Shown here one piece after another: positions 1 to 52,853 of a stretch of 52,853 bases of DNA. The stretch is from contig CAMKRZ010000023.1 in the NCBI GenBank assembly GCA_946415315.1, forward strand, positions 1 through 52,853, given 5' to 3'. How positions within the stretch are numbered: the stretch's first letter is position 1; every line of letters starts with the position of its first letter. The notes under the pieces were generated by a model that saw only the letters and a program-made list of their open reading frames with translations, did no database searches and had not been told where the DNA came from. Position numbers and translations under genes: made by a program. The stretch comes from an uncultured Lachnoclostridium sp. Lineage in GTDB: Bacteria > Bacillota > Clostridia > Lachnospirales > Lachnospiraceae.

Positions 1-619
1 AACAACCACCCCAACGCCGACGCCGACCAACACGCCGACGCCGACGAACACGCCAACACCAACGGCGACCAACACACCGACGCCGACGAACACACCAACA
101 CCGACTGTGACTAACACCCCAACGCCGACTAACACCCCAACACCTACGGCGACCAACACACCGATGCCGACGAACACGCCAGTGCCGACTGCGACCAACA
201 CACCGACGCCGACGAATACGCCAACACCAACAAACAGTCCAACGCCGACGGCAACGAATACGCCAACAAACACCCTGACACCGCCTGCGACAAATACTCC
301 AACACCAATGGCGACAAGTACACCGATGCCAACGAATAGTCCAACACCGACGAATACACCAACAGTGACCAGTACACCAACGCAGATGAACACACCGACA
401 CCAACGGTAACTAACGCTCCAACACCGGTGCCGACAAAAACACCAAAGATAAAAAGTACACCTACACCAACAAGTAACGTTACGCCGATGCCGGCACCTC
501 CGGAGGATACGCCGAAAACGGGCGATTCGATCCAGGAGGATGGGTATATACGGATTCTGATGATCGCATTTTCCCTGATCTGTGTTGTGATGTTTGTGAA
601 ACAATACGATTGGGATTGA
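1..619 (+). CDS. Cell-wall-anchored TP-repeat protein, C-terminal part
   Basis: The gene enters from outside the window; the frame is open from base 2 and ends in TGA at 617-619. What is visible is almost entirely a low-complexity stalk of TPTPTNTP-like units (Thr, Pro, Asn, some Ala, Val and Met). A C-terminal TPKTGDS motif follows, then a hydrophobic segment ([15 protein letters not shown]) and a short tail, KQYDWD. TPKTGD resembles the LPXTG-class sortase signal common in clostridia, so the protein is probably covalently attached to peptidoglycan, with the TP repeats as a wall-spanning and possibly glycosylated stalk. The tail has only one basic residue, which is weak for a sortase substrate. 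The functional domain lies upstream and cannot be judged. Confidence 0.75.
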
Positions 620-752
620 AGTTTGAACAGAGATCAAAAAACAACGTGGCATAGTTCCTTGCCTGAAAAGACAGATGATGACGGGTTTTTTGTCGCGCGC
701 GAAAGGACTTGTGGATTGGCAGGCGATATGATACATTACAAGGAGAGGAACA

Positions 753-1580
753 ATGAGAATAAAGCAACCGGATGAGTTAACATTTTCTGACGACATTGCT
801 TTTTGTAATGTTTTGGAAAGAAATCCCGATCTGTGTCGGGAAATGTTGGAGGTCCTCCTCGAGATGAACATTAATGAGGTTCGACTTCAACAGCAGAAGG
901 CGGTTCAACCGGAAGTATGCGGTCATGGTGTGCGGTTTGATGTATATGCGGAGGACGAGAATCATACACGCTATGATATCGAAATGCAGGCTGTCAGAAA
1001 TCGTAATTTGCCGAAGAGAAGTCGGTATTATCAAGGGGCAATGGACATGCAGACCCTTGAGAAGGGGATGGATTATACAAAACTTCCTCGAACCATAATC
1101 ATTTTTATCTGTTGCTTTGATCCATTTTATGGTGGAATGCCTATATATCGATTTCGATATCAGGATGTTATGGAAACGGATACGGAGCTCGATGATGGTA
1201 CAGAGCGCATTTTTGTCAACGCTGCGAGCACAAGACCTGCGACATCCGAAAGAATGGGAAGTTTGTTACACTATATTTCCACGGGAGAAATCACATCAGA
1301 ACTTACAAATCGGCTGGAAAAAGCGCTTGACCGCGTGAAAAATGACGAAGATTGGAGGAAAGACTATATGACATATGCGATGAAGTTGTTTGAGGAGCGG
1401 GAAGAAGGACGTAGAGAAGGCTTGGAGCAGGGAATAGAACAGGGCACTCGCAACACGATATTGGAGCTGTTGACGCAGGATATCATTTCTGCTCAGGTTG
1501 CCTGTGATAAACTCGGCATCTCGCTGGAAGATGTGAGGAAGCTGACGGAGGAATATTCCATGCAACGAGCAGAATCGTAA
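753..1580 (+). CDS. Rpn/PD-(D/E)XK family nuclease (transposase-like)
   Basis: A 275-residue protein that begins FSDDIAFCNVLERNPDLC, as PD-(D/E)XK 'nuclease family transposase' proteins do. The putative catalytic core is D63 in GVRFDVYAEDEN followed by E77-M-Q79 in RYDIEMQ. The C-terminus has the E/G/R-rich stretch (EEREEGRREGLEQGIEQGT) typical of the Rpn family. Known members are recombination-promoting DNA endonucleases that are usually present in many copies per genome. The start is fixed by AAGGAGAGG at 740-748. It stands alone between the wall protein and the TSCPD gene, with no visible terminal inverted repeats, so I read it as a solitary Rpn-like gene and not a complete transposon. Confidence 0.8.
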   Translation: MRIKQPDELTFSDDIAFCNVLERNPDLCREMLEVLLEMNINEVRLQQQKAVQPEVCGHGVRFDVYAEDENHTRYDIEMQAVRNRNLPKRSRYYQGAMDMQTLEKGMDYTKLPRTIIIFICCFDPFYGGMPIYRFRYQDVMETDTELDDGTERIFVNAASTRPATSERMGSLLHYISTGEITSELTNRLEKALDRVKNDEDWRKDYMTYAMKLFEEREEGRREGLEQGIEQGTRNTILELLTQDIISAQVACDKLGISLEDVRKLTEEYSMQRAES

Positions 1581-1582
1581 GG

Positions 1583-1611
1583 TTGCCTTTTCTGTGAAAC
1601 TATGGTATATA
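1583..1611 (+). promoter_or_regulatory. Sigma-A promoter for the TSCPD gene
   Basis: TTGCCT, 17 bp, TATATA, just after the upstream stop codon and 35 bp before the ATG at 1647. Confidence 0.5.
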
Positions 1612-1646
1612 AAGAGGGTATTGAAAACGGTTCAGGAGGTAAGAAT

Positions 1647-1904
1647 ATGGTATATAGAACGAGCGGAACGTGTTCGTCGCAGATCTCGTACGATGTGGTT
1701 ACGGAAAATGGTGTGGAAGTTGTCAGAAATGTAATGTATACCGGCGGATGCAACGGCAATCTTCAGGGAATCGGACGTCTTGTGGAGGGACTTCCGGTAG
1801 ATCAGGTGATTGATAAGCTTCAGGGGATACGCTGCGGATATAAATCGACTTCCTGCCCTGACCAGTTGGCAAAGGCATTGCTTGCGTACAAGGCTTCGAA
1901 GTAA
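1647..1904 (+). CDS. TSCPD domain protein (TIGR03905-like)
   Basis: Small protein of 85 residues made of a single TSCPD-type domain. It has four cysteines, C9, C35, C63 and C70, in TSGTC, TGGCNGN, IRCGYK and TSCPDQLA. The same domain occurs at the C-terminus of some ribonucleotide reductases, and the stand-alone clostridial version has no established role; the Cys pattern suggests metal binding. I chose the ATG at 1647 over the in-frame ATG at 1602 because a strong AGGAGGT lies at 1634-1640 and the 1602 start would fall inside the predicted promoter. Confidence 0.85.
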   Translation: MVYRTSGTCSSQISYDVVTENGVEVVRNVMYTGGCNGNLQGIGRLVEGLPVDQVIDKLQGIRCGYKSTSCPDQLAKALLAYKASK

Positions 1905-2016
1905 CCGGTATCGGAAAGCGGGAATACAAATCCTTTTTCGCACAAATCATTTGAAGGCGGCTTTGACTGTTGCGGATAACGACAACGCGAAGGGAAAAAC
2001 AGAAAGAGAGGCAGAT

Positions 2017-2045
2017 GGCAAATGCTACCGGCATTTGCCGTCTTT
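2017..2045 (+). terminator. Hairpin just upstream of murG, terminator-like
   Basis: A perfect 9-bp stem, GGCAAATGC (2017-2025) and GCATTTGCC (2031-2039), with a TACCG loop and then GTCTTT. It would end the TSCPD transcript. It ends only 13 nt before the murG ATG, so it could instead act as an attenuator on murG. Confidence 0.5.
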
Positions 2046-2052
2046 ATGAGGG

Positions 2053-3117
2053 ATGAAAAGAATAGTGCTCACGGGTGGCGGAACGGCAGGTCATGTCACA
2101 CCGAACATCGCATTGATTGATCGTCTTAAGGAAGAGGGCTTTGAGATCTCCTATATCGGATCGAAAACCGGTATTGAGAAGGAATTGATCGAGAAACTGG
2201 GCATTCCGTACTACGGGATCAGCTCCGGCAAACTTCGGAGATATTTTTCGCTGAAAAACTTCACGGACCCGTTTCGTGTGCTGAAAGGATGCCGGGAAGC
2301 GCGAAAACTGATGAAACAGCTGAAGCCGGATGTTGTGTTTTCCAAGGGTGGTTTCGTCTCGGTGCCGGTAGTGCGTGCATCGGGCAAGGCGAAGATTCCG
2401 ACCGTCAGCCATGAATCCGATATGACACCGGGACTGGCCAACAAACTGAGCATCCGGTATGCCACGAAAGTGTGCTGCAATTTTGCGGAGACACTGGACC
2501 ATGTGAAGGGTAAGGGTCTTCATACCGGAACACCGATCCGCAAAGAACTGTTTACGGGAACGCGCGAGGCCGGACTGGCGTATGCGGGTTTTGACGGGAC
2601 CAAGCCGGTAATTCTTGTGGTCGGCGGAAGTACCGGTGCCGTGCGTGTCAATGAAGCGGTCAGGGCGGCATTGCCGTTGCTGTTGCCGGAGTTTGACATT
2701 TTACACCTTTGCGGCAAAGGGAAAATGGACACTTCCATCTGTGAGAAAGGTTATGAACAGCGGGAATACTGTGACCGTGAGATGAAGGATGTGCTGGCGA
2801 TGGCCGATGTGGTAATCTCGCGGGCTGGGGCAAATGCTATCTGCGAATTGCTCGCGTTGCATAAGCCGAATCTCCTGATCCCTCTCTCTGCGGAGGCGAG
2901 CCGCGGCGACCAGATCCTTAATGCGGAGTCGTTCGAAAAACAGGATTTCAGTATGGTTCTTCAGGAATCGGAAATTACGCCCGAGGTTCTGTCGGAGGCG
3001 GTAAAGGAGTTGTACCGAAATCGCAGCCATTATGTGGAGGCAATGGAAAAAAGTCCGACTTCGGATGCTACCGAGATGATCGTGCAGCTTCTGAAAGAAC
3101 TGAGCGAAAAACAGTAA
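2053..3117 (+). CDS. murG: UDP-GlcNAc:lipid I N-acetylglucosaminyltransferase
   Basis: 354 residues, full length for MurG. The N-terminal nucleotide-sugar glycosyltransferase fold starts with TGGGTAGHVTP (residues 7-17). FSKGGFVSVPVV and SHESDMTPGLANK follow, and the C-terminal half carries the donor-binding SRAGANAICELLALHKPNLL. The enzyme adds GlcNAc from UDP-GlcNAc to undecaprenyl-PP-MurNAc-peptide on the inner membrane face, giving lipid II. It lies outside any dcw cluster, so it may be the only copy or a paralogue. The ATG at 2053 is the first possible start after an in-frame stop, and the glycine motif needs it. The GAGGG at 2048-2052 directly abuts this ATG, which is too close for a normal ribosome-binding site, so initiation may depend on the hairpin at 2017-2039. 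Confidence 0.85.
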   Translation: MKRIVLTGGGTAGHVTPNIALIDRLKEEGFEISYIGSKTGIEKELIEKLGIPYYGISSGKLRRYFSLKNFTDPFRVLKGCREARKLMKQLKPDVVFSKGGFVSVPVVRASGKAKIPTVSHESDMTPGLANKLSIRYATKVCCNFAETLDHVKGKGLHTGTPIRKELFTGTREAGLAYAGFDGTKPVILVVGGSTGAVRVNEAVRAALPLLLPEFDILHLCGKGKMDTSICEKGYEQREYCDREMKDVLAMADVVISRAGANAICELLALHKPNLLIPLSAEASRGDQILNAESFEKQDFSMVLQESEITPEVLSEAVKELYRNRSHYVEAMEKSPTSDATEMIVQLLKELSEKQ

Positions 3118-3215
3118 ACAGGGCGATAGCAGTTGCCGTTTGAAAGAGCTTTGCGCACGGAGAACGAAAATCGTGGATGCAAGATTCTGAACATTAAACA
3201 AGGGAACAATCAACA

Positions 3216-3246
3216 ACGACGCCGGAGAAATCCGGCGTCGTCAGTT
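3216..3246. terminator. Bidirectional terminator between murG and the HIT gene
   Basis: An 11-bp perfect stem, 3216-3226 with 3231-3241, and a GAAA loop. T-rich sequence follows on both strands (CAGTTTGTC on plus, TGTTGATTGTT on minus). It sits between two convergent genes. Confidence 0.75.
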
Positions 3247-3286
3247 TGTCTGGAATTGAAATCAGGCACAACATGCACTGCGTTGA

Positions 3287-3700
3287 TCATTTGATCTCCG
3301 CGCTGATCCGTTCTGCCCATTCGGCAGCCTCACCGTCCGCGTAAGAGCCTTGCGGCCATACCGGCAAAATGCCGTCTCCCTCAAAGCGGGGCACAATATG
3401 AATGTGAAGGTGGAATACCGACTGTCCGGCCGCGGTGCCGTTGTTTTGCAGAATGTTGACGCCGTCACAACCGGTTGCAGCCTTCACGGCGACAGCGATT
3501 TTCTTAACGACCGGAAGCGCTTTCGCTGCAACTTCCTCGTCAAGTTCAAAAAGATTGGCAGCGTGACTCTTCGGCAGAAGGATGACGTGTCCTTTGTGAG
3601 CCGGCGCAATATCCAGGATGGCACGGAACGTGTCGTCCTCATACACGGTAGCGGTGGGAATCTCGCCGTTGGCAAGTTTACAGAAAATGCAGTTTTCCAT
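3287..3700 (-). CDS. HIT family hydrolase
   Basis: A 137-residue histidine-triad protein of normal length. The active site is H97-L-H99-I-H101 in GQSVFHLHIHIVPRF. Its N-terminal CIFCK and H46 match the zinc site of the Hint/HinT branch. Relatives hydrolyse purine nucleoside phosphoramidates or AMP-lysine-type bonds; the physiological substrate here is unknown. The start is supported by AAAAGGAG on the minus strand 7 nt upstream of the ATG. It faces murG, from which a shared terminator separates it. Immediately upstream is a decayed acetyltransferase in the same orientation. Confidence 0.88.
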   Translation of the reverse strand: MENCIFCKLANGEIPTATVYEDDTFRAILDIAPAHKGHVILLPKSHAANLFELDEEVAAKALPVVKKIAVAVKAATGCDGVNILQNNGTAAGQSVFHLHIHIVPRFEGDGILPVWPQGSYADGEAAEWAERISAEIK

Positions 3701-3720
3701 GGTTGTACTCCTTTTCTCTT

Positions 3721-3890
3721 TTATCGTTTTATCTTGCGGATCATTGAGTATTCGTTCAGCAGCGTGCCGTCTTTTAAACGTATCGCATTCGGACGGACTC
3801 CGACGATGCGGAAGCCCATTTTCTCATACAGACCGCGCGCACGGGATTTTCGGCATTATACCACATAGCAGCAAAAACTACAAGCATCTT
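3721..3890 (-). pseudogene. Remnant of a GNAT acetyltransferase C-terminus, frameshifted
   Basis: Read on the minus strand, one frame gives MLVVFAAMWYNAENP. A second frame, offset by one base at about 3840, gives ARGLYEKMGFRIVGVRPN followed by AIRLKDGTLLNEYSMIRKIK and a stop at 3721-3723. ARGLYEKMGF is the acetyl-CoA-side helix/strand signature near the C-terminus of GNAT enzymes, and NAENP normally runs straight into it. The join shows a frameshift inside a truncated gene. Nothing of the N-terminal half remains, because the next gene's promoter region starts where the remnant ends. Confidence 0.7.
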
Positions 3891-3963
3891 GCGTGAAGGG
3901 CCTATATGCGGTAAAATGTATGATACGGAAGACTTTGGATTCGGAACGGAGCGGGGAGGACGA

Positions 3964-6525
3964 ATGAAACTTCGATTTCGCATATTGATACTTGTCGGCG
4001 TGTTTTTGGTGTCGCTGATCATTTTCTACAGCAGAGTCAAACTGCACACGTACAACAGCGAGCTGAAGACCGTGGCGGCTTCGCAGGCAACGCTGCCGGT
4101 CGTGAGTTTCCGGATCGGCAACGTGGAAGTGAATCCGACGCTCGGATACACATTCGAGCCGGAGTTGCAGCTCCTTCGGGAGAGCGTCACGCCGATCGGA
4201 ACGAACATGGATTTCGATGTGCTGGTACAGGAATACGGAAGTGTGGTAAAGAGGCTTGTCTGCGAAGTGATCGAGACGCAGACGTTGACGAAACTGGATA
4301 GCAAAGAGATCAAGGCCCTCAAGAAGACGGAGGACGGAAGACTGAGCGCCAATGTCGTGCTGACCGGGAATATCGCGTATGACACGGAATATTCCTGCAA
4401 GGTGACGCTCACGACGGGCGACGGGCGCGACGTGTATTACTATACAAGGCTGGTTGTGGCATCAACCGGAAACCTCAAGCGGGAGATGGATTTCGTGATG
4501 AATGTTCATGATTCCCTGCTTGACGAGGACAAGAAGAACGATATCGAAAAATTCCTTGACACCGAGTACGGTGCGTCGGGAGCCGATTTTTCGCATGTGA
4601 CGATCGCGGATGACATTGAGACCGTGAGCTACGGAACGATGAATCCCCGGCAGATCGATGTGTCGATCCCGACGATCACGGAGTACAACTCGACGTATGT
4701 TTGCGCCGTGTTGAACTCGCAGATGCAGATATTTTCCAATGACGCGGACGAGAAATACCGTGTGCGGGAGGAATTCCGCTTCCGCTGCCAGGGCAAAACG
4801 GACGTGTTCTTCAGTTATGACCGCACGATGCAGTCGGAATTTGACGGAACCCTGATCAGCATAAACCGCAATCAGATAAAACTGGGTCTGACGCCGGATA
4901 CCGAGTTGAATTACCGCCTGAGCGACAACGGAAAATACCTGCTGTTCGCGTATGACGATAACCTGTGGGAATACGACATGGGGAAGAACACGATGGTGCA
5001 GCTGTTCTCGTTCGACCGCGAAGGCGGAGACGAACTGCGCTACCGCAACGGACGGCATGATTACAAGCTGATCGCCGTGGAGGATAACGGCAATGCGGAT
5101 TTCGTGTTTTACGGATATATTTCCCGTGGACAGTATGAGGGCCGTGTGGGAATCCTGTACTATCGGTATCATGCGGAGGACGGGCGCATCGAGGAAATGA
5201 TGTTCGTGCCGGTGAGCGTGCCTTACGAGATCCTCAAGGAGGAGTTCGGCGCGCTGTGCTACATGAACGACTATGACGAGTTTTATTTTACGCTGTATGA
5301 CACGCTGTATCTGTACCGAACTCTGGTGCACGATTTCGCGGTTGTAGTGGAGCACATGCCGAAGCACAGTGTGCTGTACGAGCGCGACGGAATTCTGGTT
5401 TTCCAGGATAAGTATGAGGTTACGGACAACAAGTCGCTGGTATACTATGACCTTGAGAACCGCAAGCCGAATGAAGTGTCGGCGCAGGAGGGAGACCGGA
5501 TCTGTCTGCTCGGGGAAATCGACGGGGAGATCATTTACGGTCTGGCGCATGCGAAGGACGCCACATTTTTCGACAACGGCGAGGAACATGTGCCGATGTA
5601 CCGGATCGTGATCGAGCAGCTGGACGGCACTGTGGTTAAGACCTATGACAGCGGAGAGGAACTGTATTCCTCGGCGGAGATTGCGGACAACGCGATCAAC
5701 ATCGAGCTTTGCAAAAAGATCGACGAGGTTGCCGTGACGGCGGCGGACGGTACGGAAACCCTGAGGCCGATCTACGAGGAGTCCGGCAAATACAATATCC
5801 TGAAGAGTTCCAAGCCCGCGACACAGAAGATCACGGTTGCCGGCCGCTCGACGACACTGATGCGGCGGGAATATTACATGAATCTGCCGACCGGCTACAA
5901 GCTTGAGGGAGTTCCGAAGAAGGCCGGCACGGTGTTCACGGTTCTCACCGGCAAGACGTCCGTGCGTGTCGGGACGTGGATCGATCCCCGGTATTATGTC
6001 ATTTCCTACGGGCGGATCAAGAAGGTTTCCGGTAATCTCGGGGAATGCATCCTGTTGGCGGACGAGACCGTCGGCGCTGTCTATGACGGAAAGGGAAACA
6101 TCATCTGGAAACGCGGTATTAAGCCGGATAAAGCCAACACGCGTACCGTCGCGCAGCGGTATGTGGATGAAGAGTGTACGGAGCTGCAGGCAATTCTGCA
6201 GATGTTCCTCTCGTACAAGGGATCTGCTCGGGATGCGACGACATGCGACATGAACGAGCAGGCTTTTCTGACGTGGCTTACGGAATGCATCCCGGGAACC
6301 GGTGTGGACATCTCCGGCATCACGCTGGCGGAAGCGCTTCAGTTTATCGCGGACGGCAGGCCTGTCGCCGCTCGCTATAAGGATACGTGGGTGTTGATCA
6401 TCGGCTATGAGGCGGACCGGTTGCGCGTCATATCGCCTAAGCAGGGACGCCGTATGTCAATTTCTATCTCGGAGGCAAAATCGACGATCGAGAAAGCAGG
6501 GGTTTATTTCAGTTACATTGACTGA
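3964..6525 (+). CDS. Membrane-anchored protein with a propeller-like middle and C39-like end
   Basis: 853 residues with one N-terminal membrane segment (about 5-22), so the rest is probably outside the cell. I do not recognise a named family. The middle (about 300-600) has repeated blade-like strands such as LSDNGKYLLFAYDDNLWEYD, suggesting a beta-propeller. Residues 725-853 resemble a C39-type papain-like domain: C738 sits in the position of the Cys helix (EECTELQAILQMFLSYKG), and ITLAEALQFIADGRPVAA is followed by KDTWVLIIGYE. The catalytic His expected just before W809 is Thr (T808), so proteolysis is doubtful. ATG 3964 is chosen over 3889 for its GGGGAGGA site at 3953-3960 and because the membrane segment follows directly. 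deoB starts 16 bp downstream, suggesting co-transcription. Confidence 0.75.
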   Translation: MKLRFRILILVGVFLVSLIIFYSRVKLHTYNSELKTVAASQATLPVVSFRIGNVEVNPTLGYTFEPELQLLRESVTPIGTNMDFDVLVQEYGSVVKRLVCEVIETQTLTKLDSKEIKALKKTEDGRLSANVVLTGNIAYDTEYSCKVTLTTGDGRDVYYYTRLVVASTGNLKREMDFVMNVHDSLLDEDKKNDIEKFLDTEYGASGADFSHVTIADDIETVSYGTMNPRQIDVSIPTITEYNSTYVCAVLNSQMQIFSNDADEKYRVREEFRFRCQGKTDVFFSYDRTMQSEFDGTLISINRNQIKLGLTPDTELNYRLSDNGKYLLFAYDDNLWEYDMGKNTMVQLFSFDREGGDELRYRNGRHDYKLIAVEDNGNADFVFYGYISRGQYEGRVGILYYRYHAEDGRIEEMMFVPVSVPYEILKEEFGALCYMNDYDEFYFTLYDTLYLYRTLVHDFAVVVEHMPKHSVLYERDGILVFQDKYEVTDNKSLVYYDLENRKPNEVSAQEGDRICLLGEIDGEIIYGLAHAKDATFFDNGEEHVPMYRIVIEQLDGTVVKTYDSGEELYSSAEIADNAINIELCKKIDEVAVTAADGTETLRPIYEESGKYNILKSSKPATQKITVAGRSTTLMRREYYMNLPTGYKLEGVPKKAGTVFTVLTGKTSVRVGTWIDPRYYVISYGRIKKVSGNLGECILLADETVGAVYDGKGNIIWKRGIKPDKANTRTVAQRYVDEECTELQAILQMFLSYKGSARDATTCDMNEQAFLTWLTECIPGTGVDISGITLAEALQFIADGRPVAARYKDTWVLIIGYEADRLRVISPKQGRRMSISISEAKSTIEKAGVYFSYID

Positions 6526-6541
6526 GAAGGAGCAGGGGTTT

Positions 6542-7726
6542 ATGTCGAGAGTTTTTTTGATTGTTTTGGATAGTTGCGGAGTCGGCGAGATGCCGGATGC
6601 TGCAGAGTTTGGGGATGAAGGAAGTTTTACGCTGCGAAGCGCGGCGACCTCGCCTTATTTTTCAATGCCGAATGCGGAAAAACTGGGATTGTTCCACATG
6701 GACGGCGTGAAAGGTGTCGTGTGCGGTAAGGGGCTCGGTGCCGTGAGACGGAAGAAGTTCGACGGCGTGGTGTGCCGCCTTGCGGAAGTGTCAAAAGGCA
6801 AGGACACGACGACGGGGCACTGGGAGATTGCAGGGTTGCCGCTCGCGGAGCCGTTTCCGACATTTCCCGAAGGATTTCCGAAGGAGCTGATTGACGCGCT
6901 TGCGAAGGAGACCGGAAGGGGAATCCTGTGCAACAAGCCGTACTCCGGGACGGATGTCATCCGCGATTACGGGAAGGAGCAGCTCGAGACGGGGGCGCTG
7001 ATCGTGTACACTTCGGCGGACAGCGTGCTGCAGATTGCGGCACACGACGGACTGATCCCGACAGAACAGCTGTATGAGTACTGCGAGATCGCGCGGAGAC
7101 TGTGTGTCGGTCAGTACGGTGTGGGGCGCGTCATCGCGAGACCGTTCACGGGTGAGTGGCCGTACACGCGGACGGCGCTTCGGCATGATTTTTCGCTGGA
7201 GCCTACGGGGACAACGCTCCTCGATGTGATGAAGGATGCGGGGCTTGCGGTGAGGTCTGTCGGCAAGATCGTAGATATCTTTGCAGGGCGTGGAATCACT
7301 GATTTTACAAGAACTACTTGCAATGAAGAGGGAATTGATGTTACACTGACTGAGATGCAGGAAGATTTCGAGGGCCTGTGCTTCACAAATCTTGTGGATT
7401 TCGATATGAAGTACGGTCATCGCAACGACATCGACGGTTACGCAAAGGCGCTCACGTATTTTGACACGAAGTTGCCGGAACTTCTGGCGGGGCTTCGGGA
7501 CGATGACCTTCTGATGATCACGGCGGATCACGGATGCGATCCCGCCACGGCATCGACAGATCACTCGAGAGAGTATATTCCGCTTGTTGCGTACGGGCCG
7601 AAGATACGCGGGGGAATCAATGTAGGAACGCGCATCGGATTTGCCGATATCGGCAAGACGATCGCGGAATGGTTCGGGTTGGCAAATGAACTGGCGGGGT
7701 CTCCGATCCCGGAATTGGGGAGGTAG
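6542..7726 (+). CDS. deoB: Phosphopentomutase
   Basis: 394 residues, normal for the bacterial DeoB of the alkaline-phosphatase superfamily. It interconverts ribose- or deoxyribose-1-phosphate and the 5-phosphate in nucleoside salvage, in the cytoplasm. Dimetal-site motifs are visible: VLDSCGVGEMPDA near the start (D10), the phospho-acceptor region SKGKDTTTGHWEIAG, and TADHGCDPATASTDHSREY towards the C-terminus. The longer open frame back to 6407 overlaps the previous gene. The ATG at 6542 follows AGAAGGAG at 6525-6532 and gives the family's N-terminus, MSRVFLIVLDS. The next gene begins two bases after the stop. No nucleoside phosphorylase is adjacent, unlike many deo operons. Confidence 0.95.
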   Translation: MSRVFLIVLDSCGVGEMPDAAEFGDEGSFTLRSAATSPYFSMPNAEKLGLFHMDGVKGVVCGKGLGAVRRKKFDGVVCRLAEVSKGKDTTTGHWEIAGLPLAEPFPTFPEGFPKELIDALAKETGRGILCNKPYSGTDVIRDYGKEQLETGALIVYTSADSVLQIAAHDGLIPTEQLYEYCEIARRLCVGQYGVGRVIARPFTGEWPYTRTALRHDFSLEPTGTTLLDVMKDAGLAVRSVGKIVDIFAGRGITDFTRTTCNEEGIDVTLTEMQEDFEGLCFTNLVDFDMKYGHRNDIDGYAKALTYFDTKLPELLAGLRDDDLLMITADHGCDPATASTDHSREYIPLVAYGPKIRGGINVGTRIGFADIGKTIAEWFGLANELAGSPIPELGR

Positions 7727-7728
7727 TT

Positions 7729-8448
7729 ATGGGATTGAAACTGAATTTTTCGAACAAGACATGGTTGATTATCGCCGGCTCTGTTCTGGCGCTTGCAATT
7801 CTGATCGTGATCGTGCGACCGGGTAAGAAGAACGAAGACTTGTCGCTGACGAGCTATGACGGCACGGTCACGCTGACATTTTCCGAGGTCGCAACTGAGA
7901 CAAGCGGAAAGAAGCTGGGGAACCAGGTGCGCGGCAAGATCGCAAATCCGGATGATTTCTTTGAGGATTTCATCAAATTCAGTTCGGAATTTGTAGGATC
8001 CGTTGATGAGGCGGGCGCATTGATCCCGTATGAGGAAAGAAAAGATACCGGCAGGTATATCGTGCTTCACAAGAACCGTTATTTTTACGTAACACTCGAA
8101 AAAGAGTACGTGTCCATCAACGAGTTGTCAGCGAGGATTCTGGACGGGACAAATTCGTACTACATGATCTTCCCGTGCGATATCGAGATAAACATTCGGA
8201 ATAACGGTTCGGTTGATTACTCCAGCCTTGCCGGCGTGAATAATTTCCAGGAACTGAAGGCGTTCTATGAGCGTCTCGGTGAGGGGTACCTTCTGAAGCT
8301 CGACGAACCGAATCTGGAGATGAGGGTTGCGCTTCTGCTGGATGGCGGCACGGTATCCGGAAGCACGGCGATCATTCGGTCGCAGGAAAGCTACGTGGAG
8401 ATTGTGATCGAGTCGGAAGAAATCGAAGAGCAGGTTTCGGAGCAGTGA
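7729..8448 (+). CDS. Membrane-anchored protein of unknown function
   Basis: 239 residues with an N-terminal transmembrane anchor (about 11-30, WLIIAGSVLALAILIVIV) and a hydrophilic, strand-rich remainder predicted to be extracytoplasmic. I recognise no domain. The acidic tail ends in SEEIEEQVSEQ. It starts two bases after deoB, with a likely Shine-Dalgarno (GGGGAGGT) inside the end of deoB, so it is almost certainly co-transcribed with deoB. It shares a general plan (short cytoplasmic tail, one membrane segment, beta-rich exterior) with the 853-residue protein at the head of this unit. Its position suggests a link, but the sequence shows no homology that I can see. Confidence 0.7.
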   Translation: MGLKLNFSNKTWLIIAGSVLALAILIVIVRPGKKNEDLSLTSYDGTVTLTFSEVATETSGKKLGNQVRGKIANPDDFFEDFIKFSSEFVGSVDEAGALIPYEERKDTGRYIVLHKNRYFYVTLEKEYVSINELSARILDGTNSYYMIFPCDIEINIRNNGSVDYSSLAGVNNFQELKAFYERLGEGYLLKLDEPNLEMRVALLLDGGTVSGSTAIIRSQESYVEIVIESEEIEEQVSEQ

Positions 8449-8475
8449 TGATCATACACATGCAGGAATCGAAAT

Positions 8476-8489
8476 CCCTTTCGAAAGGG
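8476..8489. repeat. 14-bp perfect palindrome
   Basis: CCCTTTCGAAAGGG, placed 2 bp upstream of the -35 box of the tRNA-Leu(CAG) promoter. No T-run follows it, so it is a poor terminator and may be an operator. Confidence 0.5.
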
Positions 8490-8491
8490 TA

Positions 8492-8520
8492 TTGACTTTC
8501 CCGCAGAGTGATGGTATTAT
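8492..8520 (+). promoter_or_regulatory. Promoter of tRNA-Leu(CAG)
   Basis: TTGACT, 17 bp, TATTAT. The -10 box ends 11 bp before the tRNA, giving a very short leader. Confidence 0.85.
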
Positions 8521-8531
8521 AGGCGATGCTT

Positions 8532-8615
8532 GCAGTTGTGGCGGAATTGGCATACGCGCATGATTCAGGTTCATGTCCATGTACTTGGGTGTGGGTTCAA
8601 GTCCCATCAACTGCA
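8532..8615 (+). tRNA. tRNA-Leu(CAG)
   Basis: An 84-nt class II tRNA. The acceptor stem GCAGTTG pairs with CAACTGC, followed by discriminator A. The D-stem is GCG/CGC and the anticodon stem CATGA/TCATG. The loop TTCAGGT gives anticodon CAG, which reads CUG leucine codons. The long variable arm (CCA/TGG) is typical of Leu. The T-loop is TTCAAGT. CCA is not encoded. Confidence 0.93.
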
Positions 8616-8616
8616 G

Positions 8617-8654
8617 AAAGAGCATCGGGAATATTTCCCGATGCTCTTTTTTTT
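8617..8654 (+). terminator. Terminator of tRNA-Leu(CAG)
   Basis: A perfect stem of about 15 bp (8617-8631 with 8635-8649), a TAT loop and eight Ts. It begins two bases after the tRNA and also separates it from the convergent gene on the minus strand. Confidence 0.92.
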
Positions 8655-8687
8655 CGGAAACTATTTTCACCACCCCAGGGTTGTAAA

Positions 8688-9161
8688 TCAGCACTTCCTC
8701 AAAAGCATCATGCCGCTTCCGAAGGGAAGAAGCCCATCGTCGTTGAGCGTCAGCTCATCCCACGGCGACTGAACCTCGTCGAACATCTCACGGTGCTCAC
8801 CGGAGTTGTAGAGGAAGGATCCATTTTCCTCTTTCCACTTTTTTTCTTCCACACACATCATACCGTCCGCCCAGCCGAGCAATTCGCCGGAGGCAAGGGC
8901 AGCCTCAATCTCCTCGTCGGAGATGTCTTTGGGACCCTTCATCCAGGTGCGAACTTTGCCGTCTGTCGTAAACTCCACGCGCGTATAGAAACCCTGCACC
9001 ATCTCCTCCGGATCGTCGTCCAGTTCGCCGGCGGCATTCTTCGCCTCAAGCTCGGCCCGGACCTCCTCCAGAGTGAAGAAGGCGAATTTTCCGCCCACGA
9101 AGGATCTTGCCTTGGCAACCTCCCAGGAACCGATGAGATCGGCAGCACTGTTAAAACCCAT
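8688..9161 (-). CDS. Acidic cytoplasmic protein of unknown function
   Basis: 157 residues, rich in Asp and Glu, with no signal peptide or membrane segment. It opens MGFNSAADLIGSWEVAKA; the GxW near the start followed by alternating strands (MVQGFYTRVEFTTDGKVRTW) recalls small lipocalin-like beta-barrels, but I cannot make a firm family call. The longer frame reaches 9230. The ATG at 9161 is preferred because AGGAGGA lies 9 nt upstream, whereas the alternative ATG at 9170 abuts that site. It is a single gene with its own promoter, placed between and opposite to the two tRNA-Leu genes. Confidence 0.7.
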   Translation of the reverse strand: MGFNSAADLIGSWEVAKARSFVGGKFAFFTLEEVRAELEAKNAAGELDDDPEEMVQGFYTRVEFTTDGKVRTWMKGPKDISDEEIEAALASGELLGWADGMMCVEEKKWKEENGSFLYNSGEHREMFDEVQSPWDELTLNDDGLLPFGSGMMLLRKC

Positions 9162-9244
9162 ACGAATCATTCCTCCTATATTGCCAGAATCGTGTTTCGG
9201 AAAATGCTCCCCCCGTAATCCGCGAGGCACTTTCCCATGCGATC

Positions 9245-9273
9245 ATTATACTTGCGGGACCGTGTCGGCGCAA
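9245..9273 (-). promoter_or_regulatory. Promoter of the minus-strand gene at 8688-9161
   Basis: On the minus strand: TTGCGC, 17 bp, TATAAT, then a leader of about 75 nt that contains one CGGAAAATG word at 9198 on the plus strand. Confidence 0.7.
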
Positions 9274-9342
9274 GGAAAAAAGAGGAAAACAGGCGTCAGG
9301 AAAATGTTGCTCCGGGCTTCTCGGAAAATGTAGAAAAAATGA

Positions 9343-9371
9343 TTGACAAGCCAGAATCTTCGTGGTAATAT
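9343..9371 (+). promoter_or_regulatory. Promoter of tRNA-Leu(AAG)
   Basis: TTGACA, 17 bp, TAATAT, near consensus, 26 bp before the tRNA. Confidence 0.88.
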
Positions 9372-9397
9372 AAGCGAGCGTGTTAAAACAACACTCT

Positions 9398-9480
9398 GCG
9401 GACTTGCTGGAATTGGCAGACAGGCATGACTAAGGATCATGTGCGCTAAGCGCGTTCGGGTTCAAGTCCCGTAGTCCGCA
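9398..9480 (+). tRNA. tRNA-Leu(AAG)
   Basis: An 83-nt class II tRNA. The acceptor stem GCGGACT pairs with AGTCCGC, followed by discriminator A. The D-stem is CTG/CAG and the anticodon stem CATGA/TCATG, identical to the CAG isoacceptor. The loop CTAAGGA gives anticodon AAG. The variable arm is a strong GCGC/GCGC stem. The outermost T-stem pair is T-T. An unpaired A at position 34 is unusual for a bacterial leucine tRNA and would normally be read as inosine after TadA-type deamination. Confidence 0.9.
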
Positions 9481-9483
9481 TCA

Positions 9484-9522
9484 AAATATCTCCCGACTCA
9501 GGCCGGGAGATATTTGTTTTTT
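9484..9522 (+). terminator. Terminator of tRNA-Leu(AAG)
   Basis: A 12-bp perfect stem (9484-9495 with 9504-9515), then GTTTTTT. The T-tail overlaps the -35 box of the following promoter. Confidence 0.9.
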
Positions 9523-9542
9523 ACGGCGGTTCATGATATACT
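9514..9542 (+). promoter_or_regulatory. Probable promoter of the ArsR gene
   Basis: TTGTTT, 17 bp, TATACT. Its -35 box is inside the T-run of the tRNA terminator. I see no SmtB-type operator here, unlike at the ATPase promoter. Confidence 0.5.
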
Positions 9543-9638
9543 GCTAGTGGTATTCAGAGTAGAAGCGGGGGAAGGAAGCGGTTGCACATTTTCACTGCGA
9601 CCGACCTTCTTTGTATTTCACAGCGAGGAGGTGCCGCG

Positions 9639-10004
9639 ATGTTAAAACTCGGCTGCGATTGTGAACCGGCCAATCCGGAACTGGTTGAGCAGGCGTGCTC
9701 CAACATGCCGGAGAAGGAACGTTTGGCGCAAATGACCGACTTTTTCAAAGTGATCGGTGATGATACAAGACTGCGGATCCTTGCATCGCTGCGCGGACAG
9801 GAGCTTTGCGTCAGCGACATCGCCAACGTTGTGGACATGTCGAAATCGGCAGTGTCCCACCAGCTGCGCGTGCTTTCGGGAGCGGGGCTTGTGAAGGGAC
9901 GTCGCAAAGGGAAAAATGTGTACTACTCGCTTGACGATGAACATGTTGAGGAAATCTTCAACGACGCGATGGAGCATGTCACACATCGTCACGGGGAGGT
10001 GTAA
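9639..10004 (+). CDS. ArsR/SmtB family metal-sensing repressor (CzrA/SmtB-like)
   Basis: A 121-residue winged-helix repressor. The recognition helix region is SKSAVSHQLRVLSGAGLVKGRRKGKNVYY. The C-terminal helix carries D100-x-H102-x10-H113-x2-H116, exactly the alpha-5 zinc/cobalt site spacing known for CzrA/SmtB. C6, C8 and C57 (in ELCVSD) may form a partial second, CadC-like, site. The ATG at 9639 follows GAGGAGGT at 9625-9632; the ORF extension to 9582 has no ribosome-binding site. It converges on the P-type ATPase gene, whose promoter holds two matching inverted-repeat operators, so this is probably its repressor, released by Zn, Co or Cd. That link is inferred. Confidence 0.9.
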   Translation: MLKLGCDCEPANPELVEQACSNMPEKERLAQMTDFFKVIGDDTRLRILASLRGQELCVSDIANVVDMSKSAVSHQLRVLSGAGLVKGRRKGKNVYYSLDDEHVEEIFNDAMEHVTHRHGEV

Positions 10005-10087
10005 CAGCATAATCGCTTGGATGTGCACGGAAGCCGCAGAAGTGTCAATCAGGCCTTCCCTATACAGGAAAATGAAATAAAACACAG

Positions 10088-10123
10088 TAACGGCTTTGAG
10101 CGTGAAAACGTTCAAAGCCGTTA
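10088..10123. terminator. Bidirectional terminator between arsR-type gene and ATPase
   Basis: A 16-bp stem (10088-10103 with 10108-10123, one G-U pair) and a GAAA loop. On the minus strand it is followed by a T-rich tail, CTGTGTTTTATTTC. Confidence 0.85.
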
Positions 10124-10171
10124 TCGAAATACTGAGATTCAGGAGAGTTTTTGTCGGACAGAATTGATTCA

Positions 10172-12301
10172 TCAGTTTCCGCGAAGTGTCCGTAGGGCAT
10201 TCAGAATAGCCAGGATGCAGACACCCACATCTGCGAACACGGCCATCCACATTCCGGCGAGACCGAGCGCAGCGAGCGCCAGCACGGCGAATTTTACACC
10301 GAGGGAGAAAATGATATTTTCCCGGGCGATGCACACGGTTTTGCGGGCGATGCGAACCGCGATCGGCAGCTTGGCAAGGTCATCGTTCATGATGACAACA
10401 TCGGCCGCCTCGATGGCAGCGTCGGAACCGAGACCGCCCATGGCGATACCGGCATCTGCGGCTGCGAGCACGGGAGCATCGTTGATCCCGTCACCGACGA
10501 ACAGGACGGAGCCTTTGCGGTCGGGAGCGCCGAGCAACTCGTTCAGACGGGAGATCTTGTCGCCCGGCAGAAGTTCCGTGTAGGCGGCGCTCATGCCAAG
10601 CTTCTCGGCGACCGTTTCGCCGACTTCACGGCGGTCACCGGTCAGCAGCACGGTCTTGCGGATGCCCAGGTCACGGAGAGCCTGAAGCGCTTCCGCGGCA
10701 TTTTGCTTGATACGGTCGGCAATCCGGAGAACTCCGGCAGCCTGACCGTCGACTACGATGTAAGCGAGCGTGCCGTCCTTCGAGAACACGCGGTCGGAGT
10801 GACCGGCGAAAGCCTCGGACACGGCGGGCAGTGACAGACTGCCGACGGCAATCTCATGACCTTCAAACCGTACGGAAACACCTTTGCCTGCGTGCTCGCG
10901 CACATCGGAGGTCATGCTCCGGAGAACGGCAGGATCTGCTGCATCAGGCACGGAGGCGTACGCCTTCATGATCGAGGTTGCGATCGGGTGCGTGGAACCG
11001 CTCTCGGCGGCCGCTGCGAACCGGAGGATTTCCTGTTCGGACAGAGCAAAGGGTATGATTTCCTGAACTTCGAACACGCCCTCTGTGAGCGTTCCGGTCT
11101 TGTCGCAGGCCAGCACGGAAGCGTTTGCCAGCAGTTCCAGGCAGCTTCCGCCCTTCACAAGAATGCCGGCGCGCGATGCGCCGCCGATTCCTCCGAAAAA
11201 TGAGAGCGGCACGGAGATGACAAGCGCGCACGGGCAGGACACTACGAGAAATGTGAGAGCCCGGTACACCCAGGTGCGGAACGCGCCGCCGAAGAACAGC
11301 GGAGGGATGAAGGCAACCAGAATTGCCAGTGCGACCACGATCGGCGTGTAGTACCGCGCGAAGCGGCGGATCAGCGTTTCGGGCTGGGACTTGCGGTCGG
11401 AAGCATGTTCGACCATCTCCAGTATTTTCTGAAGCGAAGAGTTTTCTGCGGAGTGTGTCACGCGCAGGACGATGCGACCGTTCGTGCTGATGCAACCGCT
11501 CACAGCGGACTCGCCGACTGTGATGCGGCGCGGAACCGATTCACCGGTCAGGGCGGAAGTGTCGAGGAAGGACTCCCCGTCCGTCACGATGCCGTCGAGC
11601 GGGATCCGTTCTCCGACGTTGACCACGATGGTTTCACCGACGCGGACGTCCTCAGGATCGACGCGCATTTCCCGACCGTTGCGAAGCACCGTCGCGTGGT
11701 CCGGACGAAGGCTCATCAGCTCCTCCACCGAGCGGCGCGAACGCTCTTCGGCGTACTCCTCAAACAGTTCGCCGATCCGGAACAGCACCATGACCAGGAT
11801 GGCTTCAGGGTATTCACCGACGGCAAATGCGCCGAGCGACGCGATCGCCATCAGAAAATCTTCCGCCAGCAAATGTCCGCGCAGAAGGTTGCGCACGGCA
11901 CCGATCAGGATCTCGCCGCCGCTCACCAGGTAACCGGCAGCGAAGACGGCGATCCGCAGCCATGCCGGATCTTCCGGAAGGAGGAGACCGGTCACCAGCA
12001 GTGCCAGGGATACGCCGATGATGATCAGTGATTTCCGGCGTTCTGCAGCTTCATCACCGTCACCGTGATGGTGGTCGCAGCCGCAGGAGCAACTGACGCC
12101 GCAGCTGTTGCCGTGGCCGTGTGCGTGATCATGCTCGTGGTCATGCCCGTGACTGTGCTCATGCTTGTGTTCGTGCCCACAGTGGCAATCGTCATCGTGG
12201 CAGTGTTTATGGTCATGATCGTGATCGTGTTCTTCATGCTCATGCTCTTCGTGATCCGCGATCGCTGTATTTTGAATGATTTTTTCGTTATCCTCTTTCA
12301 T
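10172..12301 (-). CDS. P1B-type Zn/Cd/Pb-exporting ATPase with His-rich N-terminus
   Basis: 709 residues. Instead of an HMA domain, the N-terminus (about 15-85) is a His/Asp/Cys-rich tail (repeats such as DHDHDHKHCHDDDCHC and CSCGC) that could bind several metal ions. The membrane core follows, with phosphatase loop LTGES, the metal-site CPC in SCPCALVISVPLSF, phosphorylation motif DKTGTLT and hinge GDGINDAPVL. Near the end, ADVGVCILAILNALRTL has the conserved Asp of ZntA-type transporters. CPC plus this Asp points to Zn(II)/Cd(II)/Pb(II) export rather than copper. The ATG at 12301 (GGGAGGT 7 nt upstream) is chosen over 12337, which lies inside the operator region. A CzrA-like sensor is convergent downstream. 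Confidence 0.92.
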   Translation of the reverse strand: MKEDNEKIIQNTAIADHEEHEHEEHDHDHDHKHCHDDDCHCGHEHKHEHSHGHDHEHDHAHGHGNSCGVSCSCGCDHHHGDGDEAAERRKSLIIIGVSLALLVTGLLLPEDPAWLRIAVFAAGYLVSGGEILIGAVRNLLRGHLLAEDFLMAIASLGAFAVGEYPEAILVMVLFRIGELFEEYAEERSRRSVEELMSLRPDHATVLRNGREMRVDPEDVRVGETIVVNVGERIPLDGIVTDGESFLDTSALTGESVPRRITVGESAVSGCISTNGRIVLRVTHSAENSSLQKILEMVEHASDRKSQPETLIRRFARYYTPIVVALAILVAFIPPLFFGGAFRTWVYRALTFLVVSCPCALVISVPLSFFGGIGGASRAGILVKGGSCLELLANASVLACDKTGTLTEGVFEVQEIIPFALSEQEILRFAAAAESGSTHPIATSIMKAYASVPDAADPAVLRSMTSDVREHAGKGVSVRFEGHEIAVGSLSLPAVSEAFAGHSDRVFSKDGTLAYIVVDGQAAGVLRIADRIKQNAAEALQALRDLGIRKTVLLTGDRREVGETVAEKLGMSAAYTELLPGDKISRLNELLGAPDRKGSVLFVGDGINDAPVLAAADAGIAMGGLGSDAAIEAADVVIMNDDLAKLPIAVRIARKTVCIARENIIFSLGVKFAVLALAALGLAGMWMAVFADVGVCILAILNALRTLRGN

Positions 12302-12322
12302 AGGGGTTACCTCCCGAACAGT

Positions 12323-12368
12323 TGAACAATCGTTCATCTGTCTGTATTATAGTTGAACAGACATTCAA
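12323..12368. promoter_or_regulatory. Two SmtB/CzrA-type operators upstream of the ATPase
   Basis: Site 1, TGAACAATCGTTCA at 12323-12336, lies in the transcribed leader. Site 2, TTGAACAGACATTCAA at 12353-12368, lies between the -35 and -10 boxes. Both are inverted repeats of TGAA(C) as in known ArsR/SmtB operators. A further half-site (TTGAACGATT) is at about 12384. Confidence 0.8.
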
Positions 12369-12375
12369 TTGTCAA
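12346..12375 (-). promoter_or_regulatory. Consensus promoter of the P-type ATPase
   Basis: On the minus strand: TTGACA, 18 bp, TATAAT. Both hexamers are perfect, as expected for a strong promoter held off by a repressor. Operator site 2 fills the spacer. Confidence 0.9.
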
Positions 12376-12419
12376 GAGGTTTTTGAACGATTTTTAAAGA
12401 AATTTGAGGTGTATGATTT

Positions 12420-13004
12420 ATGACAGAAAGCACTGCAAAAATGTCCCCGGGTCGACTCTACATCATTCGTCACGGCAGAACGGACTGGAATGACCAGAAA
12501 AGACTGCAGGGTCAGACGGACATCCCGCTCAATGAGGCCGGCCGACGCATGGCGGAAGCCGCGGCGGAGGAGTATGCAGGGATCCCGTTCGACATTTGTT
12601 TTTGCTCGCCGCTGGTGCGGGCGGCGGAGACGGCGCAGATCCTTCTGAACGGAAGAGATGTGCCGATCCGGTACGACGACCGCCTGAAGGAGGTGTCCTT
12701 CGGCGTCTACGAGGGTACGGCGAACAGTTTTCAGATTCCGGACTGTCCGGTGAACCGGTTTTTCTTTCATCCCGAGGAGTACGTCACGGCTGTGGAAGGC
12801 GGCGAGAGTGTCATCGAGCTGATGGAGCGCACGGGCAGTTTTCTGAGCGAGAACGTATATCCGCTCATCGAAAGCGGCAGATCGGTTCTGATCGTCGGCC
12901 ACGGCGCAATGAACATGAGCATCGTCTGCAATGTGAAAAAACTGCCGCTCACGGAGTTCTGGAGCACGGGGATCGAGAACTGCAGGCTGGTTCGCCTGAT
13001 CTGA
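12420..13004 (+). CDS. Histidine phosphatase family protein
   Basis: 194 residues of the phosphoglycerate-mutase-like superfamily. The catalytic RHGRTDWN has nucleophile H18. LQGQTDIPLNEAG and FCSPLVRAAETAQ follow, and the second catalytic His is H161 in IVGHGAMN. Such small members dephosphorylate sugar phosphates, alpha-ribazole phosphate or other metabolites; the substrate cannot be read here. The RLQGQTD spacing is that of the broad-specificity PhoE/GpmB-like group. GAGGTG lies 9 nt upstream of the ATG. It is divergent from the ATPase and has no obvious partner downstream. Confidence 0.88.
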   Translation: MTESTAKMSPGRLYIIRHGRTDWNDQKRLQGQTDIPLNEAGRRMAEAAAEEYAGIPFDICFCSPLVRAAETAQILLNGRDVPIRYDDRLKEVSFGVYEGTANSFQIPDCPVNRFFFHPEEYVTAVEGGESVIELMERTGSFLSENVYPLIESGRSVLIVGHGAMNMSIVCNVKKLPLTEFWSTGIENCRLVRLI

Positions 13005-13090
13005 GAAGCGATAGTGCAATTAGCCGATTTTCGGCGAAAATGAGGGCGGAAGTTTTACGAAAAGCAGGGCCTTATTTTACGAAAAATGCC

Positions 13091-13119
13091 TTGATTCCGC
13101 CCCGGGATTTCGCTATAAT
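13091..13119 (+). promoter_or_regulatory. Promoter of the purine pair
   Basis: TTGATT, 17 bp, TATAAT, followed by a leader of about 60 nt. No purine riboswitch core is recognisable in the leader. Confidence 0.8.
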
Positions 13120-13183
13120 GAAAACGGACGCGGGAGTTGGAAATTCCCACGGACACGAAAGTTTCTAAACGGAGGGAATCCCC

Positions 13184-13897
13184 ATGAATATGCAGTCTTT
13201 GAAGCAGGTTTTACAAGGTAACGCGTATCCCGGACGAGGGATTGTGATAGGCAGATCAGCGGATGGTAAAAGTGCCGTGACTGCCTATTTTATTATGGGT
13301 CGTAGCGTGAACAGCCGCAACCGCGTGTTTGTGACGGACGGCGAGGGCATCCGCACGCAAGCATTTGACCCGTCGAAGCTGTCGGATCCGAGCCTGATCA
13401 TCTATGCGCCGGTGCGTGTGCTCGGCAACAAGACGATCGTCACGAACGGTGACCAGACCGACACGATCTACGAACTGATGGACAAGCAGCAGACGTTCGA
13501 GCAGTCGCTCCGCGGCAGAGAGTTCGAGCCCGATGCGCCGAACTACACGCCTCGCATCAGCGGCATCATGCATGTCGAGAACGGTGTTTACAACTACGCA
13601 ATGTCGATCCTGAAGAGCGACAACGGCGATCCGGATTCCTGCAACCGCTTCACGTTCGCATACACGAACCCGAAGGCAGGTTTCGGCCGTTTCATCCACA
13701 CCTACATGGGCGACGGCAACCCGCTTCCGAGCTTCGAGGGCGAGCCTGAGCTTGTCGATATCGAGGGCAACATTGACGAGTTCACCGATCTTGTGTGGAA
13801 CGCACTGAACGAGGACAACAAGGTTTCGCTGTTCGTGCGCTTTATCGATATCGAGACCGGCAAGTACGAGACGAGAATTATCAACAAGAATGTTTAA
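13184..13897 (+). CDS. IMP cyclohydrolase, PurO-type
   Basis: 237 residues that match the PurO-like IMP cyclohydrolase family through YPGRGIVIGRSADGKSAV, YFIMGRSVNSRNRVF and CNRFTFAYTNPKAGFGRFIHTY. It closes the ring of FAICAR to give IMP, the last step of de novo purine synthesis. In most bacteria this is done by the N-terminal domain of bifunctional PurH; here that domain is replaced by an unrelated enzyme best known from archaea. GGAGGG at 13171-13176 sets the start. The next gene encodes the AICAR transformylase that makes its substrate, 48 bp downstream, so the two form an operon. The stop is followed by a CGGAAAATG palindrome. Confidence 0.88.
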   Translation: MNMQSLKQVLQGNAYPGRGIVIGRSADGKSAVTAYFIMGRSVNSRNRVFVTDGEGIRTQAFDPSKLSDPSLIIYAPVRVLGNKTIVTNGDQTDTIYELMDKQQTFEQSLRGREFEPDAPNYTPRISGIMHVENGVYNYAMSILKSDNGDPDSCNRFTFAYTNPKAGFGRFIHTYMGDGNPLPSFEGEPELVDIEGNIDEFTDLVWNALNEDNKVSLFVRFIDIETGKYETRIINKNV

Positions 13898-13901
13898 GTT
13901 T

Positions 13902-13921
13902 CGGAAAATGAGCATTTTCCG
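13902..13921. repeat. Palindromic pair of the CGGAAAATG word
   Basis: CGGAAAATG-AG-CATTTTCCG, starting 5 bp after the cyclohydrolase stop codon. In RNA it would be a short hairpin (8 bp with a 4-nt loop). No T-run follows, so it should not stop transcription into the next gene. Confidence 0.7.
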
Positions 13922-13945
13922 TGTGAATAAAGAAAGAGGCATGAC

Positions 13946-15124
13946 ATGAACGAACTGGAACTGAAATACGGATGTAACCCCAACCAGAAGCCGTCCCGCA
14001 TTTTCATGGCGAACGGAAGCGAGCTGCCGATCACGGTTCTGAACGGCAAGCCGGGCTACATCAACTTTATGGATGCATTTAACGGATGGCAGCTTGTGAA
14101 GGAGCTCAAGAAGGCGACTGGTCTTCCGGCAGCGACGTCCTTCAAGCACGTATCGCCCGCGGGCGCTGCGGTAGGCCTTCCGCTTACGGATACGCTCCGC
14201 AAGATCTACTGGGTTGACGATCTCGGCGAGCTCACGCCCCTCGCAAGCGCCTATGCACGTGCGCGCGGCGCGGACCGCATGTCCTCGTTCGGCGATTTCA
14301 TCGCGCTCTCCGATGTGTGCGATGTGTGCACCGCGAACATGATCAAGCGCGAGGTCAGCGACGGTATCATCGCTCCCGGTTACGAGCCCGAGGCTCTCGA
14401 GATCCTCAAGAGCAAGAAGAAGGGCAACTACAATGTCATTCAGATCGATGAGTCGTACGTTCCCGAGGCGCTCGAGCGCAAGCAGGTGTACGGCATCACC
14501 TTTGAGCAGGGCCGCAATGAGCTCAAGATCGACGACGAGCTGTTCGCGAACATTCCTACGAAGAACAAAGACCTTCCTGAACTTGCGAAGATCGACCTGA
14601 TCATCTCCCTGATCACCCTCAAGTACACGCAGTCCAACTCCGTGTGCTACTGCAAGGGCGGCCAGGCGATCGGTATCGGTGCCGGACAGCAGTCCCGCAT
14701 CCACTGCACGCGTCTCGCAGGTTCGAAGGCGGACAACTGGTGGCTTCGCCAGTCCGAGCAGGTTCTCAATCTTCCGTTCCTTGACACGATCGGCCGCGCC
14801 GACCGCGACAACGCCATCGACCTCTACATCGGTGAGGATTACATGGACGTTCTCGCGGAAGGAAAATGGCAGAACATCTTCAAGACGAAGCCCGCTGTAT
14901 TTACCGCGGAGGAGAAGCGCGCATGGCTTGACAGGAACACCGACGTTGCACTCGGTTCCGACGCGTTCTTCCCGTTCGGCGACAACATCGAGCGCGCGTT
15001 CAGAAGCGGCGTGAAGTATGTTGCGGAGCCCGGCGGATCGATCCGTGATGACCTTGTGATCCAGGCGGCGGATGACCACGATATGGTGATGGCATTCACC
15101 GGTATCAGATTGTTCCACCATTGA
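13946..15124 (+). CDS. AICAR transformylase, stand-alone
   Basis: 392 residues corresponding only to the C-terminal formyltransferase part of PurH. It transfers a formyl group from 10-formyl-THF to AICAR to give FAICAR. The catalytic Lys-His pair is in [13 protein letters not shown], and the folate/AICAR-binding stretch is [20 protein letters not shown] followed by [18 protein letters not shown]. The MGS-like cyclohydrolase domain of normal PurH is absent, as expected with a separate PurO-type gene just upstream. AAAGAGGC lies about 6 nt before the ATG. The codon choice is more strongly biased than in its neighbours, in line with high expression. Confidence 0.9.
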
Positions 15125-15265
15125 TCGAAGACAGAACCGGCTGATTCAGATGCATTGAAGTCGGGCAATTGCATAGGACAAGTTATCAAAGCCCTCGGGG
15201 GCTGTCGGAGCGAGATTACGGCTCGCGTCGTCAGTTCACCGGGGGCTTGTCGACTCATTTCACAC

Positions 15266-15298
15266 AAAAAGCGCTGTTGTTTCAGCAGCGCTTTTTCT
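15266..15298. terminator. Bidirectional terminator after the purine pair
   Basis: An 11-bp stem (15266-15276 with 15286-15296) with A-run and T-run ends, so it serves both this operon and the convergent YgjP-like gene. The 140 bp before it (15125-15265) hold smaller GC-rich dyads but no gene. Confidence 0.9.
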
Positions 15299-15319
15299 TA
15301 TGCTTGATATATGATTTTT

Positions 15320-16072
15320 CTACCAGTTCAATACTTTCTTCTCGATCGCGCGCAACTCCTTGCGACGTTCTTCGTAGTCGGGGATCTGCGCCTCCACCAT
15401 TTTCCAGAAGGCTTTGCTGTGGTTCATCTCGATGCGGTGGCACAGCTCGTGCACGATGACGTAGTCGCTGAGGCGGTCGGAGAGCATGATCAACTTCCAG
15501 TGGAGGTTGATGTTGCCGATGCTCGAGCAGCTGCCCCATCGCGTGCGCGTCTCTTTGATGTAGAGCGAGCGGTAGGTGACTCCGATGCGGGCGGCCCAGG
15601 CGTCCACGCGGTCGCGAAACCAGTCACCGGCGTACTTGCGCCCCCAGCGGGCGACGAGCATTTTACAGACATCGGGTGAAAGGCTGTTGCCGCGCAGGCG
15701 GAGCTCCATGCCCTGATAGCCCTCCTGCAGTGTCACGGTGTAGTTGTGCGCCGCGGGATCCTCGACGAGCCGGAGAATGACGCGTCCGTTGTGTAGCGGA
15801 AAGAGCGCGCCGTCGAAATAGTGGGACTCCGGAAGATCGGTGTCCGCGTTGGCCTTCCGGATCGCCTCGCGCTTCTCGAGGATCCACGGCAGGCGCGACT
15901 GCAGGATCCGCGTGATCTCGTCGTTGGTTATGCCGTGCGGCGCGCGCACGATCAGCTCCCCGGCAGCGTTCAGCTGCAAGGCAACCGTTTTGCGGCTGCT
16001 GCGCAACAGCGTGAAGGGGAGGTCGCCGTATTTCATGGCTTCTTTTTTGACAGGTCGGTGGATTCCGAACAT
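15320..16072 (-). CDS. YgjP-like (DUF45) zinc metallopeptidase
   Basis: A 250-residue DUF45/YgjP family protein. The zinc site is H208-E209-L-C-H212 with H218, in VIVHELCHRIEMNHSKAFW. The family's RTRWGSCSSIGNINLHWKL precedes it at about residues 177-194. The fold is like the wss/SprT and M48-type proteases; substrates are not established. There is no signal peptide, so it should be cytoplasmic. AAAGGAG lies 5 nt upstream of the ATG on the minus strand. It is a single-gene unit, divergent from the VOC gene and ending at the shared terminator. Confidence 0.88.
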   Translation of the reverse strand: MFGIHRPVKKEAMKYGDLPFTLLRSSRKTVALQLNAAGELIVRAPHGITNDEITRILQSRLPWILEKREAIRKANADTDLPESHYFDGALFPLHNGRVILRLVEDPAAHNYTVTLQEGYQGMELRLRGNSLSPDVCKMLVARWGRKYAGDWFRDRVDAWAARIGVTYRSLYIKETRTRWGSCSSIGNINLHWKLIMLSDRLSDYVIVHELCHRIEMNHSKAFWKMVEAQIPDYEERRKELRAIEKKVLNW

Positions 16073-16135
16073 AAGGACTCCTTTGGTCGGTGGCTGACAG
16101 TATATCTTAGTACATGCACGCGCAACTTCAGCACA

Positions 16136-16164
16136 TTTACTTGCCTTTGCGCGTTCAATATAAT
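16136..16164 (+). promoter_or_regulatory. Promoter of the VOC gene
   Basis: TTTACT, 17 bp, TATAAT. The leader is about 120 nt and contains the inverted CGGAAAATGA pair. On the minus strand a TATACT at 16099-16104 may serve the YgjP-like gene, but its -35 spacing is poor. Confidence 0.7.
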
Positions 16165-16200
16165 GACAGCGTAGTAATGAGACAATTATACCGATTTTTT

Positions 16201-16233
16201 CGGAAAATGAACAGGCTCTTTCTTCATTTTCCG
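16201..16233. repeat. Inverted pair of CGGAAAATGA
   Basis: CGGAAAATGA (16201-16210) and TCATTTTCCG (16224-16233) form a perfect 10-bp stem with a 13-nt loop in the leader of the VOC gene, 57 bp before its ATG. Confidence 0.8.
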
Positions 16234-16290
16234 ATCGACCGGGCTGAGGCCGCGGAAAATAAAAGCATCTTACACAAGGAGGACATCCCT

Positions 16291-16728
16291 ATGACACAAG
16301 GAATCGCACATGCGGCATTCAATGTCGGAGACATGGAGAGAACGATCGCGTTTTACGAGGAGACGCTCGGATTCCGGCGAGCGTTCGACATTCCCAGACC
16401 GGAGAACGGCGAGCCGTGGATCGTCTATCTGTACGGCGGTGGAGGGCAGTTCATCGAGCTGTTCTACGGCGCGACGAAGGAAAATCCCTACCGGGACGAG
16501 AACATCGGTTTCTTCCACATCTGTGTCGCAGTGGAGGATATTCACGAGGCGTGGCGGAAAATCGTGGAGACCGGGGCGCCGCAGGATGATGCACCGAAGC
16601 AGGGAGCGGATTTCAACTGGCAGTGCTGGACGCACGATCCGGACGGCATCAAGATCGAGCTGATGCAGCTCGACGAGAAGAGCCCGCAGATGAAGTTCAT
16701 CCGCGAGGCGGAAGCGTCGATGAAGTAG
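16291..16728 (+). CDS. VOC superfamily (glyoxalase/dioxygenase-like) protein
   Basis: 145 residues with two beta-alpha-beta-beta-beta modules. Metal-site candidates in the usual places are H7 (GIAHAAFNV), the Glu of QFIELFYG, the His of GFFHICVAVEDIHEAW and the Glu of GIKIELMQ, which together would make an octahedral metal centre. MERTIAFYEETLGFRR is the typical substrate-side helix. The family covers glyoxalase I, dioxygenases and antibiotic-resistance proteins; the reaction here is undetermined, though the four-ligand set favours a lyase/isomerase. The ATG at 16291 follows AAGGAGGA at 16276-16283. The open frame back to 16114 has no ribosome-binding site and crosses the promoter. Confidence 0.85.
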   Translation: MTQGIAHAAFNVGDMERTIAFYEETLGFRRAFDIPRPENGEPWIVYLYGGGGQFIELFYGATKENPYRDENIGFFHICVAVEDIHEAWRKIVETGAPQDDAPKQGADFNWQCWTHDPDGIKIELMQLDEKSPQMKFIREAEASMK

Positions 16729-17153
16729 TATTTTTCGAAAAACGAATTCTTATTGAAACGGACGGGAGTCCGGCAAAATCTCCGAAGTCAGACAGAGTAC
16801 GGCTTTGGCGGATGTTGCCGGGCTCCTTTTGCCATTTTGCGTAATGATAACGCCTGCATACCGTGTCCGGACCGGCCGTGAGGCGAACATGACCGGGCGT
16901 GAACAGTCTGATGACGGACATTCGCATTTTTCCGGGGTGTGTGGTATAATACACGAAGACGGGCGCGGACCGGAGAGACAGCCGGAACCGAAAGAACCGA
17001 TATATTAACCAAACATTAATCTTTCTCCCCTTTTTATTTAAGCTTCGGGCGGTATGATGAGCTCGTAATCAAGAGAGCGCGCTTGTGTGGCGCGGAGAAA
17101 TAAAACATCATATCGAACAAATCGAAAGCCAAAAAGGCGGAAAGGTGATCAAC
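16729..17153. other. 425-bp intergenic region before the DUF4342 gene
   Basis: I see no gene. A clear TATAAT lies at 16945-16950 inside GTGTGGTATAATACAC, with a weak TTCGCA 18 bp upstream. A second possible -10, TATGAT, lies at about 17053. Several short GC-rich dyads (for example CGGAC/GTCCG near 16760) are present, but none is followed by a T-run. Confidence 0.4.
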
Positions 17154-17777
17154 ATGGAAAGAACAGAAAAGATTCAGAAGCTTTGCCTGAAAATGAATGT
17201 GAGCGAGAAGGAGGCGGACGACGCCCTTCGCGCATGCGGCGACGACATCCTCGATGCGGCGCTGTACCTCGAGGCACTCGGACGCGTGAGAATGCCGAGC
17301 GGCGGTTTCTACGCGGAGACGCCCGGTCCTGAGAGAAACGCGCAGTCGCAGAACACGAGACATGCGAGTGAGACGTTCGGTGAGGCGGTTCGCCGCTTCG
17401 GTCGCTGGACGCTCGGAGTGATCAAGAAGGGCATGAACAACTACATCGAAGTTCGCAAGAACAGCGAGACAACCTTCCGGGTTCCGCTGACGATCTTCGT
17501 GATCGCGCTCTTCACACCGGCGCTTCCGGTGATCATCGCACTCCTTGTGATCGGACTCTTCTTCGACTACAGCTACCATTTTACGGGTCCGGATCTGAAG
17601 GACAACAACCTCGGCAATGCGGCAGCGAAGGGTTGCTACGACGTAGCGCATGACATCAAGAGAAGCTTCGCAAATGAGGGTTGCAACTGCACCGCAGGCG
17701 CAGAGAACGGCAACGGCGCGGCAGGCGCACCCGGCGCTGACGGTTTCGGCGGCAAGGGCGGCGACGGAGAGTTCTGA
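17154..17777 (+). CDS. DUF4342/UBA-like membrane protein
   Basis: 207 residues. The first 45 (EKIQKLCLKMNVSEKEADDA followed by LRACGDDILDAALYLEALG) form the UBA-like helical domain seen in DUF4342 proteins and in the N-terminus of EF-Ts. A linker follows, then one long or two close hydrophobic segments (FRVPLTIFVIALFTPALPVI with ALLVIGLFFDY after it). The tail is Gly/Ala/Asn-rich with two cysteines (CNCTAG, GAPGADGFGGKGGDG). The family function is unknown. The start at 17154 has AAAGGTG upstream; the longer frame to 17085 includes a poorly supported GTG/ATG region. The three-hairpin array follows its stop codon after 51 bp. Confidence 0.75.
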   Translation: MERTEKIQKLCLKMNVSEKEADDALRACGDDILDAALYLEALGRVRMPSGGFYAETPGPERNAQSQNTRHASETFGEAVRRFGRWTLGVIKKGMNNYIEVRKNSETTFRVPLTIFVIALFTPALPVIIALLVIGLFFDYSYHFTGPDLKDNNLGNAAAKGCYDVAHDIKRSFANEGCNCTAGAENGNGAAGAPGADGFGGKGGDGEF

Positions 17778-17828
17778 TGATACAGGGACAATGCAAGGAT
17801 CCCTGAACGTAATATAACGAGGAAAATG

Positions 17829-17963
17829 AGGATGCCCCACGGTGGTGAGCACAGGGCATTCTGCAGAAAAAGACTTTCGGACACCCCACGGTGGTGAGCA
17901 CAGGGTGTCCGGACCGAAGCGAAAAGTATGGGCGCCCCACGGTGGTGAGCACAGGGCGCCTGT
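17829..17963 (+). repeat. Three tandem covarying hairpins with an identical loop
   Basis: Three copies lie at 17829-17862, 17878-17911 and 17928-17963, about 50 nt from centre to centre. Each has the same 16-nt loop CACGGTGGTGAGCACA closed by CCC/GGG. Outside that, the stem sequence changes from copy to copy while pairing is kept: AGGATG/CATTCT (one G-U), CGGACA/TGTCCG (perfect) and ATGGGCG/CGCCTGT (two wobbles). Stems are 9, 9 and 10 bp. Within the loop, GTG and CAC could form an apical stem over GTGAG. No T-run follows any copy. The array lies between the DUF4342 stop and the response-regulator ATG. A simpler hairpin, CAGGGA/TCCCTG, is at 17783-17805. I do not recognise the element. Confidence 0.85.
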
Positions 17964-18016
17964 AACTGATAGATAGAACAAAAACGAAGGAATTTTTTCC
18001 GGAGTATGGAGGTAAC

Positions 18017-18700
18017 ATGGCGACGAAGGTTCTGATCGTGGAGGACGAGGAACAGATTGCGAGATTTGTCGAGCTGGAGCTGCGGCACGAGGGGTACATG
18101 ACCGACAAGGCCGTGGACGGCCGCACCGGGCTGGAGAAGGCGGAGAGCGGGGAGTACGACATCGTGCTTCTTGACATCATGCTGCCGGAGTTGAACGGGC
18201 TGGAGGTGCTCCGGCGTCTCCGCAAGACTTCGGAAGTTCCGGTGATCCTGCTGACGGCACGCGATTCCGTGATGGACAAGGTGTCCGGACTGGATCTCGG
18301 GGCGGACGATTACGTGACGAAGCCATTTGCCATAGAGGAACTGCTGGCACGCATCCGCGTGGCGCTGAAGAAGAAGGGCTCGCAGGCCAAGGACGAGGGC
18401 GGCAAGCTCACGTGGCACGAGCTCATGGTCGATCCTGCCGCGTACTCGGTGACGTACGGCGGCGCCCCGATCGAACTGTCGAAGCGGGAGTTTGATTTGC
18501 TGGCGCTGCTGCTCACGAACCGCAACATCGTGCTCGGACGCGATACGTTGCTGCAGAAGGTGTGCGGCTACGACTATGTCGGCGAGACCAACGTCATCGA
18601 CGTATACATCCGTTACCTTCGCTCGAAGATCGACGAGCGCTTCGGGGTTCACATGATCCAGACCGTGCGCGGCGTCGGATATGTGATCAAGGATGAGTGA
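18017..18700 (+). CDS. OmpR/PhoB-family response regulator
   Basis: 227 residues. The receiver domain (1-115) has the acidic pocket D10/E11, phospho-acceptor D53 (LLDIMLPE), T80 and K102 (TKPF). The C-terminal winged helix (about 128-227) has ELSKREFDLLALLLTNRNIV, NVIDVYIRYLRSKID and the wing QTVRGVGYVI. TGGAGGT at 18007-18013 sets the start. The cognate kinase gene begins 92 bp downstream. I found no convincing promoter directly upstream; the preceding 240 bp are taken up by the hairpin array, which may lie in this gene's 5' leader. The target genes are not evident from the sequence. Confidence 0.95.
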   Translation: MATKVLIVEDEEQIARFVELELRHEGYMTDKAVDGRTGLEKAESGEYDIVLLDIMLPELNGLEVLRRLRKTSEVPVILLTARDSVMDKVSGLDLGADDYVTKPFAIEELLARIRVALKKKGSQAKDEGGKLTWHELMVDPAAYSVTYGGAPIELSKREFDLLALLLTNRNIVLGRDTLLQKVCGYDYVGETNVIDVYIRYLRSKIDERFGVHMIQTVRGVGYVIKDE

Positions 18701-18792
18701 CAACCGCGGAAAATGAACGGCGGAAGCCGGATTGAGGGAGAAACAACGCGGAAAGGACGGCATAAAAAGTCGTCGAAAGTAAGAGGAACAAC

Positions 18793-20361
18793 ATGGGAAG
18801 AAAGAATAAAACGGCCTCGCCCGGACCGGCGGTATGGACGGGAGAGAGACTGTTAAACCAGCCGTCCGGCGTCTGGATGGACGACGTGCCGGCAAGCCGT
18901 CCGCCGGTCTGGACAGGGGAGACACAGCCTGCCATGGCACCTGCGGGAAACGTTCCTGCGGGATGGCGGGGACAGCCGGCGATGGGCTATGCCGACGGGA
19001 ACGCGCCGATGAATGTGCCTCCGCAGAATTACGGCGGCAACACGCCGATGAACGTACCGCCGGCGAATCTGTCGAAGGCGGCGAAGGAGCCGAAGAAAAG
19101 GGCGGGGTCCATCGCGGGCAAACTGCACCGCATGGTGATCCGGCGCATGTTTTTCGGATATTTCTGGCTGAATCTGATCCTGATCGCGACAACGTGCTTC
19201 TCGTACGTCTCGTATGCGGCGAAGAAGGCGGGAGTCAGTCTGAGCCGGATCAAGGATGTTGCATTTTCCGGAACGTACGAGGATCTGATCGTCACAATCC
19301 GGACACGGGACGGTCTCCTGACGATGACGCCCGGGGCGGCATTCCCGGCGGCGGTGCAGGTTTTGTGTGTGCTGGCGGGATTTGAACTTCTCTCGGTGCT
19401 GCGCGTGATCTGCTTTGACCGGTTCCCGATCCGGAGACGCCTGAAGCCTCTCCGCCAGATGGCGGAAGCCGCGCAGAGCATCAGCGATGCGCAGTGGAAC
19501 GAGGAGAAACTGCAGAACCTGACGTACGCGATCAGCCATGTCGACGCGGAGTCGCCGTCGGATCACGTCCGCACGAACGACCGCGAGCTGACCGGCATCG
19601 AGAAGGCGCTCAACGACCTGATCGACCGCATGCGCGACGCCGCGCGACAGCAGACGCGCTTCGTGAGCGATGCCTCGCATGAACTCCGGACACCGATCGC
19701 GGTGATCAAGGGGTACGCAGATATGCTTGACCGCTGGGGCAAGGAGGACAAGAGCATCCTCGAGGAGGCGATCTCCGCCATCCGCAGCGAGTCCGACCAT
19801 ATGAATACGCTGGTGGAACAGTTGCTGTTCCTCGCCCGTGGTGATGCGGGGCGCCAGCAGCTGACATTACAGCAGACTTCGCTGACCGCGATCATGAAGG
19901 AAGTCTACGAGGAATCCGTGATGATCGACAAGAATCACACGTACGAGTTCCGCCAGGACGGCGAAGGCGACGTCATTTGCTACGGCGACGCGGCTATGCT
20001 CAAGCAATCCATCCGTATTCTGGTGGACAACGCCGCCAAATACACGACCGTCGGCGACACGATCACGCTTCGCGTCGGCATCAACCGGGAATTCCGGCCG
20101 TTCTACTCGGTGCAGGACAACGGTGTCGGCATGAGCTCACACGATGTGGAGCACATTTTCGAGCGCTTCTACCGCTCGGATACCGCGCGTAACTCGAAGA
20201 CCGGCGGCACCGGTCTCGGTCTCTCGATCGCCAAATGGATCATCAACCGCCACCACGGCACCATCATGGTGCAGAGCCGTCCGGAGATCGGAACGCGCTT
20301 TACCATTTTCCTGCATACACAGGAAGCATCGTACAACGACGCGGTGGTGATCGGGGCGTAA
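18793..20361 (+). CDS. Sensor histidine kinase with long Pro-rich N-terminal arm
   Basis: 522 residues. Residues 1-115 are an unusual cytoplasmic arm rich in Pro, Gly, Asn and Trp, with internal repeats (PAVWTGE/PPVWTGE and TPMNVPPANL-like units). Two membrane segments follow (about 118-141 and 183-208), enclosing a short 40-residue extracytoplasmic loop, then a HAMP-like linker. HisKA has H296 in SDASHELRTPIAVIKGY. The ATPase domain has the N-box (SIRILVDNAAKYT), DNGVGM and GTGLGLSIAK. The small outer loop suggests that it senses membrane state or a partner protein rather than a ligand. AAGAGGA precedes the ATG. It pairs with the response regulator upstream. Confidence 0.93.
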   Translation: MGRKNKTASPGPAVWTGERLLNQPSGVWMDDVPASRPPVWTGETQPAMAPAGNVPAGWRGQPAMGYADGNAPMNVPPQNYGGNTPMNVPPANLSKAAKEPKKRAGSIAGKLHRMVIRRMFFGYFWLNLILIATTCFSYVSYAAKKAGVSLSRIKDVAFSGTYEDLIVTIRTRDGLLTMTPGAAFPAAVQVLCVLAGFELLSVLRVICFDRFPIRRRLKPLRQMAEAAQSISDAQWNEEKLQNLTYAISHVDAESPSDHVRTNDRELTGIEKALNDLIDRMRDAARQQTRFVSDASHELRTPIAVIKGYADMLDRWGKEDKSILEEAISAIRSESDHMNTLVEQLLFLARGDAGRQQLTLQQTSLTAIMKEVYEESVMIDKNHTYEFRQDGEGDVICYGDAAMLKQSIRILVDNAAKYTTVGDTITLRVGINREFRPFYSVQDNGVGMSSHDVEHIFERFYRSDTARNSKTGGTGLGLSIAKWIINRHHGTIMVQSRPEIGTRFTIFLHTQEASYNDAVVIGA

Positions 20362-20403
20362 ACCTGCGAAACAGGTCGGACAACGGAATATTGACTTACG
20401 GGT

Positions 20404-20431
20404 CGCCGGACAGATCGTCCGGCGGCCTTTT
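20404..20431 (+). terminator. Terminator of the two-component operon
   Basis: An 8-bp GC stem (CGCCGGAC/GTCCGGCG, 20404-20411 with 20417-20424) with an AGATC loop, then GCCTTTT. Confidence 0.8.
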
Positions 20432-20594
20432 CCGCGGAATGGCTTTCGGCAGACGCCTGTTAAGCGAAGGTTAAATTTTCTTTAAATTTCTGGCATATCA
20501 CATTATTTATTGTCTGCTTTTTGGGGCATATTGTAAGAATACCATACATTTTTCTGCAAAAATTGTTCTTGCGACGGAAAATGAGCCGCAAATA

Positions 20595-20623
20595 TTTATT
20601 TTTTTTTCCGAGTATGGTATACT
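20595..20623 (+). promoter_or_regulatory. Possible promoter of the opp-type operon
   Basis: TATACT at 20618-20623 with a poor TTTATT 17 bp upstream. The T-rich tract at 20597-20608 and the CGGAAAATGA word at 20575 lie just upstream. The -35 box is weak, so an activator may be needed. Confidence 0.4.
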
Positions 20624-20674
20624 GTCGGCAGTTTCTTAGCATTTTGCTGGAGAACAATATAGGAGGTAAAAGAT

Positions 20675-23335
20675 ATGAGCTATAAGAAAGTAATAGCGCT
20701 TATCCTTACTGTGGCCATGGTTCTTTCACTTGCGGCCTGCGGTAAGGAGAACACCACGCCTACTGCTTCTACTCCGACTCCGACTGCAGGAGCGCAGACG
20801 ACGCCCGGTGGCGATGAGACACCTACGCCTACGCCCACGCAGGTTCCGGCTGAGGGAGTTGACCTCTCCCTTGTGAAGGAAGCAGACGGTACGATTTTTG
20901 CAGGTTCCGTGAAGACGGCAAAGCAGTCGGCCGGCGGTGGTGAAGTCGGATACGACATTTATGCAGGTGAGGCCGGCAAGGACTACACCGATGAGAAGTA
21001 CTATACCTACAACGATTATATCGCTGACACGAGTACCCTGAACTGGGATGCCCTGAACTGGGAGACATCCGATGACTCGACGATGCTCAGCTATATGTCT
21101 TCGGGTTACTATGACTTCAAACTGAATTCCAAGAAGGACGGCTGGAGTGTTGTCTGCGAGCTCGCAGAAGCTCTTCCGGTTGATGTTACGAAGGACTATG
21201 TCGGCAAGTACGGCATCAAGGACGGCGAGACCGCAAAGGCATGGAAGATCAAGCTTCGCAGCGATCTCAAGTGGGATGACGGCACTCCGATCAATGCGGA
21301 TACGTTTATTTACTCCGCTAAGGAACTCCTTGATCCCGTTATGCTGAACCGCCGTGCAGACTCTCTGTATGCAGGCGACTTCGCAATCTACAATGCAAAG
21401 AATTATCTGTACTCCGGCAAGGCATCCTGGGATCCGCTCTGCCCGGGCAAGACACCGAAGTATACGCTTGACCAGCTTGTCAAGGGTGACGACGGCGTTT
21501 ACACGACTCCGGACGGCAACAAGCTTGCGTTTGGTCTGAAGACCGCTTACGACTGGAACAGCGGCTACACCTGGGCAGACCTTGTCGAGATGGGGTATGT
21601 TCCGGCAGCTATCTGGGCAGCTATTTCCACATTGGCAGGTGCGGACGGATTTATCCCGGTAACGGATGAGTCGATGGCAGCTCTTTACACATTCACCGGA
21701 AGCGATGACTGGGGCAATGAGGCTCAGACCGATCTTGTCCAGTACATGAGCTATCTGACGCAGAACGGAATTACGACGTGGGACGAGGTCGGTTTCTTCA
21801 AGACCGGCGATTATGAGATCGTTATGGTAACAATCAATCCTACGGCTGATCCGAACTACTATGTTCCTTACAACCTTTCCTCCGCTTACCTGGTAAAGCC
21901 TGATCTCTGGGAGGCATGCAAGAAGTTCTTCAATTCCGAGAAGAAGGAAGTTCCCAAGGACAGCGATGATATCGTATCTGTGACCACGACCTACGGTACG
22001 AGCGTTGAGACGTCTGCAAGCTTCGGCCCTTACAAGATGACATTCTTCCAGGCTGACAAGCAGATCACGTTCGAGCGCAACGATCAGTGGTACGGCTATT
22101 CGGATGGCAACCACAAGGGTCAGTATCAGACTGATAAGATTTCCATCCAGGTTCTCAGCAAGCATGAGACCCAGCTCCTCGCCTTCCTCAACGGTGAGGT
22201 TGACGGTGTCGGTCTGCAGAGTGATGACATGAAGTCTTACGGTACAAGCCCGTATATCCGTTACACTCCTCAGTCCTATACCACGAAGCTTACGTTCAAC
22301 ACGGATCCTGAGTCCCTCAAGACGAGAGGAACGCAGATCCTTGCCAATGAGAATTTCCGCCATGCATATTCGCTGGCTCTGGACCGTGCGAAGTTTGCAT
22401 CGTCCTACACTTCCGCAGGAACCGCAGGTTTCGGTCTCCTGAACAAGATGTACATCTATGATCCGTTCTCCGGTGCTTCGTACCGTGATACGGAAGGCGC
22501 TATGGGCGCTCTGGTAGGTCTCTACGGCCTGAAGTTCGGCGGCGAAGAGGAGTACGGTGACCTTGAGGAAGCGTACGATGCTATCACCGGTTACAACATC
22601 AATGAGGCTCGTGAGTACATGAAGAAGGCGTATGACGAGTGCATTGCAGACAAGTCGTACGACGGAAGCTCGAATGTTGAGATCGAGATGCTTGTATATC
22701 AGGCAGATGACATCTATGTTCAGATGTTCAACTTCCTGAACGATGCGCTGAAGGAAGCCTGCAAGGGTACCGGATTCGAGGGTAAGGTTTCTCTGAAGAT
22801 GACGGTCGACAGCGACTACTACAACACGATGTACTCCGGCAATACGGATATGATCTTCTCCACCTGGGGCGGCGCTGCTTCGTCTCCTTATACAATCCTG
22901 TATGAGTGCTACTGCGACGATCCTACCGGTAACGGACAGCAGATGGAGTACGGCTACGATACCTCGAAGGTTATGGTTAAGATCAATGTCGACGGCGTTG
23001 ACTATGTTGAGTCTCTTCAGAAGTGGGCTCTCTGGGCTGACAACTCCGATCCTGACTGTGTGATCAAGGCAGCTGACGGCACTGCGCTTGCAGCATTCTC
23101 AGATTATGATGCGATGACGAAGGCTAACATTTACGGTATGCTTGAGAAGACGTACCTCGGATCCTTCGTAACGATCCCGATGTACTATCGTAACTCGGCT
23201 TCGCTCGTTTCCCAGAAGGGTGACTATCCGGTTACCCAGTATATCGACCTGATCAACTTCGGCGGTCTTGCATACTATACCTACAAGTATACAGACGAGG
23301 AGTGGGCGTCGGTTAAGGATAATCTGAAGTATTGA
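20675..23335 (+). CDS. Oligopeptide-type ABC substrate-binding lipoprotein
   Basis: 886 residues, well above the usual 530-600 of OppA-like proteins. A lipoprotein signal peptide ends in LSLAAC (C22 lipidated), followed by a Thr/Pro linker (about 28-60) as a spacer from the membrane. The family-5 solute-binding fold is seen in AKAWKIKLRSDLKWDDGTPI, SFGPYKMTFFQADKQITFER and the closing lobe near NFRHAYSLALDRAKF. It captures peptides or similar ligands outside the cell for the permease encoded downstream. Codon use is strongly biased, as in abundant proteins. AGGAGGT lies about 7 nt before the ATG. Two stable hairpins separate it from the permease genes, which would let it be made in excess. 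Confidence 0.92.
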   Translation: MSYKKVIALILTVAMVLSLAACGKENTTPTASTPTPTAGAQTTPGGDETPTPTPTQVPAEGVDLSLVKEADGTIFAGSVKTAKQSAGGGEVGYDIYAGEAGKDYTDEKYYTYNDYIADTSTLNWDALNWETSDDSTMLSYMSSGYYDFKLNSKKDGWSVVCELAEALPVDVTKDYVGKYGIKDGETAKAWKIKLRSDLKWDDGTPINADTFIYSAKELLDPVMLNRRADSLYAGDFAIYNAKNYLYSGKASWDPLCPGKTPKYTLDQLVKGDDGVYTTPDGNKLAFGLKTAYDWNSGYTWADLVEMGYVPAAIWAAISTLAGADGFIPVTDESMAALYTFTGSDDWGNEAQTDLVQYMSYLTQNGITTWDEVGFFKTGDYEIVMVTINPTADPNYYVPYNLSSAYLVKPDLWEACKKFFNSEKKEVPKDSDDIVSVTTTYGTSVETSASFGPYKMTFFQADKQITFERNDQWYGYSDGNHKGQYQTDKISIQVLSKHETQLLAFLNGEVDGVGLQSDDMKSYGTSPYIRYTPQSYTTKLTFNTDPESLKTRGTQILANENFRHAYSLALDRAKFASSYTSAGTAGFGLLNKMYIYDPFSGASYRDTEGAMGALVGLYGLKFGGEEEYGDLEEAYDAITGYNINEAREYMKKAYDECIADKSYDGSSNVEIEMLVYQADDIYVQMFNFLNDALKEACKGTGFEGKVSLKMTVDSDYYNTMYSGNTDMIFSTWGGAASSPYTILYECYCDDPTGNGQQMEYGYDTSKVMVKINVDGVDYVESLQKWALWADNSDPDCVIKAADGTALAAFSDYDAMTKANIYGMLEKTYLGSFVTIPMYYRNSASLVSQKGDYPVTQYIDLINFGGLAYYTYKYTDEEWASVKDNLKY

Positions 23336-23353
23336 TGAGTGACAAACCATGAA

Positions 23354-23380
23354 CAGTGTCACCGCGCTGCGGTGATACTG
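23354..23380 (+). terminator. Intercistronic hairpin after the binding-protein gene
   Basis: A 12-bp stem (23354-23365 with 23369-23380, one G-U) and a GCT loop, 18 bp after the stop. There is no T-run, so it probably protects the upstream mRNA rather than terminating. Confidence 0.55.
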
Positions 23381-23471
23381 TGTGACAAATGACAGCACAG
23401 CCCAGGTCGCGCGCATTAACCTATGCGGGCAGACGGGAGAAACTGTTGTCAGATTATGTTCTCGGATAATG

Positions 23472-23506
23472 CACAATCACGGGCAGCCGCCCGTGATTGT
23501 GTGTTT
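23472..23506 (+). terminator. Partial terminator/stabiliser before the permease genes
   Basis: A perfect 13-bp stem (CACAATCACGGGC, 23472-23484, with 23489-23501) and an AGCC loop, followed by TGTTT. Some read-through is expected, because the transporter genes follow at once. Confidence 0.7.
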
Positions 23507-23538
23507 CCATGAAAAACCACCGGAAGGAAACCAACGGT

Positions 23539-24525
23539 ATGCTGAAGTATGTATTAAAGCGTATTGCACTGATGTTTGTGGTTTTTTTCATCATCGCAAC
23601 CATGTGCTTTGTGTTGATCAAGCTGCTTCCCGTTCCCACGATTAAAGTGCAGGGACGAGACGCCAACCTTGTTCTTCAGAAGCGCGAGCAGATGGGATAC
23701 AACAAACCGATCATGACGCAGTACGCCATCTATTGGAAAAATATCTTCAATTTCAAAAAGTCCGACGGCAGTTTCGGCTGGTCTCCGGACTTCGGTCTCG
23801 GCGAGCAGATGTATATCAGCCAGCCTGTTTTTGATGTTCTCAAGGAGAAACTTCCGTATACGATCGTGGTCAATCTCTACTCGATCCTGATCGCCATTCC
23901 GTTAGGTCTTCTATTGGGAATCTATGCTGCATTGAGGAAGAATAAATGGCAGGATCATGTGGTTTCCACGGCGGTCATGCTGGTCGTTTCCGTGCCGAGT
24001 TATGTGTATGCTTTCCTCGTGCAGTATTTCCTGTGCTATAAGTTCGGATGGTTTTCTTTGACGGTTGCTTCCAGGGAGACGGCCAATTTCTTTAGTTGGA
24101 CGATGTTCAAGTCCATGTTCCCGGCAATTCTCTCCCTGTCGTTCGGTACGATCGCTTACCTGTGTCGTTTTTCGCGTGCCGAACTTTCGGAAGTGTTAAC
24201 CGGCGATTACCTGTTGCTTGCGCGTACCAAGGGACTGACGAAGACCCAGGCTATCACGCGGCATGCGATGCGTAACGCCATGGTGCCGATCCTGCCGATG
24301 ATCCTCGGCGAGTTTATCGGCATCCTCAGCGGATCCCTGATCATTGAGGGTATATTCTCCATTCCGGGAATCGGCAAGTTGCTGATCACCTCTATCGAAT
24401 TGCGAGATTATAACTTCTTCATGTCGCTGACATTTTTCTATACGTTGATCGGACTGGCGGGAACGCTTGTAACCGATCTCAGCTACGGATTTATCGATCC
24501 GAGAATTAAGATGGGGGCAAAGTGA
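23539..24525 (+). CDS. OppB-like ABC permease
   Basis: 328 residues with about six membrane segments and the DppB/OppB signature. The N-terminal segment is MLKYVLKRIALM followed by a hydrophobic stretch, then the outer loop. The EAA-type cytoplasmic loop is DYLLLARTKGLTKTQAITRH, where the ATPases dock, and GSLIIEGIFSIPGIGKLL follows. The ATG at 23539 has GGAAGGA at 23522-23528; the frame back to 23497 runs into the terminator hairpin. It ends two bases before the second permease gene. Confidence 0.92.
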   Translation: MLKYVLKRIALMFVVFFIIATMCFVLIKLLPVPTIKVQGRDANLVLQKREQMGYNKPIMTQYAIYWKNIFNFKKSDGSFGWSPDFGLGEQMYISQPVFDVLKEKLPYTIVVNLYSILIAIPLGLLLGIYAALRKNKWQDHVVSTAVMLVVSVPSYVYAFLVQYFLCYKFGWFSLTVASRETANFFSWTMFKSMFPAILSLSFGTIAYLCRFSRAELSEVLTGDYLLLARTKGLTKTQAITRHAMRNAMVPILPMILGEFIGILSGSLIIEGIFSIPGIGKLLITSIELRDYNFFMSLTFFYTLIGLAGTLVTDLSYGFIDPRIKMGAK

Positions 24526-24526
24526 T

Positions 24527-26065
24527 ATGGATTATAACAATTTGCCGAAAGATAAATTCGTTTTTGCCAAGAGAGAAGGGAAGATCGCCGATAAGAAGCT
24601 GGAGACCAAGCCAATCGGTTCTTTCCGTGATGCCATGCGGCGGTTCCGGAAGAACAAGTCTTCCGTCGCTGCGGCTGTTATTATTCTGATCCTGTTCCTG
24701 TATGCATTTATCGTGCCTATGGCGTCCCACTACACGATCGAGGATCGTGACGGTTATTATAAGATGCTCCGGCCGCGCAGCAAACTGTTTTCCTGGCTTG
24801 GCTGGGACGGCTGCATGAAGCAGCAGGAGTCCCAGGCCGGCTACGATTACTACGGATCCATCGGCTTTGAATACGGACAATCCGCTATTCGTTCCGTACA
24901 AGGCAAAGAGATTGACGCCAACACCGGCAACCCCATCTACCAGGTGTATGTTGACTCTTACGAGGTCGTCGGGTTCACGTATGTAGACCTCGTCAAAGAA
25001 GAGTATGAGGCACTGAAAGAGTATCAGAGCAAGACCGGCATACAGGTCGTTTATCCGATGCCGGCAAACTACAAGACGGATTTCGTGGCGGTAACCAACG
25101 GCGCGAATCTGTGGTATATGCTTGCCGACGAGAGCGACAAGACTTCGGGCGAAGCGAGAGATCACGATGAGGAAGGACGCCCGATCTATGTTGCCAACTA
25201 TTTGAAGAAGAGCAATAAGACGTATGGACAGTATGATTCCATCCGTTTGAATATCCCCGGCGACGGTGATGACGGTCAGTACTATGTGTACGCCGTGAAG
25301 AATCAGACAGGTTACCATCTCCGTGTGCTGTATAAGGAATACTACCGTTATGTGCATGGCTACTATGCGGACCATCTCTTCGGAACGAATCAGCATGGTC
25401 AGGATATTTTCGTCTGCCTTGCATACGGCGCGAGACTTTCGTTCCTGCTCGCCATCTGTGTCTCTGTGATCAACCTGTTCATCGGCGTTATCTACGGCGC
25501 GATCGAAGGTTACTACGGCGGCGTAGCCGATATGATAATGGAGCGTATCACCGAGATTCTTGACGGTATGCCGTTCATTGTCGTTGCGACACTGTTCCAG
25601 ATGCACCTGTCGAGAAAGGTAGGACCGGTCGTATCCCTGATCTTTGCGTTTGTTCTGGCCGGCTGGCTCGGTATTGCGTATCGTGTTCGTACCCAGTTCT
25701 ACCGGTTTAAAAATCAGGAGTATGTGCTTGCGGCGAGAACGCTCGGCGCAAGCGACAAGAGACTCATTTTCCGGCACATTCTGCCCAACTCGGTCGGTAC
25801 GATCATCACCGGTACGGTCCTGATCATTCCCAGCGTAATTTTCAGCGAGTCCATGCTGACTTATCTGGGAATCGTCAACATGGAGACCTCCGGATACACG
25901 TCCGTCGGTACGTTGCTTTCACACGGCCAGACGTACATGTCGACCAACCCGCACATCCTGCTGTTCCCGGCGCTTTTCATCTCCCTTTTGGAGATTGCGT
26001 TTAACCTGTTCGGCAACGGCTTGCGTGATGCGTTTAATCCTTCGTTGAGAGGAGCGGATGAATAA
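24527..26065 (+). CDS. OppC-like ABC permease with a large outer-domain insertion
   Basis: 512 residues, against about 300 for typical OppC/DppC. The N-terminal cytoplasmic stretch and first membrane helix (about 46-66) are normal. A domain of roughly 215 residues (about 68-282) then interrupts before the conserved HLFGTNQHGQDIFVCLAYGA. This puts an extra extracytoplasmic domain between TM1 and TM2. The rest is standard: EYVLAARTLGASDKRLIFRH is the EAA loop and SESMLTYLGIV the C-terminal signature. The insertion has strands and Tyr/Asp-rich segments (GDGDDGQYYVYAVKNQTGYH) and may help hold the large binding protein. It starts one base after the oppB-like stop. Confidence 0.9.
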   Translation: MDYNNLPKDKFVFAKREGKIADKKLETKPIGSFRDAMRRFRKNKSSVAAAVIILILFLYAFIVPMASHYTIEDRDGYYKMLRPRSKLFSWLGWDGCMKQQESQAGYDYYGSIGFEYGQSAIRSVQGKEIDANTGNPIYQVYVDSYEVVGFTYVDLVKEEYEALKEYQSKTGIQVVYPMPANYKTDFVAVTNGANLWYMLADESDKTSGEARDHDEEGRPIYVANYLKKSNKTYGQYDSIRLNIPGDGDDGQYYVYAVKNQTGYHLRVLYKEYYRYVHGYYADHLFGTNQHGQDIFVCLAYGARLSFLLAICVSVINLFIGVIYGAIEGYYGGVADMIMERITEILDGMPFIVVATLFQMHLSRKVGPVVSLIFAFVLAGWLGIAYRVRTQFYRFKNQEYVLAARTLGASDKRLIFRHILPNSVGTIITGTVLIIPSVIFSESMLTYLGIVNMETSGYTSVGTLLSHGQTYMSTNPHILLFPALFISLLEIAFNLFGNGLRDAFNPSLRGADE

Positions 26066-28209
26066 TGGCAGAGAAAAAACTCAGTGTAAAAAACCTGCGC
26101 ATCTCCTTCCGTACCTCGAACGGTAAGGTGCAGGCGGTTCGGGATATCAGTTTTGATCTATACAAGGGTGAAACCCTGGCGATCGTAGGCGAGTCCGGCT
26201 CCGGCAAATCGGTGACGAGCAAGGCCATTATGGGCATCTCTGCCGGCAATGCGATCGTTGAGAACGGCAAGATCCTGTACGGTGACAAGGATCTCCTGAA
26301 GATTTCCGAGGAAGAGTTCCACGAGATCCGCGGCGATAAGATCGCCATGGTGTTCCAGGATCCGCTCTCCAGTTTGAATCCAATCATGCGGATCGGCAAG
26401 CAGCTGACCGAGGCTATGATCCTGAAAAACAGGACTGCACGCAAGGAGAGCAAAAAAGACATCAAAGCTATGCTCAAGGCGATGGAGAGCAAGATGGAAG
26501 CCGCCGGAGTGAGCAATGCTTCGAGTTATACCCAGCGCTTCCGAAAAATGGAGGAGAAGCATACGGCTCTCGAAAGCGAGTACACCGATGCGTTGGAACT
26601 TGCGAAGGAAGCGAGCGCCCGTGCGGAAAACCTTCTGGTAGCGCTGGCCAACAGTAAGGATATGGTTCCTTCCGGTGACATGAAGGGATTTATCCATGCA
26701 TGCAAAGGTTCCGTGAGCCGTTTTGTCGTGCATGAGCGCGCGAATGAGATGCTTCAGTTGGCAAACTCCTTCAGCGGAATGCGGAAAGAAGCGGCGAAGA
26801 CGAATGATCGCAGTAAGCTGATCGATGCGGTAACGCGCGCCAAGGAGATTGCCGATGAGGCGATTGCGCTTGACACACCGAATACCTTTACGCTCGGCTG
26901 CTATCTGACATTTGTCAACAGCGAGATTCCCAAGACCGGGAGCGTTGCGGAACTGAATGCGATCACCCGGAAGACTGCGGACGACGCGTTCCTGACCGAG
27001 TTCCTGGACAAGGTAAAGCAAGGCGTATGCAAATCTATTGAGGAGACGGATGCCAACCGCCTGGCGGCGATCGAGCAGCTGAAGGCGGAACTTCCGGTAT
27101 TCCAGGGAGAACCGAAGCGCGAGGATGTGAAGGCTGCCGCAAAGCGCCTGGTGCCTGTGGTAGAGCGTTGCATCAACCCGCTTGAGGTTGTGAAGGACAG
27201 TATCACGCATACCTTCGAGTCCTCCATTGATTACGCGATCGACAAGTATTACAGCGGAATCGAGAACAACGAGAAAGAAACTGCCCGCTATGAGAAGCAA
27301 CAGCGGAAGTACGATGCGCTCACCGCAAAGGGAAAGAAACCCGAGTGGTCGGTCATTCCGGCCGGTCTTGTCGATGTAGATGCTCTTCGGAACGATATGT
27401 CGGATGTTATTACGGAGATCACGGCGCATCTGCAGGAGCAGGTGAACAGCAACCGTGAGGTTGACGCGGACAAGCGCACGATGGAAGTCATCGATTTTTT
27501 GAAGGAGACGGAACAGCGCGCAGCTTACCGGATTACCAAGGGTGTTGCCCGCGAGCGTGCCATCAAGCTGATGGAGAGCGTCGGCATCGACAATCCGAGA
27601 AGACGCTACCGCCAGTATCCGTTTGAATTTTCCGGCGGTATGAGACAGCGTATCGTTATCGCGATCGCGCTCACTGCCAACCCCGATATTCTGATCTGTG
27701 ATGAGCCGACTACGGCTCTTGACGTGACGATTCAGGCGCAGATTCTGGAACTGATCAATAATCTGAAGGAAGAGCGTCATCTGTCGGTTATCTTTATCAC
27801 TCATGATCTCGGTGTTGTCGCTAATATGGCGGACCGCATCGCGGTTATGTACGCCGGCAAGATCGTCGAGTACGGTACGTCGAGGGATGTGTTCTACAGC
27901 CCTGCGCATCCGTACACGTGGGCGTTGCTTTCCTCGGTTCCGGATCTGGATACGAAGGCGAAACTGGAGTCCATTCCGGGAACGCCTCCGAATATGATCT
28001 ATCCGCCGAAGGGCGATGCTTTCGCGGACCGCAACAAGTATGCTCTGGAGATCGATTTTGAGGAGCAGCCGCCGATGTTTAAGATCAGCGACACGCATTA
28101 TGCGGCGACCTGGCTTTTGCATCCGAACGCGCCGAAGGTGGATCCTCCGGAAGTTGTGATGGAGCGTATCGCCAAAATGAAGGAAAAGAGAGGTGGAAAC
28201 GATGAGTGA
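26065..28209 (+). CDS. OppD-like ABC ATPase with about 370-residue helical insertion
   Basis: 714 residues, about twice the usual length. The nucleotide-binding parts are intact: Walker A GESGSGKS (43-50), Q-loop MVFQDP (Q98), signature FSGGMRQR (S523), Walker B CDEPTT (D546/E547) and H-loop ITHD (H580). The oligopeptide C-terminal motif HPYTWALLSSVP follows. Between the Q-loop and the signature, where about 55 residues are normal, there are about 425. The extra part (about 130-490) is charged and helical, consistent with long coiled coils (KMEEKHTALESEYTDALELA; EKETARYEKQQRKYDA). The normal family sequence resumes at GVARERAIKLMESVG. The ATG overlaps the preceding stop by one base. Confidence 0.92.
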   Translation: MAEKKLSVKNLRISFRTSNGKVQAVRDISFDLYKGETLAIVGESGSGKSVTSKAIMGISAGNAIVENGKILYGDKDLLKISEEEFHEIRGDKIAMVFQDPLSSLNPIMRIGKQLTEAMILKNRTARKESKKDIKAMLKAMESKMEAAGVSNASSYTQRFRKMEEKHTALESEYTDALELAKEASARAENLLVALANSKDMVPSGDMKGFIHACKGSVSRFVVHERANEMLQLANSFSGMRKEAAKTNDRSKLIDAVTRAKEIADEAIALDTPNTFTLGCYLTFVNSEIPKTGSVAELNAITRKTADDAFLTEFLDKVKQGVCKSIEETDANRLAAIEQLKAELPVFQGEPKREDVKAAAKRLVPVVERCINPLEVVKDSITHTFESSIDYAIDKYYSGIENNEKETARYEKQQRKYDALTAKGKKPEWSVIPAGLVDVDALRNDMSDVITEITAHLQEQVNSNREVDADKRTMEVIDFLKETEQRAAYRITKGVARERAIKLMESVGIDNPRRRYRQYPFEFSGGMRQRIVIAIALTANPDILICDEPTTALDVTIQAQILELINNLKEERHLSVIFITHDLGVVANMADRIAVMYAGKIVEYGTSRDVFYSPAHPYTWALLSSVPDLDTKAKLESIPGTPPNMIYPPKGDAFADRNKYALEIDFEEQPPMFKISDTHYAATWLLHPNAPKVDPPEVVMERIAKMKEKRGGNDE

Positions 28210-29425
28210 TGAGAAACACGATGACGTATTGCTCAAGGTTGATCACCTTTCCATGTATTTCGGTCACGGCACTTTTGTAAAGAAGGCGGTCAACGACGTC
28301 TCCTTTGAAGTCCGCAAGGGCGAGGTGTTCGGACTGGTAGGCGAATCCGGCTGCGGAAAGACAACGACCGGACGAACCATTATCAAACTGTACGATGCGA
28401 CTTCCGGAAGTGTATATTTCGACGGTAAGCGCATTGTAGCAGGTACCGGTGCTTACAAGGATGAGATCAAACATTTGCGCAAGCGCAAGCGCGAGCTTGC
28501 AAAGTCGTCCGACGCAAATGCAGCGAAGGAACTCGAAGAATGTGCACGCCGGATCGGCGAACTGCAGAACGAGATCCGCAAGGCAAAATACGATCATAAG
28601 CACTGTGATGATGAATTCCGCAAGGAAGAGAAAGCGCGGATCAATGAGGAGTACGATGCGTTGATCGCGGAAGCGAAGCCGGAGGATGTATCCCGACTGC
28701 AGCGTGAGAAGCGCAGAAAGCTCCGCATCGCCTCCCGCACTAAACTGGTGACGCAGATCCAGATGATCTATCAGGATCCCGTCGCATCGCTTGACCCGCG
28801 TATGACGGTCCGTGAGATCATTTCCGAAGGATTGATCGTTCAGGGAGTCCGCGACAAGAAATATATTACCGACCAGGTGTATGAGATGCTGGATACGGTC
28901 GGACTGGTTCATGAGCATGCCGACCGCTACCCGCACGAGTTTTCCGGCGGTCAGAGACAGCGTATCGGTATCGCGCGTTCCGTTGTCATGAAGCCGAAGC
29001 TGATCATTGCCGACGAGCCGATCTCCGCGCTCGATGTTTCCATTCGTGCGCAGGTTATCAACCTGCTGAACGAGCTCCGTGAGACGATGGGCATGACCAT
29101 CCTGTTCATCGCGCACGACCTCTCGGTAGTCAAGTATTTTTCAAACCGGATCGGCGTTATGTATTTCGGTAATCTTGTTGAGCTGGCGGATTCCGATGAG
29201 CTGTTCCGGCACCCGCTTCATCCGTACACAAGGTCGCTTCTCTCGGCAATTCCGTTGCCGGATCCCGACACGGAGAAAAACCGTGTCCGTATTCGCTACA
29301 ACCCGTTGCTTGATCATGAGAGGACAGACGAGGAACCTTTGTTCCGCGAAGTATGTCCGGGACATTCCGTGCGCTGTACGATGAAGGAGTTTGAGGCCTA
29401 CAAGAAGCAGGTTGAGGAGGAGTGA
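28202..29425 (+). CDS. OppF-like ABC ATPase with coiled-coil insertion
   Basis: 407 residues. Walker A is GESGCGKTT; the signature FSGGQRQRIGIARS and Walker B ADEPISALDVS are normal, and the C-terminal HPYTRSLLSAIP with PGHSVRC matches OppF. About 100 highly charged residues are inserted between Walker A and the Q-loop (MIYQDPVASLDPRMTV). They include HLRKRKRELAKSSDANAAKE and LEECARRIGELQNEIRKAKY, probably an antiparallel coiled coil. This is a different place from the insertion in the OppD-like partner. The ATG at 28202 overlaps the previous stop codon (28207-28209). The in-frame ATG at 28193 is too far inside the upstream gene and has no ribosome-binding site. Confidence 0.92.
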   Translation: MSDEKHDDVLLKVDHLSMYFGHGTFVKKAVNDVSFEVRKGEVFGLVGESGCGKTTTGRTIIKLYDATSGSVYFDGKRIVAGTGAYKDEIKHLRKRKRELAKSSDANAAKELEECARRIGELQNEIRKAKYDHKHCDDEFRKEEKARINEEYDALIAEAKPEDVSRLQREKRRKLRIASRTKLVTQIQMIYQDPVASLDPRMTVREIISEGLIVQGVRDKKYITDQVYEMLDTVGLVHEHADRYPHEFSGGQRQRIGIARSVVMKPKLIIADEPISALDVSIRAQVINLLNELRETMGMTILFIAHDLSVVKYFSNRIGVMYFGNLVELADSDELFRHPLHPYTRSLLSAIPLPDPDTEKNRVRIRYNPLLDHERTDEEPLFREVCPGHSVRCTMKEFEAYKKQVEEE

Positions 29426-29431
29426 GCGTAG

Positions 29432-29824
29432 ATGAAGAAGAAAACGCTCCTGCGATGTGCCGTTTCTCTGGGGATCTCGCTTGTTGTAACATTTCTCGTG
29501 CTGCTCGCTATGGGCGGACTTGCGTCGGGGATCACAACGCAGGAGAGGGTAAAATGTCTCTCTAACGCATTTTTCACCGTCGGAAGTCTGATGTTCGGGT
29601 TCAGCGTGCTGCTGTGGGCGTCCGGAGAGGGCGCGTTTGACTTGCTCACCTACAGTATAACGCTGCTGTTCCGGCTGAAAACCGTGTATGAGCGGGAGAG
29701 TTATACCGAATATAAGGAACGCAAGCGCGGTAAAGCCACGAACTTCTATCTTGTGTTGATGATACCGGGAGCTATCCTGCTTCTGGTTGCGGTGTTCTTC
29801 GCCGTGTATTTCGAATATGTTTAA
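29432..29824 (+). CDS. DUF3899-like small membrane protein
   Basis: 130 residues with three membrane segments: about 8-28, 46-64 and 104-126. GAFDLLTY and the YTEYKERKRGKATNFYLVL loop are typical of DUF3899 proteins, whose role is unknown. It begins 6 bp after the OppF-like stop and uses the GAGGAG at the end of that gene as its Shine-Dalgarno, so it is the last gene of the transporter operon. Whether it serves the transporter or is just co-transcribed is not shown. Confidence 0.75.
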   Translation: MKKKTLLRCAVSLGISLVVTFLVLLAMGGLASGITTQERVKCLSNAFFTVGSLMFGFSVLLWASGEGAFDLLTYSITLLFRLKTVYERESYTEYKERKRGKATNFYLVLMIPGAILLLVAVFFAVYFEYV

Positions 29825-29829
29825 ACCAG

Positions 29830-29857
29830 GCGGTCGGGCGCAATGTCCGGCCGCTTT
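29830..29857 (+). terminator. Terminator of the transporter operon
   Basis: An 8-bp GC stem with one G-U pair (29830-29837 with 29847-29854), then TTTCGT. The T-run is short, so it is only moderately strong. Confidence 0.6.
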
Positions 29858-29864
29858 CGTGCTT

Positions 29865-29893
29865 CGGAAAATGAAGAATTGTTACATTTTCCG
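29865..29893. repeat. Inverted pair of the CGGAAAATG word
   Basis: CGGAAAATG (29865-29873) and CATTTTCCG (29885-29893) form a perfect 9-bp stem with an 11-nt loop, directly upstream of the Pho-box-like repeats. Confidence 0.8.
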
Positions 29894-29914
29894 TGTAACG
29901 GAATCTTAGCATTT

Positions 29915-29969
29915 CGTAACAAAAGTGTAATTGAGTTGTAACCCACATGTAACATTTCTGTGTTATGCT
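29915..29969 (+). promoter_or_regulatory. Pho-box-like direct repeats and -10 of the lipoprotein gene
   Basis: Four hexamers, CGTAAC, TGTAAT, TGTAAC and TGTAAC, start at 29915, 29926, 29937 and 29948, exactly 11 bp apart. On the other strand they read GTTACA-like, close to the TTAACA-type boxes of Firmicutes PhoP. A -10 candidate, TATGCT, is at 29964-29969 with no proper -35, so the repeats would cover about -61 to -22. That is the usual layout for activation by an OmpR-family regulator. Confidence 0.6.
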
Positions 29970-30075
29970 CTCATTGTAGACAGGAGAAAGAGCTGTGAAA
30001 AGTTATCTCCGACGCGGCAGCGGTCGGAAGAGCAACGTTCGTTCGAAGGTCTGTCGGAAAGAAGGAGCTATACCG

Positions 30076-31062
30076 ATGAAAAAAATGTTTGCAGTTTTGT
30101 GTGGGTGCATGATGATCGTTCTTGCAGCTTGTGGGGGAAAAACGACGACCGACGAGACGAAAGAAGTCAATTTGAACGCTGCCGCGACAAATGAGAAGGC
30201 AACCGCTTCCACATCGACACTGACGGGGGATGAGAATACAGTGTCCACGGAGGAACCGGCGATCAAGCCTGCAGCAGAAACTTCGGTGGAACCGACACAG
30301 TCGACCGAGATGCCGACTTCGACGGCTGCGGCAGTTACTCCGTTCCCGGATCCGATCCGCGAGGAGGACAGCATCAGCGCAAAGGATTTTCTGGAGTTCT
30401 TCACGGCACTCGGAGAGAAGCGTTCCGAGACTCGTGTAAACGAACTGAAGGAGCGGTTTGACGGCCGCATGATCCTGGAGGACAACGCGCTTTACATTGC
30501 ATATCTTGATCTTGCAACACTTCCGGAGACTGGTTTCGAGGTATATGAGGATGGTTGGTACCGGTGGAACGGGGACGACGAGGAGTACAGCTTCTATAAG
30601 GGCATTATTTTCACCGAGGAGGAGTATAACGCTAGCGTTCTCGAGATCGAGGTTCGCGAGGCGGTTGCGTACGGCACAACATCCGACAGCGATAGCAAGG
30701 GACGTGACGGCTACTGGCTGTATTTCCGCAACTATGAGAGCGTTGACATCGACGATTACACGATCTACCGCGCGGGTCTCGGCGAGGAAGTCGATCAAAA
30801 CGGCGGGATCAACGACGCGAAGCTGTATTACCGGGAATACGCCGATCGTGAGTTTGATCTTGCCTTCGAGCTGGTTCACATGGTACCGGCATCCGGGGAC
30901 GGCAGAACCTATCGCGTCAGCACGCATGTTTCGGTGCTCAACACCATGACGGAGGTGTGCAACGACGAGTATTATGTTGACACAGTGATGAAAGAGTGCG
31001 ATAATGCGGAAGATGGCTCGAAGAGCACGGTTTCGGCAGACTTCGGAGACATCGACCTGTAA
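30076..31062 (+). CDS. Lipoprotein of unknown function
   Basis: 328 residues. The signal peptide ends in IVLAAC (C19 lipidated). A Thr/Ser/Ala/Glu-rich linker (about 22-90) follows, then a globular domain of about 235 residues with many Tyr, Asp and Glu (TGFEVYEDGWYRWNGDDEEY). I recognise no family. AAGGAG at 30062-30067 supports the ATG at 30076; the frame back to 29995 would cross the promoter. It is preceded by four 11-bp-phased repeats, which suggests control by an OmpR/PhoB-type regulator, possibly under phosphate or cell-envelope stress; this is inference only. No recognisable terminator follows within the 111-bp gap. Confidence 0.75.
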   Translation: MKKMFAVLCGCMMIVLAACGGKTTTDETKEVNLNAAATNEKATASTSTLTGDENTVSTEEPAIKPAAETSVEPTQSTEMPTSTAAAVTPFPDPIREEDSISAKDFLEFFTALGEKRSETRVNELKERFDGRMILEDNALYIAYLDLATLPETGFEVYEDGWYRWNGDDEEYSFYKGIIFTEEEYNASVLEIEVREAVAYGTTSDSDSKGRDGYWLYFRNYESVDIDDYTIYRAGLGEEVDQNGGINDAKLYYREYADREFDLAFELVHMVPASGDGRTYRVSTHVSVLNTMTEVCNDEYYVDTVMKECDNAEDGSKSTVSADFGDIDL

Positions 31063-31173
31063 CGCTCCGGAGGCCTTGTGACGGTCGCGGATCCGGATGG
31101 GAACATGCCTGTCACCCGCTGGAAGAAGCTTGAAGTATTGGGGGGAGTTCAGGAAAATTTAGGAGAATGAATT

Positions 31174-32244
31174 GTGGCTTCAAATGGGGGAAGCCGCAAG
31201 CTTGTCAAAGACAGTATGGTTTGGATTTCGTGTGTGCTCCTCTACGGTGTGCTGAAAGGGGCACGGGAGATTTTCAAGAAAAAGGCTATGGCTAAAAGCA
31301 CGGTTATTGAGGTATTGGTCCTCTACACCGTGCTTTCACTCGTTTGCGTGATGGCAACGACCGCAGGCGAGATCGCGTTCGGAGATATGGGAGCGCGGGA
31401 GTACCTGCTCGGGCTGCGTCCCGGACAGTATGCGGCGATCGCCGTCAAATCCTTCGTCATTTTCGTGGCATGGATCTGCGGTTTTCGCGCGCTTCGGCGA
31501 ATGCCCGTGAGCGTGTACGGAATTCTCGACATGGCGAGGGTTGTATTTTCCGCATTGCTGGGAATCCTGGTGCTCCGCGAGCGCCCGTCACTGTGGCAGG
31601 GCGCCGGTATCGTGCTCGTGTGCCTCGGACTGTTTCTGCTCCGCTTCGTGAAGGAAGACACGGCCCCGGAGGACGAGGCCGGAACGACAGCGACCGAAAC
31701 GACTCTGACCGGCGAGACCGGGCGGGCAGCGGCCGACGTAAAAAACGACAGTACGGAAAATGTCCCCGCTGCGGAGGCATCCGACGAGCAGACCGCAGTA
31801 CCTGCGATGCGGCACAGCACGGGATTCTACATTTTCCTCGCGATGGTTTCCTGCTTTCTGAATGCGGTCAGCGGGAACATGGACAAGGTTCTGATGCGCG
31901 ACGGGGATCTCTCGAGCGGCCAGCTGCAGCTGTGGTATATGGTGTTTCTGGTGGTATTTTACGTGCTGTATGTCGCCGTGCGGCGTATACACCTGAATGT
32001 GCGCGCGATGCTGGAAAACCCTTGGATCTGGGGGCTGAGCATACTGTTTGTGATCGCGGACCGCGCGCTTTTCATCGCGAACGGCTACCCGGAGAGCAGT
32101 GTGATCGTGATGACGGTTCTCAAACAGGCCTGCAGCATTGTGACGATCCTCGGCGGCTGGCTTGTGTTCCGCGAGAAGAAAATCGGGCAGAAACTGTTGT
32201 GCGCCTCTGTGGTGATCGCCGGCATCGTGCTGTCCGTGTTGTGA
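31174..32244 (+). CDS. EamA/DMT-superfamily transporter
   Basis: 356 residues with ten predicted membrane segments in two EamA halves: about 12-160 and 212-356. Each half ends in the repeated FRALRRMPVSVYGILDMARV or VFREKKIGQKLL-type segment. A charged linker of about 55 residues (EDTAPEDEAGTTATETTLTG) lies in between, longer than usual. The superfamily exports or imports amino acids, nucleotide sugars or other metabolites; the substrate is unclear. The start is GTG at 31174 with AGGAGA at 31161-31166. The ATG at 31167 is out of frame, and the next in-frame ATG, at residue 15, has no ribosome-binding site. Confidence 0.85.
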   Translation: MASNGGSRKLVKDSMVWISCVLLYGVLKGAREIFKKKAMAKSTVIEVLVLYTVLSLVCVMATTAGEIAFGDMGAREYLLGLRPGQYAAIAVKSFVIFVAWICGFRALRRMPVSVYGILDMARVVFSALLGILVLRERPSLWQGAGIVLVCLGLFLLRFVKEDTAPEDEAGTTATETTLTGETGRAAADVKNDSTENVPAAEASDEQTAVPAMRHSTGFYIFLAMVSCFLNAVSGNMDKVLMRDGDLSSGQLQLWYMVFLVVFYVLYVAVRRIHLNVRAMLENPWIWGLSILFVIADRALFIANGYPESSVIVMTVLKQACSIVTILGGWLVFREKKIGQKLLCASVVIAGIVLSVL

Positions 32245-32252
32245 AAAATTCT

Positions 32253-32281
32253 TTGACCGAAGCCGCATTCTATGGTATGAT
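32253..32281 (+). promoter_or_regulatory. Promoter of the PrsA-like lipoprotein gene
   Basis: TTGACC, 17 bp, TATGAT, with about 50 nt of leader. Confidence 0.8.
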
Positions 32282-32335
32282 AAAACATACTGTGGGAATC
32301 AGACTGAGGCAATTTATTTGAAATGAGGTTTTGAC

Positions 32336-33451
32336 ATGAGTAAGAAAGTACTGGCCGTAATCTGCGTGATCTGTCTGTGCGTTTCGTGCGTAGGGATGAT
32401 GACGGGATGCGGGAAGAGACAAATGACGGATGCGGAGTACGAGGAACTCGCAAAGGAAAATGCGGAAGCCAATTCCAAGAAGGTTGTGCTGAAGATTACC
32501 AAGGGCGATAAAACGTACGATGTTACTCTGGATATGTTTACGTACTATCTGGCGTACAATGAGAGCGACGGCATTGATTCGTTCAACAGCAAGATCGATT
32601 ACTACAAGAGCGTTTACGGCGAGAACGTGAACTTCTGGAACATCCCCGCGACCGAGGAGCAGACGATGGGCCAGGTGTATAAAGAGTATGCGTATGCCAG
32701 CATGCTCTACACGCTGCTGATGTATTACGAGGCACAGGACGTCGGGCTTTCCCTGACGGAAGAGCGCAAAAATGCTCTGGACGCATATACGCAGCAGTTC
32801 CTTGACAAGTACACGGCGGAGCAGCGTGCGCGGTGCGGAATGACGGCGGAAGTCATACGGGCCAACTATGAGAGGATTTTCCTGGCACAGCAGTTCAGCT
32901 CGATTGCAACATCCAACCTGACCGTGGACCGTGAAGCGGTTGCGGCGACGATTGATAAAGAACAGTATCGGTATTACAAAACGAACTATCTGTACCTCAC
33001 CAAGAGTGATGACAACGAAGAGATTGCGAAGAAAGCCGGCAGCACCGAGCAGAGACTTTCGCTGATGAACAGCTGCCTCGAGAAGATCAAGAGTGGTGCC
33101 ACCTTAGAGGAAGTAAAGGCTGAGCACAATGAGATCCTGGTGTTGAACAACAATGATTTCCGTCTGGCTGAGACAAACGGACTTGACTCCAACTACATAA
33201 CCGCAGTGATGAACATGAAGGTCGGAGAGACCAAGTTGCTGGATTTCAGCTATGGTATTTTCATCGTTCAGCTGGTTGACAATACCACCTTCTACGGATA
33301 TGAAGATGCTGTTACGGCGGCAGTTGAGCAGGAGATGGAGAAGGGCGTCAAGGGCATTTATGAAGGAATAGAGGCAAAGTACTCGATCAAGAAGACGGAA
33401 GAGTGGGATTCCATCAAGATGGGAAATATCCTGAACGCGCCGAAGAAGTGA
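32336..33451 (+). CDS. PrsA/SurA-like lipoprotein
   Basis: 371 residues with a lipoprotein signal ending in MMTGC (C25). The mature part has the helical N-terminal region of SurA/PrsA chaperones (YYLAYNESDGIDSFNSKIDY through MLYTLLMYYEAQDVGLSLTE). A smaller section (about 240-320) follows, where PrsA has its parvulin prolyl isomerase; here it reads KIKSGATLEEVKAEHNEILV, with MKVGETKLLDFSYGIFIVQL after it. Spacing and motif resemble parvulin (SGATFEEVA.., G...V...G.HIIKL), but the His-rich active-site residues are not clear. It is probably an extracytoplasmic folding factor, isomerase activity uncertain. GAGGT lies about 6 nt before the ATG. Confidence 0.75.
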   Translation: MSKKVLAVICVICLCVSCVGMMTGCGKRQMTDAEYEELAKENAEANSKKVVLKITKGDKTYDVTLDMFTYYLAYNESDGIDSFNSKIDYYKSVYGENVNFWNIPATEEQTMGQVYKEYAYASMLYTLLMYYEAQDVGLSLTEERKNALDAYTQQFLDKYTAEQRARCGMTAEVIRANYERIFLAQQFSSIATSNLTVDREAVAATIDKEQYRYYKTNYLYLTKSDDNEEIAKKAGSTEQRLSLMNSCLEKIKSGATLEEVKAEHNEILVLNNNDFRLAETNGLDSNYITAVMNMKVGETKLLDFSYGIFIVQLVDNTTFYGYEDAVTAAVEQEMEKGVKGIYEGIEAKYSIKKTEEWDSIKMGNILNAPKK

Positions 33452-33515
33452 TAACGGCGGGCATTCACCGCAATATTGAAGAGACGGTGAGGATCAACGT
33501 CAATACGGAAAATGC

Positions 33516-33561
33516 AAGGCTGTCCGATCGCGGCAATTCCGCAGGCGGACAGCCTTTGTTA
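33516..33561 (+). terminator. Terminator of the PrsA-like gene
   Basis: An 11-bp perfect stem, AAGGCTGTCCG with CGGACAGCCTT (33516-33526 and 33546-33556), and an inner GCGG/CCGC stem. TTGTT follows. Confidence 0.85.
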
Positions 33562-33564
33562 CAC

Positions 33565-33625
33565 GAAAAAACAGGCCGTGCAGTTGCTGCCGCGGGAGTT
33601 CCCGGGCAGGCAACGGTACGGCCTG
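33565..33625 (-). terminator. Terminator of the MoxR gene
   Basis: A long imperfect hairpin: outer stem CAGGCCGT/ACGGCCTG (33572-33579 with 33618-33625), with inner GTTGC/GCAAC and CGGG/CCCG. On the minus strand TTTTTT follows directly. Confidence 0.85.
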
Positions 33626-33641
33626 CTGTATTACGATGCAA

Positions 33642-34580
33642 TTAGTTCCAGCTTTCGGTCGGAACCGGAACCTTCGAGAGGATGTCCTTCATGATCGGCA
33701 GTGTCTGCGAAGCGCTGTGCGAAGCACCGCGGCCGATGCAGAGACGGTGCGCGAGCACCGGGCATGCCAGATGAACGATGTCCTCAGGCGTGACGTAGCT
33801 GCGGCCCTGGATGAACGCATAAGCCTTGGAAACATTCTGCAGGGAGAGCGAAGCACGAGGGCTCGCGCCGATCGGCACCTTCGGATTGCTGCGGGTTGCC
33901 GCAACGATGTCGAGGATGTATTTCTGCAGGATCGGATGGATCGTGACCTTGAGGTATGCCTGCTGCATCGCAACGATGTCCTCCTGCGTGTAGACGGGCT
34001 GGAGGGAATCCAGAGGATTATCGGTCTTGAAGCGGTTGAGGATGCTCATCTCCTCCTCCTGCGTCGGATAGCCCATCGGCAGACGCATCAGGAAACGGTC
34101 CAGCTGAGCTTCGGGAAGCGGGAACGTACCTGCGGTCTCAATCGGGTTTTCCGTCGCGATAACGAAGAACGGTGCAGCGAGGGAGTAGGTGACACCGTCG
34201 ATGGTGACCTGCTTCTCCTCCATACACTCGAGAAGCGCGGACTGCGTACGAGGCGTCGCGCGGTTCAACTCGTCAGCGAGCAGGATGTTGGTGAACACCG
34301 GACCGTACCGCAGCACGAAATCGTCCTTCTTGCGGTTGAAATAGTTGATGCCGGTGATGTCGGACGGAAGAAGGTCGGGCGTGAACTGGATGCGGGCAAA
34401 CGCGCCGGAAATCGAGGCTGCGAGCGCCTTGGCGAGCGTTGTTTTGCCGGTTCCCGGAACGTCCTCGATGAGAACATGGCCGCCGACAAGCAGCGCTGCA
34501 AACAGTTCGTCAATCACATCGTCCTTGCCGATGATGACCTTCTGAATGTTGGTTTTGAGAGCGGTTAACGGTTTGCTCAT
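33642..34580 (-). CDS. MoxR-family AAA+ ATPase
   Basis: 312 residues, full length. Walker A is EDVPGTGKTTLAKALA (39-54) and Walker B ILLADELNRATPRTQSALLE. Sensor 1 is VIATENPIETAGTFPLPEAQLDRFLMR, given here as two adjoining pieces (VIATENPIE and AGTFPLPEAQLDRF). The C-terminal lid includes GASPRASLSLQNVSKAYA. MoxR proteins act as chaperones that mature other proteins, usually with DUF58 and VWA-domain partners encoded next door. No such partner is present here, so the gene is an orphan in this context. AGGAGGT lies 8 nt upstream of the ATG on the minus strand. Confidence 0.93.
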   Translation of the reverse strand: MSKPLTALKTNIQKVIIGKDDVIDELFAALLVGGHVLIEDVPGTGKTTLAKALAASISGAFARIQFTPDLLPSDITGINYFNRKKDDFVLRYGPVFTNILLADELNRATPRTQSALLECMEEKQVTIDGVTYSLAAPFFVIATENPIETAGTFPLPEAQLDRFLMRLPMGYPTQEEEMSILNRFKTDNPLDSLQPVYTQEDIVAMQQAYLKVTIHPILQKYILDIVAATRSNPKVPIGASPRASLSLQNVSKAYAFIQGRSYVTPEDIVHLACPVLAHRLCIGRGASHSASQTLPIMKDILSKVPVPTESWN

Positions 34581-34674
34581 GAACGGATACCTCCTGGTCG
34601 TGTAATGAAAACTCTGTATTCTGATGCCGGTCGCGCCGGCTGAGGTTCGGATTCGGAAAATGAAACCACGTTCG

Positions 34675-35571
34675 TTACTCTGTCAGCATTGCCCGCAGGG
34701 CCTCCGCCGCCGGGGTGAGAGGTCTCGTCTCATCGTAGGCGAGGAGCAGCTGCCGGTTGGGAAGCGGTTCCGCGAGGAGCAGCTCCTTCAGCTCGGGATC
34801 CTCGCGCAGGCAGTAGTCCGGGACGCAGGCGATGCCGAGTCCGATGCGTGCGAGGTCGAGAAGAAGGTCGTTGCTGTTCAGCTCGATCGCCGGAGCGAGG
34901 TCGAGCGACTGTTTCTGAAACTGTTCGTGCAGGAATTCGCTGGTCGCGGAGCGCTTGCTCAGCATCATCAGCGGATAGTGCAGCAGTTCCGCAAGCGTCA
35001 GCGGCCGGCGGACACCGCCGGATTCCCGGAAGCAGGACGGAAATGCCGCCGGATTGCCCACGAAGACGTCGTGAAATGTCTTCATCGCGATCACTTTGCG
35101 GTCGCCGCTCAAGGCGGCATTGGGCGAGTTGGTGATGATCAGGTCGACATCCCCCGCGTCGAGCATGCGCGCGCATTGCGGCGAGGTGCCGTTCAAAATG
35201 TTGATGTGCACGTCCGGAAGCTGTTCGTGGAGCTTCTTGAAGTACGGAACGAGCACGTAGCGGCAGATCGTGTCGCTTGCGCCGACGCGCAGCTGCGAGG
35301 AGTGGCTTCCCGAGTTGAGCACCTGCGCTTCCCCGCGCAGGATCAGCTGTACGGCCGGTTCAATGTGCTTGAAGAGCATCTCTCCTTCCTTCGTGAGCGT
35401 GACGCGCTTGGTCTTGCGCACGAAGAGCGTCTGTCCGAGCCGGCGCTCCAAGGATCGGATCGACTGGCTCACCGCGGATTGCGAGATGAACAGTTTCGTG
35501 CCGGCCTCGGAGAAACTTCGCGAGGTAGCAACGTAATAAAAAACCTTATATAGTTCGTAACTGATGTCCAT
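34675..35571 (-). CDS. LysR-family transcriptional regulator
   Basis: 298 residues. The N-terminal winged helix (about 1-65) is the classic YKVFYYVATSRSFSEAGTKL then FISQSAVSQSIRSLERRLGQ. The effector-binding domain (about 90-298) has two lobes, with GVRRPLTLAELLHYPLMM and LARIGLGIACVPDYCL. LysR proteins activate or repress nearby genes in response to a small ligand. It starts 9 bp after the MraY-like stop in the same direction, so the two are co-transcribed, which is unusual because LysR genes are usually divergent from their target. AGAGGG lies just upstream of the ATG. Confidence 0.92.
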   Translation of the reverse strand: MDISYELYKVFYYVATSRSFSEAGTKLFISQSAVSQSIRSLERRLGQTLFVRKTKRVTLTKEGEMLFKHIEPAVQLILRGEAQVLNSGSHSSQLRVGASDTICRYVLVPYFKKLHEQLPDVHINILNGTSPQCARMLDAGDVDLIITNSPNAALSGDRKVIAMKTFHDVFVGNPAAFPSCFRESGGVRRPLTLAELLHYPLMMLSKRSATSEFLHEQFQKQSLDLAPAIELNSNDLLLDLARIGLGIACVPDYCLREDPELKELLLAEPLPNRQLLLAYDETRPLTPAAEALRAMLTE

Positions 35572-35580
35572 AAGACCCTC

Positions 35581-36555
35581 TTATCTGATCAGTGTGAGAT
35601 ACAGGAAAATGATGCCGGTCTGCAGAATGCAGAAACGGAACACGGTCTGTGCATCCCCCCACATCAGCTTCTTGCGGGCGTGATCGTGGAGCGGTGTGCG
35701 GGTATTTTTCAAAATATGAATCTTCACGGAACGGAGCAGAGCCAGCTTCAGAAGGCCGAGCCCGCCGTCAAGGATGAATACGGTACAGAGCGGAAGGTAT
35801 GCAAGCATGCAGGTCGAGCGAAGCGCAAGCATTGCAAGCAGGAACCCCAGAGCGCGGGATCCGGCGTCTCCCATGAGCATCGAGCTCGGGGAGGCATTGA
35901 ACCAGAGGTACGGCAGAAGCGCGAAGATCATGCCGAGCGCGATCCTGTTGTTGTCGCCGCGTTCGAGGAGAACGAACCCCGTCAACGCGATGATCGAGAG
36001 GGAGGTGCACAGGCCGTCCACACCGTCCGTGCAGTTGACCACATTGATGGAGCCCCACACGATCGCTGCCGCGATCACAATGTAGATCGGCGCCGGAAGG
36101 TCAATGCTCTTCACGTCGTCGGCAAACAGGGAAAACATCGGAAAATGAACCGTCGTCCCGTAGAAATGCCATGCGGCAAATCCTGCGCCGATCGAGATTC
36201 CGAGATCCAGCAGACCCTTCTTCAGTCCGCCCCACGGCACGGTCCCGGCATCGTCCAGAAAGCCGGTCATCATGCATGCGAGGAGCAGCAGAAGCAAGAC
36301 GGAGAGTTCCCAGGTGATCGGGACAAACAATACGGTAGCGATCACGTAGCCGAGGACGAACAGAAGTCCGACGCCCCGGGCTTTTCCCTTGGAGAGTTCG
36401 CCGTTGACTGCGAACGCGCGACCCTGATCCGCAGGCATGCGGTTTCGCATTGCTAGCAACAGTGTGAGGGTGATACCTCCGCTTGCCAGAAGGTAAAGAA
36501 ACGACAACAACGCCATGACTCCATTGGTTTCCGGATTCACCAGCTGCGTGATCAT
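35581..36555 (-). CDS. mraY: MraY-like phospho-MurNAc-pentapeptide transferase
   Basis: 324 residues with about ten membrane segments. Family motifs are SKGKARGVGLLFVLG, MTGFLDDAG (the catalytic Asp-Asp region), NVVNCTDGVDGL, MLMGDAGSRALGFLLA and PLHDHARKKLMWGDAQTVFRF. The last is the MraY-type HHH-like cytoplasmic loop, and the match is closer to MraY than to WecA/TagO. MraY joins phospho-MurNAc-pentapeptide to undecaprenyl phosphate, giving lipid I, the substrate of MurG. It lies outside the dcw cluster. The ATG at 36555 has GGAGGT 7 nt upstream; the extension to 36597 does not. Confidence 0.85.
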   Translation of the reverse strand: MITQLVNPETNGVMALLSFLYLLASGGITLTLLLAMRNRMPADQGRAFAVNGELSKGKARGVGLLFVLGYVIATVLFVPITWELSVLLLLLLACMMTGFLDDAGTVPWGGLKKGLLDLGISIGAGFAAWHFYGTTVHFPMFSLFADDVKSIDLPAPIYIVIAAAIVWGSINVVNCTDGVDGLCTSLSIIALTGFVLLERGDNNRIALGMIFALLPYLWFNASPSSMLMGDAGSRALGFLLAMLALRSTCMLAYLPLCTVFILDGGLGLLKLALLRSVKIHILKNTRTPLHDHARKKLMWGDAQTVFRFCILQTGIIFLYLTLIR

Positions 36556-36602
36556 GTAGAACACCTCCGCGGGTTTGATCAGCGGACAACTCCGCACTCT
36601 GT

Positions 36603-36631
36603 ATTATACCACAATTGTAGTAAAAAAACAA
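36603..36631 (-). promoter_or_regulatory. Promoter of the mraY-lysR unit
   Basis: On the minus strand: TTGTTT, 17 bp, TATAAT, about 50 bp before the ATG. Confidence 0.8.
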
Positions 36632-36668
36632 TAAGTGCTACTTATAAAGTCAATGATGGATATTCATT

Positions 36669-36696
36669 TTGATTATAATTGGGCCGGTGCTATAAT
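36669..36696 (+). promoter_or_regulatory. Promoter of purL
   Basis: TTGATT, 16 bp, TATAAT. The 70-nt leader contains a small GGGCC/GGCCC hairpin (36745-36758) but no recognisable purine riboswitch. Confidence 0.75.
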
Positions 36697-36774
36697 AATT
36701 TCAACAAAAATGCAGTTAAATACGGCATTTTCGGGAAAATACAGGGGCCGGAAGGCCCGGACGGAGGCGTAAAA

Positions 36775-39700
36775 ATGGGTCTTGTCAGACGTATTTATGT
36801 GGAGAAGAAAGCGCCCTTTGCGGTGCGTGCGAAGGAGCTTGCGGGGGAGATCCGCGAGTACCTCGGTTTGAAGACGATCACGAACGTGCGCGTGTTCGTT
36901 CGTTATGATGTGGAAAATATCAGCGAGGATACGTATAAGAAGGCTCTCGGAACCGTATTTTCCGAGCCTCCGATCGACGATGTGTATGAGGAAGTGCTGC
37001 CGGCAGCAGAAGGGGACCGCGTGTTCTCCGTCGAGTACCTGCCCGGACAGTTCGATCAGCGCGCCGACTCCGCGGAGCAGTGCGTGAAGCTCTTGAATGA
37101 CGCGGAGGAGCCGATCATCCGCAGCGCGACGACGTACGTGCTGACGGGCGAGATCAGCGACGAGGAGTTCGCCGGCATCCGCGCGTACTGCATCAACCCG
37201 GTTGACTCGAGAGAGACCGACGAGACGAAGCCCGAGACCCTCGTACAGAATTTTGCGGTTCCCGAGGATGTGAAGATCTTCGACGGCTTCCGCGATATGC
37301 CCGAGGCTGAGCTCAAGACGCTCTATGATTCCCTGAACCTCGCCATGACCTTCCGCGATTTCCTGTTCATCCAGGACTACTTCCGCGGCGAGGAGAAGCG
37401 CGATCCGTCCGTGACGGAGATCCGCGTGCTGGATACGTACTGGTCGGATCACTGCCGCCACACCACGTTCCAGACCGAACTCACCGATGTGAAGATTGAT
37501 GACGGTGATTACAGCGAGCCGATCAAGGCCGCATTTGACTCGTATAAAGCAGAGCGCGAGATCCTTTACAAGGGCCGCGACGACAAATTTATTTGCCTCA
37601 TGGACGTAGCTCTTCTCGCGATGAAGAAGCTCCGTGCCGAGGGCAAGCTCGAGGACATGGAGGTCTCCGACGAGATCAACGCATGTTCCGTGGTCGTTCC
37701 GGTTGACGTCGTGAGAAACGGCAGGACCGAGACCGAGGAGTGGCTCGTGTTCTTCAAGAACGAGACCCACAATCATCCGACCGAGATCGAGCCTTTCGGT
37801 GGCGCTGCTACCTGCCTCGGCGGCGCAATCCGCGATCCGCTCTCGGGCCGCGGCTATGTGTACCAGGCGATGCGTGTGACCGGCGCAGCAGACCCGACCG
37901 CTTCCCTGAAGGATACGCTGGCGGGCAAGCTTCCGCAGAGAAAGCTCACCACCGGCGCTGCGAAGGGTTACAGCTCCTACGGCAACCAGATCGGCCTTGC
38001 CACCGGCCTTGTGGATGAGATCTACCATCCGAACTATGTCGCAAAACGTATGGAGATCGGTGCCGTCATGGGTGCCGCTCCCCGCGCAAATGTTAAGAGA
38101 GAGAACAGTGATCCCGGCGATGTCATCATTCTGATGGGCGGACGCACCGGCCGCGACGGTTGCGGCGGCGCTACGGGATCTTCCAAGAAGCATACTACCG
38201 AGTCCATCCACACCTGCGGTGCCGAGGTTCAGAAGGGTAACGCCCCGACCGAGCGCAAGCTGCAGAGACTCTTCCGTCGTCCCGAGGTCAGCAGCCTCAT
38301 CAAGAAGTGCAACGACTTCGGTGCGGGCGGTGTTTCCGTAGCCATCGGCGAGCTGGCTCCCGGCCTTCGCGTCGACCTTGACAAGGTTCCGAAGAAGTAC
38401 GCAGGCCTTGACGGCACGGAGCTTGCAATCTCCGAGTCCCAGGAGCGTATGGCGATCGTTGTGGACAAGAAGGACGTTCCGGCGATGCTCGCATTTGCCG
38501 ACGAGGAGAACCTCGAGGCTGTCACGGTTGCCGAGGTTACGGCGGAGCCCAGACTCGTGCTCGTGTGGAGAGGCAAGGAGATCGTGAACATCTCCCGCGC
38601 GTTCCTCGACACGAACGGTGCTCATCAGGAGACGACGGCCGAGGTAACGGTACCGTCGAAGAAGGATTCTTATTTTACGAAGACAAGCGCATATACAGCG
38701 CATTCGACCGACAAGAAGGGCGGTTACGGAGAGGCTTCCGACACGCCTGAGGGACGCAAGAACGCATGGCTTTCGATGCTCGCCGACCTCAACGTCTGCT
38801 CGAAGAAGGGCCTTGTGGAGATGTTCGACTCCTCCATCGGCGCAGCTACGGTGACGATGCCTTACGGCGGTGTGTACCAGGCGACGCCCACGCAGACGAT
38901 GATCGCGAAGCTGCCCGTTCTGGACGGCGCGAGCGACACTGTGACGATGATGAGCTACGGCTTCGATCCGTATCTCTCGTCCTGGAGCCCGTTCCACGGC
39001 TCCGCGTACGCTGTGATCAGCTCGGTTGCTAAAATTGTGGCTGCCGGCGGTGACTTCCGCAAGATCCGTTTTACGTTCCAGGAGTACTTCCGCAGACTCG
39101 GAACCGACCCGAAGCGCTGGGGCGAGCCGCTCGCAGCACTCCTCGGTGCTTACGATGCGCAGACGAAGCTCGGCCTTCCGTCCATCGGCGGCAAGGACTC
39201 GATGTCCGGCTCCTTCAACGAGATCGACGTTCCGCCGACCCTCGTTTCGTTCGCGGTTGACATTGCGAAGCTCTCCGACGTCGTGACCGACGAGTTCAAG
39301 AAGGCCGGAAGCCGCGTGGTTGTCTTTGATATGGCTAAGGACGCTTATGACCTGCCGGATTACGACAAGGCCATGGCGATGTACGATACGATCCACGAGC
39401 TCGCGGGCAAGGGAGCATTCCTCTCGATGTACGCCCTCGGCAAGAACGGTATCGCGGAAGCGATGAGCAAGATGGCCTTCGGTAACGGCTTCGGCTTCAA
39501 GCTCTGCGGCAAGGTTTCCTACGAGGAGGCGATGGCTCCGGCATACGGCAGCATCCTCGCCGAAATCGACGAGGACAAGCTTGCGATGCTCGACGCGGCA
39601 GGCATTGCGTACCGCAAGGTCGGCAAGGTGACCGGCGACGGCAACATCGTCTGGAAAATGGGCGGCGGCTGCTGTGAGGATGAGAAGCGCGCTGAGTGCG

Positions 39701-40671
39701 GCAATGCCGGGGCGATGGTTCTTCCGCTCGCGGATGCTCTTGCTGCTTACACCGGAACGCTTGAGCAGGTGTTCCCGACCCGCTCGAACATGGCCGATGC
39801 GATCGAGCCCACGGCGGTTCCGACGCAGCTCTTCGACGCGAAGACAATCTACGTTGCGAAAAATAAAGTTGCTGTTCCGAAGGTATTTATCCCGGTATTC
39901 CCGGGCACGAACTGCGAGTACGACTCGATGCTCGCATGGCAGCGCGCAGGCGCAGAGGTCAACACGGTGGTATTCCGCAACATGACCGGCGCAGGCATTC
40001 AGGACTCCGTTGAGGCGTTCGTGAAGGCGATCGACGATGCACAGATTTTGATGTTCCCCGGCGGATTTTCCGCAGGTGACGAGCCCGACGGCTCCGGCAA
40101 ATTCATCGCTACCGCGTTCCGCAACCCTCGCATCAGCGACGCGGTCAACCGTCTCCTCAAGGAGCGCGACGGTCTGGCTCTGGGTATCTGCAACGGTTTC
40201 CAGGCACTCATCAAGCTCGGTCTCGTGCCGTACGGTGAGATCCGCCCGCAGACCGCGGACAGCCCGACGCTCGCGATGAACAACATCGGCCGCCACATCA
40301 GCAAGAGCGTGTACACGAAGGTCGTGACCAACAAGAGCCCCTGGCTCATGAAGGCAACGCTCGGCGGCGTCTACAGCATTCCGGCTTCGCACGGCGAGGG
40401 ACGCTTCGTTGCGAACGACGAGTGGCTTAAGAAGCTTGCGGCAAACGGTCAGATTGCTACGCAGTACGTTGACGCACAGGGCAACCCGACGATGGTCGAG
40501 CAGTACAACCCGAACGGCTCCTACTGGGCGATCGAGGGTATCACCTCTCCGGACGGCCGCGTGCTCGGCAAGATGGCGCACAGTGAGCGCCGAGGAACCG
40601 GCGTTGCGATGAACATCACCGGCGAGCAGAACCAGCTGATCTTCGAGAGCGGCGTGGCGTACTTCAAGTGA
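36775..40671 (+). CDS. purL: Phosphoribosylformylglycinamidine synthase, single-chain
   Basis: 1298 residues, the long form that fuses PurL and PurQ. It converts FGAR, ATP and glutamine to FGAM in step four of purine synthesis. A PurS-like N-terminal region comes first. Two AIR-synthase-like halves follow, with TYWSDHCRHTTFQTEL, the ATP/Mg region KNETHNHPTEIEPFGGAATC (20 residues quoted), and GGRTGRDGCGGATGSSK. The C-terminal glutaminase domain has FPGTNCEYDSM, FPGGFSAGDEPDG, the nucleophile Cys in LGICNGFQALIKLGL and a His/Glu pair in SHGEGRF. The ATG at 36775 has GGAGGC upstream. Codons are strongly biased. It is a single-gene unit with its own promoter and terminator. Confidence 0.96.
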   Translation: MGLVRRIYVEKKAPFAVRAKELAGEIREYLGLKTITNVRVFVRYDVENISEDTYKKALGTVFSEPPIDDVYEEVLPAAEGDRVFSVEYLPGQFDQRADSAEQCVKLLNDAEEPIIRSATTYVLTGEISDEEFAGIRAYCINPVDSRETDETKPETLVQNFAVPEDVKIFDGFRDMPEAELKTLYDSLNLAMTFRDFLFIQDYFRGEEKRDPSVTEIRVLDTYWSDHCRHTTFQTELTDVKIDDGDYSEPIKAAFDSYKAEREILYKGRDDKFICLMDVALLAMKKLRAEGKLEDMEVSDEINACSVVVPVDVVRNGRTETEEWLVFFKNETHNHPTEIEPFGGAATCLGGAIRDPLSGRGYVYQAMRVTGAADPTASLKDTLAGKLPQRKLTTGAAKGYSSYGNQIGLATGLVDEIYHPNYVAKRMEIGAVMGAAPRANVKRENSDPGDVIILMGGRTGRDGCGGATGSSKKHTTESIHTCGAEVQKGNAPTERKLQRLFRRPEVSSLIKKCNDFGAGGVSVAIGELAPGLRVDLDKVPKKYAGLDGTELAISESQERMAIVVDKKDVPAMLAFADEENLEAVTVAEVTAEPRLVLVWRGKEIVNISRAFLDTNGAHQETTAEVTVPSKKDSYFTKTSAYTAHSTDKKGGYGEASDTPEGRKNAWLSMLADLNVCSKKGLVEMFDSSIGAATVTMPYGGVYQATPTQTMIAKLPVLDGASDTVTMMSYGFDPYLSSWSPFHGSAYAVISSVAKIVAAGGDFRKIRFTFQEYFRRLGTDPKRWGEPLAALLGAYDAQTKLGLPSIGGKDSMSGSFNEIDVPPTLVSFAVDIAKLSDVVTDEFKKAGSRVVVFDMAKDAYDLPDYDKAMAMYDTIHELAGKGAFLSMYALGKNGIAEAMSKMAFGNGFGFKLCGKVSYEEAMAPAYGSILAEIDEDKLAMLDAAGIAYRKVGKVTGDGNIVWKMGGGCCEDEKRAECGNAGAMVLPLADALAAYTGTLEQVFPTRSNMADAIEPTAVPTQLFDAKTIYVAKNKVAVPKVFIPVFPGTNCEYDSMLAWQRAGAEVNTVVFRNMTGAGIQDSVEAFVKAIDDAQILMFPGGFSAGDEPDGSGKFIATAFRNPRISDAVNRLLKERDGLALGICNGFQALIKLGLVPYGEIRPQTADSPTLAMNNIGRHISKSVYTKVVTNKSPWLMKATLGGVYSIPASHGEGRFVANDEWLKKLAANGQIATQYVDAQGNPTMVEQYNPNGSYWAIEGITSPDGRVLGKMAHSERRGTGVAMNITGEQNQLIFESGVAYFK

Positions 40672-40697
40672 TCAGAAAATAGACGGAATTATACGTA

Positions 40698-40733
40698 ACC
40701 GGCCCTGCCAAAAAGCAGGGCCGGTCGTCATTT
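40698..40733 (+). terminator. Terminator of purL
   Basis: An 11-bp perfect stem (ACCGGCCCTGC with GCAGGGCCGGT, 40698-40708 and 40715-40725) and a CAAAAA loop, then CGTCATTT. Confidence 0.85.
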
Positions 40734-40814
40734 AGAATAGATTTTTGCAACTAAACACATTTTTCTATTGTAGAATGACGACCTTGATGTGTTCAGTCTT
40801 GAATAAACTGCGGG

Positions 40815-40842
40815 GGAAACCGGGTGTAATTTGGTGTATAAT
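40815..40842 (+). promoter_or_regulatory. Possible ECF-type promoter of the first sigma module
   Basis: TATAAT at 40837-40842 has no sigma-A -35, but GGAAAC lies 16 bp upstream (40815-40820). A GGAAC/GAAAC -35 is typical of ECF sigma promoters, so autoregulation by the sigma factor encoded downstream is possible. Speculative. Confidence 0.35.
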
Positions 40843-40882
40843 AAATACCTAAGCCTTTTGAAGAATAATTAAGGAGTTGGAA

Positions 40883-41086
40883 GTGAGAACAGAGTTGACA
40901 ACAGAGGAACGGTTAATCCTATTGCTCCTGAAGGAAAACCGGGAAGTGGCAACCCTCGGAGACAGTTATTACGGAAACACACATGGGAAGGATGGACTTG
41001 TGATTGCCTTGATCCGCAAGGAAGATTTCTGGAACCGGGAGTTCCGCAAGGCGGTGAAATTTGAGTGGTGGGACAATCAGTCGTGA
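40883..41086 (+). CDS. Small protein sharing its start with the sigma factor
   Basis: 67 residues from a GTG at 40883, with AAGGAG at 40871-40876. Its first 23 residues (RTELTTEERLILLLLKENRE and a few more) parallel the start of the ECF sigma factor 360 bp downstream (KQELSAEEKEILSLLQQNRE), and the DNA is also similar, including the ribosome-binding site and the GGAAGTG around the start. After that it diverges completely (YYGNTHGKDGLVIALIRKED...KFEWWDNQS), with no sigma-factor domains. It is either the remnant of a duplicated sigma gene or a short protein built on a copied leader. It could be expressed; a function cannot be read. Confidence 0.5.
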   Translation: MRTELTTEERLILLLLKENREVATLGDSYYGNTHGKDGLVIALIRKEDFWNREFRKAVKFEWWDNQS

Positions 41087-41240
41087 AAATGGTGGGGTTA
41101 AAGAGAGAGAGAGTTTTTTTCCGTTCAAGACATTTTGCGAAAAAGAGCGTCTGTATTGGTGAAGGGCCGAAACGGGACCGGGTTCATCCGGAGGACTCAG
41201 AGGCTGCCCGACAGAAAATGCCCTTCGTGAGGAGTCGGAA

Positions 41241-41813
41241 GTGAAACAGGAACTGTCAGCAGAAGAAAAAGAAATCCTCTCGTTGCTTCAGCAGAATCGG
41301 GAAGCGGCACTCCACAGGATTCAGGCGCGGTACGGGCGCTGTCTTTCAGCGGTTGCCTGCGGAATCCTTCGCGATGAGCAGGACGCCGAGGAATGTGTAA
41401 ATGATGTGCTGATGCAGCTGTGGAACCATGCGCTTCCGACGGATATCACGAACCTTAAAGCATATCTCTTGAAAACAATGCGTAATCACGCAATCACATT
41501 TCTGCGCAGCAGGCAGCGGAAGAAGCGCGGCGGCGGAATTACTATGGTTTCGTATGAGGAGCTTTCCGAATGTTTGCCTGATCCGAGCACTGATCTATCG
41601 GAAAATGAAGACGAGACGCTCAAAAAGAAACTGAATACATTTTTGGACAGCCTGCCCAAGGAGAAGAGGATTATTTTCCTGAAACGGTATTGGCGTTCCT
41701 GTACAGTAGCGGAGATTGCAAAGCAGATCGGCACGAACGAGAGATATGTCACGAATCAGCTTTATGCGATGCGGCAGAAACTTAAGCGGCATCTGGACGG
41801 AAAGGATGAGTGA
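41241..41813 (+). CDS. ECF sigma factor (module 1)
   Basis: 190 residues, a group IV sigma-70 factor. Region 2 is at about 25-95 (ILRDEQDAEECVNDVLMQLW, NLKAYLLKTMRNHAITFLRS), with a charged linker and then region 4 at about 127-185 (LPKEKRIIFLKRYWRSCTVA, IAKQIGTNERYVTNQLYAMR). It should direct RNA polymerase to stress- or envelope-related promoters. The start is GTG at 41241 with TGAGGAG at 41228-41234. The next gene, a single-pass membrane protein, begins one base after the stop, the usual sigma/anti-sigma arrangement. It may recognise the GGAAAC-type promoter at 40815. Confidence 0.92.
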   Translation: MKQELSAEEKEILSLLQQNREAALHRIQARYGRCLSAVACGILRDEQDAEECVNDVLMQLWNHALPTDITNLKAYLLKTMRNHAITFLRSRQRKKRGGGITMVSYEELSECLPDPSTDLSENEDETLKKKLNTFLDSLPKEKRIIFLKRYWRSCTVAEIAKQIGTNERYVTNQLYAMRQKLKRHLDGKDE

Positions 41814-41814
41814 G

Positions 41815-42894
41815 ATGAACGAGCTTGATTTGTTTGCGGCATTCACGGATGTGGATGATCGATTTGTTCTGGAAGCGATGGAGTTGGAAGAACGGGCGCC
41901 AAAGAGACTGGTTATACTCCGGGCGGCTGTGGCGGCAGCGGCAATCCTTTTAATCGCGGTTGCCGGGATTGTGACCGGCGGGTTGCTGAAGAAGGAAACA
42001 TCGACCGGAAAGAGCGGCGAGCCTGTGAAGGAAAAGGCGATAACGACAATACGTTGGACGGATTTGCCGAACTACGAAAAATACTCGGAGCTTGTATACG
42101 ACGGAAATCGGTATTTCGGGTCGGCCGGCACATGCAATGAGGCGGTTGGCAGGTGTCTCGGGAATTATGCAGTGATTGGACTGGATTACGGCGAGAAGAG
42201 CGCTGACTCCGATGTGAAATCATCGGAGAAGGAGAAGAAGGAAGAGTTCCCTGCCGGGACGTGGAACACGGTTGAAAATCGGGAAGTGCCGACGGAGGTG
42301 CTTCGGGAAATCAAAGTTGATGTTTATGAGATAGTGGATGTGGATCCTTCGTTTGCGATAGCGGTGAAGTTCCCGGATGAGGACCGGTACTGCGTGTATG
42401 GAAACAATCTGTTTGAGGTGCAAACCTATTCGGAGTTTGCTGAGGGAACGCAGTTGCTGAAGTATACTGATTTACGAGAGATTAGATTGTATACGGAAAA
42501 CGGTTCGAAGGTCGTTTCCGAAAAATATGACACGATTCAAGAGCTTCTTTCCGACTTGTTCGTGTCAGATAAAATCCCTGCGTTTGCGCCGTGGGAACTA
42601 CCGACAGAATTCGGTGGTGATGCATACAAGTCCGGAGATATGATTCAGGCAGATTCGAACTTTGGGACAACGACAGTACCAATCGTGTCGGCGGAGGTTG
42701 CGGAGTTTTTGCAGGACAAGGAACTCGGCAAGCCATGTGTTGAACTTTCGGTTGACTATCGCCTGCTTGGGCAGCAGAATGTTGTGATCATGGTGTACAA
42801 CGGGGGTTTTGTAACAACCAACATCGGATGGACCGGGAGAACATTCTATGTCGGACCGGAATGCGTGGAGACAATTATTCAGAAAATGAAGTAA
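41815..42894 (+). CDS. Membrane protein paired with ECF sigma 1, likely anti-sigma
   Basis: 359 residues: a 33-residue cytoplasmic N-terminus (FTDVDDRFVLEAMELEERAP), one membrane segment (about 34-56) and a 300-residue outer domain rich in Tyr, Glu and Lys. The topology and its place directly after the sigma gene suggest an anti-sigma factor, with the N-terminal tail binding sigma inside the cell. I recognise no ZAS or RsgI motif, and the outer domain matches no family I know. The ATG at 41815 has AAAGGA 8 nt upstream. The ATG at 41806 is too close to that site, and the frame back to 41716 lies inside the sigma gene. A strong terminator follows. Confidence 0.75.
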   Translation: MNELDLFAAFTDVDDRFVLEAMELEERAPKRLVILRAAVAAAAILLIAVAGIVTGGLLKKETSTGKSGEPVKEKAITTIRWTDLPNYEKYSELVYDGNRYFGSAGTCNEAVGRCLGNYAVIGLDYGEKSADSDVKSSEKEKKEEFPAGTWNTVENREVPTEVLREIKVDVYEIVDVDPSFAIAVKFPDEDRYCVYGNNLFEVQTYSEFAEGTQLLKYTDLREIRLYTENGSKVVSEKYDTIQELLSDLFVSDKIPAFAPWELPTEFGGDAYKSGDMIQADSNFGTTTVPIVSAEVAEFLQDKELGKPCVELSVDYRLLGQQNVVIMVYNGGFVTTNIGWTGRTFYVGPECVETIIQKMK

Positions 42895-42901
42895 GACGGT
42901 G

Positions 42902-42931
42902 GGAGCGGTCGCTGAGGCGGCCGCTCCTTTG
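42902..42931 (+). terminator. Terminator of sigma module 1
   Basis: An 11-bp stem (42902-42912 with 42917-42927, one G-U) and a TGAG loop, then TTT. It shares GGAGCGGTCGCTGAGGCG with the terminator of module 2 at 44641. Confidence 0.85.
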
Positions 42932-42994
42932 GTAGCATTTGAGCATTTAGCATATGATCCGGTGGCAAAGAACAATGATAGCGTTGTGTCAAAA

Positions 42995-43023
42995 TTTACA
43001 AAAATTAACAAAACGCGTATAAT
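42995..43023 (+). promoter_or_regulatory. Promoter of sigma module 2
   Basis: TTTACA, 17 bp, TATAAT. It gives a leader of about 220 nt, long for this window. Confidence 0.7.
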
Positions 43024-43106
43024 TGGGATGCACTTCAACAGAGCTCGTACAATAAGAAATGTGAAGATCGGGAAGAGCATATGAATTGCCCTTCCTTTTC
43101 AAATCA

Positions 43107-43133
43107 CTTGAGGTCAAAAAAACTGACTTCAAG
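43107..43133 (+). other. Hairpin in the long leader of sigma module 2
   Basis: CTTGAGGTCA (43107-43116) and TGACTTCAAG (43124-43133) form a 10-bp stem with one G-U and a 7-nt A-rich loop, followed by TTGGGGG rather than a T-run. Just upstream, an 18-codon ORF (MHFNRARTIRNVKIGKSI, 43028-43084) lies in the leader, without a clear ribosome-binding site. I see no known riboswitch in 42932-43249. Confidence 0.5.
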
Positions 43134-43249
43134 TTGGGGGAAAACAATAATCGAAAAAAGAGGCTATTTTTCATCCGGACTGACTACTAAGGGATGAAAG
43201 AAGATATCACGAGAATGCTTCGCCCCGGTTGCGAAAGGAGGTGTTTCGG

Positions 43250-43804
43250 ATGGATAACGGTGCAAGTAGCTACCACCGTTTCCTTGAGGGTGACAGGGAT
43301 GGTTTTGCACAGATCGTTTATGATTACTATGACGGACTTGTTCTCTATCTGAACACATGGCTGAACAACCTCCATGATGCGGAGGACATGGCACAGGAAA
43401 CACTGGTGGTGCTGGTGTCGAAGAAACCGGAGTTCGGAGGGAAGTCCTCATTTAAGACGTGGCTTTACGGGATTGGGCGGAATGTTACGGTCGCCTATCT
43501 CAGAAAAAACCATAGGATTGTTGCGGCCTCGCCGGAAGACCTGACACTTCTGTCGGAACTGGAGCAGAAAGAGGCAGGGGATTATTTTGCGGACGAGGAA
43601 AAACAAACACTGCACAGATGCCTGATGCGGTTGAAGCACGAGTACCGTCGAGTGCTGTGGCTCAAATACTTTGAGGATATGTCTTCGGCAGAGATTGCAA
43701 CGGCAATGGGAAAATCGATGTTCAGTGTCAATCACCTTGTGAAGCGCGGCAAGAAGGCGCTGAGGGAAGAGATGGACAGGGAGGGATACCATGCGAGATC
43801 ATGA
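43250..43804 (+). CDS. ECF sigma factor (module 2)
   Basis: 184 residues. Region 2 is at about 8-85 (FLEGDRDGFAQIVYDYYDGL, LHDAEDMAQETLVVLVSKKP, SFKTWLYGIGRNVTVAYLRK). Region 4 is at about 125-180 (LKHEYRRVLWLKYFEDMSSA, MGKSMFSVNHLVKRGKKALR). This is the SigV/SigW-like ECF layout and is only distantly related to the sigma factor of module 1. The ATG at 43250 has a strong AAAGGAGGTG at 43234-43243. The membrane-protein gene overlaps its end by 14 bp, indicating translational coupling. Confidence 0.93.
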   Translation: MDNGASSYHRFLEGDRDGFAQIVYDYYDGLVLYLNTWLNNLHDAEDMAQETLVVLVSKKPEFGGKSSFKTWLYGIGRNVTVAYLRKNHRIVAASPEDLTLLSELEQKEAGDYFADEEKQTLHRCLMRLKHEYRRVLWLKYFEDMSSAEIATAMGKSMFSVNHLVKRGKKALREEMDREGYHARS

Positions 43805-44612
43805 TGAAGTTATAAAGTATGTCCTGCAAAGAGCGGAGGAAATTAAGAGAGAAGAGGAAAACGGGACTGCCGGGGCGGGAAATGAGAACAATCCGACAAC
43901 GGCGAAACCGTCAGGGATATTGTCGGGGAAATGGTTCAAGGGAATTACCGTTGTCGCAAGTTGTTGCGTTTTGGTCGGAGTAGCTTGGTTTGCTGCCTCC
44001 AAGCTGGGAGGCAATAAGAAGCCCGTTGACAACCCGGCGGGAACAACGACGACGCCTTCGGGAATAGCCACCGTGCCTTCTGAGACACCTACTGCAGTAC
44101 CGTCGATGACACCTACCATAAGTGAAGAGCCGCATGGCGGAAAACCGATTGATGGATGGTATGTGACATGTGAAAACGAGATGGAGCAAGAATACAACCA
44201 CGGCGAGGTTATCGAAAAACGGTACACAATTATCAGCATGATTGAGTTGTGCGGTTGTGAGGTTGTTGTCGGAAAGCGAGAGGGGGTGGAGGTTGTTTCA
44301 ATCGATACAGCTCCAGGCAGTACTGGTTATGCATGGAGTTTTGCGTGGAACATTACGGTACGGCTTCGTGTAAATGATGCGGTTGATCCCGGCAGTATGG
44401 AGTTTTCCATAAACCCCACGTTTAAGGATCCAGGGCAGGCGGAGCAGGTTGGCGCGGGAATGAACCTGAAGCAAATCATATATGCATGCAACTTCGGGCA
44501 GAAGGATTACGTGTGTCTGAATTATATTGACGGGTTGTATGATTACTCGGAGAAGGTTCGGCAATACATAGATGACCTGAATCGGCAGGGAGAATCGGTT
44601 GAATATCACTGA
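43791..44612 (+). CDS. Membrane protein paired with ECF sigma 2, likely anti-sigma
   Basis: 273 residues. A charged N-terminal cytoplasmic stretch (about 1-45; VIKYVLQRAEEIKREEENG) precedes one membrane segment (about 48-69), then a Thr/Pro/Ser linker (about 80-112) and an outer domain of about 160 residues with five or so cysteines (VTCENEMEQE, IELCGCEVVV, IYACNFGQ). The outer part contains SIDTAPGSTGYAWSFAWNIT, a pattern like inhibitor-type beta-sandwiches ('G.TGY.W'), but no firm family call is possible. Its start overlaps the sigma gene by 14 bp. Position and topology point to the cognate anti-sigma factor. Confidence 0.75.
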   Translation: MRDHDEVIKYVLQRAEEIKREEENGTAGAGNENNPTTAKPSGILSGKWFKGITVVASCCVLVGVAWFAASKLGGNKKPVDNPAGTTTTPSGIATVPSETPTAVPSMTPTISEEPHGGKPIDGWYVTCENEMEQEYNHGEVIEKRYTIISMIELCGCEVVVGKREGVEVVSIDTAPGSTGYAWSFAWNITVRLRVNDAVDPGSMEFSINPTFKDPGQAEQVGAGMNLKQIIYACNFGQKDYVCLNYIDGLYDYSEKVRQYIDDLNRQGESVEYH

Positions 44613-44643
44613 AACGGAGACACCGGACTTGATATGTGCAGGA

Positions 44644-44668
44644 GCGGTCGCTGAGGCGACCGCCTTTT
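44644..44668 (+). terminator. Terminator of sigma module 2
   Basis: An 8-bp perfect GC stem (44644-44651 with 44656-44663) and a TGAG loop, then CTTTTGCGTTTT. It is closely related in sequence to the terminator at 42902. Confidence 0.85.
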
Positions 44669-44713
44669 GCGTTTTGAGGAGATGTAATTCAGGCAAGGGA
44701 ATCAATCGTCCGA

Positions 44714-44743
44714 TTGTAAAAACCGAAGGTTTTGTGGTAAACT
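44714..44743 (+). promoter_or_regulatory. Promoter of the kinase-MBL unit
   Basis: TTGTAA, 18 bp, TAAACT. Confidence 0.6.
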
Positions 44744-44824
44744 GAGGCTCGGAAGCTGTGATGCTGTGCTGTGGGGGGACATGGTCGGCACGAAAAAGAG
44801 TAACAGCAGAACGAGGATTGAACA

Positions 44825-46201
44825 ATGAACGACAAGATAAGCAAACTAATGAAGCGCTGCGGGCTCGGCGAGGTTACGGAGGAGATCACGCCCGTGTCCG
44901 GCGGGCTGATGCACCGCATGTACAAGGTGCAGACAAGCAGCGGCATCTATGCCGTCAAATGCCTGAACCCGGAGATCATGAAGCGCCCGACCGCACGCGA
45001 GAACTACGCGGTTGCGGAGGCGCTCGAGGCGCGGCTTGAGGAAGCGCGCATTCCGATGGTGGCGGCGATGACGATCAAGGGTCGGAAAATGCAGGAGCTC
45101 GACGGGGAGTTTTTCTACATTTTCCGCTGGCAGAAGGGGAAGATCACCGATGCGAACGCCGTGACGGCGGAGCAGTGCCGCAAAGCCGGCGAGCTTCTCG
45201 GGAAGATCCACGCGATCGACTCGAAGACGACGGAGAAGGATGAGCCCGAACGAAGCGAGATTGATTTTGCGAAATATGCGCGGATGGCGCAGGAGGCGGG
45301 AAGCCCGGTGGCAGAGCTTCTTTCGGAGAGCAAGGAGCTGCTTGCGGCGGCGCAGAAGCGCTTGAACGAGGCGCGGGAGGCGCTCCCGGCGATCGTGAGC
45401 ATCTGTGACGATGATATGGATCCGAAAAATGTGATGTGGTTCCGGGGCAAGCCTTACGTCATCGACCTGGAGTGCCTTGCGTACGGCAATCCGGTCGGGG
45501 CGTTTGTTGACCTTGCGCTGCAGTGGTCGGGCATGGTGAACGGAGCTTACAGGAAAGAGAATCTGGTCGCATTTTACGAAGGATACCGAAGCGCGTACGA
45601 CAACGGTTTTCTCGCGTACGACGCGCTGTACGGGATCGCGTACACGTGGGTCGAGTGGCTCGAGTACAACATCCGCCGTGCGCTTGGCATAGAGGGTAGC
45701 GGTGAGGACGAGCGGCAACTCGGCGAGTGGGAAGTAAGGAACACCGTCGCGCGGATCAAGGCGCTCGGCGAGGTCGAGGGGGAGATCTGCGGGACGCTTC
45801 GGGAGCTGCGGGTCCGCGAGATGGAGGGCGTCTTCGATAAGGCGATCGCGCTGATGAGGGCGGTCGAGGATACGACGGCATATGCGGAGAAGGAATGTGG
45901 CGGAAATGTCGCCGGCTTGAATTCGAGTGCCGATGATTCTGCGGCAGAGAAGGCGAAGGTCACTCGTACTGATAGCTTCACGGCGGCGAAAGCGAGGGCA
46001 ACGCGCGCCGTGAAGAAATTGCGTCGGGAGCTTCAGGAGACGATCGGCAAGCTCGAAGCATACTACGAAAGCCCACTGTGGAAGGCGGATTTTGCGGCCG
46101 ACGAGGAAGGCCGGTTCCCCGTGGGAATGAAGCGCGGCGTGCTCTCCGAGGACGGCGTGTATGATCTGCTGGAGGAGTATGCGGAGCTGGATGAGGAGTG
46201 A
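44825..46201 (+). CDS. APH/choline-kinase-fold phosphotransferase
   Basis: 458 residues. The N-terminal kinase-like domain has GGLMHRMYKVQTSSGIYAVK (nucleotide loop and Lys). The catalytic loop D195-D-D-M-D-P-K-N202 stands where APH enzymes have HGDLHPGN, so the base D197 and N202 are kept and the two histidines are Asp. The metal-binding Asp is D214 in VIDLECLAYG. Family members phosphorylate antibiotics, choline, homoserine or fructosamines; nothing here fixes the substrate. Residues 340-458 form an extra charged helical tail (KARATRAVKKLRRELQETIG). A weak GAGG precedes the ATG. The MBL hydrolase gene starts 24 bp downstream, so the two are probably co-transcribed. Confidence 0.8.
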   Translation: MNDKISKLMKRCGLGEVTEEITPVSGGLMHRMYKVQTSSGIYAVKCLNPEIMKRPTARENYAVAEALEARLEEARIPMVAAMTIKGRKMQELDGEFFYIFRWQKGKITDANAVTAEQCRKAGELLGKIHAIDSKTTEKDEPERSEIDFAKYARMAQEAGSPVAELLSESKELLAAAQKRLNEAREALPAIVSICDDDMDPKNVMWFRGKPYVIDLECLAYGNPVGAFVDLALQWSGMVNGAYRKENLVAFYEGYRSAYDNGFLAYDALYGIAYTWVEWLEYNIRRALGIEGSGEDERQLGEWEVRNTVARIKALGEVEGEICGTLRELRVREMEGVFDKAIALMRAVEDTTAYAEKECGGNVAGLNSSADDSAAEKAKVTRTDSFTAAKARATRAVKKLRRELQETIGKLEAYYESPLWKADFAADEEGRFPVGMKRGVLSEDGVYDLLEEYAELDEE

Positions 46202-46225
46202 CATCGGCCGTAAAGGGTGACAGAG

Positions 46226-47092
46226 ATGATTTATGAACTACACTACGCTTCTACGAACACGTATCTGATCGAGGGCACGCGGGGAAGACTTCTGTTTGAC
46301 ACCGGATGGGCGGGGACGTACGAGGCGTTCTGCCGGGCGATGGGCGAGCTGCGGATCCCGGTGCAGTCGATCGATTACATCGTGATCTCGCACTATCATC
46401 CGGACCATATGGGCATCGCGCAGGAGATTGCCGACCGGGGCGCCGTGATCGCGGCGGTGGACGTGCAACGGTCGTACATTCACGCGGCCGACGACGTGTT
46501 TGCGAAGGATGCGAAGGTGCATTTTCAGCCGATCGACGATACGAAAATACGGTGGATCACACCCGGGGAAAGCCGGGAGTTCCTGGCGGAGCTCGGGATC
46601 GACGGCGAGATCATCGCGACGCCCGGGCACAGCGAGGACAGCATCACGCTGGCGCTTGATGACGGAAGTCTGTTCGTGGGGGACCTGAATCCCCTGTATG
46701 AGCTTGAGCTCCACAAAGGGACGACGATCGCGGAGAGCTGGAGCAAACTGCTTGCGAGGAAGCCGCGGACCGTGTACTACGGGCACGCGAAGACAGCGGT
46801 TCTTCGTGAGGAGAAACAGGGAATCGGCGGCGGGAATCAAAATTCCGGCGTTACGGGCAACGGTAATACAACAGCCAAAACGACAGTGAATGAACAACTT
46901 TCCCCGACCGACCGCTACATCCTTGTCGCCGCCATCATGAAGGGGATCGACAAGGGCTGGGACATTGCAAAGATCCGCAGGAAGACCGGCGCCGATGAAG
47001 GCTTCATCGAGGATGTTATGCGCATGTATCTGACGCATCAAAACGTCGGGGTGCAGGGGATCCTGGACCGGATCGAGATCAAGAACAAGTAG
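46226..47092 (+). CDS. MBL-fold metallo-hydrolase
   Basis: 288 residues. The metal site is complete: H56-Y-H58-P-D60-H61, H135 in TPGHSEDS, D153 in FVGDL and H187 in YYGHAK. The core (about 1-200) fits the hydroxyacylglutathione hydrolase/glyoxalase II-like group. The C-terminal extension (about 205-288) after a Gly/Asn/Thr linker is a small helical domain (LVAAIMKGIDKGWDIAKIRR) that looks like a helix-turn-helix or protein-contact module, which is unusual for this family. The substrate is unknown. The ATG at 46226 has AGGGTG 6 nt upstream; GTG at 46217 is the alternative start, within that site. It follows the kinase gene in the same unit. Confidence 0.88.
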   Translation: MIYELHYASTNTYLIEGTRGRLLFDTGWAGTYEAFCRAMGELRIPVQSIDYIVISHYHPDHMGIAQEIADRGAVIAAVDVQRSYIHAADDVFAKDAKVHFQPIDDTKIRWITPGESREFLAELGIDGEIIATPGHSEDSITLALDDGSLFVGDLNPLYELELHKGTTIAESWSKLLARKPRTVYYGHAKTAVLREEKQGIGGGNQNSGVTGNGNTTAKTTVNEQLSPTDRYILVAAIMKGIDKGWDIAKIRRKTGADEGFIEDVMRMYLTHQNVGVQGILDRIEIKNK

Positions 47093-47102
47093 TAAGCAAA
47101 GC

Positions 47103-47132
47103 CTGTGTCTCCGAAGGGGGCACAGATCCTTT
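47103..47132 (+). terminator. Weak terminator after the MBL gene
   Basis: A 10-bp stem with two wobbles (47103-47112 with 47116-47125), then ATCCTTTATG. Confidence 0.5.
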
Positions 47133-47397
47133 ATGACCGCAGAAAATGCTGTTCTAGCATCCTCTGATATGTTACAATGTGTGGAGAAGTCACAGAAAGG
47201 CACGAGAGGGAATAAGAGCCTTGACAGATAACTTTTGGAATTACGATTCAGAGCGAGAGACAACTCGCAAGATACTTGAACAAGAAACTTTCAGTTTTAT
47301 GCTCTAACATAGGCAAGTAAATTTCAGTAAAACGTTGTAATGAATGTTGAGATTCTTGGTATAGAAAATAAAAGAATTATGCAATAAGGAGCGCGAC
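47133..47397. other. Intergenic stretch at the edge of the AT-rich region
   Basis: No firm gene. A 28-codon frame at 47221-47307 (TTG start; LTDNFWNYDSERETTRKILE then QETFSFML and TAA) looks protein-like and has GAGGGA upstream, so it may be a truncated gene start. Base composition turns clearly AT-richer from here on. Confidence 0.3.
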
Positions 47398-47850
47398 TTG
47401 AAACGTATTTTTTCATGGGAGCCATGGTTTTTCATATCCTTCGGATTGTTTCATATGCATAGGATATGGGCTTTGGTAGACAGGGAAACCTATGCTTCCT
47501 TTTGGATAGGAATCATGGAAAAGAAAGGCGCGCCGTATTTCCTGATAATGGGACTTCTAGCCGGTTTGTGCATCCTTGGCATCATTACTTTTGTACTTGA
47601 ACGGAAATCAAACTATTGCTGGCGTTGGATTTATCTTTTTGGCGGAGCATATGTCCTGTTTGATCTGTTTGCCATCGCGACTGGGTTGAGGGTATGGCAA
47701 GAGTTGCTGGCTGTTATGTTTGATACCGCTTCTCCGTATTGGGATTTTGTTTGGGGCTTTTTTATACTGCTTGGAACGGCGGTGTTTGTACTGGGACTTG
47801 TCTTGATGGTCAAGAGAAAAAGATATGTTCAACCGAGACATAAAGAATAA
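47398..47850 (+). CDS. Four-segment membrane protein of unknown function
   Basis: 150 residues with four hydrophobic segments: about 9-24, 46-65, 73-93 and 112-138. The tail is basic (KRKRYVQPRHKE). I recognise no family; DMSO-like aromatic residues (Trp, Tyr, Phe) are frequent at the membrane borders. The start is TTG at 47398, supported by AAGGAG at 47386-47391, and gives MKRIFSWEPW. No ATG lies near the beginning of the frame. It is followed after 20 bp by another gene in the same direction. Base composition is lower in GC than in the genes up to 47.1 kb. Confidence 0.6.
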   Translation: MKRIFSWEPWFFISFGLFHMHRIWALVDRETYASFWIGIMEKKGAPYFLIMGLLAGLCILGIITFVLERKSNYCWRWIYLFGGAYVLFDLFAIATGLRVWQELLAVMFDTASPYWDFVWGFFILLGTAVFVLGLVLMVKRKRYVQPRHKE

Positions 47851-47870
47851 AGATGTGAATGAGGTATCCG

Positions 47871-48524
47871 ATGGCTTCGTCGATGATTCACTACATAGTA
47901 TCGCGCTTGATTGCCGATGAGATCGGTGTTAAGGATCTCAACATGTTTCTTGTTGGGGCAGTACTTGCTCCAGATACGGGCAATAAGGAAGACGGTAGCT
48001 ACTGTAAACTGCATTGCATGGATATACGCAATGATGTCGCATTAAAGGGATTCAATTGGGCAGCGTTTGCCGGTGAGCACAAGGGTGCTATGAGTAATGA
48101 TTATTACAAGGGGTACTGTTGCCACATAATAATGGATGCATTGTGGTATCATGATGTAAGCGACAAGTATATCAGGCATCTCCCTGCGGAAATCAAGAAT
48201 GAAAGAATTCGGGCTATGCACAGTGATTACTGGCGGCTTAATCATTTACTGATAAAAGAATACAAAGTCCCGAGAAATCAGGTCAGTGTTGTTGATATAC
48301 CTGATGCCGGAATAGACAAAGAAAACTTATTGAGGATGGCGGATTGCTTTAAAAACCAATTGCAGGCGCCTGAATGTAACTTGGATGAGCTGGAAGTATT
48401 GACCTGGGATATTGTGACTGATTATGTGGAGAAGGCAGAGGAGCTCTGCCTGCAGGAAATGATGGCAGTAGCAGGTGGTTGCAATGGAATGAATCCGATG
48501 GACTTGTTTGTTGCGACGCAATAA
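47871..48524 (+). CDS. Zinc-dependent phospholipase C-like protein
   Basis: 217 residues from the ATG at 47871, chosen for GAGGT at 47861-47865; the ATG at 47859 has no proper site. The pattern SSMIHYIVSRLIADEIG, NMFLVGAVLAPDTGNK, YYKGYCCHIIMDALWYHDVS and HSDYWRLNHLLIKEY matches the His/Asp arrangement of the zinc-dependent phospholipase C/S1-P1-like fold common in clostridia (PF00882-type). There is no signal peptide, so unlike secreted phospholipase it appears cytoplasmic; the family name does not prove lipase activity. The window has two further small enzymes downstream, with short gaps. Confidence 0.65.
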   Translation: MASSMIHYIVSRLIADEIGVKDLNMFLVGAVLAPDTGNKEDGSYCKLHCMDIRNDVALKGFNWAAFAGEHKGAMSNDYYKGYCCHIIMDALWYHDVSDKYIRHLPAEIKNERIRAMHSDYWRLNHLLIKEYKVPRNQVSVVDIPDAGIDKENLLRMADCFKNQLQAPECNLDELEVLTWDIVTDYVEKAEELCLQEMMAVAGGCNGMNPMDLFVATQ

Positions 48525-48553
48525 AGACGAATAAAAGAAAGGCAGTTTAAGTT

Positions 48554-49084
48554 ATGGCAAAAGCACTTTTGGTTTTGGACATGCAGGAGGTCACCGTCGG
48601 AAAGGATCATGCAAAGTTCTTTTCGTATCCGGAGGATATCCTTGCGAAGGTTAACTCCGTTATCGAACAGAATGAGTGCAATCTCATTGTTTACATTCGT
48701 AATCTGATGAAGAACAATTTCATCAACAAACTGGCACCGGTGAAATGCTTTGCCGGAACGCGGGAAGCCGAACTTGCAGAAGGCCTTTTGATGAAATCGG
48801 AGTATATATTCGACAAATACAAAGGCGATGCATTTTCCGTTCCTGCCTTTGCAGCTTTCCTGAAGGAAAAGTCCGTAGATGAGGTGGAAATCATCGGTGT
48901 GGACGGCGGCGGATGCGTGTCGCTCACGGCACTCGGAGCAAGCACATCCGGGTATCGCGTCAGGTTGAACACGGCAGCAATCGGCACTATGTTCACGACG
49001 AAACGAGATAAGTATTACGCCAAACTGAAGGCTCTTGGAGCGGAGATTGTTGGGGGCTTAGATATTCCTATGATTCCGGTATAA
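48554..49084 (+). CDS. Isochorismatase-like cysteine hydrolase
   Basis: 176 residues. The catalytic triad of the isochorismatase/nicotinamidase fold is present as D9 (LLVLDMQ), a Lys at about 93 (SEYIFDKYKGDAF region) and C121 in GVDGGGCVSLTALGASTSGY (20 residues quoted). Substrates in this family range from isochorismate and nicotinamide to carbamoylsarcosine and are not predictable here. GAAAGG lies about 10 nt before the ATG. It probably shares a transcript with the phospholipase-like gene, 29 bp upstream. Confidence 0.85.
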   Translation: MAKALLVLDMQEVTVGKDHAKFFSYPEDILAKVNSVIEQNECNLIVYIRNLMKNNFINKLAPVKCFAGTREAELAEGLLMKSEYIFDKYKGDAFSVPAFAAFLKEKSVDEVEIIGVDGGGCVSLTALGASTSGYRVRLNTAAIGTMFTTKRDKYYAKLKALGAEIVGGLDIPMIPV

Positions 49085-49121
49085 GAAAACATTGGAATGA
49101 AGCCATATTTGGGAGAAAAAT

Positions 49122-49649
49122 ATGAATCTGAAACTGATCAAGCTGACAAAAGAATACGAAAAGCAATTGGAAGAGATGATTGAGGAATGGAAATCTGATA
49201 TTATCGCAAATAATACAAACCGTTCACCGTGGGTAATATTTAAGAATGATCCGCATGATTTTGATAATTATTTGAAAAATCTTGAAACAAAAGAAGAAAC
49301 TGACACATGGGTACCTGATTCGGTATTCTTTTTGCTTGATAGGGAAAGGAATATTCTGCTTGGAGCGGTGAATATACGTCATTGGCTTAAGGGGGAACTG
49401 TTGAGAACTGGGGGACATATAGGTGATGGTATAAGACCGAGCGAAAGAAGGAAAGGATATGCTACAGAAATGATACGGTTGGCATTACTCGAGTGTAAGA
49501 AGCTTGGCCTTGACAGAGTTCTAATGGTTTGCGAGAGGGATAATATCGGGTCGGCCAAGTCCATAATTAAAAATGGCGGTGCATTAGAGAATGAGATTAC
49601 GAATCCGGATGGATCTGTGGAACAACGATACTGGATTGAAATCAATTGA
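49122..49649 (+). CDS. GNAT N-acetyltransferase (first of three)
   Basis: 175 residues. The acetyl-CoA-binding region is IGDGIRPSERRKGYATEMIR (R/Q-x-x-G-x-G/A variant RRKGYA), followed by KKLGLDRVLMVCERDNIGSA and SIIKNGGALENE. This resembles the GNAT/YitI-like group in Firmicutes that modify small molecules or antibiotics. Substrate unknown. GGGAG lies about 7 nt before the ATG. The AT-rich composition sets it apart from genes in the first 47 kb. Confidence 0.88.
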   Translation: MNLKLIKLTKEYEKQLEEMIEEWKSDIIANNTNRSPWVIFKNDPHDFDNYLKNLETKEETDTWVPDSVFFLLDRERNILLGAVNIRHWLKGELLRTGGHIGDGIRPSERRKGYATEMIRLALLECKKLGLDRVLMVCERDNIGSAKSIIKNGGALENEITNPDGSVEQRYWIEIN

Positions 49650-49726
49650 CATTGTATGTTTTCGGCTAAGCCAATACTTGAGAAGAATTAACTTTCAGGA
49701 TATTCGATGATAGGGATGGATTAGTG

Positions 49727-50512
49727 ATGAATAACGATATTATGACATTACCTAGTATTTATAATGAGGCAAAAAAGCAGTTAGCTTATGAGTTTAATTG
49801 TTCACCGGATGATTTTTCAAAAGATGAAAACACCATAACCACATCAATTCTTCATGAGAAAAGACGGAAGTTCTCAGAAGAGATGTTTTTCATTCAGATG
49901 GCAACGTTTGGTAAAGGAACTGTGATATCTGCAGACGAATCCATTCATCCTTGGCTTCAAGAATGGATTAAGGGAAAAAGTGGTATTTGGCTTTTCGAGC
50001 AGCACAATTTTTTTGACCTTGAAATGGAAATTCGAAAGTCGGGATATAAAATGTCTCTGACCCATCATATGTTTTTGCCAAGTTCAGAATTGATAAATAT
50101 CGATACAGATCTAAAGATTAAATGGCTTGAGCAGGAAGAAATTAGGGAATATTACGGACGAGAAGAATTCTCAAATGCTATATGCGATCATTTTCGCGCT
50201 GATAGGCCGGATGTTTTGGCTGTTGTGGCACTTGATGAAAATAGAATAATGGGAATGGCGGGGTGTTCTGCAGATAGCCCGAAATTGTGGCAGATAGGTA
50301 TTGATGTTAATCCTGAATATCGGGGAAGAGGCATTGCCAAAACGCTGGTAACACTTCTTAGGAATGAAGTGTTTAGGAGGGGAGCTATACCTTATTATGG
50401 GACCAGCCTTTCAAATCTGGCATCATGGAAAACTGCTTTATCGAGCGGATTTACCCCAGCATGGATAGAAGTTGAAAGCAGAAAAATTACAGAAAAAGAA
50501 TTTGCAAAATGA
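49727..50512 (+). CDS. GNAT N-acetyltransferase (second of three)
   Basis: 261 residues. The N-terminal half has an unfamiliar helical part (about 1-140: SIYNEAKKQLAYEFNCSPDD), and the GNAT fold follows with IGIDVNPEYRGRGIAKTLVT and the C-terminal GTSLSNLASWKTALSSGFTP. PEYRGRGIA is the acetyl-CoA pyrophosphate loop. The substrate is unknown. The ATG at 49727 has AGGGATGGA shortly upstream; GTG 49724 is also possible. It is AT-rich like its neighbours. Confidence 0.88.
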   Translation: MNNDIMTLPSIYNEAKKQLAYEFNCSPDDFSKDENTITTSILHEKRRKFSEEMFFIQMATFGKGTVISADESIHPWLQEWIKGKSGIWLFEQHNFFDLEMEIRKSGYKMSLTHHMFLPSSELINIDTDLKIKWLEQEEIREYYGREEFSNAICDHFRADRPDVLAVVALDENRIMGMAGCSADSPKLWQIGIDVNPEYRGRGIAKTLVTLLRNEVFRRGAIPYYGTSLSNLASWKTALSSGFTPAWIEVESRKITEKEFAK

Positions 50513-50629
50513 TAATTCCCGAAAGAACGTTATATCGGAAGATAAAAAGCTGTAGGCCATTGTTACAGAAAAGGAAAAGTATTATGTAACAACGGTATTA
50601 CAAAAAGCAGTTCATAAAAGGTGAAACAG
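50513..50629. other. Intergenic DNA with a remnant of an acetyltransferase tail
   Basis: From about 50551 one frame reads GHCYRKGKVLCNNGITKSSS and stop. This matches the tail of the downstream acetyltransferase (YYIKGKVLCNK). The underlying DNA is a 30-bp direct repeat (50563-50592 here and 51073-51102 downstream), with two mismatches. Confidence 0.6.
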
Positions 50630-51102
50630 ATGATGATATGGAAAGATTATAATCCCGATACAATGACTTTTGTTGAGAATTGGCTTGATGAGGATGCAGT
50701 TAGAATGACCGGTATGGATGAGGGGGTTCGCGATTTTTATGAATATTGGGTCAATGATGGTGAAACTGTGCTCGGCCAAAACTATTGGTGCAAGGTTGTC
50801 AGTGATGGGGATACACCGTTTGCAGTAGTTGCGTTATCCTTATGTGAGGGGAACTTACACGTCATGGAGCTCTTAGTAAGTCCGGAACTGCGCGGGAAAG
50901 GCCTTGGAACGGCTCTTTTACGGGAACTGTTTTCCGAAGGAGAAACAATCATCGGGCATAGGATAGAGAAAGCTACAGCTGATATTTTCCCGAATAATCC
51001 GGCATCGCAAAAGGCGTTTGAAAAAGCGGGTTTTGTCTTCGATCATGCAAATGATGACGGGGATGTGTTGTATTACATAAAAGGAAAAGTATTGTGTAAC
51101 AA
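50563..51102 (+). repeat. 30-bp direct repeats flanking the third GNAT gene
   Basis: TTACA(G/T)AAAAGGAAAAGT then ATT(A/G)TGTAACAA at 50563-50592 and again at 51073-51102, 510 bp apart. The second copy is inside the 3' end of the acetyltransferase frame. The pattern fits a tandem duplication or recombination that left the end of an earlier gene copy upstream. Confidence 0.75.
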
Positions 51103-51202
51103 GGCGAGAGCGATTTACTGGTATTATCGCCTCACTTTCCGCTTGCAATCACAAAACAAAAGGTGTATTATATATCTGAACAAACTTTGTTCTAAAATGT
51201 GA
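50630..51202 (+). CDS. GNAT N-acetyltransferase (third of three) with extended tail
   Basis: 190 residues from the ATG at 50630 (AAAGGTG 7 nt upstream; GTG 50621 lies in that site). The GNAT core is HVMELLVSPELRGKGLGTAL (R-G-K-G-L-G loop), then ATADIFPNNPASQKAFEKAG and FVFDHANDDGDVLYYIKGK. The core should end near YYIKGK at residue about 153. The last 37 residues or so (VLCNKARAIYWYYRLTFRLQ...LNKLCSKM) look non-homologous and run through a 30-bp repeat and the promoter of the next operon. A lost stop codon or a fused tail is likely. Substrate unknown. Confidence 0.85.
   Translation: MMIWKDYNPDTMTFVENWLDEDAVRMTGMDEGVRDFYEYWVNDGETVLGQNYWCKVVSDGDTPFAVVALSLCEGNLHVMELLVSPELRGKGLGTALLRELFSEGETIIGHRIEKATADIFPNNPASQKAFEKAGFVFDHANDDGDVLYYIKGKVLCNKARAIYWYYRLTFRLQSQNKRCIIYLNKLCSKM
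51143..51171 (+). promoter_or_regulatory. Promoter of the AbiE-type operon
   Basis: TTGCAA, 17 bp, TATTAT, about 44 bp before the antitoxin ATG and inside the tail-coding part of the preceding acetyltransferase frame. Confidence 0.75.
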
Positions 51203-51214
51203 GGTGAAGCTGTT

Positions 51215-51832
51215 ATGATATATAATTACATCGTAGAAAACTATAAGGCAGGAGAACCTATATTTCTGAAGGACCTGCCCGGTAAATCAAGAGACTACCT
51301 GCGGCAGGAAATGAAGGGTCTTGTCGACGAAGGAAAGATGGAGCGTCTTTCCAACGGTGTTTACTATCTTCCGTACACCACTGCCTTCGGCACGGAAGGA
51401 ACAGTATATGTCGGGCAATATGTCGAGAAAAAATACCTTTCGGCAGGAGGAAAGGTTTCCGGCTTTGTAACGGGAATGCAGCTGGTGAACCAATTGGGTT
51501 TTACCACGCAGAATCCTGCCAGATATGAAGTAAGCAGTAACGCTGCTACGACAAGGCAGAGAAAAGATGTTTTTAATGGGATAGAGATCTATGTATATAA
51601 GCCGGTTGCCGAGGTGACGGAAAGAAACAAAAAGGCTCTTCAGTTCCTGGATCTGATGTCCGTTATTGACAAGTACAGCGAGGTGTCCGGGGATTCTCTT
51701 AAAAAGAAACTGAGGCAGTATGTGGATTCCGTTAAGCTGGATTTTCAAGTTGTGAAGGAATACCTTCCGCTATATCCGGATAAGATTTTCCGAAACATGT
51801 ATCAAGGGGGGCTCATAGGTGAGTTGGTATAA
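51215..51832 (+). CDS. AbiEi-like antitoxin (DUF6088 type)
   Basis: 205 residues. The N-terminal winged helix (about 1-52: YNYIVENYKAGEPIFLKDLP, RDYLRQEMKGLVDEGKMERL) is followed by the antitoxin core (FVTGMQLVNQLGFTTQNPAR; VFNGIEIYVYKPVAEVT). In type IV systems such proteins repress their own operon and counter an AbiEii nucleotidyltransferase. The toxin gene overlaps it by 14 bp. GTGAGGTG lies about 8 nt before the ATG. The helix-turn-helix suggests autoregulation at the promoter at 51143, but I did not find a clear inverted repeat there. Confidence 0.88.
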   Translation: MIYNYIVENYKAGEPIFLKDLPGKSRDYLRQEMKGLVDEGKMERLSNGVYYLPYTTAFGTEGTVYVGQYVEKKYLSAGGKVSGFVTGMQLVNQLGFTTQNPARYEVSSNAATTRQRKDVFNGIEIYVYKPVAEVTERNKKALQFLDLMSVIDKYSEVSGDSLKKKLRQYVDSVKLDFQVVKEYLPLYPDKIFRNMYQGGLIGELV

Positions 51833-52796
51833 AGACTATCGGGCACAATGGAAAGAAATCATAGAGGTTGTTGCGAACAATTATCGGCGTACGGAACTAA
51901 TGGTCGAGAAAGATGTTGTACAATCTCTATTTCTCTATGAGCTGTCAAAAAGCGAGATGCCATTTGTGTTTAAGGGCGGGACATCTCTTTCAAAGGCTTA
52001 TGGGTTAATCGACCGGTTTTCGGAAGACATTGATCTTTCCGCGAGCCACAGACCAACGGAGGCTGAAAGGCGGAAGATTAAAGACCTGATTGTGCATACA
52101 GGTGAGGATCTGGGGCTTCATCTGAATAACCCGGAGGAAATACAGTCACGCCACAGTTATAACCGGTATGAATTCGTCTTTGATTCCCTGTTCGGTGAAG
52201 CGACACAGGGGATGGTTGTGGAAACAAGTTTCTATCAGCGCGTATACCCGTCCGAACTGCATAAAGTGGATAGCTTTGTGGGAAGATACTGTCGGGAAAA
52301 CGGCGTAACAATGCCGTTCCCTTTTAAGGCGGCAGAAGTTGTCATGCCGGTCCAGTCCTTGGAACGCACCTTTGTTGATAAGGTGTTTGCAGTGTGTGAC
52401 TACAGACTGGAAAACATGATGGAGAGAGATTCCAGACATCTTTATGACATTGCAAAGCTGGTACCGCATATTTCTTTCTCAAAAGAGCTTGAGAAACTGA
52501 TTGATGAGGTAAGAGTGGACAGGATGCAAATGGAAAACAACCCGTCAGCTCAGCCTGAACATGATATCCCTGCCATGCTTTCCGAAATCATCGAGAGCCG
52601 GTTCTATGAAGAGGATTACAATGAAATCACAATGCCCCTGCTCTATGAGAAGATTTCTTATAACGATGTGATTGAAAACGGTATCGCGAAGATAGCAAAG
52701 CAGACGCTTTTTTTATATCGAGGAATAAATGATACGGTGCAGGAACTTCATGAAGAAGAGGAAGCCGAAGAGGAGGTCATTGTTCCGATAATGTGA
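51819..52796 (+). CDS. AbiEii-like nucleotidyltransferase toxin
   Basis: 325 residues. The nucleotidyltransferase motif is G53-G54-T-S-L-S-K59 and D70-I-D72 in FKGGTSLSKAYGLIDRFSED with IDLS after it, the two carboxylates that bind metal. The rest (VVMPVQSLERTFVDKVFAVC, RHLYDIAKL) is standard for the AbiEii/MenT family, which transfers nucleotides to targets such as tRNA 3' ends to halt growth. The C-terminus is acidic (EEEEAEEEV). The start is GTG at 51819 overlapping the antitoxin stop, which implies translational coupling. It probably acts in phage defence or plasmid/island stability. Confidence 0.9.
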   Translation: MSWYKDYRAQWKEIIEVVANNYRRTELMVEKDVVQSLFLYELSKSEMPFVFKGGTSLSKAYGLIDRFSEDIDLSASHRPTEAERRKIKDLIVHTGEDLGLHLNNPEEIQSRHSYNRYEFVFDSLFGEATQGMVVETSFYQRVYPSELHKVDSFVGRYCRENGVTMPFPFKAAEVVMPVQSLERTFVDKVFAVCDYRLENMMERDSRHLYDIAKLVPHISFSKELEKLIDEVRVDRMQMENNPSAQPEHDIPAMLSEIIESRFYEEDYNEITMPLLYEKISYNDVIENGIAKIAKQTLFLYRGINDTVQELHEEEEAEEEVIVPIM

Positions 52797-52815
52797 TATT
52801 GCACACCGCCCTTTC

Positions 52816-52844
52816 TTGCGAGATTGAATTCTATTTGATAAAAT
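52816..52844 (+). promoter_or_regulatory. Promoter reading out of the window
   Basis: TTGCGA, 17 bp, TAAAAT, just after the toxin gene and 9 bp before the end of the window. The gene it serves is outside. Confidence 0.55.
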
Positions 52845-52853
52845 AGAACAACA

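Follow-up and report, generated by a model that had tools for sequence, protein, structure and literature searches.

Between two genes of an uncultured Lachnoclostridium sp., in a stretch of 52,853 nucleotides (the window), lie three similar hairpins in tandem. The question raised by this locus is whether the folded form is under selection and, if it is, what the hairpins do there. The three hairpins were confirmed on the + strand (Table 1): the loop CACGGTGGTGAGCACA is common to all of them, and the stems differ yet remain complementary. The core of the hairpin is CCACGGTGGTGAGCACAGG, with a loop of 16 nt, and successive cores begin at distances of 49 and 51 nt, which agrees with the spacing of about 50 nt reported in the initial annotation. 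The outer stem pairings listed in that annotation are all present, with G-T wobbles in copies 1 and 3. The CCC/GGG closing stem, described there as invariant, is indeed paired in the window, but across species only the first closing C-G is near-invariant. On the + strand, the gap folds with the three hairpins formed at -75.1 kcal/mol (z -2.37; 4 of 200 shuffles as good; RNAfold); the minus strand also folds, less well (z -1.60; 10 of 200 shuffles as good). The comparison across genomes described below provides much stronger support than the folding of this single gap.

Table 1. Features of the hairpin locus (positions in the window)
Feature	Positions	Strand	Description
DUF4342 gene	17154..17777	+	Pfam PF14242, 26.9 bits (cut-off 25)
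Gap with hairpins	17778..18016	+	239 nt, between DUF4342 and response regulator genes
Hairpin copy 1	17829..17862	+	loop 17838-17853; 9 contiguous pairs
Hairpin copy 2	17876..17913	+	loop 17887-17902; 11 contiguous pairs
Hairpin copy 3	17927..17964	+	loop 17938-17953; 11 contiguous pairs
OmpR-type response regulator	18017..18700	+	Pfam: receiver and Trans_reg_C
Sensor histidine kinase	18793..20361	+	Pfam: HisKA and HATPase_c

The DUF4342 reading frame is open from a GTG at 17085, but the ATG at 17154 was judged to be the likelier start (PF14242 scores 27.1 bits from 17154). No mention of DUF4342 was found in a literature search. This domain was found in 15 of 150 genomes of the family Lachnospiraceae, at 16 loci (own genome included), and at 13 of these loci, own included, the next reading frame is that of a response regulator, in other genera too. 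The gap between the two genes, measured to the first possible start of the regulator, ranges from an overlap to 239 nt, and several gaps are shorter than 30 nt, which, together with this gene order, makes co-transcription plausible. The hairpin is probably an intercistronic mRNA element, because the succession of DUF4342 and response regulator recurs in other genera; DUF4342 probably opens the operon to which the regulator and the kinase belong, and from gene order and spacing we infer that the three genes are co-transcribed. In a simple scan, the sole promoter-like site on the + strand of 16700-20700 precedes the DUF4342 gene (a weak indication, with two sites on both strands together against 1.5 expected), and no promoter-like or terminator-like site was found on the + strand of the gap. 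The array had initially been placed between a DUF4342 gene and a regulator/kinase operon, with a leader controlling that operon as one of its possible roles. The position was right, but DUF4342 probably belongs to the operon itself; the leader proposal came close, except that the hairpins probably lie inside the DUF4342-regulator-kinase operon rather than in its 5' leader. Further downstream, after the two-component genes, 20675-23335 holds a frame resembling, as judged from its sequence, a peptide-type ABC transporter substrate-binding protein.

The hairpin is present at the same site, between the DUF4342 stop and the response regulator ATG, in 10 of the 22 genomes of the genus (G000, G002, G003, G005, G007, G009, G010, G013, G014 and G019), with three copies in G000, two in G009 and G014 and one in the other seven; the gap of these carriers is 76-243 nt long (n = 10 genomes). 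A search of these relatives with a covariance model, as the initial annotation had suggested, returned 14 strong copies at this one syntenic site, all in the same 10 genomes. With 150 candidates scored per genome, all other matches in the genus reached at most 22.6 bits, and G000 gave no further match at E ≤ 1; a pattern search of G000 found the three copies and three places with two mismatches. Scattered copies, which would have pointed to fragments of an inactive insertion sequence, were not found in the genus genomes. Eight non-carrier genomes have the regulator gene and lack the hairpin, whereas the other four (G006, G011, G020 and G021) are uninformative on its absence, because the regulator gene was not found there at E ≤ 1e-60. 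In a tree of the regulator gene from 18 genomes, which includes partial genes of G003 and G007 and has several poorly supported forks, the 10 carriers form one group (support 100/99), every genome of which has the hairpin, and presence of the hairpin needs one change. The C-terminal tail of the DUF4342 protein is longer in the carriers, and Gly-rich in most of them: measured from the FxGP motif, it has 57-79 residues, compared with 41-49 in seven of eight non-carriers (G012, which was not parsed, is left out of this comparison). Long tail and hairpin are correlated through one event, since both map to the same branch.

It is the variation among these copies that addresses the selection on the folded form. 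The set comprised 14 copies from 10 genomes, 13 of them distinct, with 12 modelled pairs, nine of which are outer pairs. Pairing holds in 97.4% of the cells over the 12 pairs, compared with 78.9% after shuffling and 29-46% with the partner displaced by 1-3 columns; for the outer stem alone, 96.6% of pairings hold (13 distinct copies). Changes on both sides were seen in eight of the nine outer pairs against 4.8 expected (7 of 500 shuffles reach eight), and the covariation score was 0.575, compared with 0.193 in shuffles (0 of 500 reach it); further pair types were not above chance (15 against 13.3; 116 of 500 shuffles). On the tree, with the copy nearest the regulator taken for each genome, at least three changes fall on pair 3 and at least four on pair 4, with both sides changing. 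The selection proposed from the three copies of the window is thus strongly supported, by covariation with its controls and by the tree. The loop changed once across the copies, by a single base (C to A) in G010, where the closing C-G pair is also lost; its constancy is partly favoured by the search, because the copies were first found with the loop pattern, although the whole gaps were nevertheless read. A kept loop with lost pairing, which would have spoken against selection on the fold, was unseen in the 14 copies apart from the closing pair just mentioned in G010 and three outermost cells. Over pairs one to ten of the 14 copies, G-U cells outnumber C-A cells by 7 to 1 (one of the seven G-U cells is in a duplicate row, that of G003 and G007), which favours RNA of the + strand; we infer this to be the functional form. 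The architecture of the element is that of a stem of free sequence, mostly of 9-11 pairs, around a fixed 16-nt loop (C-CACGGUGGUGAGCACA-G).

Beyond the genus, the core was matched with at most two mismatches in 13 of 99 genomes (own included), 10 of which are carriers by position and stem; the two-mismatch matches in G049, G067 and G086 are outside the genus and, from their flanks read by eye, do not precede such a regulator gene. Covariance scans of 397 family genomes (including G000 and G002) and of 391 class genomes (including G000), sets that overlap and whose stricter filters may lose weak relatives, added only one weak match each, and both are probably due to chance. The class match, in G570 (26.8 bits, E 9e-4; some 0.4 such matches are expected in 391 genomes), is a hairpin with a T-run behind it and comes directly after a tRNA-like sequence. 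The family match, in G402 (25.4 bits, E 0.0027 for one genome, that is, about one expected in 397), is a hairpin from another Lachnospiraceae genus (L051:1501-1545) with the core CCACGGTGCAGAGGGCACAGG and a bulged stem; it looks like the motif with the inner helix lengthened, and in apical part and loop it is similar to a hairpin in the gap of G012. The G402 apical pattern, with at most two mismatches, occurs in 49 of 61 genomes of its genus, exactly in G402 only, and a reversed control pattern gave equal matches (85 and 85); such a test would miss a homologue with a different apical loop. The GTDB species collection, scanned for exact 21-mer matches, gave four Lachnospiraceae MAGs and one Saprospiraceae contig, and a 19-mer match was found in one viral contig; both the Saprospiraceae and the viral matches are in coding-looking stretches (by eye). 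The pattern CCACGGTG-N3-12-CACAGG was matched in 59 of the 397 family genomes, with flanks examined for part of the places; among loci with flanks, only copies of the clade have at least six contiguous stem pairs around it, the next-best stems being those of the Saprospiraceae match (five pairs) and of three family matches (four), and the bulged G402 stem falls below the limit of four. Another family member (L118, G187:C58:199-324, minus strand) has three close repeats of CCACGGTGTTCAYCACAGG with fewer than four contiguous flanking pairs.

A stem that is free to change and a loop that is fixed suggest that the stem serves to present the loop to whatever reads it; the hairpin is very probably recognised by something in the cell. 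The best explanation, to which we would give an even chance, is that of a cis-acting RNA element, intercistronic in the mRNA of DUF4342, response regulator and histidine kinase, with a loop read by a putative trans factor. From the constancy of the loop, this factor would most likely be a protein, and, provided that the genes are co-transcribed, the position of the hairpin would make the mRNA stretch from DUF4342 to the regulator its target. Through binding, the amounts of regulator and kinase might shift against that of DUF4342, either because translation of the regulator is uncoupled or blocked or because the stability of the mRNA is set at the gap; with tandem copies, occupancy would be higher. 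In 5 of 10 genomes the last core begins 47-51 nt ahead of the regulator ATG, with the base of the stem about 20 nt upstream of the ATG, and no stem takes in the ribosome-binding site of the regulator in the gaps of the carriers. This position fits a control of regulator translation by steric hindrance or through coupling, or a control of mRNA stability; the distance from core to start varies from 47 to 100 nt overall, which counts against this explanation. Tandem copies are spaced at 49, 51, 50 and 49 nt in three genomes, although the spacers differ. The multivalent site for an RNA-binding protein proposed earlier survives as a binding site, but several sites are not required, since 7 of 10 genomes have one copy. 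A dedicated binder must be assumed, because the element sits at one locus. As for the proteins of the operon, the output domain of the regulator is DNA-binding, and the DUF4342 tail, which has a net negative charge in 10 of 10 carriers, does not look RNA-binding from its composition.

In several sister genomes, the corresponding gap contains hairpins that lack this loop (by eye). G008, G016 and G018 (L062, L063 and L060) share a hairpin with a GGCCGGG stem followed by TCTTTCG, a long hairpin whose loop is different lies in the gap of G012, from the sister group (by eye), and extra hairpins are seen by eye in the gaps of G019 and G002. These fit a generic hairpin role equally well. The hairpins could accordingly serve in processing, stability or partial termination between operon genes, with the loop as a recognition site for an RNase or the degradosome, an explanation that we consider unlikely but worth keeping in mind, given the intercistronic place, the A-rich unpaired flanks before most copies (by eye) and, in the part of the source available, a proposal that hairpin clusters terminate transcription without the need for poly A/U trails (PMC8355165). 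Ordinary stability or terminator hairpins would not, however, be expected to fix a 16-nt loop while the stem drifts, there is no terminator-like + strand site at the hairpins, and most carriers have a single copy. The fixed and exposed loop might instead pair with a small RNA that acts in trans, or the hairpins might themselves be a small RNA or a sponge, which appears improbable. Pairing of the loop with the 16S anti-SD tail gives -11.4 kcal/mol, a value equalled by 3.5% of shuffled loops, but the 11-mer complementary to GGTGGTGAGCA was matched at 36 places among the 10 carriers, 14 of which are the hairpins, and none of the 18 examined among the other 22 recurs in more than three genomes among the matches listed; an 11-mer search would miss a shorter or imperfect partner. 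An element acting as DNA (a regulator binding site, a cruciform or a single-strand DNA hairpin) is very improbable: CCACGGTGG inside the core is near-palindromic and the adjacent protein is a DNA-binding regulator, but the arms vary freely yet stay complementary, which is needless for a double-stranded site, the G-U excess is on the + strand, and no further strong locus was found in the genomes of the genus.

The loop can be written CAC-G-GUG-GUG-AG-CAC-A, and it allows exactly two Watson-Crick GUG/CAC helices of 3 bp, which cross. The best structures with one or the other helix have energies of -15.8 and -15.5 kcal/mol, and, among composition-keeping shuffles of the loop, 1.6% allow a crossing pair and 15.6% have two or more helices of whatever kind, in a test conceived after the loop had been seen. 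If the inner helix forms, an inner loop of 5 nt (GUGAG) is left; this helix lacks covariation support, because it never varies. A small-ligand aptamer or bistable switch, in which a ligand would select one of the two near-equal helices, draws on this rare arrangement, but is quite improbable: the C to A change in G010 breaks one of the helices, no expression platform can be seen, and the genes give no hint of a ligand. Both helices together look sterically unlikely, since one base would have to span 6 bp; with one helix lost in G010 and a pseudoknot that looks too tight, the two-register loop is possible only. A bolder form of the cis-acting element, in which a new RNA operator of one clade, with a dedicated reader and a two-register GUG/CAC loop, would set the expression of sensor and regulator through the number of hairpins, is distinctly doubtful; if true, it would be a post-transcriptional dial on signalling without a known relative.

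The statement that the array fits no known family holds against Rfam 15: only two tRNAs exceeded the gathering cut-off in the whole window, and a permissive local scan gave best scores of 18.6 against a cut-off of 45 and 10.4 against 57. In a literature search, the loop letters were not found, titles and abstract beginnings held nothing on the motif, and nothing was found on LoaP with dlx and hairpin. This compact structured RNA motif was apparently undescribed before. It appeared once on the tree, in a gene pair recurrent in other Lachnospiraceae, and may be an instance in which a two-component system acquired post-transcriptional control within one lineage. It is also a good bait for a new RNA-binding regulator, because it is small, has a strict loop and offers a natural series of one, two and three copies.

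Several known systems can be set against this element. In a CRISPR array the sequences flanking the core would be unrelated spacers, whereas here they are complementary to each other, and the copy is single in most carriers. The many dispersed copies of REP/RAYT or MITE-like mobile elements were not found in the genus genomes, and the REP-like unit suggested initially is contradicted by the one syntenic locus and the one change on the tree. The GC hairpin with T-run of an intrinsic terminator was not found on the + strand in a simple scan, the hairpins matching on the minus strand only. A leader peptide through the hairpins (G000, G014 and G009, by eye) was dropped, because the reading frame that crosses the loop is not the same from genome to genome. 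ANTAR proteins, among them the response regulator EutV, target tandem small hairpins in mRNA whose fixed loop residues are read by the protein; the sites are described, in the part of the source available, as having stems of about 3 bp, hexanucleotide loops in which the first and fourth positions are conserved, and a terminator as the alternative structure (PMC3369931). As far as that description goes, the hairpins studied here resemble the dual-hairpin targets of EutV, NasR and AmiR in being small, in tandem and in mRNA, with fixed loop residues, but their stems are mostly of 9-11 bp, the loop has 16 nt (or 5 nt with the inner helix formed), the hairpin is often single, and neither the hexanucleotide loop with A at position 1 and G at position 4 (the loop is CACGGUGGUGAGCACA, with inner GUGAG) nor, in a simple scan of the + strand of the gap, a terminator-like site was found. 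An ANTAR protein is present in 20 of the 22 genus genomes, with and without the hairpin, and there is no link between the two. ANTAR proteins are not a favoured partner, because they are present regardless of the hairpin and the loop is without the ANTAR signature as described. RNAs of the CsrB/RsmZ type also repeat a hairpin, and a protein binds the loop motif that the copies share; here there is no GGA in the loop, the copies number one to three, and the element is intercistronic rather than a separate gene. As far as the available parts of the sources go, this motif differs from candidate structured RNA motifs (Rfam and motif surveys) in having no Rfam 15 match and in being found only in one clade inside a genus, but it shares with them the covariation, the conserved loop and the single gene context, and it would be a new instance of a structured cis-acting mRNA element with a putative reader.
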